Below the pieces are notes generated by a model, which made no database searches, was not told the DNA's origin, and saw only the letters and a list, made by a program, of their open reading frames with translations. Positions 1 through 64,000 of a stretch of DNA of 64,000 nt are shown in pieces. Source of the DNA: Beverwykella pulmonaria (lineage: Eukaryota > Ascomycota > Dothideomycetes > Pleosporales > Melanommataceae); assembly GCA_001599595.1 (NCBI GenBank), contig BCHH01000002.1:4378055-4442054 (forward strand), in the 5' to 3' direction. A program made the position numbers and the translations under genes. How positions within the stretch are numbered: position 1 is the first letter of the stretch; each line of letters opens with the position of its first letter.

Positions 1-113
1 ACCCTCGTGCCATTGAGATAAAAGCGCAGTGTATCGTCATAAGCGGCAGTGACCTCGCTTAGCGAGCTCGTCGAGGCGTCAGTTACCGCTGGTTCGACGA
101 TGCCCGGCGCCAT
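1..113 (-). CDS. Xanthine dehydrogenase, N-terminal tip (partial)
   Basis: Reading leftward from the ATG at 113, an open frame of 37 codons runs off the window edge. After a low-complexity Ser/Thr leader it ends in TLRFYLNGTRV, the hallmark opening of the 2Fe-2S ferredoxin-like domain of fungal xanthine dehydrogenase (purine hydroxylase). That enzyme oxidises hypoxanthine and xanthine to uric acid using Fe-S, FAD and molybdopterin. Only the first strand of the Fe-S domain is visible, so neither cofactor sites nor gene integrity can be judged. A related molybdenum hydroxylase is the alternative. The family call rests on about 11 conserved residues. Confidence 0.65.
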   Translation of the reverse strand, partial: MAPGIVEPAVTDASTSSLSEVTAAYDDTLRFYLNGTR

Positions 114-1691
114 GGCCTATTTCCAACTCTTCTCGTTGCAGCAGTGAAGTTATCACAAACACGCAAGATATGAAAGTACACAGAGAAAATGAGAAGGACA
201 ATAAGAGTGAGAAAGATAATGTGTGTAGGAAAGTAAGTTTGCCCTCGATGTGGGGAAATGCCCGAGCTATCTACCCTGTGATGCTGATCTCAGATCTGGC
301 ACTGCATTTTGGCGTAGCTTTGCAGCGAATCACAAGCTGCTCAATTGCGGCCTTATCACACGCGCACCTCCCGCTCCAGAATGAAGCTCCGTGAATGGGA
401 AAGCTAGGAGGGCGGCGATGGCCGGGTGGAGGGGCAAACGCCGCTACTCTTTGTTTGGTCTGGCGTTGTGGCGAGCTCCATCCGCCGAGGTGTGGATTCT
501 CTCGAGAAGCATTCATTTTATACAAACAGCATTTAAACGAAGAATAATATTCAATGGGAATTAATCTGCTAGCTGAGTGTAGTAGATTGGTAGGTGCGCA
601 GTCCCTAGCAAGACGAATTCAATCCTCGTGCCCTGTTCCTCCAGTTAATTTCATGTCGCTTCAAGGTGACGATACCTGCCCAAGTAAACCACATTTTTTT
701 GGCAGAGAAATTCTTCTAAACCAAGTCCCAGCCCTTTCAGAATGAGTGTTACACGGCAAGGTCCGGCGTATTGCTTCTTTGCGCCACCACACACACGGGA
801 GATTGCTGCATGCTCTGTCCTTTCAACTCGTGGCGATCGGCACCTTCCTCTTCACCCACGCATTTGATTGCAGTACGCCCAGCCAAAAGCATCTACACGC
901 CTCTGCACCACACATCTGTATCAGCCAGAACTCTTTCAGCATAACTAGCCTGCACTTTTCGAATTCATGTCAAAGCTGTTTGAAGAGGGATGGTTGCAAA
1001 TCACTACCTGCCACTACCACTGCCATGCCACTACTAAACTACTACTGTTACACGTCCAACTTCATTGAGGGAAAGAATAAGACTTTACTAGAATCATGCC
1101 ACGTACTCACAACTAGCACAAACGTACCATTTTGTTGATGAAGAAAGTGAAGAGACCACCCAGGAGGCCGCCCAGATAAACCATGACCATACCCAATATC
1201 GAATGCATGTATAGACAGGAGCATACTAGGTAAAGTTTTTAAAAGAACTTCGTGTGAGTCGCAAGTGCACAAGTGGTGATCCAGAGTATGAAGTGAAGCA
1301 AGCCATTCAAAAATCGTGCTAGGTTTCGTGAACCCTCATCACACTCAGGCTATGCTTATGGGTCACCGATAGCCAAAGCGCCAATCATATGAACGATTGG
1401 AGATAGTCAAGTCCGGCAAGAAAGCGGTCATAGCGACAAGGTCCGGTCCAAGCAAGCAAATTTCCCGGACATCGAAGAAGGAGTTTGAAGTTGAGTGTAC
1501 AGAATAGAACATGCAATCAGAGTCATCCATAGGTGCAAGTCATGGCGAAGTCTGATGTCCGGTGCAAGTCATAAAGAAAGGCGTCGGCAGCCCGGTCGAA
1601 TGAATTAGTCAAGCCATATCGGGGCATGCAAGCAAGCATCAATCGACGAGACTTCAGCAACATGTACGTCACATCGGACACATCTGTCAAC
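114..1691. other. Intergenic stretch, no supported gene
   Basis: This holds the presumed promoter of the xanthine dehydrogenase gene and the 3' flank of the KH-protein gene. Open frames here are short, partly non-ATG and resemble no family I know. I see no tRNA, repeat array or transposon signature. Confidence 0.6.
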
Positions 1692-3579
1692 CTAAGCGCC
1701 TGGTGGACCTTGGCCTCCTTGCTGTTGTTGTTGCGCAATGGACGAGTACCACATGGCGAGGTAGTTTTGATAGCCGCCGTAAATAGCATAGGGATCAGCA
1801 GCACCAGCTTCCTGGGCTGGGACAGCCGCATTCATTGGTGGCGCACCATGTCCCGCAGCCTGAGGCTGTCCGTACGATGCTTGCTGTGGCTGTTGTGAGT
1901 AGTCACTATAGTTTGGGTTATCTCGTTGACCGCCTCGCCTGTTGCCCCCACCACCGTAACCACCGCCATTCTTCTCCTTCTGCATAATGTTAGAAGAGAT
2001 TGATCAAATGACAAGCTGTACTTACCACTGAGTCGACCTTGTCCCAGATCGCTTTCTTTGCATCATCGATAGCTTGCCGAGTGCCGACCAGACCGATCTC
2101 ACGTTCAATATCGGCACCAGAAGCTTGGGTAACATTGATTTTGCATCCAGTGGAGGATTGCATCTCCTTGATAGTCTCACCACCTTAGAAGAATTAGTTT
2201 CACGATATGGGACAGCATAGCAACTTCCTCACCTTTACCGATGATCATGCCAACGGCATCCGATGGGACCATAATGGTATCATTGATCTTCCCTGCTCCA
2301 CCACTATAGGGATCAAAATTGTCACGCCTATTGCCAGCGGAGTTGGCGTGTGCAGCCGCAGGGGGTCCACCAGCTTCTCCCATGGTCTTCGTATCACTGT
2401 CGACGATCTCCATGATGAGCTCTTTGGCTCGTGCAGCAGCAACAGGACTTCCAATCAGATTCACAGGGCGAAGACCATTCACGCTCTTGTTTTCACCAAC
2501 AATGTTGACATGGCAGCCACTCCGTTCTTGGAGATCACGAATCGTCTCGCCTCCGCGGCCAATGATAAGACCAACGGTGCGATCAGGTACCATGATTTGA
2601 GAAGACTGCTCGCCTTCACGGAGGGCAGGTTGCGCTTGTTGTTGTTGGGAAGTAGCTTTGGAGCCAGCTCGGCCACCACGGCCAGTTTCACGGGCAGGAT
2701 TACCACCATTCTCTTCAATGATGCGGTTGATCTCTCGCTTTGCAGCGATTCGAGCACCTGGGCTACCCGTGATGCGACACTGTCGCTGCGGTCCGCTATC
2801 GGGACCATTGATGAATTGGATCCTAGTTCCTGATTCCTGTTCAATGCGACGAAGGCTCTCGCCCTGACGTCCAATCACAAGACCAACCAAGGAAGAATCA
2901 ATCAGAATCACCTCTGAATTGTCATTGGGAGGCGGAGAACGATCACGACCGCCATATGCTGCTCGTGGGGGAGAGAATGTATTGCGTCCGCGGGGTGAGC
3001 GGGAACGATCTCTACCATAACCTGCACCACCACGTCGCGGGTCCTCTCGTCGTTCGTCTCGATACGGGTTATAACTATCTCGCATGTTATCTCGTCGCGC
3101 CGGAGAGCGCGATCGCGACCGAGAGCGAATATACGGACGTCCGCCTAGACGCGGATCATCTTGCTGAGCTGGCATTGCGTAAGTAGGGAGTGGGAAGTTG
3201 GCGATGGGCGATGGATCTGAGATACCTGGTCGCCCAGCATCGTAAGAAAGACCTTTTTGGGCTGCGAAACCACGCGCCTTCGCTAGTGCATCTTGTATGC
3301 TAACGGAACCAGAGTTGACAGGTTTGATCGCACTGAGATCAAGACTACCCGAGTTTGTAGGGGGTGGGAGATTGAAGCCGGGTATACCGTTTGGTGGTGT
3401 TGGATTTGGATGACCTGGGTACTGTTGCGCAGGCGGCTGTTGTTGCGGCGCTTGTACAGGTTGGCCAGATGGACGCGCAGCTGCGTAGATAATTAAACGA
3501 CGCCTCCCACCAACTGGGGGTAATAGAAGTACATACCGAGGGCCGCGAGGATTGCGGAGATGTCTGGGGTTGCAGACAT
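1692..3579 (-). CDS. Three-KH-domain RNA-binding protein (FUBP-like)
   Basis: Four exons (1692-1979, 2026-2183, 2233-3480, 3537-3579) with canonical introns join into 578 codons plus stop. The order is: a Pro/Gln-rich N-terminus, an SRSRSRS and RGG-like basic region, then three KH domains. Each KH domain shows its GxxG loop: VGLVIGRQGE, VGLIIGRGGE and VGMIIGKGGE. The third is assembled only after removing the intron at 2184-2232. The C-terminus is Gly/Tyr/Gln-rich with a YGGYQNYLAMWY motif like the tyrosine-rich tail of FUSE-binding proteins. Such proteins bind single-stranded RNA or DNA and act in splicing and mRNA control. The start at 3579 was chosen because exon 1 (MSATPDISAILAAL) splices in frame. 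The exact fungal orthologue is not certain. Confidence 0.88.
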
Positions 3580-4617
3580 GGTGCTTGCGCGCCGCGACAA
3601 CGATCGAGTCGACTGTGGAGGTATCAATATAGGGAAGACTTTAGAGCCGCAAGTGTAGTAGGGTCGCAGTTGACTCGAGCGTGTAAGGAGATGGGATGGT
3701 GTTCTTTGTGTGGTTGGTAGTGGTTCGAGAATTGCAGAGTCAAGGCGTGTTAATGAAACTTGGCCACGCTAGTGGATTTGTGGCTAGCGTAAGAACGCCA
3801 CACACGACCCTTTATTTTGAAAGAATCGAGGAGTGGCGTCCGAGTAGGTTGTAGCTGTGCGGTATTTTTGCGTGCTTCAAACTGCCTCTTAGTAACATCT
3901 TTCATAGAGGGAGACTAACTTGCTAGAACAGTGTATATTATGTTTAGGTGGAAATGAACGGATAGTGTATGATGCAGTTGACCTTTCGGTCTCTTATTAG
4001 AATTGGGTGAGTTGACAATAGTGAAGGTGACACCATGTGACACGTTAGCAAATCACGCTCTCCCGTCAGTACAGCTAACATCACGTTGTGGGAGAAGAGC
4101 ATGAGCATTTTGTAAGAATGAATATCAAACTTATTCCATTCCGTCCATTCCCCATCCACAACCTTCTACAGACTATAACTACTGTGGCTACGTTCCGCAT
4201 GTATATTCATCAACTGGGTTCACACAACGCCATCCCATCTTCCAGGCACCACACTCATGCAAAATTATCCTGAAAGCACAATACAGAAGACAAAGCCAAA
4301 AAAGAGAGAAGGAAACACCGGCAAGGAGATCTCCGATTAAGCCATGGGTATACAGAGAGATGCGAGTCATGCGTTGAGTAGCCGCCCACTGTGTCGAAGC
4401 GAGGGGGGGTACGATAGAGGAAAATGAACACCTGATCCCAGGGGTAGTGGGAGGGTCCTGGTGAATATAGACAGTATAGAACTAAAGGGCGGTCGACGCC
4501 GATGAGGAGAAGATTTGCCAATGGTTTGAGAGACATTAGGGGTCTGCGTGGATGCCAATCCAAACGCCAGTGATGATCCAACGAAAACAGATGCGAAAAA
4601 AGTGTTTGATGCCATGT
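3580..4617. other. Intergenic stretch, no supported gene
   Basis: Upstream flank of the KH-protein gene and 3' flank of the TBC gene. A reverse-strand frame starting at 4615 begins with a weakly signal-peptide-like stretch (MASNTFFASVFVGSSLAFG) but soon becomes low-complexity. I do not call it. Confidence 0.5.
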
Positions 4618-7521
4618 TTACCGGTTCATCATCTGGGTGATGCTGTTCCACTTCTGCTTGAGGTTTTCGTGGTCCTCGTTGATCTGTGACTGTAATTAGT
4701 GCTGCATCTAACAGAATATTCCATATAACTTACCGTTGCCCACTGCATCTTCGTCGACACTAGCTCCTTCTCCATCTCTACCATTTGTTCTTCCAATGCC
4801 CTATTCTCATTGTGGACGACGATGTTCTTCTGCATTACGGTCTCCATCTCCGTCTTTAGTCGGGCCTCTACTTCTTCAGGCTGCGTCTCCACAATCTTCT
4901 GTAGCTCCTGAACTTTGGTCTTATATGTCTCATTCTCATCTGATAGAGTCTCGTTCTCGACCTTGGTCTTGATAAGTTCCGATGCCATTTGAACATGTTC
5001 GGTGTCAGACTGTTCCGCGCGGCGTTCAAGCGAGCGGACCTTGGCCTCTAGGGAGGAGACCTTATCCTTCAAGCCGTGCAGTTCGGCTTCTCGCTCCTTC
5101 TCTATCCGCTGCTGCTCTTTCCATTCGGAAGTGTATTGCTTGAGCATTTCGGGCGTTACTTTGACAGAAACAGCGTCCTTGACGAGGATATCTGCACGGT
5201 ATACCTCCTTATCCACACCTCCGGTAGATCCGAAAAACCCACTTTCAAGGATAGAGGAGGCGGATGGAGCCTTGTCAATGTATACATCGAACAGCCGCTC
5301 CTTCAGGAAGGTTGTGAGCGTTGCCATGTCCTTCATAGCGAGTAAAGCCTGGGCGTTCTTCTGCATCAGCACAATGCCGAACTTGAGGATAGCGCCCTCA
5401 AGACCTTCACTAAGAATCAGATCGTAAATTCGGAGAACAAGCTGCAGAGGAAATCTATAAGCGAAGAGTGTTAGAAACCACTGTGTTGCGTAAAGCTGCG
5501 GCTTAACCTCGCGGCGGTGAAGATGACAGTAAAGAGCGGGTTCGAGATCTTCCAGTAGACGTTCGAATTGATAAAGGTGCAGGTGCAGCCCAGGCATATC
5601 TTGGACGAACAGGTCTCGGAGCTTGTACTTGTGCATCAATGTGACAAAGAGACTAAAGGCTTCCTCCTCGGGCATCTGTTCTGCTGTCAGTCTAATTTCA
5701 TAAAAATCATTGTGGGTGTACTTACGTTGAATAATAATGGCATCGCGATGAAGTTCATCCCCTGTGCGTATCCAACGGACTCGTCATACAATGCGTACGC
5801 CTTGCAGATTCCGAAGAGTCCATCTTGAAGTCCTGCAGCCATGAGGTATTTTGAATAGCTTGTCCTCGCACCTAAGTCTCGCTTGATAGCCTTTTCCAGC
5901 TTGTGAACAGCAGCCGCTTCGTCCTTGGCGAGCTTCTTCCTTTCTGCTTCCGAGATTTCGGCCGGGAACGATGGTGATCGCATCGATGGGTGCGTGCTTC
6001 CTGTAGTAGTGGCTGGCGTAGAGTAATCCGAGTGAACCGAAGAGGCTGATGAGGCAACAGAGTCCTTTTCGTGCGTATGACCATTGACGTGTCCGTTGGA
6101 GATATGCGGAGTGCGGGCTTGCTCCTTGTCGGTTCCGCGGACAACAAGCTCTTTGTATATATTCTCAAGGCTCTCGTTCTTACTCTGCGCTAAAACCTGC
6201 CATATGACGCCACGAATGGCTTGAGGGATGCCACTCGCGATGGCACGGTTAAGCTCCTCTGAGCTTGTCCGTGCGACAGCTGCTGGTCCTTCGTTGACCA
6301 CGGTTTGCCACAAATCCCAGTCTACTGGTTCGGCGGTATCTGGAGCAGGGCCCGCAGCAAATCCAGCCGCTGTTCCAGGGGCAAGATTCGGATTGACAGT
6401 GGATTGCTTTGCAAGTGAGCTAGGCCTCGGGCTACCAGGCCCAGAAGCTATACCTGCTTTGTGTTCTTCTTCGGTTGGGCTTCCGAGTCCTCCAATACCC
6501 AGGCCGGTTGACCGTCCAATAGCTCCGGCTTGGCCAGGTTCTGAGCCATCCTCTCCCATGGAAATGCCAGCCTCTTCCCGCATTCGCAGGAATTTGAAGC
6601 GATCACGAAGACTGGTCTGGCTCAATCGGTTATTGGAATGATCCCCTTCCTCGTCTTTGTGTATTGTAGTGTCTGAATTGCTTCCAAGAGAGGCACCAGT
6701 GTTCCTCCGGTCTGTCGAAGGGAGAGGCGGAGAATCGGGCTTCTTGCTTGCGCTGTTTCGCGAGAGCCATGAAAAAGGACTTGTGAGCTTCCTCGTTGTA
6801 GGGGGCGGTGGTAGGGAAATGTGCTTTTCGGAGGCAGAGGGTGCGGATGGTGGTGGGGGAAATTTGACGGGGGACATTCTGCCGGAGAGACCCTGCAGGC
6901 CGGTGGCAGAGGGTTCACGAGGTGGTAATTTTGGGAGGAGAGGGGGGGCTTTTGCGCCATCTGTTGGGTTGTTAGTCTTGCGACAGCTGATGTTGGTTGA
7001 TATTCAGAGCTGTGGCGTGAGGACCGCCATTTGGGTGTTTCGATAGAAGGATGCAGGGAAGCTTCCATAGCCCCACCGAGGGATGCTCTGAATGAAACAA
7101 TTGCACTTACCTTCGTCTAGAGCCACGTCATCCATGTCTTCTGTCACCGATATGCGCTGCGCTGTGACGAGGGGCGATTTCTCCGGGTGCACTTTCTCTG
7201 TGGTGGGTTCAGCTTCAGCAACCACGTGCAGCTCGTCCTTGATGCTCTTTGGTACTCCAGGTACCGGAGAGTCTGAGCGGGCATCCTGAGCCAGCGAGGA
7301 ACTCGAGGTCCGTCTTATCAGAGATCGAGATCTCGAGCGGCGCATCGAGTGCGAATCCGGTCGGGGGCTCATGTCGGGGGCATCTTCGAAGGACTCCTGG
7401 TGCGGAGCGGTCTGGTCAGCGAATGCAGTGCAATGTGGGTACTGTAAGGGCTGCACGCGAGGGAACTCACTCCAGAGCTGCTCCGGCTCCTGCTCTCTGG
7501 TCTTGTGGGTCGGTCGTCCAT
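4618..7521 (-). CDS. GYP5: TBC-domain Rab GTPase-activating protein, Gyp5 type
   Basis: Five exons (4618-4689, 4734-5675, 5726-6960, 7111-7411, 7471-7521) join in frame to 866 codons plus stop. The N-terminal third is disordered and Ser/Pro-rich. The TBC domain follows, with IPQAIRGVIWQVLAQ near its start, YAQGMNFIAMPLLF, and LYATQWFLTLFAYRFP, which carries the conserved YxxQ glutamine finger. An R finger of the IRGxxW type is also present. A long coiled coil of heptads follows. This layout matches Gyp5/EVI5-type GAPs, which inactivate Rab/Ypt GTPases during Golgi-to-membrane traffic. The acceptor at 5676 was chosen because it restores LLFN-MPEEEAF, the usual family sequence. Confidence 0.9.
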
Positions 7522-9378
7522 CGCAGGGGCTGGTAGGCGGTGCTAGCTAGTCGATAGTGAATGCGGATGTCGATGCCTTAGCGGTCGACGCGGCGGGAAT
7601 GTGTAGGTATAAGTTGGGTCGGTAGCTACAGTCGGGCTTTTGGTAAGAAAAAGTCCGTTCGGGTGTATACTCGGGTCATATGTGAGGGCGCAGGCAGTGG
7701 ATGGGGCGTGAGTGGAGTTGGCAGGTCTCGGGGGTGTTGCTGAGGGGACAAATTGGTGAAGAGCGTGCGAGTCGGGGCTAGCCCAGGACCTGCAGAATAA
7801 TGTCGGTGCCGGGAGCCACCACGGACCACTACGCTTGCTGCTCAGAATAGACGGCTTCGCAAGCAGTTACATAAGGTAGGGAGGCAAATTGTTGGAGGCA
7901 ATACTTGTGCAGTGGCTGTCACCGCGTTCTTGGATGGGCGATCCCTGGCTTGACGTGGCTGTTGAAGCGATCGTTCATTCGCAACGCCGTCCGCTGTGGC
8001 TGCCAAAGAAAAACGTTCGTTTCAGGCCGTCTGTGAAACAGAGCCTAATATGTCGCCGCGGGGATCCTCGCCGCAATAGCCTCCCGTCGGCAACCTCGAC
8101 ACCAGCCGCAGCGCACGCGACATCCTCATTCGCATCTCCAACGCCAGCATGATATCTATAGTACCATGCAGCCCTCCTGCCCTGCGCTCTCTCTGCTGCA
8201 AAGTGACCCACAGATTGCCCGCGTTGATCGATCAGGGTGGGAGCCCATTTGGACACGAATAAAGGGGTGACGAGACACCTATAGCCTCCCTTCCGTGGCG
8301 TCTTGCCTGCCTCCCGGCTGCGCTACATACATCTGCCCAGTGTTACCGCCGCCAATTCTGCCATTCAAGCATCAAGATGCGCATTCAGCCTCGCAGACCT
8401 CAGGAGTCGCCAGCACGGGCACTCATCTCTCGGATGATGACCACCAACTCGGCTTTCGGGATGAAAGCATCCAGGATGCCTTCTTGCGCAACCGGATCGA
8501 GCAATCAAATACCTTGCAGCCGATCCTAAAATTCCCTGAAGTTGCCCGACCATTCATAGCCGACCACCCCCCCAAGCATCCCCTTTTCAATCCCCTTTTT
8601 TTCGTTTCTGGCTTACGGAGCACCTCCGAGCGAACGTTTAATGCTAACAAGAGGGCAAACCCGTCGATCATCTCCTGTTGTCTGCAGCAGGGGCATAGGC
8701 ACAACAAGAAGTGTTTCATTCAGAGGTACCAATGCGAAACACCTGTATAAAGTTTGCCATCTCTTCTCCAATCTCCATTCTTCGCCATCACACCAATGCA
8801 TCTCAATGACGTGTCATTCATGGTTGCTGCAAGTCAACCAAACATTCAAGCGTGGATCCCTGTCTAGCCGGAAGGCTACCTGGTACTAGTCCTTCACCAT
8901 GGCTCGTGCGCACCAATCATTTCCGGGTCACACCAGCGCTCCCAAACAAGCGAGAATCTCATCATGAGTTTATCCCAACGACGCTGTAGAGGTCACAGAT
9001 GGACACCGACGTGCAGACTCTTTTGAGGCAGTGCCTGCAGGCACGATGTGAAACAGCCTTGAGGATCTGCTTGCAGTGTGTTAACGACGCGTGGTTATGT
9101 ATGGAGGAGCCAAAGAAAAGCACAATATTGTCTAAGCATGCTCTATTCACATATTCCGCTTGTCTCGTCTCTTGTCGTTGTGCCTTTCTTCATTCCGTTC
9201 ATCATCTGCTTCCCATCGAGTCGTTTTCTTTCATTCATTCCATCTTTCGTGTCCTCTTTGTTCTTTACAACCTACCATCATCACACAGCACAATCCCATT
9301 GTCCTTTCACCCCAATACTCGCCATAGGGCTGGTCCTCACCTTCTCTTCTCACCCCTTATCAAACAACCACGGCAACT
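7522..9378. other. Intergenic region between divergent genes
   Basis: About 1.85 kb between the start of the TBC gene (-) and the start of the small membrane-protein gene (+), so it should hold both promoters. Pyrimidine-rich tracts lie just before 9379, common upstream of fungal start codons. Open frames inside show no recognisable family. Confidence 0.5.
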
Positions 9379-10086
9379 ATGTCGCCACCAACCCGCAACC
9401 CATCGTTTGACATAACCGAAGACCACCACAACAATCATTGCGCCAGATCACCCTCCCCAGCGCCAACATACCGCTCAACTCTCCACTCCGATAGAGGCTA
9501 TGCCTTCGAGTCTTCCTCAGTCCCCTTCACTTCCTCAAAGGAGGATTCTTACCCCATGGACCAAAAATCAACCCAACGCCCCGAGTCCGAGAAGCACACC
9601 TCTTTCGCCGTCCCCTTAGCCGAGCCCTTCGACACAAACCATCCACATTACGCCCCTCTCGCACAAGCACCGCCCTCCTTCCCACCATTGCCCCGGCGCT
9701 CCACCTTCCGCCTCCCACACCCCCGCCTAACAGTCCTCCTCCCCTGGCTCCTCTTCAGCATATTCTTCCTCGCGACGCTATGGTACACCAGTATCGCCCT
9801 TGGAATCCGCCTCTTCAGCACCCTCCACCATTCTGACTTTCCCAACACATCACCTGCCCTACCAGCTATAAACATCATCATCAACGGGCAAGATAAAACC
9901 AACACGGTGTCACTAGGCCCAACTAAAGCCTCCTTGGTACTGACGTCGACGGCCAAGGCACCAGTACCGGGGAATGGGTTTGATCCGAATCTCGGCACGA
10001 ACACGATTACGACGAAGGTAAAGAGGAGTGTGAGTACAGAGGTGGCGGGTTTTGTCACTGTTACCGTAACAAGGAGTGTGGTTTGA
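9379..10086 (+). CDS. Small single-pass membrane protein, function unknown
   Basis: An uninterrupted 235-codon ATG frame preceded by a CT-rich leader. Residues 1 to about 110 are Pro/Ser-rich and probably cytosolic. They end in a basic patch (RRSTFRLPHPR), followed by a strong transmembrane segment (LLPWLLFSIFFLATLWY) near residues 115-135. A Ser/Thr-rich tail ends in FVTVTVTRSVV. The positive-inside rule suggests an N-in topology. I do not recognise a family. Coding use is supported by C-rich third positions and the coherent membrane layout. A species-restricted protein is the simplest reading. Confidence 0.6.
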   Translation: MSPPTRNPSFDITEDHHNNHCARSPSPAPTYRSTLHSDRGYAFESSSVPFTSSKEDSYPMDQKSTQRPESEKHTSFAVPLAEPFDTNHPHYAPLAQAPPSFPPLPRRSTFRLPHPRLTVLLPWLLFSIFFLATLWYTSIALGIRLFSTLHHSDFPNTSPALPAINIIINGQDKTNTVSLGPTKASLVLTSTAKAPVPGNGFDPNLGTNTITTKVKRSVSTEVAGFVTVTVTRSVV

Positions 10087-10562
10087 GACTACGATAGAGG
10101 GCAGATGATGGTGGCGACTGACGCGAGAACAGGGGAGTTTCATCCTGAAGATTGAAGCAGAGACACAGCACAGCATAAAGTCTACTAGCTGTGTTGCATG
10201 ATCTCTTTTGCCGATCCGACGTTCATTTCTTGCATATACTTGACGCGTCCGTAGCATATTATTTAACATTTAAATGACAAGTACTACTTTTTTTATTATA
10301 TTTATACCTATACTATCTATACTATTATTACCAATTAATTTTCCATGTTACAAAGTACAAAGTACATTGGAAATATACGCGGAGAGATTTCATGGCCTGG
10401 GTCTACATCCCGCGAAAGCAAAAACTTTCGCGCGTACTCTCCACCATCGTGTCCTTGATTTCTTTAATACCACCTTACCCAGATCCGGAACCCCATTACA
10501 CTACTGATTTTCCGCAATCCATATCTCCATAGCGTGCCCATCCTTATTGCCCGATACTCCCC
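10087..10562. other. Short convergent intergenic stretch
   Basis: Separates the 3' ends of the membrane-protein gene (+) and the Spo22-like gene (-). It includes an AT-rich segment around 10270-10340, plausible as polyadenylation sequence. No gene is seen. Confidence 0.5.
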
Positions 10563-13500
10563 TCATTTATCCCACACCAACTTCGAAAACTTCTCCACAA
10601 GTGAATCCTTCAACTGCCCTCCATCCTCCACCCATTGTGTCAGCGACAACGCCTTCTCAGCCCATACCCTCGCTTTCGCCTCGTTCTCCTGCAGATAATA
10701 GTCCACGCTCAGATTGAAGCTCGTCGTGGCCAGCCACTCCATCTCAACCGAAGGGTACCCATCAGGTATCTGATCTTCTACGTCAGCCATGTTCACAGCA
10801 GTTCCAGTAGTATTAATGGGCGAAGACGGTTGAGGGGTGTTTAACGGAGGTGGTGGACCACTGGGAGAGGAGATGGTCTGGAGAGGGCTTAATGATGTGT
10901 TCTGAAAAGGGACAGAAAGGCTTACCCTATGTCTGCTTGATGCTATCTGAGCTACTTGGTCGAGACATTTCAGACTGATAGCTTCGTCCAAAGTAAGGGC
11001 GAGCTGGAAGAGGCAGCGGATCCATCGGGAAAGCTTGACAATGTCATTGCCTATTACCTGGCATGACAAGTTGATGATCTTTTGGAAAACCGTCAGGATT
11101 ACTATGCATTAACCGTCAGCATGCTTACACGAGGCTTATATTTGATGTGCTTACTGCTCCGATATTTTGAATCTAGGTTTGCTTCGACTGCGCACGAATG
11201 AGCAACCAGCACCAGATCCGCCAGCGTCTCGTAGTAGTCTGGAGTTTTGTACTTCCAGCATTCTTCGAAGAGTTCATCTAGAGCATCCCACTGCTCCAGC
11301 TTCAACACCGCTTCTATCTCGAGCTTGACAACTTGGAAGTGTTTTGAGATGATATCGAATTGTGCAAACTCATCATTTTTTTCAGTATGAAGCTCCTCAG
11401 CAGCGATACGTCGGAACTCTTGGCCATGCTTCCGGACTTGAAGATAATTTTGGAGCTATGTCTGTTAGCTCTGGTATCTCACAGACAGGGAGTAATCAAT
11501 GGGCTTACATAGGCTTGCACATTGTCCTCCGCGCGAGCCAAAGTGGTAAAGGTGCATGCAGAGAGAAAGTTGCAAAGCAGTAATCGAAGCGGAAGTTCAG
11601 AATCATCCCGAGGTCGGCATTGTTCTTGCATTAGCTTGATGAACTGATCGATTCGTCAGCTTATGGTATGCACACATGTAGGCCGAATTTGATATACCTC
11701 TATACAGGCATTCAAGAGTCTCGCTAGCAATCCAGGGTGTATCTCTGCACAATACTTCAACGACAGATTGTACGCATTTTTGGAGAACCATTCGAACTCA
11801 GACAAAGTGAAGAGCTGCTTAGCGGGTATATTTGGCCCTCGTCGAGACGCTTTTGCCGAAGTGCAGGCTTGTTACAATTAGTATGACTAATATTGTTCTA
11901 AGACAAGGGTGTTTCTTACCTCCTTCGAATAGCGTACAAATCTGGTCCAGAACATCAAGTCTCGGTGTCCCGTCCTTGACTAGCTCTGCAATCAGCAGTC
12001 TTAATGTACATCTATATATCCATTAGGCAGGTCGCACCAAAAGAGCTGATATTTTTACCGTAAAAGAGCTGGGAGATGGAAACCTGCAGATGCACTGTGA
12101 TCGTATTTCTGGAACACCTTCTTGAGAGCTACAATAGCTTGTTGCGTGTCCCCAGCATTTTGAGCTTCCAGTACACATGCATAAACGAGGGTGTCATCTT
12201 TTGATGATTGGCTGCACACAATGTCGAGACATTCAACAACTGCACGAATTAGTTCAGTTACGACGACTATGCGTATGAAGACGCTCACCGAAATTTAAAT
12301 CGCCGCTCCGGAGTGCCGCCTTGTACATCAAGTATCGTGTTGTTGGTTCATCTCTGCCTGTATCGGACATCTTGCTAAAGACCTCTTGAGCGGCCCCATA
12401 ATCCTGTCGTGCTAAGGCGCATAATATTACTTTTCTGCAGTGAGTCAATCACTGAGCAACAGTGCTGGGTTGATCACGAACAAACCTAGCAATCTTGGAT
12501 TTGTTTAGCTCGCTGGACTTATCGAACAGTGGGTGAAGGCAGATACGACACCATGACTCCGCCACTGCATACTGTTCTTGGATGTAGGCTGTCTCTACTC
12601 GTTTCCACAATAGCTGTTGTATAGCACATGAGCAATCTCTTGACTTGCGGCGTCGGGAACTGATCACTTACTATCTGTGCAGCATGGGTCGCAGGTGCGG
12701 CCAGTGTGTGTTTTGTGTTTTGCTGTACAGCATCGAAAAGCTCTTTTAGCATATCGAGACAGTCTTCACAGTTAGAACTGGTAGTACTAATCCATATTCG
12801 AGTAATAATTGCTCTTTCGATCCAGCTTTGGTTTTCCTCCTGAAACAGTCGAAGCTCGATTAGATCGTCCAGAACCTTGCACGATGTTACGGCGCTACCA
12901 AACATTAATCCTGTCAGTGAGCGGTGGTTGGGACTTTTCTAACCTAGATTCTTTGAGTTTGTGCACGTAATGCATGATCCTGTTACCTTGTTAGTATAGC
13001 ACGTGAGATGTGCAAGGCCTTGCCACAGACGTTTTGAAGTTGGTTTCGTTCAGGACCACGAAACGTACCATTTGGAGAAGAACTAGACAACATTAGTATG
13101 TATAGAGCGAGAAGAGAAGAAAGACTTACCTGCATAGATCTGACCACTGTTAATGGATTGTTCTGTGGAAAGAAGCTCTAGCTTCAGTAGTGAAACGGCC
13201 AGTTTCTCTCCGTAGTCCTATTCAGGCGTTAATCAAACATAAGTCATGACGGAGACATGTGCATACAATATCAAGCATGTTTACCATGTCCCATGCTTTC
13301 TTGCGTGTATTGGGACCTTTTATTTTCATGTATACCTGTACTATCCTCATGGTCAGCGTAATTTCGTTTCCATTCCCCAAGAAAATATACCAACCTATGC
13401 TGTGCATAACGCTCAGTCGCAAATCTCCAGCTTCAGCACTGAGCATCTCTAGTTCTTGCGCTCCAATCACATCATAGGATCGCTCCAGCCATCTCAATGC

Positions 13501-14390
13501 TAGCTCGTAGTTTTGCTTCTTTAGCAGATCATTCCCCATCTCGTATAGCATATCAGCGATTCTTTCAGCGGTAGAGGGAGGGACTAGGTAGTTCAGCTGC
13601 TTGCTCTTTAAGAACATGTACTCTGCCGTGTCCATACGATGTTGTCGCCAAGCCTGTTGCATGTAGACGTTAGTAAAGTAAATCTCTCAACAAAGTTAAG
13701 CGAGAGAGCATCGTGAATGTGTGGAATGTAGTGTATCCAGGCCTATGCTCACCAAAGTTATTCGCACGGCGAAGTACTCTACCCGCAAGCGATCTCCGAG
13801 CTGTGCCTCTTCATTCCATTCACCATCAGTCGCCTTACTTAGAGCGTCTTGGTAGTCTGCCGCTCTTTCTAGCACCTTGGTAGCGTTACTCAAATCGTTG
13901 TTCTGAAAACACACGCGTGCAGCTTTGAGTGCAACGTTCATGAGCCGAATACAAGTCTTCTGCTCTCTCCTCCTTGTTGCCTGGCCGCCTGCTGAATCGA
14001 GGAGCAGAAATGCGAAGACTCGAAGGAGGCAGAGCGCGCAACTCCTTTGGTTCATGTCTTCTTTGGTGTGCCCGTCTGGCTGCGACTCAGTGTGGCGCAG
14101 ACGCGTAGACAGATTCCACAGCTCCGTGCCCATTCTGTCCAACTCATCGTGCTTTGCAGCGACCATGGACGATGAATGGAATGGCAGGTTACGGATATGA
14201 GACTGGAGGTCGTCAACAAGAGTCGGATCTCGAGAAAATTTGAAGCGCTGCGTGAGGGTTGAGGCGAAAGCTGCGAGATGTGAGTAAGAGCTTGCGAGTT
14301 GGTGAAAGGTGTGAGGGGTCACCTACAGAGGAGCAACTTGAGTTTCTTTTCGCGCTCGGATCTTATTATTGAATGCCCCGGCGCCATCAT
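10563..14390 (-). CDS. SPO22: Meiotic crossover protein Spo22/Zip4-like
   Basis: A gene of many exons on the reverse strand. The start at 14390 (MMAPGHSIIRSEREKK) splices through donor 14326 into 14270, giving LLLSFASTLTQRF. Another clear junction joins VRITL to AWRQHRMDTAEYMFLKSKQL at about 13662. Later blocks contain YELALRWLERSYDVI and, near the end, NDIVKLSRWIRCLF and YPSVEMEWLATTSFN, which resemble the Spo22/ZIP4/TEX11 family. These alpha-helical TPR-like proteins are ZMM scaffolds that promote crossovers and synapsis at meiosis. The stop is at 10563. I did not resolve every internal intron, so protein length (roughly 900-1000 residues) is an estimate. No frame break was noticed. Confidence 0.82.
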
Positions 14391-14853
14391 GAAAAAGTCA
14401 TGTGGAGGTGAGGTTTGTGGTGAGGGAGCAGATGAGAGATGGAATGTGCGATTGCGCTACTAGGACACGCGACTGCCACCTCGGGGCTGGCAGTCAATGA
14501 GAAAAGAGAAAGTTATCTGACTTCTGAGATGGCTGAGACAATGTCATGGTATGCAAATGAAAAGCTATATACTGATTACAATAAATGTGAGTGTAGACTA
14601 AGCTAACAAGATAACCCCTATCCAACTAGACAAGACTCGATGTAGATGCCACCTACTTACACAGATGGTACCATTAGCATATTTTGCCCATTTGAATGCT
14701 TTTTTTTATCATCATTAAGCGTCTACACTTGTAGAATGAATCACCCAAATTTTACGTTACAGGCATTAAGTTGTCCCACCGTTCACCCGCAGTGCGAGAA
14801 TCCAGATACCGCCCAATTTTACAGTGGACTTGACAGAGCGATGGCACTGTCTT
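14391..14853. other. Intergenic stretch
   Basis: Promoter side of the Spo22-like gene and 3' flank of the zinc-cluster regulator. No gene or repeat is recognised. Confidence 0.5.
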
Positions 14854-16800
14854 TCATCCGGAGGCACGCTCGGTAATGGGCAAGAAGTTGCCTACAATCA
14901 AAGCAGGGCTACAGACTAGTCAGTAACAGCATCTTGAGGGAGAGATACAATCTCAGTAAACTTACATGTTATACATATCGCGCTTAACAGTAAATGAGAA
15001 GCAGCATTTGATCTCTGGATCCTTGGAGTTTGGATCGGGATTCTTCAGAGAACAGCCGGTTAGGATGGCCTTCTTGTTGTTGTCGAATGCGATCTGACCA
15101 AATTTCTCCCAGTACGACACCAGAGAGGCTTCAGCGATGATCTCGTGAAGGGCGATGTTTCCCTTTAAAGCTGTCAGCGAATACAATAATAAAAGACTGA
15201 AAAAACCCACGTCTCGTAATTTGGACATCGGCACGTGGATGAGTTCGGCCATCTCCTTGTTGCCCCTATATATCTCCCCTGTCCTTCTCCAGCAGCAAGC
15301 TGGAATGGCCATACTTGCGAAGATCCGATCGTACTCCATCAAGCTCTTGTCAAACCACATCTCCACTCGAACTAGCTCCATGTCTGTCAAAAGCTGCATC
15401 CGCTCGCGGAATTTGGGTCTAAACCGGTCCAGCTGTCGGAGGATCCTCACGCGTGAGATCTGCTGCAAATTTTGCTCCATGTACTGGTTCAGCCGTGCGT
15501 ACCCCTTGACGTAGTTGAAAGGCCTCAACAATCCCGCATCCATTTTGGCCTTGAGCAGCTTGTTCATGCGCTCTTCGGGGCTGTCTGATCCGGTAGGATC
15601 CGCAGCTGTCATGTAGTATTTCTCCCGTGCCTTGTCAATTGGAAAGCCGCTCGCCGGTCTCTGAATGGAGCTTCCTGCAGCTGCTTGGGCGGGTGGCGGC
15701 AGCAATTGAGCACTACTCGACGCATCCGGGTTGTAGTTAGTATTGCCGGTGAGGGTACCCATTGGGTTCATCAAAGAGGGGTCGGAGAATAACTGGTGGA
15801 ATTCTCCACCTCCGTAGAAGGCGCCGTCATCCATCAGGCTGTTGCTGAGGAAATCGTTGAGCAGATTGTACTCGTTGCTGACTTCGGACGTGTTGAACAT
15901 ATAAGAAGGGTGGAAGTGGTGCATGTCCTGGAAATTGTTTTGGGAAGGAGACATGAAATCATTGTAGTTCAAGACTTCGCGATAGTTTAGTGTGGTACTC
16001 ACTCAAGGCTGGAGCACGTGTAACGTACAGGAAGAACTATTAGAAACCAGAGCAGGTAGATGTGATGCAGATACGGGCGCGGGTTGGGAGATCGATGCTG
16101 CATTGGCACCTCTGTTCTGAGGTAGTAGAGGCGGCGCAAGGTTGAGCCCTGCATCGGAGGCATTAGTCTGCTGATCGACAGCGTTGATGGCGGGCTCGGA
16201 GGGCGATGCCTCGTGCTTTTGGCTGTCTTTTTCGCCATTGGCACTGCCCGAATCTGGTTTGGACTTCTTGACACTTTCTCGAGGCTCGTCGTGGCAGAGG
16301 TGTCCAATGTTCCGCTTCACACATCGTGTACACGGCCGCTCCTGCGCAGCAAGGAAGAGAGGTCAGCGTGGGAAAGGGGATTAGGGCGCGCAGTGCACTT
16401 ACGAGGTCGCAGGTCATATGCTGGTCGGGAGAGAGTTAGCATGCACTGTCAAAAGGCCTTGGCTGCAACGAGTTGGGAGGCGTCGGAGGTCGGGGAGGTG
16501 GTGCGGCTCACCGAACGTCTGCAGTATATACAGGCTAGAGGCAGCGCGCCAGGAATTAGCTGGGCCATTGGCAGTATTGGGGGCACAGGACAGAGGGCTC
16601 TAACCATGATTGACCTTCCTGCGCTTCTTTAGCGTTTTCGTCGGGCCCTCGGAGCCGGATGCGGGTGGGACTTCGTCGTGCTGCGGCGGCGACGACGAGG
16701 GCGCACTCGGTTTGTCGGTGTGTTTCCCCTGCGCCGTAGCCGTGGGTGCCGTCATACCAGAGGCAGCAGATCCATTAGGTCCTTGTGTAGCTTCCGTCAT
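14854..16800 (-). CDS. Zn2Cys6 transcription factor, ERT1/AcuK family
   Basis: Seven exons (14854-14908, 14966-15162, 15211-15974, 16029-16341, 16403-16420, 16512-16534, 16605-16800) sum to 521 codons plus stop. The zinc cluster is split over three exons and reads C-x2-C-x6-C-x5-C-x2-C-x8-C (ACIYCRRSHMTC, then ERPCTRCVKRNIGHLC). After an acidic, disordered middle comes a conserved block: FNYVKGYARLNQYMEQNL, FRPKFRERMQLLTDMELV and MAIPACCWRRTGEIYRGNKE, then a PAS-like region ending FLPITERASG. This is the layout of ERT1/AcuK/GSM1-type regulators of gluconeogenesis and non-fermentable carbon use. Which paralogue it is cannot be decided by eye. The 18-nt and 23-nt exons are striking. Confidence 0.88.
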
Positions 16801-17689
16801 CAAAGGTCGCGGTGTGGGCAGGGTCCAGCGCAGCGCGCGCCCGTCTCGGAGGCCAGTAGGTTGGATGTGGTTCTACAACTGGCTCCCGGCGCGTGGGTGC
16901 ACCAACAAAAGCAAGTGCTTCTGGCAGCTGTCCGAGCACGTTAGCTGGTGCCACTGGAGCCCGCGACGGGTACAAGGTGGACGGTAGCCTGGGCGAATTG
17001 GGCGGTGGAGAGGACTGTTTCATGCGCACGCGAGCTGGAGGTTCGGAGTGAATGTTCGGCGGAGGTTCAAGGGCACACACTAGCCGAGGTGGAACGGCGG
17101 GGCGCATCCGGGCCGGATCTCGATCACGCGGGGCATTCCCGTCGCAACAGTACGTCTCAAACACTAGCGTCGCAAGTGGCTCATCAATGGCGGGCGACGA
17201 GAAGACTTTGCATCGATGGATAACGTCTGCTGCCACTGCGCGCAGGAACTACATCGCCCAATCGACGGCCGCCTTGACTGGACCTTACACGACACCCAGC
17301 TGATGGGTGTATCTGGACTAGCCTTGCATGCACGACTCCGAGAACCACAGCACCGGGATTCCAAGCTTCTAAATTCGGCTCGAGATGATGATAGTGAACG
17401 AAACATGCTCCATCTCCCGTGCATCGGGCTCGCCGTGGGTCGCAGCCGAGAGCTTGCGCGCCGCTCCGCACTATCGATCCTTTACCTCTCGTTGTCTCGT
17501 ACATTGCACGTCCCGGAGTATTGGATCGACGTCTGGAATCTGCAAAACCCTGATAGCAACCTTGACATACAGTCCCAGTACTATGTTCGCCTCACTACTC
17601 CATGCACCATACCATGCGCCAAGTCATCCGAGAACCATTGAAAAAGAACGGCACACCCAGACGCCAAACCTAACCTGCATGCCAATAGT
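16801..17689. other. Upstream region of the zinc-cluster gene
   Basis: About 0.9 kb, GC-rich, between the start of the regulator gene and the stop of the CENP-Q-like gene (both -). It presumably contains the regulator's promoter. The long reverse frame at 16775-17236 is not supported by any domain and overlaps the start of the regulator. Confidence 0.5.
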
Positions 17690-18776
17690 TCACAGCGTAC
17701 TGTACTGTTGTGCGCTGGCGTGTTTAAAGAGCACGTCGTCTAATGCCGCCTGCGCGTGCCTGATAGCCTGGTCGATGCCGTTCACCTGCGCCTGATTACC
17801 CTGCATCGCACCCAGGCTTCGTCGGAGTTGCTCGACGAGCGGCGCGAGCTCAGAATCAGGGGCATCGAGCATCGAGGTGTCGATTGGCGTAGACGCCTTC
17901 AAGCCAATATCGTCGGGTCCGTCGCCTTTGTTTCCGGCGTCCTCGAGGTCTTGCAACAGAGGATGGAGCTGGGACTCGTCAGCAAAGGGTTCAGCTAGTC
18001 GCTGAACGAGACGGGCCCCTACCTGCACACGCTTTTGCTTGTATCTCCACTCCTTTCTCCACTCATTCACGTCTTGCTTCAGCTTCTCTAGGTCCTTCTC
18101 ATCCTTTTGGAGTAGATGCTGCACCACTTGCGACTGTTCCAGGAGGAGTTGATTCGTATGTCGCGCTGTTGTCACCTCTGTAGCGAGTTGTGTGTTGCGC
18201 TCGGTAAGTTTGTCGACATTGAACTGGAACTCCTTGGCCATAGGCGGGACTTTGACGGTTGACAACTTCAGCTCCAACGCCCGAACAAGTTTTTTTAGCC
18301 CAGCCTCCGCCTCGTTGATCTTGCGAGCATCGCCTCGGCCTTGGACAATCGTCTTCATTGCATCCCTGAGCACCATACCGATCCCCTCTAGAAGCTGCGG
18401 GGAAGCCTCTGGCCATTCGTCTATTACATCCTGCGGTATCCTCTTTCTTGACGGCGCAAGCTGGACATATTTCGGTGCACTTCGCTTCTCCGCAGCCAGT
18501 TCATCGATGTCGGCTTCTTTCGCCTTGCGTTTCCGGCTTTCGGGAGCCTCTACTTGGGGCGCAGCCGCCCGTGATGCCTTGGGCCCTCCTCGAGGTGCAT
18601 CTCTTCGTGGTGATTCGGGGTCTGCCTGAGATTTCGATGCGCGCTTCCTTGTAGTCTTCTGTTTCTTGGGCGCAGCGGAGAAACGGGTCTTCCGCTTTCC
18701 TTGGCCGCTTGAACGCGTCGGCGCCTAGTTTCTAATCAGAACACAGGCAACCATGAGGGAAATTAGAACTTACCAT
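17690..18776 (-). CDS. CENP-Q-like kinetochore protein
   Basis: Exon 2 (17690-18724) plus a 3-nt coding part of exon 1 (18774-18776, just the ATG) give 345 codons plus stop. The basic N-terminus (KRKTRFSAAPKKQKTTRKR) resembles a nuclear localisation signal. Then come KYVQLAPSRKRIPQDVIDEW and a long coiled coil (LTERNTQLATEVTTARHTNQ, KDEKDLEKLKQDVNEW), the pattern of CENP-Q (Fta7 in fission yeast), a COMA/CCAN inner-kinetochore subunit. Frame logic: TAG lies directly before exon 2 in frame, so an upstream exon is needed. The donor at 18773 follows an ATG directly, giving phase 0. Orthology rests on the KYVxLAP motif and coiled-coil layout. Confidence 0.75.
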
Positions 18777-20253
18777 TGCGTCGTGGTTGCGAAATCGCGA
18801 GTGGTGCTAGACGCGTCTTAATGTTCAGTTTAGCCAAGCTTTGATCGTCGCTTTCCTTAACGGTAGCGTTGCCGATCTTCACGTGCCGGACCACGCCCAC
18901 TTCATTCACTCCCTCGCTTAAATCAAAGCTCTCATTCCACTCAAACAGACATTCCTGGTCTGATGATGATGTTGTCACATTTGCAATCTAAATAAAGCCT
19001 CGTCCCCGTCATGAGAACTGACTGTCACTGCATCCAGATTCGTTTCTTTACTGTATATTTCACACATCGTCTCCAATTCAGGAAAAACCAGGAACAAGCT
19101 GGAGAAGGCGAAAGCCCTTATGAGTTTCGTTATCTATAACATTGGCTGGCCTATAGCTTAATTATAATTCATTATTCACGGACCTCGTCCACCCACTTCT
19201 TCATTTTGCAATGTCTTACAGCACTCCCATTTTGTTCGATCTGCATGACTCCACTCCAAGTGGTATTCCCTCAGTCCTATATATACACCCGGTGCCCTCA
19301 AAATGTGTACGCTAACTACCACATCTGCACTCTCTGCGCACATAACTACACCACTACCATGCCCTGCCCCATACTATCAAACAGATACTACCCTAAGCAT
19401 GGAGTAGCACAATATAAGAGGTAACATGGATTAGGGTATGGGTACGCGGAGGTGAAGGTGAAAGCGGAATGGTGCTCGGGCTGCGAGTTCGAGAAACGGT
19501 GGCAAGAGAGGCCAAACGAAGACGTACAGGATGAATATGAAGCTATTCCATTGTTTACCCCTTCTCCTCACATCTATGGCTGATTCCCGTAACTATAATT
19601 ACAAGTTTCTGCCACTTCTTGTCACGACTATACCACACAACGACACTAGCGCCGGCTTCGTACGACAAGAGCCCCACGAACGACTCAAGTCCTGGGAAAT
19701 TGCCAGCAAGACTCAGGTGCGATACATCTTCGAGGTGAAGCATGTGATGGAGACTGCGTGCGGGGGCTGTTCGATGTCGAACCAGCGGCAGCGCAAAGAA
19801 GTGGCGGAAGGAAATAGGTAAAGCAATACGTGTGAAGCTAGAAGTGGATATTATCAGAGTGGAGAGAGAATAGGGCAGTTAAATGAATCTAACGAATGAA
19901 TCCAAGCTCCACAGCTGACCACGAAACACAATTCATCGGCGAAGGTCTTGTTCATGCGTGGTACTATACTACGTCGATTGGTATATTTCTACGTTGTACC
20001 CGTTCTATAAACATTCCCTTCCTGGCTAGTGCTAAACAGGCTCTATCCCGTCCTTTGATGTCCCAAACAAATGTCGGTGAAGTATGCATGCCGAATAAAT
20101 GTATGATCCGCAAATGCATGCGCGCGGCCCTCCCAGTACCCTGACTCTTTATTCGCACATTATGCGCCGCCTTCCATAGTCCATAACCATCCAGGCCCCC
20201 TCATATCCCCCAAAAATCATTTATCCATCCCAACCCTGTGCATAATCCTTCCC
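18777..20253. other. Intergenic region, about 1.5 kb
   Basis: Upstream flank of the CENP-Q-like gene and 3' flank of the Hsp70-like gene. The frame at 18763-18978 opens only with GTG and belongs to the 5' leader in my model. Other frames are short and featureless. Confidence 0.5.
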
Positions 20254-22381
20254 TCAATGAAACTTCGCACTAACAGCCCCATACCGCACGCCATCAACCT
20301 TTAACTCAAACACTAATCCGGCACTCTCGATCTTCATATCAAGTGTAAAATCGAGATTATCAAACTCCACTCCCTTCGTCGTGGTCAACCTAGTGAAAAG
20401 GCTCTTGGGCACTGTATTCAAGTCCGTGGTGAGCGTGCAGACGTTGATGAGCCCCTTGCGGTACGAGTCTGGTGCCGAGTCGGCATCGCATGCGATGAGG
20501 TCGTCTTCGACGACGAGCGATTGGCCAGGCCGGAAATTCCGTGTGTAATGAAATGATATCGGGTGGGATTCGGAAACTTGCGCGCCCTAAGTTGGATGTC
20601 AATACAACGAGCATGGAAGAAGGAGGTGTGTAGGGCGGAAGAGAAATGAAGAACATGAAGTGACGACGTACCTTTGCAATATGCCATTGCATCCTATCGC
20701 TCACCATCCACCGCTCCCAAAGCGGACTCCAGTACCGGTCACTGATTGGGTGTTTTGCCTCGTCAAAGACCGTGGCATAGCTCGTCCCGTAATGCCATCT
20801 ACTCCTCCTACTCACGACCATACTTCCCTCCAGGCCTCTCAACACCGCGCCTCGTACAACAGCTGTCCAGGCATACATGGGATGCATAACCTCTATAGTC
20901 TGCGGTGCGTTCATCGCTGCTGCATGCGTAGGTCTCTCGGTATAAGGAGGCGGCGGTGCGTTATTGAAGTGCGACTTCATGCGGCTGTACAAATAATTGC
21001 TCTGACCAAAGCCGCCAACCAGCACAATCCCGCATACAAGCCCGCCCTTCTGCCGTATAGTTTGCACCTGGCCCTCGACAAGATTTACCACTTCCTCCAC
21101 AACCGGATTGAAAATTTCTTTAACTTGCTCGGCACTCATGACCAGGAATCCAGAATCCAAGCCCGCCTCTTCATCGTCCGGGAGTCCAGGAAATGGTACG
21201 TTGACCTCTTGATGCTCGTCCTCATTGAAATTGCGTTTCACAAACTCCTCAAAGTATTTTAGGCCCATGTTCCAAGTTTTCGCTTTCTTCTCGCGCATCA
21301 TATCGTATCGCTCCTGCCCGATGCGCTGCTTGACGTGATCTTCAAAGCGGTAGTTCAAAAATGCGGAGCCACAAAGGCCCCCGGTTCCGACGGCAGACTC
21401 TTCAACGCGAAGCGGATTCAGCTGTGTAATCTTGTAAGCTATGAGATCGACCGTGCCACCTCCTGCATCAGCCGTTAGCTCAATCATCCGTATAATTCAT
21501 TGTCTTGCGACATACCAGCATCACACACGATGAAGTTATCCCCGATTTTGAGATGATTGGGTTGAATTGCCTTCAACGTATAAACCGCCGCGGCCTCAGG
21601 CTCACTGATCAATTTCAGATCATGCATTTTCCCCATACCCGCCTTCTCCGCTGCCTTCAGTGTTGCATCTTTCGCTGAGTCACTCCATACCGCTGGGACG
21701 GTCATCACAAACTCCACTTTCGTCATGCTCATAAATGTCTCGCCATATCTCCTCGTAAGGGTCTCCATAGTATGCTTGTATATCTGCGCGAGGTAGTCTG
21801 AGACGGCTTCCATGACAGTCTTCTCATATTTGCGCAGTTGCGCAGCTGTCTCAAGGGGCGAGACGAATGAGGGGAGCTTGTGGTTGCGGTCGAGGAACAG
21901 CTTTATGCATCGGAGACGCGTCTCTTCGGGTTTGAACTGGAACCCCCATTTCACATTCTGTATTGTATTTCCGTCCTTGTCGAGGGTGGGCGTATCGTAG
22001 GCAATCTCCGTAGGAACTTTGTCCGATGTGATTCCTAGAAGAAAAGTATAAGCACTGGGCAGGTGTTGTATGCTCAATTGAGGAGTGTGGTGCAGTACCA
22101 TTCCCGCCGGGCCAGGTCTTGATGATGTCGATGTCCTCTGGAGTTGCGCTGTAGACCGCCGCAACGCCTGTACAGTCAGTCTCTTGATCTCTGTTCAAGC
22201 GGAACGGTTCTCAACACCCACCACTGTATGTCGTCCCAAAATCCACGCCAACGATCAGCCTGTCTTGCGTCGGTGCCGCTTTCGGTAACCCCTCTGTGCT
22301 GATGGCGTGGTTCTGGTGGTTCGCATTTGGATTGAAGGCATATGGGATGTTACTCCCTCTTGCAGAGAAGGAACCAGACAT
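20254..22381 (-). CDS. HSPA12-like Hsp70-family ATPase
   Basis: Five exons (20254-20586, 20672-21462, 21516-22034, 22099-22167, 22222-22381) give 623 codons plus stop. The actin-fold ATPase motifs are in order: phosphate 1 VGVDFGTTYSG near residue 45, connect 1 ISEPEAAAVYTL, phosphate 2 VCDAGGGTVDLIAYK (restored by splicing at 21515), and adenosine motif IVLVGGFGQSNYL. The C-terminal 110 residues lack the canonical Hsp70 substrate domain and EEVD tail. This matches the divergent HSPA12-type Hsp70s that are expanded in fungi and whose clients are unknown. The ATG at 22381 was chosen; an in-frame upstream extension has no ATG. Confidence 0.88.
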
Positions 22382-22891
22382 ATTGGCAAGCTCCAATCCG
22401 AGCACGCTGGGCTACCGCGCTAACATATATGAGCAAGATCCTCTTTCGCGCAGAGTGGGGTCGCAAAGATGGTCAGCCAATGCAGTGAAGCTGGGTTGCG
22501 AAAAGGGAATGCGATGATTGAAAGAAAAAGCGCAAGGACCGCGGGGTCATGTAAATCGGTGCCTGAGAGGCATTGTCGGTTAGGCACCTGTCATGTTGGT
22601 GTAAACTCTGACGCCTGGGGCAACCGGGAGTGATGCATGAGACTTGGGACTCAGCTGGGATGTATGTGGCGTTAGAGTTGTGGTGGCTGAGGTCGGATTG
22701 GCCCCGCCTCCCGCTTCCGTCTCGCGTCTCTCCCTCAAGGCATCATCGCTCCACACTCTCCGGACTGCATTGCAGGAGCACACATCTCGCTAGAACCCAT
22801 TCACACCGAGACTGGGGAGACACGATGTTGATGTGCTCGACATGTATACACAAAACCCTGTAACAACTATCACAATAGCTCCACCACAGCG
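22382..22891. promoter_or_regulatory. Divergent promoter region
   Basis: The 510 bp lies between the head-to-head Hsp70-like gene (-) and coiled-coil gene (+), so it should contain both promoters. I see no clear heat-shock element array or TATA box. Confidence 0.4.
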
Positions 22892-24559
22892 ATGACCGGC
22901 GGGGACAAGAAGGGCGCTGGTAAGCATGACAGTTCTTAGACTCTAGGTAGAAACGGCTTCATTCCCAGGGATTCCCTTCTGACAGCGTCAGATATCTCTA
23001 ATCGCCTTAGACGCCCCGCAAAACTCGGCTCACGGAGCTCGAAAGCCCCCTCACCCTCCATCAGCGCCCCTCCCAAGGCCGCAATTGCTGATGGGAAAGC
23101 AAAGAAGGAGGACTTGCATCGGCGGAAGAATCCCTTCAATGAGATGCTTCACTCGAGATCCAAGAAAGAGGCCAGCCGTAGCAGCTCACCAACCCTAGAG
23201 GAACATACGCACGAGCGTGACCAACAGCGTGCGCGGACCACTTCCCAAGTCAGCATCAAGGATCTACAAGATGTAAAGGCAGCAGATAGGATAGCCGAGC
23301 TAGAGAGGGCTTTAGCGGTGGCTCTAGAAGGGCAGAATGCGATGAGAGAAGAGCTAGAGAAGGTCCGACAGCACGGAGTTATAACAAGAGAGACCATCGA
23401 AGACTATAGGCGCCAGCTTTCCGGGACGTATAACGCCAGTCCTCGACCGCACTCTCCTCGAGCTACCTCCCACCACTCGCATTCCACTCATATGGATTAT
23501 GAACACGAGATCTCACCGCCCCGCTCCTTCCACAGGACACGCGAGGATCTAATCGAACAAAACTACTCGCTGCGCGGGAAGCTCGCCGAGCTCCAAGAAC
23601 AGCTAGAATCTCACGACTCTCCGACTTCCCACAACTCGCACACTGCATCATCCAGAGGAGACTCGGAATGGAACGAGCTAACTGTCCGCCTCCACAATAC
23701 CGAGAAAGAGTCCCAAGAGCGTCTCCATCAGCTCCTCTCGCTCAAACACAGCATCTCCTCTCTCACCCGAACCGCCTCACAAGTCACGGATAGCGAGCTC
23801 GCGGAGCGCCTCCAGCAGCTCGCATACATGATCCGGGAATGGGTCATCAGCAATTTTCGCCGCACCAAGCTAAACTTCAGCAATATCTCGCCAGACACGG
23901 CGCAGGCGCTTGAGAAGATCAATCCTCGGTACAAAGATATCGATTCCACGGACCGGCTGGCGCTCTACCAAGCCCTGATATCCAGCGCACTGATGCGGAT
24001 ATTCCGCGAAAGCTTTGTCATTGGACTTCCTGAGACGGGACCACTCGCACCCATTCGCCAACTGGCTGCGTTTATCTATAATACGGGGTCTGAGTATCGA
24101 GAATGGCGAAGAAGTACGATACGCAGTCTTGAAAAGAGTGAAGCGAGACAGCAATTGCAAGTCGAACGAGACAACATGCTGCACAAGATATCTAGTGAGA
24201 TCGGCCACCATCTCTTCACGCTTACATCTGTCAACCTCTCTCCAGCGGCGCAGACCTCACTTCTCAGTATACTTAATACGGCAGCGGATCTGCAACACGC
24301 GCTCTTATTGCAAAAGGCGCAGTATCAGATCCACTTCTTCCGGAATGAAGAAAATAGGGAGGTCTACTTCGACGAAGAGAGGATGGACGCGATCAACGAT
24401 CTAGATAGCGGCATGGATGAGGACGGTGATGTGTTTACGGAACGGCGATTTAGCTTTTGCGTATTCCCGTGTCTGGAGAAGTTTGGTGATGAGTGGGGGG
24501 AGAAGGTTGAGGTGAGGAATTTGCTATTAAAGGCGAGGGTGTGCTGTGGGGTGGGGTAA
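22892..24559 (+). CDS. Coiled-coil protein, conserved-looking, function unknown
   Basis: Exon 1 (22892-22919, MTGGDKKGA plus one base) splices through a 66-bp intron to exon 2 (22986-24559), giving 533 codons plus stop. After a basic, Ser/Pro-rich N-terminus come heptads (IAELERALAVALEGQNAMREELEKV and REDLIEQNYSLRGKLAELQEQL). A folded helical C-terminal half includes LAYMIREWVISNFRRTKLNF and LLSILNTAADLQHALLLQKAQY, ending in an acidic stretch and FSFCVFPCLEKFGDEW. I do not know the family, though the ordered C-terminal half looks conserved. A competing acceptor at 22946 would imply a 27-bp intron, which I reject. Confidence 0.7.
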
Positions 24560-25061
24560 CAATGATAGTCATAAATATAAGCATCGGTACAAAAGATTAC
24601 TTGTGAAACTTCAGATTTATTCTATTCTATTCAAGATATGCGAATCTTACTAGTAAGCAGAGATGTGCAAATAGCAAAGTCTCGTTCTAGCCACATCAAA
24701 GATGCTACTCGGGAGTAGGCCAGATCGAAGTTTGCCGTTGGCAATCGCGCCACGGTCCAAGAGCCGACGGCACAAAACGTGCACGTCGATATGGAGTGTC
24801 GTGGGCGGGTCGTTCTACGCACGAAAGACTAATTGACATGGTATCAGGAACCAATGGCAACTTAAAGTTGTGCGAGGGGGTCGAGGTGGGAGATGGATCA
24901 TGGGAAGGAAGCAATTGGGGGCGAATTGGACTTGGATCCCTTTGTGAGATAGCCTATATCACCGCTGGAAGAAAGACGGTCGATGAAGTCACCGAAGAGA
25001 AAACCAAAGGGATCTGTAGGCTTCGCTGTGGTCATACAAGTACAGAATATGAAGCACAATG
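24560..25061. other. Convergent intergenic stretch
   Basis: Between the 3' ends of the coiled-coil gene (+) and the RING-CH gene (-). AT-rich near 24570-24650. No gene is seen. Confidence 0.5.
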
Positions 25062-26130
25062 TCAGTCGCTACTTGGAGGCACTTCCTCTTCATCATCGTC
25101 ATCATCGCCTTGGACGTCCATGACTCGTTCTCCTGCTCTCTGGAGTGTACGACGACTCCAGGCTCGGACGCCTTTCCATATTGCCTGTGATTGTTAGATA
25201 TATTATTATGTTGGAGAAAACAGGAGTAGAAGCATACCACTAGGAATGTAGAAACGCCAATTAAGATGATGATCCAACTGATTTGCTCGTACCGGTCGCG
25301 TCCGGTATTCCTACCTCTCCCTCCGAGCCTAATGTATAAAGGACTGGCAAAAATTACTTTCAAAAACCCGATGACACCCATGCCAGTAAAGCCTTTGAGG
25401 AAGTGCTCAGTCCAGGTGGAAGGCTCGTCATCCTCGTAGTAGTCCTCATAGCGGGAGCTTGACCATGGCGTTAGATAGCTCCACGGATCGATGTACATGT
25501 TGATGATTGGGTCTGCCACGAATCCGAGGAAGAATACAGCTAAGAAAAGGATTACAACAGTCAATATGATTTGAGCGGCTGCGAAAATTGATCAGTCTGT
25601 GCTCGCTTGGTGTAAAGGGACAACTCTGAAGGGCTCGACATACCCACACTAGCCACAAAGCGCCCTGCTCCCAGCCGAGCAAGTCGATACTTAAATCTAC
25701 ATGTCGGACATTGAAAGTAATTTCGACGCCCATAGCTCGGATCGGCGTGACGCCATGCTTGCAGGCAAGCCTCATGCACATATTTGGACGAGCCTTTACA
25801 TAAACATGGTCGAATCAAACGTCCTGATTCGTCCTCGTACGTGACATTGGGCACGGATTGAAAGATGCCAGGCAGGCTCTCGGATGGGGCATTGGTGGTT
25901 GGCTGAACAGTTTCCAGACAGATTCGACATTGCCTCGGTGGCCAATACCTACGTCGAGAAGAGTGCGTGCCTTGTTCAGGCTGTGGAGGTTCGCGGGTAC
26001 CTGACGGATTTGATGGGCGTGGTGGTGGTTTCGATGTGGATTCCGAAGACGCTGCCGAGGGGTCTTTAGGGATATCATCATCTGGGAAGTACCAGCCTGG
26101 CATAGGCTGATATCCGGAGGTAGAGGCCAT
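25062..26130 (-). CDS. RING-CH (MARCH-type) membrane E3 ubiquitin ligase
   Basis: Exons 25062-25184, 25238-25578 and 25644-26130 join to 316 codons plus stop. A Pro-rich N-terminus precedes the RING-CH finger: CRICLE, then CLCKGSSKYVHEACLQAW, then CPTCRFKY. The C4HC3 spacing is preserved, with His at the fifth zinc position. Two hydrophobic segments follow (ILTVVILFLAVFFLGFV and ISWIIILIGVSTFLV), then the basic-to-acidic tail WKGVRAWSRRTL..VQGDDDDDEEE. Membrane RING-CH ligases ubiquitinate membrane proteins in the secretory and endosomal system, or in ER/mitochondrial quality control. Its target is unknown. The ATG at 26130 was chosen over a non-ATG codon upstream. Confidence 0.88.
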
Positions 26131-26619
26131 GATCAAATGAATATTATCATGAGAAGTGTAAACTTAGTGGACGATTAATATTGAACTTGTTGCAATAGAA
26201 CAATGATGGGTAAGAGTTTGATCAAAAGGGATCTTGCACGGACAAGATTCGCCGGCCGGAGCGTGTCGGCAACACGAGCCTTGCACTCTCCTATTCTAGT
26301 TGCGAGTGGCTAGCCCGCTCTGAGGTGAACACGGTGGCACCAGGCAGGCGCAGCGGAGATGGAGTGTCGTCTTTTGGAACGTCGTGGAATGTCAAAGGCG
26401 AAGCTTTTGAGGTTGCTGCCACCTGGCCCAAGCTCCTTCGCTTCACGTGATCATAATCGGCTTGGCGTTTGGGAAGCCGCGACTGCAAGCTTGCCTAGCG
26501 AAGCTCCAGCTCCGTCTCCAACTCTCTTTCCACACCCACCCCGCTATACACTCTGTCCCTTTGGTTGTATTCTCCTTAAAGACTTCCCTTCTCTACCACC
26601 TCTCCTGCAGTCTATCATC
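26131..26619. promoter_or_regulatory. Divergent promoter region
   Basis: About 490 bp between the head-to-head RING-CH gene (-) and proteasome alpha2 gene (+). Pyrimidine-rich tracts lie at 26510-26610, just before the alpha2 ATG. I see no obvious PACE-like proteasome element. Confidence 0.4.
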
Positions 26620-27664
26620 ATGGCCGACAGATACTCCTTCTCCCTCACGACATTCTCGCCCAGGTAAACAGCCGCCGCTTTTCTAGTGTTTGTATATTTC
26701 GCTTGCTGACGAGACTGCAGTGGAAAGCTGGTGCAGATAGGTACGCAATCAGAGCGGCGCTCTCTCATATGAGAGCTGGACTCAGTTGTTAGCCTGTTGC
26801 TGATGCCTCTACAGAATACGCATTGAATGCAGTCAACCAAGGTGTTACGTCGCTCGGCATCAAGGGTACGTCTAGCTATACTATGACCGCTCACATTTTT
26901 CGTTTCGATGCTCATCAATACTAGCTACCAATGGCATCGTCCTCGCCACGGAGAAGAAGTCCTCGTCACCACTCATCGACTCCCAATCGTCCTCCAAAAT
27001 CAGCCTCATAACGCCCAACATCGGAATGGTCTATTCAGGCATGGGTCCAGATTACCGCGTTCTTGTCGACAAAGCTCGCAAAGTCTCCCACACCGGTTAC
27101 AAGCGTATCTATAACGAGTATCCGCCCACAAGGATACTGGTGCAGGACGTTGCCCGGGTCATGCAGGAGGCTACACAGTCAGGTGGTGTACGGCCATACG
27201 GAGTCAGCCTCCTGATCGCAGGATGGGATGATGGAATTGAGCCGGAGAAGGACTCGGACTCAGACTCGGAGTCAGAGGACGGATCTTCAGACCCAGAGAA
27301 GAAAAAGCCCTCCGGCAAGACCGGTGGAATTCTAAAAGGCGGACCCAGCTTGTACCAGGTCGATCCCAGCGGCAGCTATTTCCCGTGGAAGGCGACGGCG
27401 ATTGGCAAGAGTGCGACTAGCGCGAAGACGTTCCTCGAGAAGCGGTACACGGAGGGTCTGGAGTTGGAAGACGCAATTCACATTGCACTTCTAACCCTGA
27501 AGGAGACGATAGAAGGAGAGATGAATGGAGAGACTGTGGAGATTGGCATCGTTGGGCCGCCAGAGGATAGGTTATTAGGCATCGAGGGAGTAGAGGGCGC
27601 GAAGGGTCCTAGGTTCAGAAAGTTGAGCCCCCAGGAGGTCGAGGACTACTTGACAAATCTGTAG
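26620..27664 (+). CDS. PRE8: 20S proteasome subunit alpha type-2
   Basis: Four exons (26620-26663, 26721-26740, 26815-26865, 26925-27664) give 284 codons plus stop. The N-terminus [28 protein letters not shown] is the alpha-subunit signature, including the YxF/S gate motif. Later [20 protein letters not shown] and [19 protein letters not shown] fit alpha2. The subunit is part of the outer ring of the 20S core and helps gate substrate entry. An acidic, Ser-rich insertion ([23 protein letters not shown]) sits between LLIAGWDDG and SLYQVDPSG, where yeast and animal proteins have a short loop. Insertions here occur in other filamentous ascomycetes. Exon 2 is only 20 nt. Confidence 0.95.
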
Positions 27665-28020
27665 AGCAGAGAATGGTGGACCCATATATGGAGTAGAGCC
27701 GTCTTAGTATCTTAAAACTTCAATAGATTAGCTCTAGGCGTTCATGTAGGTCCGCCTTAAGAGTCATATGACTTTCTCCAATTCACATACAATCTAGAAG
27801 CGTACCGTAGGTGGTAAAATTTTTTTTTTACTGTAACAATCCCAAGCTCCTGTCTTTGACTACTTCCTCCCGTCTTGAAATTGTTGTTGTAGATGTCAAA
27901 TCATTGATGATATTGGCTAATTCGGGTTAGCGCGATTTACTCAAGCTGCCTTGCTACGAACCACCTTCACTTCAACATCCTTAACCCTCGACCTGATGTA
28001 CGGTACTCACAACGTAAGCC
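27665..28020. other. Intergenic stretch, 356 bp
   Basis: 3' flank of the proteasome gene and presumed promoter of the Dicer-like gene (same strand). It contains a short poly-T run near 27820. Nothing else is seen. Confidence 0.5.
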
Positions 28021-31000
28021 ATGGAGCCCGCCAAAATCGTCCTCGAAGTTGAAGAAGACGGCGTGACCGTCACAGCCGGATTCAAAGATGATACCTTTCG
28101 CCTCCGCACTTATCAGGCTGAAATGGTAGAGAGAAGCCTCGAAGCCAACATCATTGTCGCGATGGATACTGGTAGTGGTAAAACACATATGAACGTCCTA
28201 TCTTTCACAAGCATGTGCAATTTCTCCCCCTAACTTTCAATTCAGAGCTCTTGCTCGGACCGCAGCGGAATTGGAAATATGTGATCCTAACAAGGTATGG
28301 ATGACTCGATATTCAAGGTATCCCATTAATGTATGGATTTAACAGTTGGTAGCTTGTCTGGTTCCTTGCACCTACTGTGACTCTATGCGAGCAGCAATTC
28401 GCTGTCTTCCAAACAGCTCTCCCCGCTTATGGGAGCATACTGCTTAGTGGAAACGACGGTGTGGATCATTGGACAGATCAAAGTACCTGGGATGGTGTCC
28501 TAGAAAATGCTCGCATCGTCTTATCGACGCATGCGATACTCCGGGACTCCCTTACTCATGGGTTTGTGAAGATGGATAAGTTAGCCTTGATCATATTCGA
28601 CGAAGGTATGAGAGCCCTCGCATGATGGCATATTGCAATCTGACCCTCTCGTAGCCCATCACTGCACCCTAAATCATCCTGCCAATCAAATCATGTCCAA
28701 CTTCTATAAGCCTCGTCTCTCAGAGAAAAGCGGTTTCGGACTTCCAAGAATCCTAGGGCTTAGTGCAAGCCCGGTGATGCGAGCAAAAGCGGACCGTACT
28801 GGGCTCAAGTAAGTCGTCTTTCAGATCTAAGGCAGCTGCAGCTCATCATCCGAGGCAAATCGAGGAGAACTTGAACTCAATCACAAAGACCCCCAAGATA
28901 CATCGTTCAGAGCTCATCCGCTTTGTCCACAAACCTGAGCTTCTCAAGATTTCTTACACCATGATGGATTCTACGTATTCTCCTTTACTAGCCGCTCTCA
29001 TTCACACTCATGCTCATTACGACATCAAGACCGACCCTTGGGTACTCGGTATGATTGAGAAACAGCAGCAAGGTTTCGATTACGCGGCAAAACTACACCA
29101 AGTCGCCATGGTTAGAAAGACATACTGTGCAGAACAACTCAGAAAGTTCGCCAGAAAAGCAGAAGCAATGCACGTAGAACTAGGTCCATCAGCAACTGAA
29201 TGGTACATACATCAGTGCATCCGTAAATTCGAGGAAATGACTCGACCTTTAGACCTGCAGCTCTTCGATTGGTCTCGTGAGGAAAAAGACCATCTTCTGA
29301 AGACACTCAAGAATCTTCCCCTGTCCCAAAAAGGCTGCCCGACAATTTCTCTGGATCAACTGTCCTCAAAAGTGCAGAGATTGATTGATGTGATGGTGGC
29401 CGAAGCAGGTGCAGAAGTTACTGGGCTAGTCTTCATAGAACAGAGAGTATGGGTAGCCGCCCTAGCTGAAATCTTGTCCACGCATCCTCTGACCCGAGGT
29501 GTATTCAGCATTGGCACGTTCGTCGGAACCTCACAGTCAAGCAAGCGCAAAGCTAATATAGCGGATCTTGTTGAAATTCAAAACCACCGAGATACCTTGG
29601 ACGACTTTCGCACCGGGAAGACGAATATAATACTCACTACCAGTGTTCTCGAAGAAGGAATCGATATATCCAGCTGCCACCTTGTTATATGCTTTGAACG
29701 CCCGAAGAATCTTAAATCTTTCATCCAACGCCGTGGACGAGCCAGGAAGCAGAAGTCTAAGTACCTCATTTTCCAAGCGGAAGACTCGACTGTTCAATCT
29801 CCGGGAGCTTGGGAGTCTTTGGAGGAAGAAATGAGAGCTGCGTATTTGAATGACCTCAGACATGTACATCAGGCCGAGGAAAGAGAGCTGACTGAGGAAG
29901 TCGGAGAGATGTTTTATGGTGTGGACAGCACTAGGTGAGTATTTGTAAACATCCCTCACTTTTTTTATGCGTCGTTCCTTATTAGTAGCACTTTGACCCT
30001 CACAGCGAAGATTTCATACGGCGTGTTGTTTCGTCAGTGGTTTGGAGACTTACACTTTCTTCTCTTTACGAGGCAGATCATAGTTGTAGCACGTGTCTTC
30101 CCGGTAGCAGTGCAAATTGCACCCTAGCACATCAAACACCCCAACGCAGACCAATTTTGCCTCTTACCAGAATCATGTCTGGGTTCATGAACTGACTCTG
30201 GATCATAGGGCGCTTCTCACACTCGATAACGCGTTGCCACATCTCAGCCATTTCTGTGCCCTTCTTGGATCCGGGCCCTACATTGACTCGCGGCCTCAGT
30301 TTTCCTTTATCACTGGGGATATGCTGGGTGATGCCCGGATCACTGCAGAAGTGACGCTTCCCATTTCGGTGGACCCTGCTGCGAGGACGGCACGAGGCAC
30401 ACGAAGCTGGGTCACAGAACGCATGGCTAAAAAGGATGCTGCATTCCAAGCCTACAGAGCACTGCACTTGGCTGGATTGGTAAACGACAACTTACTACCC
30501 GCTCGTCAGGATGAGGAAGACTTGATGGATGAGTTTCAAATTCCCGATCGTACACCGTCTTTGGTCAGGGTGTCTCCAACTTTTGACCCTTGGCTAGCTG
30601 TCGCTAGTCACCTGCAACAGGACCCGCACACGTACCATCGGACTCTTCTCAAGATTCAGACTATCGAGGAGGACCCATTTTATATGGTATTACTTACGCC
30701 AAGCTTGATGCCACAGATGCCACAGATTCTCCTCCACTGGAATAAAAAGATCCAATACTCAGTTGAAAGCTCACGGCTGCCAAGAGCAATCTACACTGAA
30801 GTAGAAGTGCTGACCCTGCGATCTATCACCCGCAAGATTCTTTGCTCGATATACTTTGGACGCATGCAAGAAGAGAGATACGATTTCTTAGCGCTATTCG
30901 CCCCAAGTGATGCTCGAAATCCGATTTGGGATCATGAGAAACTTCACCACTTCGACTCTCATACGAACGGAAATCAATTGGCAATGGACCTCATTCAACA

Positions 31001-33134
31001 TCAGGATCGCAGGGCATCAGATTGGGGGCTCATATCAATCCTAGAGGAAAGCCAGAAATATATGCTCAAAAGTATCAGAAGCGAGCTGGGGATATCAGGG
31101 TATCAACTTGAGGCAATACGAGCACCAAAGCGACGCGACTTCCTGCACCAAATTCCTGAATCAAGTCAAGAGAATAATGCCTACACTCGGACAGAGTTGC
31201 TGGATGCAGCGGACTGCATTGTTGAGAACCTGCCTGCTTCCTATTCGAGATTCGCACTCTTCGTGCCATCAATACTGTGGGAGTACCAAGTATACATGAT
31301 CGCAGAAACACTTCAGACCACGCTCCTACGACCAGTCGTGTTTGAAGTGACCGATCTTCCTCTCCTCGTTCAAGCTCTCACTTCATCAGCCGCCAGCGAA
31401 GAAAACAATTACCAACGTCTCGAGTTCTTAGGCGACTGCATCTTGAAGTTCATTGCCTCGCTTCATGTCATGGCTTCCAATTTGACCTGGCCAGAGAGCT
31501 TCTTGTCCGGCAAGAAGGGAAAGATCGTCTCAAATGGTTTCCTGGCTCGTGCATCAATGAAAGCTGGTCTCGACAAGTACATCATCACTAAGAAATTCAC
31601 AGGTGCGAAATGGGCTCCTACATACGCAGGCCACGTCCTTTCTCCACAACCGCCAGACAAGGAAATTGTTACAACGCGGTCTTCAAAGTTGCTAGCCGAC
31701 GTTGTCGAGTCCCTCATCGGGGCATCGTTCGTCAAAGGCGGATTCCCTAATGCCTTCCTCTGCGTGCAAACACTCCTCACCATGGAAGAATGGACGCCTA
31801 TCCCCAAAGCCAACGAGACGCTATTTAACGCCGCTCCCAATGTGTCGTTGACCCATCTCTCAACTCTAGAGACACTCATAGGGTACACGTTTTCCAAGAA
31901 GATGCTTCTCCTCGAGGCCGTAACGCATGCTTCGTACACTGGGCCAAATGCAAATTGCTCATATGAGCGTCTGGAATTTCTTGGCGATGCTGTGTTAGAT
32001 TATATCATTTCGAGCCGATTGTTCGAGCATACACCGCCATTGAGCCACCAGAAAAGGTACGAAGGTCATGGTACACTACGAACGTGTGCCCCCCCCTACA
32101 ATCGAATCTGCTAACTGTTTGGCAGTAAGCAACCCTTTCTGTAAATTTGAAATCAAGCCACGTCTAGGATATAACATATCCGGGTGCATTCTGGTGAAGA
32201 GGTCAAAATGGTCAGGCCCGCTTGCGCTGGACAAATAGATCTGCCCGAAGCCACTGTGCCGTTCTAGCAACGATGGCTCGAGTAAGGTTCAAAAGTGACC
32301 AGATGCTTCCTGAAGGGTGCTTTAGACTCGTCATCTTACCTCCTAGCCAAGCTATTACCCCCCTCAATTGGCAAGCGCCTGCTGATCCATCTTACACTTT
32401 TAGTGCACGCCATGCGCTCCGCGATGGTAAACGCCAGCTTTCTCACCTTCCGCATGTTCGAAACTACTCTCCTAACACCCGCCCCCTGCACCCCAAACAC
32501 AACCACAGGCCCCAAAACCGTTCACCGCGCCCTCTGGCAGTACATGCGCCACAGCTCCCCTTCCATCCTCGACCCACGCGATACTGCCATCGCACAGCAC
32601 AATTCAGCCAGGAACCAGATCATCGATGCCATGAAGCACGATAATCGCTTCCCCTGGCATCTGCTCTCCCTTACCGACGCGCCCAAATTTCTATCCGATA
32701 TTGTGGAGAGTGTGATTGGGGGGATTTATATCGACAGTTGGGGGAGTATTGAGGCGTGTGAGAGGTTTGTTAGGAGGTTAGGGATTTTGGATTGTTTGGA
32801 GAGGATTTTGAGGGATGGGGTTGATTGTTTGCATCCGAAAGAGAGACTGGGACATCTGGCGGTTGAGCGGAGAGTACAATATGTCAAGATTGTGGATGAG
32901 GAGAAAGAGAAGAATGAGAGAAAGATGTACACTTGTCAGGTCAAGGTTGGAGATGTGGATATCGGCGGCCCTGTAAAGGGTATCAAAAGGCTCAACGCCG
33001 AAACTATAGCTGCATGGAAAGCATGTAGGATTCTTGAGGAGATGGCGGATGTGGATATGGAAGACATGAGTAGTGAGGACGAATGGCATGATGCCGATGA
33101 GGGGGGAGGGGTGAGGCTGGACTTGGAAGAGTAG
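28021..33134 (+). CDS. DCL2: Dicer-like protein 2, reading frame in doubt at three junctions
   Basis: Domain order is that of fungal Dicer-like 2. Helicase: [12 protein letters not shown], Walker [14 protein letters not shown] box restored by splicing 28605 to 28655, SAS motif LGLSASPV, C-terminal [16 protein letters not shown] and QRRGRARK. Next the Dicer dimerisation domain ([15 protein letters not shown]), RNase IIIa ([14 protein letters not shown] with [12 protein letters not shown]), RNase IIIb ([14 protein letters not shown] with [12 protein letters not shown]) and a dsRNA-binding-like end. Clean blocks: 28246-28294, 28353-28605, 28655-28808, 28855-29935, about 30210-32056, about 32418-33134. 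Three joints fail or are weak: the first intron near 28200, the 30 kb joint, and 32057-32417. Catalytic residues are intact. It may be a decayed allele. Dicers cut dsRNA into small RNAs for silencing and virus defence. Confidence 0.78.
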
Positions 33135-33268
33135 GTGGAGGTCTGTCTGATAGATACCATGGTCCTGTGTATTCGGGTTGGTTTAAAAAATTGTCCGTGA
33201 TCTAGGGATTGAATGAAGGAAATGCAAGCACACCGCTCCTCGATGTCGCTCTTAGGTTGGGTAATGTT
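33135..33268. other. 3' flank of the Dicer-like gene
   Basis: Short non-coding stretch leading into the terminal repeat that starts near 33269. Confidence 0.5.
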
Positions 33269-33743
33269 CGTCTCTGTGCCGCGAATAACCCAACGTGCCG
33301 AAAAACATAAGGGGTACTTTGGCTTCAGGTATGTCAGTACTTTCAAGCAAAGTAATTATCGATCTAGGCTAGTGCGATACGAACCCTCACCTTTCACGTG
33401 ACCAGCACTGTAAATTTACTCAGATCGGTAAAAGGCTTAATTACCTGTGGCTATGCGAGGTCTTGACACGCAGGCCCCTAGCCCCACAGTCTTGCAACTT
33501 TGGCCGTGCCTCCAGTTAACCAACGCGGCTCTCCAGATCCACCTACAGAAATCACCACCGCACAAGGATCTATCTTCAAGTACTCTGTCCGCATGTACCA
33601 CTCCTTGTCTAGAGGTCTCATGCCACCCCTAACGCAACGCACCTACCACTTCGGAGACTTAGATTGTGTCAGGCTTGGCTGAGTATCGTTGGAATATCGA
33701 CACACAAAAGCGAGCGAGCACCGCCAGCTGATGCATGAGAAAA

Positions 33744-34802
33744 CTACTCCGAGACACGGAAGTGTGTCTGAACGACGGGCTTCCCATCTCTATATCGATC
33801 CAAAACCTCGTTGACCTTCTCGGCATCCAAGCCAACTGCGTCTGCAACCTCGTACTTCAGTGGCACAATCTTTCCGTCTTTCACATACTCACCAATGTTC
33901 GCCCATAGCTCTTTTCCTAGGGACTGCCCATGCGGAATACCATATGTGTCCTTGACCTCATATTCGTGGTCCTTCTTCGTAACGTTAGCAGTCTCATGCG
34001 GCCGTGTTGGAAGCAGCCTGGCAACCGTCCCCTTCCTAGTAGAGGAGAGAGCATTGATACCGACATAGAGCGTCTCGGCAGGATTCACAGTGTCAAAAAC
34101 GTAGATAAGATCGTCGCCCACGGCGCTCTTGATGCGTGAGTGAACGGCTTCGTCTCCTCCATGTCGATCAAGCACTTGGGTGGCACCCCATTTCTTCAAC
34201 TCTTCCTCTTTTCCGCCGAGAACCACAATCTTCCCGATTCCGGCCAATTTTGCCAGCTGAACCGCTAATCTGCCGCAGTTGCTGCCTCCGCCGATGATCA
34301 AGAGAGTCGTGTTGGCGTAGTCAAAGGACTTTGCCTCGACAGTCCATGGAGCCGGAATGCCCAAGCCATAGCTCTCTTCGAACAGGCCGATAGCGCTCGC
34401 GCTGATATTAACTGGCAGTGTAGCGACATCGTGGTCATTGACGTTCTCGGGAACTTTTGCGGTATACGCTTCGTCTGCAAGCGCGTACTGAGCGAGCCCA
34501 TTCTGAAAATGGCCTTTCTCAAGCCAGTTTCCGTACGTGAAGACGCGGTCGCCGACTTTGAACTTCGTAATGTCGGATCCTATCTTGTCGACTACTCCGA
34601 CTATGTCGTTGGCGATTGGTGTTGGTAGATCGTCCTTGAACCAGTGGCCCCAGTCTCGGACTTTTTGGTCGTGCGGATTGAGAGCTGCGACAGTGACGCG
34701 GATGAGGAGCTGTGTCGAATCAGGCGTAGGAATTGGCCATGTGGTGGATTTGGTTAAGGGTTTACCGGCTTCGGTAACGAGAAGGGCTGTTTGTTGGGTC
34801 AT
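33744..34802 (-). CDS. Zinc-type alcohol dehydrogenase-like MDR oxidoreductase
   Basis: A single-exon gene of 352 codons plus stop, ATG at 34802. It has the medium-chain dehydrogenase/reductase fold. The N-terminal GroES-like half contains VTVAALNPHDQKVRDWG and PTPIANDIVGVVDKIG..FKVGDRVFTYGN. A Rossmann half follows with LLIIGGGSNCGRLAVQLAKLAG and the NADP-binding GGG motif. Catalytic-zinc cysteines are absent, so it belongs with the zinc-independent quinone oxidoreductase/enoyl reductase group (ToxD-like), which use NADPH to reduce alkenes or quinones. No polyketide synthase or other cluster gene is adjacent, so the substrate is unknown. It lies inside inverted terminal repeats at 33269 and 35483. 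Confidence 0.9.
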   Translation of the reverse strand: MTQQTALLVTEAGKPLTKSTTWPIPTPDSTQLLIRVTVAALNPHDQKVRDWGHWFKDDLPTPIANDIVGVVDKIGSDITKFKVGDRVFTYGNWLEKGHFQNGLAQYALADEAYTAKVPENVNDHDVATLPVNISASAIGLFEESYGLGIPAPWTVEAKSFDYANTTLLIIGGGSNCGRLAVQLAKLAGIGKIVVLGGKEEELKKWGATQVLDRHGGDEAVHSRIKSAVGDDLIYVFDTVNPAETLYVGINALSSTRKGTVARLLPTRPHETANVTKKDHEYEVKDTYGIPHGQSLGKELWANIGEYVKDGKIVPLKYEVADAVGLDAEKVNEVLDRYRDGKPVVQTHFRVSE

Positions 34803-35097
34803 ATTTGGATGTTAGGGTCGAGAATGTGAGTGAGAGAGGGCTTGTTTTTGGTGGAGATTCAAGGGTGTGTGGATGAAGAACTCTGGAGGTAAAGGTTCAC
34901 TGCTACTTTGTATTCTCTGTAAGAGTGTGACGGGATTTGTAATCTATATGCCAGATTTGTATCTTTAAGTCCGACTAAATCACCCAGGGACGAATTCGGC
35001 CGAGGGGTAAGCCAGTCACCCGTCGACCCTAGTTACTTGACTTATGTAAATATGCTAATTATCTACATGGGAGGCAGAGGAAGTAGATGTTGGTTTC

Positions 35098-35483
35098 TTA
35101 GGACGTGCGGGGTCGCTTTGTAATAGCCAGGTGGGCAATTGCATGAATTTGCGTGCGACAATAGGCACAAAACTGGTAACAAATTTTTGTCTTCGTAGCA
35201 AGGGCTCTAAGGCCCAGATCATACCCTTCTCTGTGTATTGTAAGTGGTAAAAGCTGAGCAGCGTTGCTGCTATAAAAATAAAGCAAGGCTCTGAGAAAAT
35301 CAGACAAGAAGGCGACGATGCAAATGTAAATTTAGTCTTGAATGTTCAAAGAGTAGTCACAGCACAGTATTTATATATAAATTCGGTGAAACTTAATGTG
35401 TGCGCAGCGTTATAGTCGCTTGAAGTCAAAGTACCCCTCGTAGTTTCCGGCACCGCGGGTTTTCCGGCACCCATGGCAGGACG
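35098..35483 (-). repeat. Terminal repeat, right copy of the oxidoreductase unit
   Basis: About 385 bp collinear with the right terminal repeat of the NLR unit (55975-56352). Shared blocks include TTGCGTGCGACAATAGGCAC, GTAGCAAGGGCTCTAAGG, GTGTGCGCAGCGTTATAGTC and AAAGTACCCCTCG. Many substitutions suggest an old copy. Confidence 0.7.
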
Positions 35484-36266
35484 CTCTAGGCTTTTCACCG
35501 TTACGTCTTTCCCAATGACAACATTTTCCATGCCGGCTTCCGTCCATTGATTTCTTTCCATCCTTCTAGCATTCGCAAGCACATAGTGAATCATACCAAA
35601 AACCATAATGGTACATGCGAGGCGCTCATCACGATCACGACCATAATCATGACCATGATGGAAAAGCTACCCCAGTTGGATGCTATTTCCACCGTGAACA
35701 ATCTCCCCCACATTGCCACATCGCATTCCTGATTTCCTTCTTGCATCACTACACGCGGACGCAAGTCCGACGCACGCATCCCCCGCGTCGCCGGCCCATC
35801 TCCAAACCTTCCGAGGTCGAAAATTCGAGTCTGGCCTCATGATGTGACGATGAGACGCAGCGCCTCATCATCGCAGTGTGGCTTTGCCCTGTCCGTCTCC
35901 CCCAGTCTAGCCTCTTCTTCCTCATCACGCTTTGGGTAAGTAGCGGCAAGCCAAACCTGCAAATCAGGGTACAAGCGAGGTGTGACGAAGGTGTTCGTGA
36001 TGACGTCGCTCCGCCACAACGGGCAGGCACCCGTGATCGATCGGCGCTAGGGAGCGAACAAGGAAGCGCAGGGGCGGGAACAAGGTGGGCCCAGCGCGTG
36101 AGGCTGCGTCATATCCTGCCAATGCTGGATATAAAGAGATGCTCGCGGGGCGGAAGCATTGGCTTTCCAAATCAGCGACAACGATATACCCTACTACTGG
36201 ACATAATCTTCCCAGGATCCCTCCCTCTTATCTCTTTCGCTTGTTTCCAAGATTCAATCGAAAAAG
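35484..36266. promoter_or_regulatory. Promoter region of the MARVEL gene with TATA-like box
   Basis: About 780 bp without a supported gene. TATAAA lies at 36130-36135, 132 bp before the ATG at 36267. A His/Asp-rich frame at 35615-35842 is low-complexity and is not called. Confidence 0.45.
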
Positions 36267-37162
36267 ATGGCTTTCGGCGGAGCTGCTCTGAAGCTTTTTC
36301 AGACCTTCCTCTATGCGATTGAATTCCTCTGCGCCGCCGTCATCCTCGGCATATACAGCTACTTCCTCTCCGTCCTCGCAGACCGGGATGCGGTAATCTA
36401 CACCTGGGTCAAGGCGGTTGAGGGCGTCTCTGGAGCCGCAGTCCTCTACACGCTCTTTGCCGTGCTCCTCACCTGCTGCCTGGGCGGAAAGACGCTCTTC
36501 GCATTCATCGCCATTGTCCTCGACGTCCTCTTCTGTGCCGCCTTCATCGCATTGGCCGTGCTCACGCGCGATGGCGCACACAGCTGCACCAACCATGTCG
36601 TTACGCCTCTTGGAACCGGCCAATCGAGCTCCAAACAGGGCTTCAGCAGCAACGGACAAGGCGACCAAATCACCTATGCCGTTTCTTTGGGCACTGCGTG
36701 CCGGCTGAACACGGCCTGCTTCGCCGTCGCCATCCTCGGAGCGTACGTCACCCGCGACCGCACTCCCTCTCCTAACCCCACGCACACACTAATCCGCATT
36801 GTAGTTTCCTCTTCGTCATCTCTGCCTTGGTGCAGCTCGCCCTTGGCCGCCACCACCAGCGGGAGAAGAAGTACGGGCCCTCCCCAGCCAACAACTACAC
36901 GCGCGGCACCGGCACCAAGTTCTGGCAGCGCAGCCGCAAGAACCGCGGCATGCGCGATGCCGAGATGGCGGGTGCCGTACCCGCTACCGGTGCTCTCGCG
37001 CCTGGCCACCACAGTGGCGTGCGCCCGTCACATGAAACCGCCTTCACGGGCACAACCGCCGGCCGCGATTCTGCCGCCTACGAGAACCCACACAAGCCAC
37101 TCGTCGGTGGCTACCATACCGCTCCCACGGGCACGTACCCTACGCCGGCTACCAACTACTAG
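36267..37162 (+). CDS. MARVEL-type four-helix membrane protein
   Basis: Exons 36267-36742 and 36805-37162 give 277 codons plus stop. Four transmembrane helices are visible: FLYAIEFLCAAVILGIYSYFL, AAVLYTLFAVLLTCCLG, LFAFIAIVLDVLFCAAFIAL, and ACFAVAILGAFLFVISALVQL, the last restored by splicing. An extracellular Ser/Asn-rich loop lies between helices 3 and 4. The cytosolic tail is basic then Pro/Thr/Tyr-rich (NPHKPLVGGYHTAPTGTYP). This is the MARVEL topology found in fungal eisosome or plasma-membrane proteins such as Nce102-like proteins, which organise membrane domains. The subfamily is not determined. The gene carries a TATA-like box at 36130. Confidence 0.85.
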
Positions 37163-37516
37163 ACGCGCTGGTGCATCAACGGAGACTAGATTGTGTGGTT
37201 AGGAGTGATGTGAGAAAAAGTGGCTTCCCTGTTTCTCTTTGTGTACAGTACCTTTTCTTTCGTGTAGCATGCATATTATACCAGGAAACGAAGCAAGGAA
37301 GTACATCTGCTCTAGATGGGCTTTGCGAAGGGGTTGAGGTCGATACAGTCTTGTACGAGAACGCGATACGAACGTAATACCTAATTATGAGAATAATCAA
37401 TAAGCCAATCTGCCAACATGTTCCCAACAGCGTACTATGTCATTCTGGACTTACTCTACAACTCATAGTCATCCTCCACAGCGCCTTGGGGGTATATCCT
37501 GAAAATCCTATGCGGT
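37163..37516. other. Convergent intergenic stretch
   Basis: Between the 3' ends of the MARVEL gene (+) and the CENP-S gene (-), AT-rich toward 37380. No gene is seen. Confidence 0.5.
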
Positions 37517-38029
37517 TCACTGCTTCGCCTTTGCTTTCCCCCTCCCCTTCGCCGCAGGCCTCGCTCGCCCTGTGCTCTTGTCCGCCGGCCTCGCCTCTCT
37601 TGTCCTCATCGCCTCCAGCGTCTCCCTCAGCAACGACTCGAGGCCCTCATTCCGCCTCGAGAGCAGCATGACATCGTCTGTGTTGATGATTCTCCGCCCC
37701 CCATGGTTTGCGAAGGTTTCGAGGTCCCGCGATGTATTCTCTGCCATGGGACACTCCAGGTCAGTATCTGTGTTTACAGAAGAGATTGCAAGGGAAGGAA
37801 AGGGAGAAGTACCGATTTGTGTGTATACGAGCTCAGTCAATGCGCCGATAAATTGGGGGGTTGCGTTGAGGTTTTGGGTTAGGCATTCGTCGTCGACGAA
37901 TTTGCCGATGGCGAACCAGAGGGCAGATTTGTAGCGCTGGAGAGGTACAGGTTAGTATTTACAAGGCGGTAGTGAACAACGGAATGGAGCAGGTACTTCT
38001 TCTTGCTCTACGGCGGCTTCTATGGCCAT
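37517..38029 (-). CDS. MHF1: Centromere protein S / MHF1 histone-fold protein
   Basis: Three exons (37517-37740, 37813-37936, 37997-38029) give 126 codons plus stop. After splicing, the histone fold reads RYKSALWFAIGKFVDDECL, NATPQFIGALTELVYTQIEN, LETFANHGGRRIINTDDVMLLSRRN. This is the CENP-S/MHF1 pattern, in particular the TPQFIxALTELV helix and the INTDDVxLLxRRN helix. CENP-S pairs with CENP-X to form a tetramer that acts at kinetochores and with the FANCM helicase at stalled forks. The C-terminus is a basic Lys/Arg/Ala tail (GRARPAAKGRGKAKAKQ). The intron between the second and third exons ends at 37741, which gives the family-typical QIENTSRDLE junction. Confidence 0.92.
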
Positions 38030-38557
38030 TGTGGTGAAGCGTCGGGGCGTAGCTTGGGCGCAAAGTAATATACACGTATGATATATTCGGGTATATATCA
38101 AGTATGGGGAATGCAAGAGCCCAGTGATTGTATTCCAACAAAGGTCAGACTTAAGAGGTATTGTCAAAGCGAAGTTCGACGCGATGCGGTTCGAAAGCGC
38201 GTCATACCGAGGCTTGCCCGATTGGCCGGATGCAGCCGGGGTCGACGCGCGATTTTCTGATGAGTGAATTGATTTCGTGTTTACCAGCACAAATTCTGCA
38301 CACGCCATTCATCGATATTATTTAAGACGACTGCAACTGAAAACTTGATACCATCACGCCCATTCCTCTCGCCGTCTGCTGAACCAACAGCGTCACGACG
38401 CCCGCTTTGTGAGACGGAGACTTGAGCCTGGCTCCGCTTGCTTCTATACCACCTCCTCTCCACACCACCACACGAGACAGCGAACGCACATCGTCTACCT
38501 CTCTGTAGAACTAGACCTCCGGGCCACCCCATTGAGGTCCCTGGACCCCGACTCACC

Positions 38558-38983
38558 ATGACCATCACCGACACGCTCTCCATCTGGGCCGGCAACTTCA
38601 CGCGCAACACCTCGACCGCCTTCGCCGAGCTGCGACTCAAAGACTATATCCGCTTGGTCATCATAATCGGCGCATACTGTCTGCTCCGCCCCTACATCAT
38701 CGCACTTGGCGGCAAGCTACAAACCAAAGCCCACGAACGGGACTCGGCAGAAGGCGCCGAAATACACCCGAATGAGTTGAGAGGCAAGTTTGCGATTCCA
38801 GGCGTTGATGACAGCGACAGCGAGGACGAAGAGGAGGAATCACAACCAGGGGACTGGGGGAGGACGGCGAGAGTCCGACAGAGGAAGTTTATCCGCCAGG
38901 CCCTGGAGAAGGAGGAGCAGAGGCTGAGAGAGGAGGCCGAGGCCGAGAGTGACAAGGAGCTGGAGGAGTTCCTGATCGGTTAG
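38558..38983 (+). CDS. PGA2: Pga2-like ER trafficking protein
   Basis: A single exon, 141 codons plus stop, ATG at 38558 preceded by a CACC-type context. Layout: a short N-terminal amphipathic part, DYIRLVIIIGAYCLLRPYIIAL as the membrane anchor near residues 28-50, an acidic stretch (DDSDSEDEEEESQPGDWG), then the basic-acidic coiled coil RQRKFIRQALEKEEQRLREEAEAESDKELEEFL. This matches the Pga2 family (processing of Gas1 and ALP), an essential ER/nuclear-envelope protein in yeast needed for maturation of cell-wall and vacuolar enzymes. The WGRTARVRQR motif after the acidic part is typical of the family. Confidence 0.85.
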   Translation: MTITDTLSIWAGNFTRNTSTAFAELRLKDYIRLVIIIGAYCLLRPYIIALGGKLQTKAHERDSAEGAEIHPNELRGKFAIPGVDDSDSEDEEEESQPGDWGRTARVRQRKFIRQALEKEEQRLREEAEAESDKELEEFLIG

Positions 38984-39663
38984 GCCGTTTCTGGGGAAGA
39001 GTTGGGACATTCCAATCGCCATCTGTGAATTGGTTTTCACAAGCTTTGCGAAGCTTTTCATCCGTTGTTGTACCAATACTTGGATGGAATGTAAGTGTTG
39101 CGCGACCCTCGTGTCATTGGTGCTGATCGTGATCTGGAGTAGAGTGAAGGCCTTTAGATTCATTCCTCGTCTCCTGATCTGCTATGAAGAATGTCGCGCT
39201 GTTTCACCCGACAACACCGGAGGAGGGTTTGGCTGCAGAGGCTACATCAACCTGAATCAATCATTATCATTCTCTCCTGCTTTCTGCGTCGTGTTTGAGT
39301 CGCGACCAAGTTCATTCGAGCCTGAGGCCTCAACCTTCTCGCTTCAGAAGCCATTAATTATTCCGAACGTGCATTTCGAAGTCACGGTCGAACTGTAGTA
39401 ATTGGGGACTACTTCGAGTCTTCCACCACAAGGATTGTACTAACTAGCTAAAGGCCTATGATCAATGCAGCTCTACGGTTTCCTGCTTGGTACGCAAAGG
39501 TAACGCTCAGTTCCGGCATCCATGGCACAGTAACCAAATCCAGATAGTGATGCGCCGCCCTTGAGGAATTCAAATGCGTACAACATTCCCCTTGCTTTGT
39601 ATAAAACATCTTCTCTGCACCCCCAACCCAAACAACCCCATCCCAACGCCCACGGCCATCACC
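38984..39663. promoter_or_regulatory. Intergenic region with TATA-like box before the LPMO gene
   Basis: No gene is supported. TATAAA at 39600-39605 lies 59 bp before the ATG at 39664. This favours that ATG over the in-frame upstream ATG at 39574. Confidence 0.5.
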
Positions 39664-42600
39664 ATGGCCCGTCGCTCATTTCTGCGTGCACTATGTACGC
39701 TCTCACTCTTCCTCCCGGGAGCCCTCTCCCACATGTGCTTGTCCGACCCATCGCCTCTCCGCGACCCCCACAGCGATCGAAAAGACGAACCAAAAGACTA
39801 TGACATGCTCAAGCCGCTGCATGCGGACGGCAGCGACTTCACCTGCAAAGGGTACCAGTGGAATACGCCCTTGCAAACCGTTGCGACTTACTCTGCTGGA
39901 GAGACGTACGAGATGAAATTGCGTGGATCAGCGACTCATGGTGGAGGCTCGTGCCAGATCTCTCTATCATGCGATAATGGTGTGAACTTTAAGGTGCTGA
40001 AGAGTATCATTGGGGGTTGTCCAATGGAGGACTCTTATGACTTCACCATTCCGGACAATGCACAGAGTGCACAGTGTTTATTAGCCTGGACGTGGTGCGT
40101 ACAGCTCCGCATCGCTACCATTACGACTGCTAGGGGATGAGGATGTGGCTAACCGACGAAAAGGTTCAACAAAATCGGCAATAGGGAAATGTACATGAAC
40201 TGCGCCGTCGTTAACATCGTTGGCGTAGACTCCTCAGACTCCCAAAAGCGCTCTGTTGAAGGTGTGGAGTACATAAAAGATGTTGCTTCGTCTGCCCAAG
40301 CCGCACTGAACAGTCTTCCCGATATGTACGTTGCCAACCTCGAAAGCATCAACGACTGCAAGACCACAGAAACTGTCGACGCCGTCTTCGACAACCTAGG
40401 AAAGGATGTTGCATACGGGGATGGTGTGAGCCCTTCTTTGAGCAAAAGAGATAGAAGTAAGAAAAAGAGTTCGTGCACAGGGCAGGGGAGGCAAAGTAAA
40501 GGTAGGGACGCTATGCCAGCGGATGATAGTGGCAACACGGATGCTTATGATCAAAGTGGTAGTGGAGAGAAGCCGGCGAGGTGTAATGATGGACAGTGGC
40601 ATCCGGATTGTTACAGGAAGCCGGTTCAGGGGACTACTGAGGAACATGCCGACAACAGCGACAGCATCAATATGCAATCGAATAACGACGCAGAACCAGC
40701 CCTAGAGCCGAAGCTAAAGACTTCGAAGTCAAGTCACAAGTATAATCACAAACCAAACAAGCATTATCACAACTCCGACCCTGACTCCGACTCCGACTTT
40801 GACTTCTACCGCCAAGTCACCACGCGTGGCCCCTCAGAATCCGAAGAGCCTACAGGTATCCCAACCTCCGACTCAGTCTCAGGCCCATCTGAAGAGTTTC
40901 CCGGCCCAGACATTGAAGAAGCCAACCTCTTGGCTCTTCCAACGTCAGAACCTAGTATCCTAGTGGAGACTGGCATTACAGAAAACATTGCTGTGGTTCC
41001 ATCAATGTTAGAACCTGTCTTTGGAGCAGAAACTAGCATCACAGAAGACACCATTTTGGCACTTCTAACATCCTCTTCGATAGAGTCCAGTCTTACCCCC
41101 ACAACACTGGAGTCCGTATACACCAGCTTGTCACCATCAACACTGGAGTTTACAGACGAACTACAGGATTTAAAAACGCCAGAGCCTGCTCTACCTGTAC
41201 AGACAAGCAATTCTAACCCCATCGACTCGTCAACCCAAGCTCTTCCCAGCAACCTCCTCGACCTCCTCTTCCTGAACGCACCTGGGGGTGTCTCAGACGA
41301 GCTCTTCCAAAGTATCTCCGGCTTCGATCCTGACTCCAACTTCCCCCTCAACCGACAAGCTTTAGTTCCAGAGCCATCCACGTCCGTCTGCTCCTATATC
41401 GACCCTGTGATCGTCTACGCCCGGCCTCCAGCGACCTGGTACGCGTCGAATACGCCGCCGCCGTCTTTCTCGGGGACAGCGGGAGTAGACTCGCCGGGAG
41501 ATTGTGAAGACCCGAAGTGGAATTGTGGGGGTTGTTCGAGTCCGGATCGGTGCGTGAGGATTAATAGTTGTACGAGGAGTTGTACAAGATTGCCCTACAC
41601 AAGTAAGCGTTCTACTATTCCCCATTCATTTTGGATGCGATTTAACTCGGTGTTCAGGTATAGTCAAGTCAACACCCGCTCCTACAGTCACGACGACCAC
41701 ATCTACCGGCCCATCTCGCCCACCACCATCCTACACCGCCTCCAAAACCAAATCAGACAACGACACCGACCCCGACCCCCCAGTCTGCGCTCCCCAATAC
41801 GTTACCATCGACGACCCTAACACCGCCTACCTCCCCTGTGCCCCAGGCTCCTTCCTCTGCAAGTCCGCAACGCAGTTCTGGACTTGTGGTCAGTATGGCG
41901 GTGGTGGAGACGGGTGGTCGTATGGCGCGCTTCGTGATGCGGCTTCCGGTATCGCATGTATGCCGAAGCTGGTCAAAGGCGAGGGGAAGGCGAGGAGGTG
42001 GAGTTCGAAGATGAGGGCGGGATTGGGGAAGAGGCAGGTCGATGATGAGGTTCTGTTTGAGAGTTTTGACAATGAGGAGGACGCTCCAATCGAGGAAGAA
42101 TCAGAACTGACTCTAGCTGAGGAGGACTTGCTAACTCTGGTGGGAGAGGAGCCACACCCTCCGGTTGGAGAGGAACCAATTTCTTCCGTCGAGGAGGAAT
42201 CACTTCCTTTTACAGATGTACCAGTTACTCCACTAGCAGACGAGCCACTTGCTCCAATTGCTGACGAACCATCCACTCCGGATGCAGATGGACCACTCAC
42301 TCCAGCTGGAGAGAAACCGTTCATGTTCGTCGATCCTCTTTATCCACCTGCCGACGAGCAAATTCCAGATCCACAGGCAGATGATGATGCTATCATTGAT
42401 GCCGCATCCCCAAAGAGAAAGCTTCGAGTGCGAAAATTTTATGATGAGATGGTGTATGACTTATTCGACCTTGGCGATGAAGAAGAGGAGGATTATAGCA
42501 TTGATCATACGGCAGAAGCGCCCTATGCTGAAGAACTAGGTGCACTATTTGCGAACTCAGAAGATGGGGAAGAGCCAGATACGTTGGACGCAGACGCTTC

Positions 42601-44149
42601 AGTACCTACTGAGACAGCAGCAGCTCCCATTCCTATCGAAACAGCACCCTCCAAGCGCAAGCGCGCCTTATCCCCCCGCGAAGAACGCCAATGCCTCAAA
42701 AAATTGCACCTGCGTCGTCACCACACCTCCCACGCGCATGAAACCTCACCACCTCCCCCCAGCCCCACCAGCATATTCCCTGAGCAAGCCGAATACGACT
42801 ACTGCACCAAATGGTACAACGCGTACATCTCTCAATATGAAATCGAAAAGACTATGCCTCGATGGGAGAAGTTCGTCAAATGGATACAACCCTTGTTGTG
42901 TTACTGGATCGGAGACGACTGTCCCTTTGCAATCACCACGGGGACTGTACGAAAGAGGCAAGAGGCTGCAACTGATACACCCTTCATTGAGCCAAGTTAC
43001 CTAGCTGATGGTGGGGAAGGGATTGATGAGAATCTTACTGCGCTCTTTGGCGCGGAGCCGGCGGGTTATGAGGAGGAGTGGGCAGTTGACGATAACCCTG
43101 TACGAGGCAAGACCGCTACGACTGGTATTCATTTTGCCACGGGCATACCGCATGCTGCTTCTGCTCCCGATAGCCCTGTCGGAAGCGAGGTTCCAACAGC
43201 CATTACTGAAAATGTTATTGCCGTGCCGCTCATAGCTCCGTTTCATATTCCAGATACCAAAATCGATTCTATGGACAACTTTGAGAGACGACAAAGTGGC
43301 GGGCCAGTTGAAGACCAAGGAGAAGAAGTAGTCGAAGAACTAGCCCAAAACACACCCCAAGAGCCAACTGAAAACCAAATCCAAGATCAGGATCTCTCCA
43401 ACGTCGAAGATCCCTCCCTCCTCTCTGCGGTCAACTACTTGTTCCCAGGCCTACAAGAACCTGACGACACCTACGACGGCCTAATCAATCCCAACACTCC
43501 GGGAGCCCTTTTCGATGACGGGTACACGTACCCCGAGGACGACGACGAAAAGCCACCCTTCGATGAAAATGGAAACCCGCTGCCTGGCTTCGACAAGTAC
43601 GGGAATAAAATGCCCGGGGTGAAGTTCGATGATGAGGGGAATGTGATTAGTAGTCAGGCGGCGGTGGTGCTGTTTGCGATGCCTACCAGTCTCAATGGGA
43701 CTGCAACAGTTACGGCAAATGCTTCGAGCCCGGTGGTTACGGCTACGCCAACGATAACTACGCCTCCCATACTCCCTGAACCCTCGTTCCTCCCTGGCGA
43801 TGATCCAGGTGCGCCTGTCTCTATCCTGCCTATATCAGTCGATCCTTCGATGCTACCGTGGCTCATGGGCCCTGGCCCTGTAGTCCCGCTGGGTATGAGT
43901 ATCGATTGGCCGGGACCATTTAATGGAAAGGGGAAAGGGAAAGGGAAGCCCACACAGCCACCGGCCCCTGTTGCTAAGGGGAGGGCGGCTACTGGTCGGC
44001 TGGTGTTGCCTGGGAAGAGGAATGTGCAGGTTCGAGCGGCGAAAAAGACGAAGAAGATGAGAAATACTAGAAACGTGGTGAAGAAGAGGCAGGCATGTCC
44101 TCCTGTGCCGAAGGGCTGGCATCGCGCTGATGTTTATGGTGCTGTTTAA
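39664..44149 (+). CDS. Very large secreted AA11-LPMO-like protein
   Basis: Exons 39664-40094, 40164-41602 and 41658-44149 give 1453 codons plus stop. A signal peptide (RALCTLSLFLPGAL) ends before His23, which would become the N-terminal copper ligand. The second His lies in GSATHGGGSCQISLS (His92), and CLLAWTWFNKIGNREMYMNC follows, all as in AA11 chitin-active lytic polysaccharide monooxygenases. Next come Ser/Pro/acidic linkers with small Cys clusters (CNDGQWHPDCYRK, CEDPKWNCGGCSSPDRC). A Cys-rich module (LPCAPGSFLCKSATQFWTCG) may bind carbohydrate. The last 800 residues are acidic, interrupted by dibasic sites (GKRQ, SKRKR, RKRQ, KKRQ), and end in a short Cys-containing peptide. AA11 enzymes usually have one short extension; this tail is exceptional. 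Confidence 0.75.
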
Positions 44150-44598
44150 AAATTTGGGTGGTTAAGAGAATGGAGGGTAGACGGTAGGCGCTCAGATCAT
44201 AGCCGGCCGCGCTCGGGCTATCCCACACTATATACAATCCCGAACGCCCTGCGTACCCTTTCCTCCCCATCTTAGTGTAGCTAGATTAGAGCCAACTTAT
44301 CCCGTCAGTTGCACCTGATGCCTACGATTGTGAAGACCGAGCCCGTTATCGCATCAATCAGTTACTTGAAATCATATTGATAGTTGTCAACACTGGCTAT
44401 GCCTGAGCACCACGCCGCAATTTATAACTTCGCCGCAATTTATAGCTTCGCCGCAATTTATAGCTTCGCCACAATTCATAACTTCACCGCGATTTGTAAC
44501 TTCGCCGCAACAAAGATTTAGTAGCCGAACAACAGGCAAACATTTAGGGCTATCACTAAACTCATCATCGGTCACGGCTTTCAACAATAACGCAAGCC
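44150..44598. other. Intergenic stretch containing an 18-bp tandem repeat
   Basis: Between the LPMO gene and the P450 gene, same strand. Apart from the repeat at 44413-44510 nothing is recognised. It marks the left border of the accessory island. Confidence 0.5.
44413..44510. repeat. 18-bp tandem repeat, about 5.4 copies
   Basis: Unit CGCCGCAATTTATAACTT with a few substitutions, mostly G/A and C/T changes in later copies. It sits about 90 bp upstream of the P450 start codon. Confidence 0.9.
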
Positions 44599-46292
44599 AT
44601 GGAATATGTTCAAATGTTTGCTGCTCTTGCTGTGATTTTCATCAGCGTTGTGTTCTGGCCACCGAAGAGCAAGGCGTTTTGTCGCCGCGGCATCGACCCT
44701 GGCTTCCTAGACCTGAAGGCCTGGCCGGCGAGGATATGGTTTCTTGTGAAAGGTCACGACATAGTCGAGCAGGCATATTTGGAGGTAAAATAACATGAAA
44801 CACCCCTCCGTCACAGCCCAGCACGCTCACCCACCTCAGGAAAAGGATACACCATACCTACTCCAGAGCCTCAATGAAGACTCTTTGGTACTACCTCCCA
44901 AGTACCTGCCTGAGCTTCGCATGCTTCCTGGCAGCAAGTTGAGCGCTTCGGAGGCACTGGTCACGAGCGTTTTGGGCCAGCATAGTGGTGTGGACATCAT
45001 CCTCAAAGACCGTCAAGGCTACGATATCGCTCGTGTGCAGTTGACGAAGAGTCTACGTACGAAAGAATGCAATACATTCACATGAGCAAAGTACTAAGTA
45101 CCCGCAGCCACCTTGACTCCCATCCTCTCTCAAAAAATCGATGAGATCCTTTCAGAAACGCTCTCAGCATGCACATCATCAGACTTCGCCCCCATCAAAG
45201 TCAAAGACCTTGTTCGTGCTCTTATTTTGCGCACTACGCTATTGACCTTCGTGGGACCTGATCTCTGCGACAATGTGGACTTGCAATTTGTCGTGGAAGA
45301 GTTCACGAATATTGTGCGAGATATGGCTATCTTCATGCTCTTCATTCCCAAGTTTCTGAGGTCAACATTAAAGCCAATTCTACCACCGACAGCTCGTATG
45401 AAGCGATTGCATGAGCAGACTCGGCGCATCCTAGTTCCTATAATTAGGACGACTAGAAAAAAGGGTAGATTTCCAACTGTGATTGATCATTTTGTCGCAA
45501 CATCTGAAGCTGTGGATGAGAGGGAGATTGTGGCCAAGTTTTTGGTTCTGATGGCTGGCGCTGTAAGAAACCCTTTCTCGACTAAGGAGTTCCATCATTG
45601 ACACGACCAGCTTCATACCACCAAAATGTCCACAGGCCACGCTATAATTGATCTCTGCGCTTCATCAGAATGTCTTCCAGAGCTGCGAAGCGAGATTGTA
45701 CAGCACCATCCCGGTAATGCTTCACCATGGCAACTCGAACAGATAGGTCGTCTGAAGGTGCTTGATTCCTTCTTAAAAGAGTCCCAGCGTTTCAATCCAC
45801 CAAATTATTGTAAGTCTATTACTACCTGGAGCTCTGTATTCTCTAACTTCAAATACAGTGAGTTTTGACCGCATCGCCACATCAACGTTCGCTCTCCAAG
45901 ATGGAACAGTCATCCCGAAGGGAACATTTATCAGCATGGCTGCAGGGCCAATGGCTATGGATCCCGAAAACTACCACGACCCTCAAAAGTTCTCCGCTAC
46001 ACGATTCTGCGCATCAGATGCCACAAGCTCGGATTCTGACCCGAAGAAGTCCCAAAGAACCCACGAGTTCGTTGGCACGGAGAGCGGAAATATTCACTGG
46101 GGCCATGGCCGCTTCACATGTCCTGGAAGATGGTATGCTAGTGCGGTCATGAAAGTCATTCTGGCACAAATTATCAGGAAGTACGACGTCAAGTTTCCGG
46201 AGGGGCAGACGGAGAGGTTGCCAAATGTGTATTTGGATCTCATTGTGGAGCCAAATCCTAAGCAAGTGGTGTTGTTCAGATTGAGGGAGTAG
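44599..46292 (+). CDS. Cytochrome P450 monooxygenase
   Basis: Five exons (44599-44784, 44840-45056, 45108-45562, 45611-45809, 45859-46292) with canonical introns sum to 496 codons plus stop and no internal stop. An N-terminal membrane anchor (MFAALAVIFISVVFW) is present. The I-helix region reads ALHTTKMSTGHAIIDLCA, the ExxR motif is KESQR, and the PERF-like region is followed by the heme-ligand loop WGHGRFTCPGRWYA with the axial Cys. Sequence such as LPPKYLPELRMLP and TKSLPTLTPILSQ resembles fungal P450s that act on terpenoid or steroid-like substrates. No biosynthetic partner gene is adjacent. First residue of the heme loop is Trp rather than the usual Phe, a variant seen in some fungal P450s. 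Confidence 0.9.
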
Positions 46293-46923
46293 ATAGTCAT
46301 GTCAGACTTCATCTCCGCAAGTGTGAATCTTGTAAATGCCCAACAAAGACTTGGCTGTTTCCAGAATCCACGTGATATCAACGTTGGGAGTGCAATTCTC
46401 TTTGCGCAATGACGGCGTACATGTCGGTGCGGCAGGCGTACGTACGGGCCACCGAATTGGCCTGGGACACTTCCCGGAAAGGTTATCCAACAAATCTAGG
46501 TAGAGGGCAACAGGACTCACATTCCCTAACTAAGCCTACTGTATCTACCAACAGGCATTTTACAATCTTCCAAAAACCCCCCTGTACGCACTTGTCTGTG
46601 TCCCCAAACGTGGGATTAGACTGTACAAATATATCATCTTGATCTCAGCAAGTCAAGTCGCTTTGGCGATCTTTCATTGGGCGTCATTGTACTTTGCAAC
46701 ATTGGCGATACTCTTTTGCAACGAACAGTGTCATGAGAACGTATTTCTCTCAGAGGCTTCCTCCCTTACGAAACAACTCCTCATCCATCTCACCCAGCTT
46801 CCTAGAATGCATCTCAAATACTCATCAGAGAAGCGCATAGCCCTTCTCCATCTCCTTGCCTATAGTAGCGCTTCGGTGCTATTTTCCAGGCGAGCCTAGG
46901 CCTGATCTTGCATCTAAACTTAT
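46293..46923. other. Intergenic stretch
   Basis: Between the P450 and the transposase remnant. Short frames without homology. Confidence 0.5.
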
Positions 46924-47300
46924 TTAGTTTGTTTTATCCTTCAGTCGTCTGTACGCTGTAGCTTTGGATATGCGAATGGTGAGGCCCACGTCGCGCAGGA
47001 GGCCCTTGTAGTTGATCTTTGTGGTTTTTCGCGCCTCTCGACGGAGCGCACGCACATCGCGATCTGTTGTTTTACGAGGGCGGCCACTGCGAGGGAGATC
47101 GTGGGTTGTGTGGTGGAGACGCCATCGTCGGAGGGTGTCGCGTATGCATTTGGAGGAGACGCAAAATTCGTCGGCCAGCTCTTTGTTCGTACAACCTGCC
47201 TCAGACTTCGCGACAATTTTCAAGCGCTGGTCTGGAGTTAAATTGGATCGTGCTGCTGCGTTCTCACTAGTTATTGGGAGCGCACGACGTTGTGTGGGCA
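46924..47300 (-). pseudogene. Truncated Tc1/mariner-type transposase (HTH part)
   Basis: The ATG at 47300 opens 125 codons that contain a helix-turn-helix (LTPDQRLKIVAKSEAGCTNK, LADEFCVSSKCIRDTLRRW), a GRPRKTT hook and a second basic helix region. This is the bipartite paired-like DNA-binding domain of Tc1/mariner transposases. It stops at 46924 before any DDE catalytic domain. The sequence to its left shows no DDE motifs, so this is a fragment. Upstream of the ATG lies an 8-bp tandem repeat. Confidence 0.75.
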
Positions 47301-47340
47301 TTTTGTAGGTGCGTTGGAAAATTCGGTGATGGTGTTGACG

Positions 47341-47388
47341 GTTGACGTGTTGACGTGTTGACGTGTTGACGTGTTGACGTGTTGACGT
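47341..47388. repeat. 8-bp tandem repeat, six copies
   Basis: Unit GTTGACGT repeated six times, the last with one change, followed by related GCGCATTGACGC. It lies just upstream of the transposase fragment and makes the spurious NTSTRQHV peptide repeat on the reverse strand. Confidence 0.9.
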
Positions 47389-47564
47389 GTTGACGCATTG
47401 GCGCATTGACGCGTGTTTGCGAACCGAACTTTTGGTGCGTGGCTGTAGGTGGGGTACGGTGATCGGGTACGTAAGAGCTAAAGAGCTAGACTGCGATGGG
47501 CATGGGTGAGTTTCTTGAGGGTTGAGTAATTACGTCTTTGTTTGTTGTAGCCTGTGATAGAATT

Positions 47565-50175
47565 ATGGGTTATATGGGGGTTGATTTGTTAGCGAGATCA
47601 CGCGCGATAGTAAGCGAGAACACCAAACCTCCGTGATAACCTCTGGTATACTGCAAGTCTTGGCACCCCCGGAGGGCCGCTTTTTTTCTACTTTTACACT
47701 ATTTGTAAAGCAAAATAGGGGCAAAAATGCAGGCAATATGGAAGCGCATAGCTATAGCATTAACTACAAAGTACACTTTTTCTGCCTATTAAGCAGCTTG
47801 TACAGCTGATAGAGCGACAATTTAGCCCGCTGCCGAACAAGCTCTACTTCCTCCACTGCCGCGCCTGTACTAATGCCCTGTGCCTGCCGTCTCCGAACCT
47901 CGTCAATAATAACCTTCCGCCGTCCATATAGCACCTGCTCGCTATGCCTCTGACGCCAGCGCAGCCCGTACAGATCCTCTAGTCCTTGCACAGACGGGCC
48001 ACCTGCTAGGCCTACCGTCCACTCCCTCNACAGCTGCGGGACGGTTGCCACTGCGCGGGAGAGGACGTACAGCGGCGGNGGNGGTGGCGGNGGCAGTGGC
48101 GGTGGTGATAGCGGTGATGGCGGCTCCTGCAGTGAGGGAGTGGCCGCGGGAGAAGGGGAGGCTAATGCAGAGTGGAAGGACCTCACCGCTGTCGCAGCAG
48201 AAGCAGGCGTGGTAGAGCTAGAAGCTGCCATAATCGTACGGCGCGTAGGATGTAGAGTCAGCGATATGCGGCCCTCAAGCAAGTCTCCTAGCCGTATGTC
48301 AATGCTGTTGAGCCGCTCTCTCGTTTCCGCGCCCCAGTCGCTGACGTCTCGCGCAAGGCTCTGGTGCAGGATGCTAAGGCGTTCAGCAATAGCAGGCAGT
48401 GTCTTCCAGATCTGCACTTCTTCAGGCTCCTCCACGTCTAGTAGCAAGAGCTCCACGTCCTTCGCAAACGCTAGGTAGTCAGCTTGGGCGAAGATAGGGT
48501 TAGCCTAGATTAGATGCGCAGGGAACTCCTGTCTCATAATAACTAAGTCCTAAAGGAGGATAATGCGGAGCTGCTGCAGCAAACGCAGGAAGCCCTAAGC
48601 CGCGAGGTCTTCGCGGTCCTCTGTTGCCTCATCACCCTGCTGCTTCTTGTTATCCGCGTACAAGTTAAACCACGCCAGCCCTTCGTCAACAAAGGGCCAC
48701 ACAGCCTGCTCAAGTAATCACGGAGGCAGCACCTTCGCCCATGGCAGGTAGAAGCTGCCCTGCGCGGACAGGTTAAAGCCAGCCATGCTTCGCATGAACT
48801 TGCGCGGGAGGTGGGTGAGATAGCAGTTTGTTAGGGCGTTACTATTCCACCGTCCCGCACGGCAGATTTAGCCCTCACTAACGCCCTTAAGCTCAGCGTG
48901 CTTTGCTCCTTGCAACCAACCTGCGTGTGTTTTCTTTAGCAACATAACGTTTGCCCTAGCAAACATCTTGTTAATCCAGTCTAACTGCGTGTTGTACGCT
49001 ATCTTCTTTGCTGCATGCTCCCCCTTGACTAGGTGCAGGTTGTACTACAGCTCACGCCAACAGAAGCTAGGAGGCGGCTCGCCCACAACGTTCCAGCAGT
49101 AGAAGAGGTAGAAAGCGGTGTGAGCTATAGTGCAGAGCAGCAGATTTTAGTGCCTCATGACAGCTCTGTACTCTAGCCACCCTATTAGGTTTGTCTTGCT
49201 GTTGTCTATAATTATAATTATTAGGTAGCAGGGCGTCAGGCCTTTGTCTAGCAGCAGGACTGTAAAGAAGTTAGGGAGTTTAGCCCCTAGGCGCGCCTTG
49301 CTCTGCAGAAGCATGTTGTGGGCAAGCAGGAAGTTAGTGGCAGTGCGCAGGTACAGCTCTGTTGACTGCTTCCACTGCTGCTTCTTCCCCTGGCGGTAAC
49401 CCTCCCAGCAGAACTGCACAGCATTAATTATCTTTGCCTCAGTGTAGCCGTCCTGCAGCATCCCCGCGGCCCTGTCAGCAAACTCAAGCCGCCGCCACCT
49501 ATACTCAGTGCGCTTGCAAGCCCTTAGCAGGCCGTTTAGGCCCTCTCCGCGCGGGGTTAGATGCGGGTTTATGCCCTTACTCTTTTGGAAGGACCACACG
49601 TCAACAATAGCGGCTACGTACAACTTAACCGCGCTAACTCCTAGCGTCTGCTGGACAGGTTCGCCGTCTACAGTAGTACAATCCTCCTTCTTATACCGCG
49701 AGGCCCAAAGTTCCCAGTCTAGGACGCGCTCGTTCAGGAACCAGATTAGCTTATTTTCACGCACAAGCTCACCATCTTCAAATCCCTTCTCAGCGCAGAA
49801 TTCCTGCCACTCCTTCTGCTTTGGATCATACGTCCTGTTTGTGTTTTTAGGCCGCGTCTTACGCGCCTGCGCAAGCGCGCGCGCGCCCTGCGCGAAGAGC
49901 TCGACGTCAAGGGCCGCATGACGCTCGGCAGCGCTGGTAGGGGCGGGGAGCGTCGTCGTCGTCGTCGTTGTCGTTGTCGTCGTCGTCGCCGCCGCCGTCG
50001 GCGGGGTCGTCCCTGAGGCTTCCATGGCGGGAGGGGGGAGGGAGGAGAGGGGAGAGGGGGAAGGCATGGTCAACGCGGTTGCACGTGATGGCAAGCTTTA
50101 GAAGGGGGGAGAAGATAACTGGGGAATAATCGCGGCAGGGGGGGCTCTCTAATAACTGTGGGTTATATGGGGGTC
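47565..50175 (-). mobile_element. Crypton-type tyrosine-recombinase element, decayed
   Basis: The segment is bracketed by direct repeats sharing GGGTTATATGGGGGT (47567-47581 and 50159-50173). Cryptons have short direct rather than inverted repeats, so this fits. Inside, one reverse-strand frame from about 50067 to 47764 encodes a recombinase-like protein broken by stops. The right repeat lies about 90 bp from the start of the NLR unit's terminal repeat at 50264. Boundaries are inferred from the repeats alone. Confidence 0.6.
47764..50067 (-). pseudogene. Crypton recombinase with GCR1_C domain, seven in-frame stops
   Basis: One frame throughout. N-terminal part: poly-Thr linker, then NTNRTYDPKQKEWQEFC (core-binding start), VSAVKLYVAAIVDVWSFQ and LNGLLRACKRTEY. 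Middle: HAELKGVSEG, RAGRWNSNALTNCYLTHLPR, where the Tyr is the likely nucleophile. C-terminus: GCR1_C-like YGLRWRQRHSEQVLYGRRKVIIDEV and LYQLYKLLNRQKK. Stops lie at 49147-49149, 49045-49047, 48868-48870, 48718-48720, 48595-48597, 48550-48552 and 48505-48507. All are TAA, TAG or TGA replaceable by CAA, CAG or CGA with one C-to-T change. Four ambiguous bases fall at 48029, 48079, 48082 and 48091. The protein resembles the fungal Ndc10/GCR1-like Crypton proteins. It cannot be active as read. Confidence 0.75.
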
Positions 50176-50263
50176 GGGGCGCTGAATAACCGAGGTTCTC
50201 GGGGGGGGTCTGCGATAACCGAGCGTCTCGCGAGATCTCGCGACCCCTTGATAATTATGGGCA

Positions 50264-50600
50264 TCCGTCCCTGGGTCGCGCAAAACCCACCGTGCCGCAA
50301 AATATGAGGGGGACTTTGACTTTAAGCGACTATAACTCTACGCACACGTTGAGATTTATTATAATTCTGTGTTAGTTGTGTAATAGAGCTTCTTTTAAAT
50401 ATATAGGACAGCTCCCGCTTATAAATTACGTTTGCATCGTCGCCTTTGCGCCTAATTTGCAGAGAGCCTCCCTGTAGCATCACCATTAAGCTCTTACCAC
50501 TCCATAATACCGGTACTACTAAACGATGAGAGGTTATCAGCAGCCTTGTGCCTGCTGTCGCACACAAAATCATGCGAGGTCGCCACCCCAGACCCGCAGC
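50264..50600 (+). repeat. Terminal inverted repeat, left copy
   Basis: Shares with the reverse complement of 55975-56352 the blocks GGTCGCGCAAAACCCAC, AAGCGACTATAACTC, GCACACGTTGAGATTTATTA, TAATAGAGCTTCTTTTAAA, GCCTTTGCGCCTAAT and TGCCTGCTGTCGCACACAAA. By eye roughly 85% of aligned bases agree. Confidence 0.85.
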
Positions 50601-50888
50601 GTTGCGATCCCCACAACCTTGGCATGCCTCCGGTCAACAACTCAAGGTCTTGGCCGGTGCGGGTCGGCCGTCCTCCCTGCTAGCGGTAGCGACATTAAAT
50701 GCTGCATCAAGAATACTGTTAGATATCATTAATAAGCGTGCTCTCGCACGTTGATCCTTCCGCATTTGCACTGTTACCTTCTGTCTGCTGCTTTAATAAT
50801 AATTTCAAAATATCACCCAACAGCTCTGTTAAGAAAAATGATCTTTTCTAAGGAAAACAGTTATACGCATACAATAGATCAAGTTCTG
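50601..50888. other. 3' flank of the NLR gene inside the unit
   Basis: Non-coding; only weak further similarity to the region inside the right terminal repeat. Confidence 0.5.
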
Positions 50889-53800
50889 TCAAATGAAAAT
50901 CTCCACATTTTCCAACAGCCACCCGTTTAGAGCTTCTAGTGATGATGTTGTGTGCGGGTGCTTAGGGCCTAGGACGTGTTTGCGTAGTTGGAAGCATTTT
51001 TCTAGAAGTACAATAGCATCGGTGTTGCGGGATTGACCTTTCAACGTAAATGCAAGATTGTTCATGCTGGTCAGCGTAGAAGGATGCTCCTTTCCAAGCA
51101 CCCTCTTGAACGTCTCCATCACTTGCACGTCCAGCTCTTCAGCCTCCTTCCACCGGCCTTGATTCGTGTACGTCGACGCCAGGTTGCCCATGCTGGTCAG
51201 CGTGGAAGGATGCTCCTCCCCAAGCACCCTCTTGAACGTCTCCATTACTTGCATCTCTAGCTCTTCGGCCTCCTTCCACTGGCCTTGATTCCTGTACGTT
51301 GACGCTAGGTTGCCCATGCAGGTCAGCGTGTCTGGATGCTCCTCCCCAAGCACCCTCTTTCTCGTCTCCATCACTTGCACCTCCAGCTCTTCGGCCTCCT
51401 TCCACCGGCCTTGATTCCTGTACGTCGACGCCAGATTGCCCATGCTGGTCAGCGTGTCTGGATGCTCCTCCCCAAGCACCCTCTTTCTCGTCTCCATCAC
51501 TTGCACCTCCAGCTCTTCTGCCTCCTTCCACCGCCCTCGATTCCAAAATGTCGACGCCAGGTTGGCCATGCTGGCCAGCGTGTCTGGATGCTCCTCCCCA
51601 AGCACCCTCTTTCTCGTCTCCATCACTTGCACCCCCAGCTCTTCGGCCTCCTTCCACCGGCCTTGATTCCAAAACGTCGACGCCAGGTTGGCCATGTTGG
51701 TCAGCGTGTCTGGATGCTCCTCCCCAAGCACCCTCTTTCTCGTCTCCATCACTTGCACCTCCAGCTCTTCAGCCTCCTTCCACCGGCCTTGATTCGTGTA
51801 CGTCGACGCCAGGTTGCCCATGCTGGTCAGCGTGTCTGGATGCTCTTCCCCAAGCACCCTCTTGAACGTCTCCATCACTTGCACTTCCAGTTCTTTGGCC
51901 TCCTTCCACCGCCCTTGGTTCCTGTACGTTGATGCTAGGTTGGCCATGCAGGTCAGCATGTCTGGATGCTCTTCCCCAAGCACCCTCTTTCTCGTCTCCA
52001 TCACTTGCACGTCCAGCTCTTCTGCCTCCTTCCACCGGCCTTGATTCCTGTACGTCGACGCCAGGTTGCCCATGCTAGTCAGCGTGTTTGGATGCTCCTT
52101 TCCAAGCACCCTTGAACTCATCTCCATCACTTGCACCTCCAGCTCTTCGGCCTCCTTCCACTGACCCTGATTCCTGTACGTTGACGCCAGGTTGCCAATG
52201 CTAAGAAGCGTGGAAGGATGCTCCTCCCCAAGCACCCTCTTTCTTGTCTCCATCACTTGCACAAACAGCTCTTTGGCCTCCTTCCACCGCCCTTGATTCC
52301 ANNNNNNNNNNNNNNNNNNNNNNNNNNNNNNNNNNNNNNNNNNNNNNNNNNNNNNNNNNNNNNNNNNNNNNNNNNNNNNNNNNNNNNNNNNNNNNNNNNN
52401 NNNNNNNNNNNNNNNNNNNNNNNNNNNNNNNNNNNNNNNNNNNNNNNNNNNNNNNNNNNNNNNNNNNNNNNNNNNNNNNNNNNNNNNNNNNNNNNNNNNN
52501 NNNNNNNNNNNNNNNNNNNNNNNNNNNNNNNNNNNNNNNNNNNNNNNNNNNNNNNNNNNNNNNNNNNNNNNNNNNNNNNNNNNNNNNNNNNNNNNNNNNN
52601 NNNNNNNNNNNNNNNNNNNNNNNNNNNNNNNNNNNNNNNNNNNNNNNNNNNNNNNNNNNNNNNNNNNNNNNNNNNNNTGTACGTCGACGCCAGGTTGCCC
52701 ATGCTGGTCAGCGTGGAAGGATGCTCCTCCCCAAGCACCCTCTTGAACGTCTCCATCACTTGCACCTCTAGCTCTTTGGCCTCCTTCCACCGCCCTTGGT
52801 TTGTGTACGTTGACGCCAGGTTGCCCATGCAGGTCAGCGTGTCTGGATGCTCCTCCCCAAGCACCCTCTTTCTCGTCTCCATCACTTGCACAAACAACTC
52901 TGCAGCCTCCTTCCACTGACCTTGATTTGTGTACGTCGACGCCAGGTTGGCCATGCTAGTCAGCGTGGAAGGATGCTCCTCCCTAAGCACCCTCTTTCTT
53001 GTCTCCATTACTTGCACCTCCAGCTCTTCAGCCTCCTTCCACCGGCCTTGATTCGTGTACGTCGACGCCAGGTTGGCCATGCTGGTCAGCGTGTCTGGAT
53101 GCTCCTCCCCAAGCACCCTCTTTCTCGTCTCCACCACTTGCACCTCCAGCTCTTCGGCCTCCTTCCACTGGCCTTGATTCCTGTACGTCAACGCCAGGTT
53201 GCCTATGCTGAGAAGCGTGGAAGGATGCTCTTCCCCAAGCACCCTCTTTCTTGTCTCCATCACTTGCATAAACAGCTCTTCAGCCTCCTTCCACCGCCCG
53301 TCACAATGCAATGCCATGGCACATTTCCATACTAGATTTGTCCTAGCCTCGTTCTCTTGTCTAGTGAGTTTAAATGATAGAGCAAACTTAGCATGCGGTA
53401 GTAATCGTCTCCACTTACTTCTGCTCCCATGATTATGGTCTGGGAACACCTCAAGCAGACGTATAATAGCTACTTGAGTCTGCTGACTCATTAATCCCTC
53501 TTCTTCAAGCCATTTGCGTGCTGAGACATGTACTAGCCGATGAAGGTCAAGCGCTGATTCAGCTGTTCGTTTGGTGACAAGTGAGTAAGCGTTGAGGGTT
53601 CCTACCGCATGTATTCCTTGCTCACGCGGCGAGGCCACTGGGAGAAGAGCAAGCGGGACGTCGTTTTGGTCTACACACGCCATAAAGAGTAAATACTCAG
53701 CTGCCAAATTATTATAGCGACGAATCTGCTCGAACGAAATAAGCCAGGTTGCAGCTATCACGCTCTCTGGTTCTCGACGAAGAGCTCCAGCCAACCCTTT

Positions 53801-55274
53801 CTTTTTCTCAGCTAGTAGTGAGAGATATTCCTGAAGGGTTATCTTGTTGACATTGACGTAGGCTGCTGCTTGCACAATAGCTAGAGGGAGGTACGCTAGC
53901 TCTCTAAGCAAGAGGTCTGCCTTCTCTTGCTGGTTCGCCGGGTTGACCAAACACATTTCTAGCATTCTTTGAGCCGTTTCCTGTTCCATCTCTAGCAACT
54001 CTACAATATTTTGTGGTGCCAGTTTCGCGGCCACCTTCTTGTCAGTCGTTGTGAAGACTATAGCCCCCTGCTTAGAGCTTGGTAGGGACTCTATTAGGCC
54101 AGCTGTTTCTAGCCCAGCTTCGCCCGCGTTGTCGAAAATGAGGAGCCACTGCCCTGCACTCTCGTCGCTTAAGTGGAGTTGTACCAGCTTTCTAACATCT
54201 GCCTTCTTATTATCCCAGCCAAGAATATTAAGCCGTCGGGCAATGTGCGCATATGATTGATAGAGGCTCCACTTATCGCTTGCAGTTATCCAGAACACTG
54301 AGCAGTTCTTATACTCTTGTCTAATTCTGTACGCCAACTCTAGTGCGAGCTGCGTTTTGCCTATTCCACCTAAGCCTGTAATTACGACCTTTGTAGTTGT
54401 TGCTCTAACAAAGAGCTTTCCTTTTAGCTTAGCAAGTTGCAACTCACGACCAATAAATCGAGCGTTTTGGTCAAATGGTACAATAAACAGCGTGGTATTA
54501 GCTGCAGGCTACACTTTAGTACTTATGCGACATAGTTGTGTAAGCAGTACCTTTTTCTATTTCCTCCTGGAGTCGCTCTAGTGCTCTCTCCTTTCCTTCG
54601 CCGTATCTAAACTCCATAGACACACTGAAAATTCCAATTAAAGAATACGCCATGTCTTCTTCTTGTGTTGCCTGGCGGCCCGCCATCCACGCCATTCGCT
54701 CAGGAACGCTAAATTCGTTTAGAGGATCGCCCCGTAACGCTGTAACTGGGATGCGAGTAATTTCGTGGATTAGCTGCTCCAGGGAGTCTTTGTCCCCAAG
54801 TCGCTGACGACTAGAGGAAAAGAAGTCAATTGTTGCTGGAGCTAGGAGTTCTTGAAGTGTCCAGCCTCGAGTAAACCATCTGCTCGTTCGAAAAGCTGCT
54901 TCCCATGCACTCTGGTGCCGCTGTGCATCTACCGTGTGTGTTGAGACATCTGAGAGGAAAGCGTAGCATCTTGCCGCATCCTTATACCACTGGAACATGG
55001 AGTTTATTGCGTTTGACAGCTCACGGAGGTTCCATTTGTCGATACAACAGGTGTCGACCCAGAAGTACTGTACACGGTCACGAGCAGTTTGTTCACCGCA
55101 GAACAGAATCTTTTCATAGCCAGCCTTGTCTTTCCCAGTGCCATTCACCAGATCTTCAAAGAGGAACTCGTCATCTCCCCATGTGTGGGAAAGAATAGCA
55201 TATGGAGGGATTGTTTTCTGGCTGAAATACGTTGAGGCGAGTCGCCCAGAACCATCAAAGTAAAGGAGTCGCAT
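50889..55274 (-). CDS. HET - NB-ARC - TPR NLR (incompatibility-type receptor)
   Basis: Exon 1 (54551-55274) and exon 2 (50889-54501) join in frame (phase 1). Exon 1 encodes a HET domain: YAILSHTWGDDEFLFEDL, YFWVDTCCIDK, SRWFTRGWTLQELLAP. Exon 2 begins with the NB-ARC NTPase: Walker A GLGGIGKTQLA, Walker B WLLIFDNA, FTTTD, LAYLPLAIVQAAAYV. It then has at least fifteen 42-residue TPRs of the type NQGRWKEAEELEVQVMETRK..GEEHPDTLTSMANLAST. A 376-base run of N interrupts the repeats (52302-52677). HET is the death-inducing domain of fungal heterokaryon incompatibility and NB-ARC the oligomerising switch. TPRs are probably the sensor. The whole gene lies inside inverted terminal repeats. Confidence 0.92.
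50985..53305 (-). repeat. 126-bp TPR-coding tandem repeats with high identity
   Basis: Fifteen visible units (five upstream, ten downstream of the gap on the coding strand) plus a degenerate last one. Units differ at few codons, for instance TRK or TFK, DT or ST, RW or QW, YRN or YTN or FWN. The rest are almost identical at the DNA level. Confidence 0.9.
52302..52677. other. Assembly gap (376 N)
   Basis: The gap falls inside the TPR repeat array. The reading frames on the two sides are not in register across 376 bases, so the gap length is not the true length. Confidence 1.
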
Positions 55275-55974
55275 CACAACGACATTGCAAGTGAGCAGAC
55301 AATTTGCAGGCAATTCGGAGGGGTGACCACAGGATTGCAGGGGAGATAGTAGCGCTCTATGTATTATAATTGTGGGCTGTGTAAGGGCTGTGTGAAGGCA
55401 GTGCAAAGATATTTGACAAGCTCAGCCGCATCATCACGTGCAACAGAAGGAGAGAAGCGAATGGATCCAAACTACCGGTACAAACGAAGCCAAGAAATGA
55501 AGAAGATGTAGCGAAGGTAAATACCTAACTACTAGTAGCAAGAAGGTTGGCCTCCTTGTATACTTACATACTTACATTTATTTTATTAATAGAAAAGTGC
55601 TTTAAGCTACAGTTGCAGATCCTTGGCGGTTACTTCCTGCTACAGTAATGTTGCTCGAAGCTCTAAATAGGTTGCAATTCGAGAAGTTGGAGAGGGGAAT
55701 CTGATGCTGCTTTTATTGTTTAAGGCATAAAGCTGCTGTATGTAAAAAGTATAGGCTAGGCTGCACGTGCTGAGTGAGCAGGCTGACTAATAATACTTGA
55801 CAATGATAAGAGTAACTTGCCACTAGATTTCGCCACTATTGACAAGAACCTTGTGAGGTGGCGAATTCTGTAGGTCTTTTCAGAGCGAGTGGGGTTCGCA
55901 AGGCTGCGGCTGAGGTCTGCCCGCCCGCCAAGGCTCAGTATGTAGTTGGTTTGAACAGAAGTACTAACCGGGGT
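55275..55974. promoter_or_regulatory. Upstream region of the NLR gene
   Basis: About 700 bp between the NLR start and the right terminal repeat. It should hold the promoter. AT-rich around 55540-55740. No second gene is seen. Confidence 0.4.
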
Positions 55975-56352
55975 AGCGGCCTCGCATAATTTTGTGTGCG
56001 ACAGCAGGCACAAGACGGTTAACTTCTCAGCATTGTAGCAAGATTCTAAGGCTTAATAACACCATTTATTAGTATTATAGAGCAGTAAGAGCTTGATAGT
56101 AGTGCTACCGGTATAGTGAAGGAACTCTGTCACATTATAAAAGGAGGCTCTCTGCAGATTAGGCGCAAAGGCAATAATACAAACGTAACTTATAGGCGTG
56201 AGCTGTCCTATATGTTTAAAAGAAGCTCTATTACACGACTCATAGAGAATTATAATAAATCTCAACGTGTGCGCAGAGTTATAGTCGCTTAAAATCAAAG
56301 TACCCCTCGTATTTTGCGGCACAGTGGGTTTTGCGCGACCTAGGGACGGACG
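55975..56352 (-). repeat. Terminal inverted repeat, right copy
   Basis: Inverted partner of 50264-50600, ending TGCGCGACCTAGGGACGGAC. Also collinear with 35098-35483. Confidence 0.85.
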
Positions 56353-56970
56353 TTAGGTAGATTTTAATGTACTACTTATTATCGCGGAGATACTGTAAGA
56401 GTGATAGGAGCATGTGTCTACTTATTCACGGCGATACCAGTACATTCACCTAATGTCATCCATTATATAGCGCCGAACAATGTCGATGTTTAGAAGCTCT
56501 GCAACGTAATAAATGAAGACAGGTTTGCAAGGTCAGTGAAGAAACTGCAGACGTGAGTCTACAGGCCTGGTATTTTGGGGAATGAAGTGCTAACAAGATT
56601 ATAGGACGACTTTGGCAAGGTGTGCGTTGATCTACTGGAGGTTGAAGATGTTGAAGGGTGCATGAGATTGGCTGCTGAGCTTGAGTGAGGCATTAGTGTT
56701 TTGTCCCTTTTTTGGATATAACTCTGGCAGGAGTTGGCTACAGGAAGGAACGTGGCTATGATTTTCTTCTATAGGCACTCATGTACTACCACGAAGAAGT
56801 TTACACGTGGAACCAAAAGTTGATCTGATCGACAGGAAGTGGAGGAAGTAGATCGTGATCAGAGACGTTTACAGCCTCGAGACTTCGAATTCCAGCCTTG
56901 GACAATCAGCAAGCTCTCTTCCTCGAACTCACAGCCCTGCCATGATCCCAACGAAAAGCTAATACCATTT

Positions 56971-57039
56971 AAAAAATTCCCCACCGATCACGAAGACCAA
57001 TGGAAGCAGTCAAAACTGTAGTCTTCAACTAGCAAAAAG
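56971..57039 (+). repeat. Imperfect dispersed repeat, copy 1
   Basis: Matches 58781-58850: AAAATTCCC..CCGATC..GAAGACCAA..GAAGCAGTCA..TGTAGT.TTCAACTAGCAAAAA. Weaker similarity continues leftward to about 56910. Confidence 0.65.
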
Positions 57040-58780
57040 CTGAGTTCAGAATGCTCTTTACCACTGCAGCTAATGCCCTTGCACTTGGATATCGAGGGAA
57101 TTTTGGAGCGGAGAATGGCAGCCTTTTATACATGAGGGGTGCTGCTGCCTTATTCGCTAACACATGTTGGGGCGATGCGTGGGGTTTAGGTAAAGAAGTG
57201 GTGGTGTTGCACGTGACCGGGCGCCTGGAGTCGTGGGCGAATGTAGTATGTCTAGGCGTGCATACGGGTGGGTTCCTGGGACCAGATTGTGAGCAATGAG
57301 GTGAGAATATGTGTGGGTACCCATGTTATGCTGCTCTTGCACAAGGTAGCAACGAAGAAAGACAAAAATTCGCGACCATAATTAATTGCTCAGCCGATAC
57401 CTCCTTCATCCTTGAGTTCCCGGGTGCGAAGCAATGACACCCAACACCTCTTCTGCTTTGTATCTTGACCATAATAAGAAGCCAAAGCTCCGGCCTCGGT
57501 GATATAGGCGGCGAATGTTGTGACGGTAGGTTAAGAACTCGCGCTCCCCCTTCAACAACTCCACTTTTTTCTCCTTATCCCATGCACAGGTGTGCACCTT
57601 TGGGATCATGACAAGGTTAGACAGCGCTCGTCGAAAATCATTGTGTTGATTCGGACGCTGCCATGGTTAGGGAAGGAGATGTGGCCTAAGGTGGTGACGT
57701 GTTGAACACTATTGGAGCCGGAGCGCCTTCCAGACGATTCTCATAGTTCCCAGCTCGCGGTATATTTATGTCCAAGTAGATTCAAATGCGAAATTTTTTG
57801 CCGTACGTCTTTGCAATGGGGCTGGTCGACTGACAGACTGACTGGAACTGGTGTATTGAGTTGTAACGTGCTATGAAATATTATATATTATCATATCCGA
57901 GAGAATTTCCCGTGTCGCAGGATAGAATGTAGATTTAAGCAACAGGCAACAGAATCAGCTCTGCCTTTCAAAGTCATACTGTATCTGTTTACTTGCCCCC
58001 CCTCAAATTCCCCCGGATGCACTCCTGTTCCTCTCTTCGGAGGTGAGCAAGTATGGTATGATGCGGCGAGACCTGGCTCCGGGATGGGATTTTAGGAAAC
58101 TATGTCCTGGGAAATTGCGTCTAGGTACGAGTTCCCTCCATGATGCTCTCTTTCCGTAACCCGTGGAGGCTCTGAGGCGTTAAGGCCTCATGGTGATATG
58201 CGCTGCCACCAGACATACCTTCCCGGAAGGTGTGAGTGGCCATGGTGGAGGTGTTTGTTGACCTGTTAAAACTGCCACAGCGTGTGCGAACCAAGTTGTC
58301 GATGCGTAGTAGTGACGAGGACAGCAGACACAACATCTGCGCGCCCGTGTATCAATTTGAAGAAGATTCCTGGTAGAGATGGACCGCCGTGAGTGCCAAG
58401 TGTGCGCTATCGCCGATGCAGGTTGTGCGATAGCTTCGCGTTTCCGTTTCTATTATCAGGACGAGGTTTACTGAATGATACGTCTGGCAATTCTATCTGG
58501 CAATTCCATCAGGAACAGGCAAAGTGCTGGCGCTGGCGCTCTACTCGCCAGTTGTGCTTGAACTTTGAATGGCTAAGCGACCGACCCCACAGTTCGCGAC
58601 GACGCAACCTGGAACGCGACTCATCATACCTTCGGCGAAAAGTGACTGGGAGCAGACTGAGCCTGCTTCGCATCGCAATTTGCCTAGTGACTTGTATTGA
58701 AACTCTTCCTCAAACCCACAGCAAGCTGTGGGAATCGATGAAAAGAAGGGAAAATATGAGATACGACTCATTGGTATGGC

Positions 58781-58850
58781 AAAAATTCCCTGCCGATCCG
58801 AAGACCAACAGAAGCAGTCATAGTTGTAGTTTTCAACTAGCAAAAACGCT
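58781..58850 (+). repeat. Imperfect dispersed repeat, copy 2
   Basis: Same orientation as copy 1 about 1.8 kb away. Too degraded to name the source element. Confidence 0.65.
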
Positions 58851-59682
58851 ACCTCAGACGAATCTTCACTGGTAAGCGTAACGCCCCTACGAAGATGTTA
58901 GCAAATGTACAGGTCGAAGGTAGGGGGTGGGTATCACGAACGTGCACTGGGATGAAAGAAAAAAGACTTCATGAGGGCGGGCAGCGGGCCTTTATAGGTT
59001 TTACTCTGTGGCTGCCTAGCCGCTCATGTGACCTTGCGCTATCTCAATAGAGACTAGTGGTCAACCCAGCAAGTTCGGCTAATTAAAGTTCAAAAGTCTA
59101 CCAAGCGTCCCTGACCAATTACTCCTACAAGAGGTCTCATGAGGACTTGATCAAATGGTCTGCTTGATACTCTTGATATCTGCAAACCTATTATTTGGAT
59201 CAATTGTTACCCGCTTGCACTTCTGCTGAGCAGATTCACGTAAACTACAGAACCCCACTTCCCAATCTTTGATGCTTAATAGAAATGCCCTGCGAAAGTG
59301 CTAACACACTACTAAGCTCTCACACAGGAAGCCTGCTGTAGATCTACGATAGTCAACTGTCTTGGTTATTCCACGGGCGCATTGGCGGGATTAGTTGGCC
59401 ATATGCCCTCAGCAAGTCTATAAAAAGGTCAAAAAGTAAACACGATCAAAATAGCCTCGCAAAGTCAGACTGTATCTGCGAAAGGTGATTCTGCGTGATT
59501 GTTTGGGGGATAGTAAATGTGGAGAACAATCTAAGAAAGTTCATTTATTAATTCACTACATAAGTTGTGCCTCAAGTAAGAGCCCTAGTCCCCCATCATA
59601 CCCGGTGCATGAGCATGTCCAGAAAGAAAGGGAAAAGCTGGTATAACCATACACAGGAAAAGACCCAACCGTAGTGCCATGA

Positions 59683-59712
59683 CATATCCATATCCATATC
59701 CATATCCATATC
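59683..59712. repeat. Hexamer microsatellite (CATATC)5
   Basis: Five perfect copies. On the reverse strand they yield a spurious Asp-Met peptide repeat. Confidence 0.95.
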
Positions 59713-59952
59713 AGTGAGCGTCTCGTTTCGGGCCCCAAAATCCCTAAGAAAGTAGTCATGTAAGTATGCTGTAAAACACACAATCTCAAAGCTTTCTGCC
59801 GCCCACTCGTCCCCTCATCATTCCATCTCCCTACTTTTTGTATCTCCGTCCCCATATCCCTTCCGCCGTCTGTGGCTGCCCCTGCCACTGTCCCTGCATC
59901 CCCTGCGCTTGCACCTCTCCCATTCTGAAGGGTGCGTCCACCATTTCATTCA

Positions 59953-61404
59953 TCAATATTCTCCAGCAAGTCTCTGCAATACCAACCCCATAAAGCCACC
60001 CCAGAACCCCTCACTCCCATCATCCCTCCCATACCTAATCACATTCCGCCAAAGCCTCAGCGCCCGAAAAATGCCACTTACAGTCCTTGTCTCGCAGAGG
60101 CTAAAGAGACCAGTCTCTGGTCCCAGGATATGCACCTCTTCGCTCTCTTCCAACGCCATGTACGCAAAGTAAACGCGCATCTCGTGTCCGACAATGGTGA
60201 AGCAGGGCTCCACCAGACCGCTCTTGTCTACCTGTCCCACATGCTGCGCGAGCTGCAACTTCTTTCGCAGGCTGGCTGCAATCCATATGCTAAGTTGGTA
60301 TTCGGCTTCTGTGTAATCGCCGGTGGAGGGCTTGACCTCGACGCAAGAGAAGAGGGCAGTCGTCCTCGTGAAGGCATCGGTCATATGGCTTACAACGTGA
60401 TTGTCCGCGATCCTCAGGCGGCTGTATAGACCTTCGAAACCGGGGGATGGCATGTGGGAGAAGGAGAGCGTGAAGTCAGCTTTGCGATCGAGGAGGCGGG
60501 GTTTTCCAGAGACGTCGGGTAGGGAGGAGAGGAATTCACTGGCGATGGCTTGGGACTGTCTGCTGGGAGATCAGCATGGGGTGCCGCTAATGAGACGGAG
60601 GGTTACATACACACTCTGAAGCCAGAATTTCTCTTCCCCTTCCAAGTCCATCGCGAGCTTCACCAGTGGCTGAATCACGTCCATGCACCACGCGTTCTCA
60701 TCGCGACCCCTTGACTTGCACACTCGCGCGTTCAGCCAAATCTCTTTCACCTTCCGCAGCAAATACTCTAGTCTGTCATGCTCCTCGCCGCCAATGTCGG
60801 GGTCCGAGAGGCTTTGTGCTGTGATTTCGTCCCAGGCATGACGCTCAATTCTTTGGTATCCAAAGTCTGGATCACCCTCTATTGGCTTTCGCAGCCAGCC
60901 GGGTATCCAGCCTCTATCCAGGCCGTCTTCCAGCCGTTCCATGGTATTCATTACTCTCCATGGCGGTGGTACCTTTAGGCCTGAGCTCGGTTCCGTAATC
61001 GTCGGAGGGGATGCGGAAGCCAGTGCAGCGATATTGTCGCGCGATGGGCTGTTCACTCGACGAGGGCTCTTAGTGCCGACTTGACTCCTAGGCGGACTGA
61101 AGGTATTCCTTTCACTGAGCACTAGTACGCTCATAGTCGAGGCCGCTCCGACAACCGATACGCTGTGGGTAGGCAGGACTCTGGTGTCGTTGTCGCATCT
61201 CGGACGCTTAGGGCTGGTCGGCATTGTGCAGATAGAGAGCCCAGAGGTTTTCCGCTTCAGCGACTGGTGGCTCTCAGGTGTTAACGGTGGGGAGAGAAAG
61301 TCCGTATGGGTTGGAGCCAGTATGGAGAGTTGCTGGATCCAACTTTCCACTTGTGCTGTCTTTGCAGCGGCAATTGAGGGTGACAATGGTGGTGTTATGG
61401 ACAT
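59953..61404 (-). CDS. PD-(D/E)XK nuclease-like fungal protein
   Basis: Exons 59953-60555 and 60613-61404 give 464 codons plus stop, ATG at 61404. The disordered N-terminal third (SPPLTPESHQSLKRK, SPKRPRCDND) carries basic nuclear-localisation-like patches. The conserved part has LEYLLRKVKEIWLNARVC, NAWCMDVIQPLVKLAM and FWLQS. After the intron, LLDRKADFTLSF and FSCVEVKP..TEAEYQLSIWIAA supply Asp and the E-x-K pair of a PD-(D/E)XK core. This is the PDDEXK-like family common in plant-associated and other filamentous ascomycetes. Its role is unknown; nuclease activity is an inference from the motif. The intron acceptor at 60556 gives the in-frame LQS-SQAIASEFL junction. Confidence 0.82.
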
Positions 61405-62139
61405 GATGATCGGTTTATTTGGTAGTTACCAACCTGGTAGGTCTGATGGAAGTCACGATTATGTATCTAGAAGTCACAGTTGCCTGCCGGGTAGGTCTGA
61501 TGCAAGACACTGTTACCTATGTTGTCATGGAAACAAAGGAGCAAAGGCTCACAATCGAGTAGGAGGAACCATTGGTAGCCTGGCTCGCAGCGCATGCAAG
61601 CGGCAACCAGCGGCTTTCTCTTCTAGCAGTTGATTACATTAGCCAACTACATGTGGCCGCATACCTTCACCTACGAAACAGTTCATTCATTCAAAAAAAG
61701 AATTAAGCATGATCTTCTCCTCTCCTAGAATCGCACTAGGGGCCTTTTGGTAGCATATAGATGTTATAGCCGAACGTGATAGACTAAGTAACGTACTTTA
61801 CCCTGTACCCAGAGAACCAACTGCTAGTCCTCCATTGATTATCTTCCAGCACCCTTCAGAGTTAGTACGATCTTCGTCAGTTCAAGATCTTCACACCACA
61901 CTAATACTCGCAAGATTTAAATATTATAATACAACAGAGACAGTAGAGAATAAACAGATTGGAAGGAGTTGGTTGATTACTAGCTAAAGAGTGACTGACA
62001 CGGCATACAAAGCCGTAATCGAAACCCGATCGATGCTCGAAAGAGCTTTCGGAAGAGGAGTTTTTGGAAGAGTTTCCCCCCAAATGTGCGTACATCGAGT
62101 ACTGAGAGTGTACGGGCGGATCGACAGAGACCGCGGTGG
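61405..62139. other. Intergenic stretch with a short direct repeat
   Basis: Near 61437 and 61490 the sequence GGTAGGTCTGATG..AAG occurs twice. No gene is supported; the reverse frame at 61901-62353 overlaps the DUF3669 relic and looks spurious. Confidence 0.5.
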
Positions 62140-62925
62140 GCGAACAATCGATCAAGGTTCTTCGAAGGGAACGACTCGCTAGGAAGACTGTTCCAGGTCC
62201 AGCGGATCCTTCCCCTTCCGAACCCATCGCGGGCTGCTTTGATACGGTTCTATTTCCTCCCGAAATATAGGCTCTCGCTCTTGACAACCCAGATAATAAG
62301 CCGTGTCTCGTCCGCCCGTACCTCGGCAAGAGACGCTCAGAACGAGATATCAAGAATCCGCAAACACCTCTCTAAAATTTCACCCACTACATGGACCAGC
62401 TAGAGGGACTTGGCCTTGATATCATTGATTTCGCCAATGAGATGGCAATAGGATTAGCCATCATTCACTGGAAAGCACAATTAGATGGAATGGATATGGA
62501 GTTTGTGATCGAAGCTCCACAATGGACGCGGACCTCCTTCCTGTCGTACCCTGATTCAAGGCTGTCAAGCCGTTCAGCATCCTAGCGGGCTTCAAGCGGC
62601 GGCAGACGCATCTCTGGATGCTCGACTTCGAAAAAGCGGAAAGGTTGGAGCTCCACAATTGGGAACTAGCCTGCTCGAGATTGGTCACTGCGATTACGGC
62701 GAATGATCCCTACTTCCCTAATCCATGGCTAGCAAGTGCATCGAAAGAGCGGTATGGAAACAATTCAAGAGATCATACGTGGCTGCTGCGACCGTGATCC
62801 TCAAACTCCAGCCACAATTTCCAAGTGAGGCGATGGAATGGCCTTGCGATTTCATAAAGGCCTGGAATAGAAGGGCGGCGGAGCTGCACAAGGATGAAGA
62901 GGGCGCATTCATTCAATTCGAATAG
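62140..62925 (+). pseudogene. DUF3669-type gene remnant
   Basis: Pieces of the DUF3669 pattern occur in order but in shifting frames: QRILPLPNPSRAALIRFYF, then DNPDNKPCLVRPYLGKRR, then a TAA, then NFTHYMDQLEGLGLDIID and FANEMAIGLAIIHWKAQLDG. Another shift gives HLWMLDFEKAERL and ANDPYFPNPWLASASKERYG. DUF3669 proteins are fungal, lineage-expanded and of unknown function; some carry zinc fingers. The frame changes have no splice sites that I can see to explain them, so I call it a relic. An intron-rich live gene is less likely. Confidence 0.6.
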
Positions 62926-62930
62926 ATCCG

Positions 62931-63327
62931 AAAGCTATCTTCTGTTGAGGAACATGTTCCTAAATTTACGAAAGTCTTAAATGCTCTAGCACTCTAACAA
63001 CTACGTAGGATTATGCAGACCATGTCCAATCCTTTTCCCTACCTCCTAGACTACAGTATGAGTATGTAGGGGGGTCTATTTTCTTTCCAGGAATATGTTC
63101 CTTAATGTTACTAAAGTGTTAGAACATGCTATAGCAACTACGTAGGGTTTTGCAGACTAAGCTCAATCCCTTGAAGAGATACACCCTGTTCACTGTGTAA
63201 TTCACACCAAAGAGACACCTGGAAAATCAACTGTATACTTCGCACTCAACTTGCACTTCCCCCCCAAAGGCAACAGGGATAATTGGTAGAAACATGAGGC
63301 GAGGTACAAGAAATCTGATGAGCAATT
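62931..63327. other. Intergenic stretch
   Basis: Two related segments around 62950-63010 and 63085-63150 (AACTACGTAGG.TT.TGCAGAC with a GGAA.ATGTTCCT motif before each) suggest a small duplicated piece. No gene is seen. Confidence 0.45.
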
Positions 63328-64000
63328 TTACAACTCTTTATGTTCCTGTTGAGCATATATTTCGTCGTCAATCTTAGCAAATGTCCCATGAGCCTCAAGT
63401 CTGTCAATGAAAGCCAAAGTACTTTCAATCGTATCGGAGATATCGCGTGCATACATGGCCGCTCCATATGGCACCACCAACTCGGGATCAATGGAATCGA
63501 AAACTTTAGCGTCGCTATTGCCAATAGCCTTCAGCGTAAGCATCTGGAGTTCAGTGATTGAGGTTGCAGGCGCTGAACCCGTGACAATGATGCCCCTGAA
63601 ATCTTCCCGGAGAGGGTGCATCCATCGACCACGCATGGCCCACTCGACGAATTCGTGCAAGAACGAATATATCTGTTGGGTGTATGCCTCGTCGCCAATA
63701 GTCTACGACCATAAGTCAAAAAGTCAGGTGATTGCTCATTTTTGGAGAACAACGCAGGACAGAGTTCGCAAAGAAATTGGCACCTACATCCCTGGTCGCT
63801 TTTCCACTTTCCTATCCGAACTCTTTCGACATTGCTTTACGATAGCTTGGGAAGAGTCCATTTTCGAAGTCCACTTCCACAAGGTTGATGTCTAGATACT
63901 CCGCCTGGAAGTCGAGCACAAGGACAAGAGTCAGAAGATCGGTGATGTGTGCACATTCTTCTGGAGTTCGACCAAGATTCTCACCACACTGCTCAAGCTC
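63328..64000 (-). CDS. Hsp70/actin-like ATPase-fold protein, 3' part (partial)
   Basis: The 3' exon (63328 to about 63704) reads TIGDEAYTQQIYSFLHEFVEW, FRGIIVTGSAPATSITELQ, VFDSIDPELVVPYGAAMYARD. This resembles the second ATPase lobe of divergent fungal Hsp70/actin-like proteins, with VTGSA in place of the adenosine-motif GG. An upstream piece (about 63830-64000) reads ITDLLTLVLVLDFQAEYLDI and continues off the window. The joint between them is unclear: all frames between about 63705 and 63830 hit stops, and I could not find a phase-compatible intron. It may be a decayed gene. Only the C-terminal half is inside the window. Confidence 0.5.

Follow-up and report, generated by a model that had tools for sequence, protein, structure and literature searches.

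Among the described systems, ToxTA (formerly ToxhAT), a 14-kb non-autonomous cargo transposon of Bipolaris, Pyrenophora and Parastagonospora (PMC12506042, excerpt), is by its described features the nearest precedent for the locus reported here. It shares with the family described below the terminal inverted repeats, the TA at the ends (a duplication in ToxTA), a cargo gene and no proven transposase of its own (PMC12506042, excerpt). Pack-TYPE and Pack-MULE elements likewise hold captured sequence between inverted repeats (PMC8277862, excerpt). On the receptor side, the HNWD and NWD genes of Podospora anserina and other fungal NLRs combine an N-terminal HET or other domain with NACHT and highly alike repeats (PMC12222747 and PMC1805685, excerpts), and a transposon relic lies beside one pseudogene (PMC1805685, excerpt). 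The words "inverted repeat" and "flank" are absent from the excerpted texts of PMC1805685 and PMC2873952, and no fungal NLR inside an inverted-repeat transposon appeared in the titles and abstract openings of the open literature among the matches listed. Starships are mobile elements of the Pezizomycotina in which NLR cargo is also possible (PMC12134995, excerpt).

The window, a stretch of 64,000 nucleotides of Beverwykella pulmonaria DNA, is part of contig C2 (4378055-4442054) of a 45.6-Mb assembly in 31 contigs. It contains a unit of 6.1 kb whose ends are inverted copies of each other (Table 1). Positions 50264-50476 and 56138-56350 match over 213 nt at 90% identity (91% over the outer 208 bp), and an inner block of 45 nt (50545-50589 and 55970-56014) is also inverted at 93%, which bears out the inverted copies that a preliminary description of this DNA had placed at 50264-50600 and 55975-56352. 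These arms are not a chance match, because the same arm is present dozens of times in the genome.

Table 1. Features of the unit and its surroundings in the window (positions in the window; strand as read).
Feature	Position	Strand	Basis and remarks
Left (3') arm of the terminal inverted repeat	about 50262..50591	+	Self-comparison, alignment, profile (which places the arm at 50263-50591); outermost TAACG replaced at the junction with the Crypton-like repeat
Right (5') arm of the terminal inverted repeat	55938..56353	-	Self-comparison, profile; intact tip, GGACGT then TA on the + strand
NLR exon 1, HET domain	54551..55274	-	Start codon read at 55274
Intron, 49 bp, GT-AG, frame kept	54502..54550	-	Manual sequence reading, no gene prediction
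NLR exon 2, NB-ARC, then TPR repeats	about 50889..54501	-	Manual reading and domain scan; interrupted by the N run
Run of 376 N within the TPR array	52302..52677	.	Sequence; probable assembly gap
Crypton-like repeat adjoining the left arm	about 47561..50261	-	AATTATGGG at both ends; NDC10_II match weak, short of the curated threshold
Further arm pair belonging to this family, degenerate	33264..35484	.	Profile; encloses a zinc-binding alcohol dehydrogenase ORF, 33747-34811 (-)

A single gene lies between the arms of the window unit, on the minus strand, in which the domain scan recognised HET (6.8e-13), NB-ARC (8.3e-10) and a TPR array. Intactness aside, the domains and their order are those given earlier for the only gene of the unit (HET - NB-ARC - TPR), and the HET effector, nucleotide-binding and repeat domains follow one another as in an NLR with a HET effector. 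The open frames on the two sides of the 376-N run differ, so that an intact gene cannot be asserted. Since N tracts are frequent in short-read assemblies of the Podospora HNWD genes (PMC12222747, excerpt), the run is by analogy likely due to a gap in the TPR repeats. The TPR unit is 42 aa long (126 bp), 10 of the 13 copies of a 300-nt TPR piece (first repeat family) are 86-94% identical to the reference, and the 13 clean protein units vary mainly at positions 19, 21, 28, 37 and 40. The units resemble the highly conserved repeats described in other fungal NLRs.

The left end of the unit has been altered. The TAACG tip is missing from the left arm and the 166 bp adjoining it recur elsewhere in the genome, where a 3.7-kb query found the 2.7-kb repeat of this junction six more times nearly in full, at 88-98%, and once in part. 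The repeat appears to be a Crypton-like element, as we provisionally name it, that was inserted at or into the left tip. Its presence would explain why no target duplication is found at the left end, an absence already recorded in the preliminary description, and means that the present left neighbour sequence is not the original flank. When the joined flanks of the window unit were compared with the genome as an empty site, no match crossed the junction by more than 3 nt, the left half of this query being a dispersed repeat.

Genome searches with each of the window arms gave 48 and 42 matching places, which merged to 54 arms, and a core pattern of 34 places matched 47 times in the genome compared with zero matches of the reversed control. 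Adding 16 arms obtained from the 34-place pattern, from a search with an arm of L017 (which belongs to a HET unit) and from one local match gave 70 merged arms spread over 16 contigs. The ends of the window unit thus recur in the genome, as the preliminary description had suggested checking, and they do so with a defined tip. Arm length across the family is about 200-670 bp. Thirteen facing pairs (<15 kb) are formed by 26 of the 70 arms (a fourteenth row, which re-uses one arm, was dropped from the pair count), and two more pairs, L029 and L032, were added by a local profile to make 15. Paired units occur on seven contigs and measure 2.2-12.9 kb. In six of the eight facing pairs with an alignment of at least 190 nt the two arms of one unit are 81-93% alike, and the values are 78% for L010 and 70% for L029. 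The other 44 arms lack a partner within 15 kb; unpaired solo repeats had been named beforehand as an outcome that would speak against the unit, and several of these unpaired arms also face NLR/HET genes.

The tip of the arms is well defined. TA begins 24 of the 27 aligned arm ends, with ACG next in 18 of these 24, whereas among seven further distinct ends, left out of the tip alignment as truncated or degenerate, TA was present in one. Both sides carry TA in all four pairs in which both tips are intact (L009, L010, L017 and L029), and outside the TA nothing is conserved apart from a C/G lean at position -1 (18 of 23 anchored ends). The TA may be a target-site duplication, or it could be part of the repeat itself. 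As for RIP, six arms have a TpA/ApT ratio of 1.06-1.55, compared with 0.98 for the window unit and 0.76 for the whole window; strong RIP was rejected as an explanation since all the whole units listed exceed 1 on the second index.

The cargo of the units is diverse. According to the domain scan, L013 carries a HET-NACHT ORF followed by a WD40 ORF, L017 a HET domain with ankyrin repeats and L027 NACHT-type domains; L032 and L019 each show a TPR with kinase, L014 and L033 ankyrin ORFs, and L025 a DUF3435 fragment. L035 encloses a HET relative and a NACHT match, L029 and L037 have HET proteins of a different kind whose Pfam match is full-length, and L009 is without a long frame and retains a TPR fragment 67% identical to the TPR of the window. 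Several arm-adjacent ORFs have no Pfam match, and esterase, hydrolase and DUF3292 ORFs look like ordinary neighbours. Among the matches listed, HET/NACHT is found in 8 of the 15 pairs (window, L013, L015/L016, L017, L027, L029, L035 and C10:858785), while over the 13 merged pairs the count is strictly seven, or eight if C3:2648877-2651873, with its HET outside, is included. The remaining pairs of the 15 hold the TPR-kinase (L032), an ankyrin ORF (L014), the dehydrogenase (the degenerate pair of the window) and the TPR remnant (L009); in the few ORFs scanned of L010 and L011/L012 nothing was recognised, and C3:3642178-3655108 is the last pair. The same ends with different cargo, which had been proposed as a thing to look for, were therefore found: HET-NACHT-WD40, HET-ankyrin, HET-NB-ARC-TPR, NACHT, another kind of HET and non-immune genes. 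Host gene sequence that lies between inverted repeats and differs among copies is also what defines Pack-TYPE elements.

The receptor genes are concentrated on the inner side of the arms. Among the matches listed, a HET/NACHT match lies within 8 kb on the inner side of 29 of the 70 arms (strictly 27, excluding C3:1407817 and C3:2651873, whose HET is beyond the partner or a neighbouring arm) and within 8 kb on the outer side of 5, with 4.4 expected at random. In the same matches, the discordant arms number 26 with a match only inside and 2 with a match only outside (p = 3e-6; strictly 24 and 2, p = 1e-5), and for the 54 arms found with the window's own arms the figures are 23 inside and 4 outside, with 20 and 1 discordant. 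At least 371 HET/NACHT entries entered this test, two of the lists overlapping, and distances were measured from the outer edge of the arm match, some arms being truncated. As the outer side serves as an internal control and is at background, the inner excess of HET/NACHT is more than a repeat-rich neighbourhood. Moreover, when the 500-1200 bp inside each arm were searched, a related HET match on the same strand was found to start 618-1086 bp inside 9 of the 70 arms, compared with about 0.03 arms expected by chance and a maximum of 2 in 2000 permutations, a test based on at least 65 HET matches.

These results bear on the possibility that the NLR and HET genes were spread by ordinary gene or segmental duplication and that the arms belong to an independent MITE-like repeat, near the genes or co-duplicated with them. 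The large share of arms unpaired within 15 kb is what such a history would leave. An enrichment restricted to the inner side, a fixed spacing and orientation of the HET match and the close relation of the two arms within a unit are at odds with it.

A comparison of related units adds to both sides. The units of L013 and L035, on different contigs, are alike in blocks made up of the 5' arm, the gene and the 3' arm, and when the six arms of L013, L017 and L035 were compared over 201 shared columns the best match was each time the same-side arm, by small margins. L017 and L035 are homologous in the 3' arm as far as the tip and no further. Out of 26 flanks compared, only the right flanks of L013, L014 and L004 match, and they do so via another dispersed repeat. 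The end of homology at the tip and the flanks that do not match again speak against duplication, whereas the other dispersed repeat, adjoining L013 and L014, favours it. In a larger HET tree the armed genes are intermixed with eight control HET relatives for which no enclosing arm was detected, as well as with genes of other species, and this too would be expected from duplication. Of the 18 HET rows that this genome contributes to the tree, these controls make up 8, and one of them, L044, is located 3 kb beyond the outer side of an arm pair. In a protein search, the best named relatives of the NLR of L034 included sequences of Zopfia, Patellaria and Lepidopterella, which we take to be Dothideomycetes, with a relative in Zopfia rhizophila that is 83% identical. 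By this search NLRs of this type are widespread, so that the genes are in themselves ordinary; their enclosure by arms is not. Overall, we consider duplication with incidental arms unlikely.

The phylogenies of arms and cargo disagree. In the arm tree both arms of the window unit group with those of L015, L016 and L037 (support 99/99), while in the HET tree the window gene groups with L034 (98/96). Constraining the arms of the window and L034 together was rejected (p 0.016), as was constraining the HETs of the window and L015 (p 0.003) or those of L013, L017 and L035 (p 0.0025), although these p values are somewhat optimistic given that the constrained groups were picked after the trees had been inspected. 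In the simplest reading of this conflict, cargo seems to have been exchanged between arm lineages; conversion between arms could be an alternative source of it.

Another explanation would make the arms part of the receptor locus itself, as a shared promoter or terminator or as recombination sites for repeat exchange or inversion. Such a role would agree with the near-constant distance of the 5' arm upstream of the HET match and with the likeness of both arms of a unit, but the same arms also surround an alcohol dehydrogenase, a TPR-kinase and an ankyrin ORF as well as a different kind of HET protein, an inverted copy is present at the 3' side too, and the HET rows without a detected enclosing arm do without it. 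We hold this to be very unlikely. Slightly less probable again is that the arms are internal to some larger element, for instance a Starship, and that the unit is cargo or debris of it. Starships are able to carry NLRs (PMC12134995, excerpt), and possible tyrosine-recombinase sequence occurs nearby, in the Crypton-like repeat and in the DUF3435 fragment of L025. Against this stand the modest span of the paired units and their spread over seven contigs, the compared flanks, which do not match apart from the one other repeat, and the Crypton-like repeat, which is a separate 2.7-kb element. The window unit was also rejected as a Starship in its own right, having no DUF3435 captain domain in its ORFs and a size of only 6.1 kb.

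A Pfam scan of 29 ORFs recognised no transposase, and an all-against-all comparison of the arm-adjacent ORFs revealed no resident gene shared among units. Within 13 kb of an arm, 5 of 204 DDE_1/DDE_3 places (Tc1/pogo-type; listed matches, with some neighbouring fragments left out) lie inside and 1 outside, compared with 4.1 expected per side. The transposase partner may be among the five, although their number is no evidence for one. All five are inside unpaired arms (C13:1030342, C17:507737, C3:454388, C7:1589880 and C7:2485588), and the best lead is C17:507737, a 578-aa frame with one stop located 1.5 kb inside its arm. Regarding the element class, terminal inverted repeats as in Tc1/mariner-type elements are present. 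Mutator-like elements produce an 8-11 bp duplication; this class was rejected because PF10551 (MULE) has zero matches in the genome and no longer duplication is seen at the four intact pairs. MITEs, which are short, non-coding and under about 0.8 kb, were rejected on account of the 2.2-12.9 kb spanned by the paired units.

The arm family, its tip, the partial pairing, the inner-side enrichment, the diverse cargo, the tree conflict and the relatives with non-matching flanks are direct observations. An arm family scattered through the genome with receptor and cell-death genes inside suggests a small family of mobile elements that carries these genes around. We therefore read the locus, with a probability of roughly 0.7, as one member of a multi-copy family of non-autonomous inverted-repeat units with TA ends, whose host cargo is biased to NLR/HET genes and has been exchanged between arm lineages. 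The preliminary description had proposed a non-autonomous transposon-like unit with a captured NLR; the dispersed ends with their tip, the varied cargo and the non-matching flanks agree with it, while the 44 unpaired arms do not. In the mechanism we envisage, units bounded by long terminal inverted repeats of about 200-670 bp ending at TA would be moved in trans, presumably by a TA-targeting (Tc1/mariner-like) transposase. They would carry host genes strongly biased to NLR and HET, most commonly laid out with the gene in a constant orientation and 618-1086 bp inside the 5' arm, and this cargo would pass between arm lineages. Transposition would then be the cause of dispersal, with mobilisation in trans and a possible effect on allorecognition variation. 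A further step, for which we would put the chances a little below even, is that the transposon family is specialised in immune receptors, repeatedly acquiring, swapping and dispersing NLR/HET genes with the 5' arm at a set distance upstream of them, so that part of the genome's recognition repertoire would owe its make-up and its reshuffling to transposition.

If true, a transposon family that selectively encloses several NLR/HET architectures would offer a concrete, testable mechanism, and the arm family already supplies the end sequences with which other isolates can be searched. To our knowledge, Starships are without long inverted repeats; they are giant and encode a captain, in contrast to the small units described here. 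Compared with Pack-TYPE and Pack-MULE elements, the captured genes here are in many cases long and code for receptors of a single functional class, with a TA end and no PF10551 match in this genome. ToxTA is single-copy, with 74-bp repeats and effector cargo (PMC12506042, excerpt), whereas the present family has dozens of arms of ~200-670 bp and a cargo biased to NLR/HET. What appears new relative to ToxTA, on the understanding that these units disperse by transposition, is therefore the copy number, the length of the arms and the NLR/HET bias.

A candidate for the autonomous partner, the element with the same ends and its own transposase that is proposed to move units in trans, lies at C17:506229-510908 in the host genome, where a single unpaired arm has a DDE_1 match and a HET match on its inner side. 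The DDE_1 match lies in a 578-aa frame with one stop and is offered as a lead.

At locus L023 (4114-6602) of the same genome, two arms stand back to back and are 85% alike across 302 nt. NACHT matches lie on the inner side of both, and one of the two also has a HET match there. To the right of the arms at L013, L014 and L004 there is a different dispersed repeat, which directly adjoins the arms of L013 and L014 and has probably truncated them. The units of the window and of loci L017, L035 and L036 contain N runs within or close to repeat arrays, a pattern that collapsed, highly alike repeats would be expected to give.

Other features of the window are listed in the table. A distance of roughly 15 kb separates the second, degenerate arm pair from the NLR unit. 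Six near-full copies of the Crypton-like repeat occur elsewhere (88-98% identity); the end of one, C2:1997522-2000197, is 185 bp away from a HET match at C2:2000382. The domain matches in the ORF pair at 28778-32114 identify a predicted Dicer-like gene.

Further features of the window
Feature	Position	Details
Predicted Dicer-like gene	28778-32114	Two neighbouring ORFs; helicase C-terminal, Dicer dimerisation and RNase III domains
Degenerate arm pair, NLR-unit arm family	33264-35484	Encloses zinc-binding alcohol dehydrogenase ORF
Short tandem array	47330-47400	TTGACGTG-like unit; left of Crypton-like repeat
Crypton-like repeat	47561-50261	AATTATGGG at both ends
ORF	60571-61425	Match to PD-(D/E)XK nuclease (PDDEXK_12)
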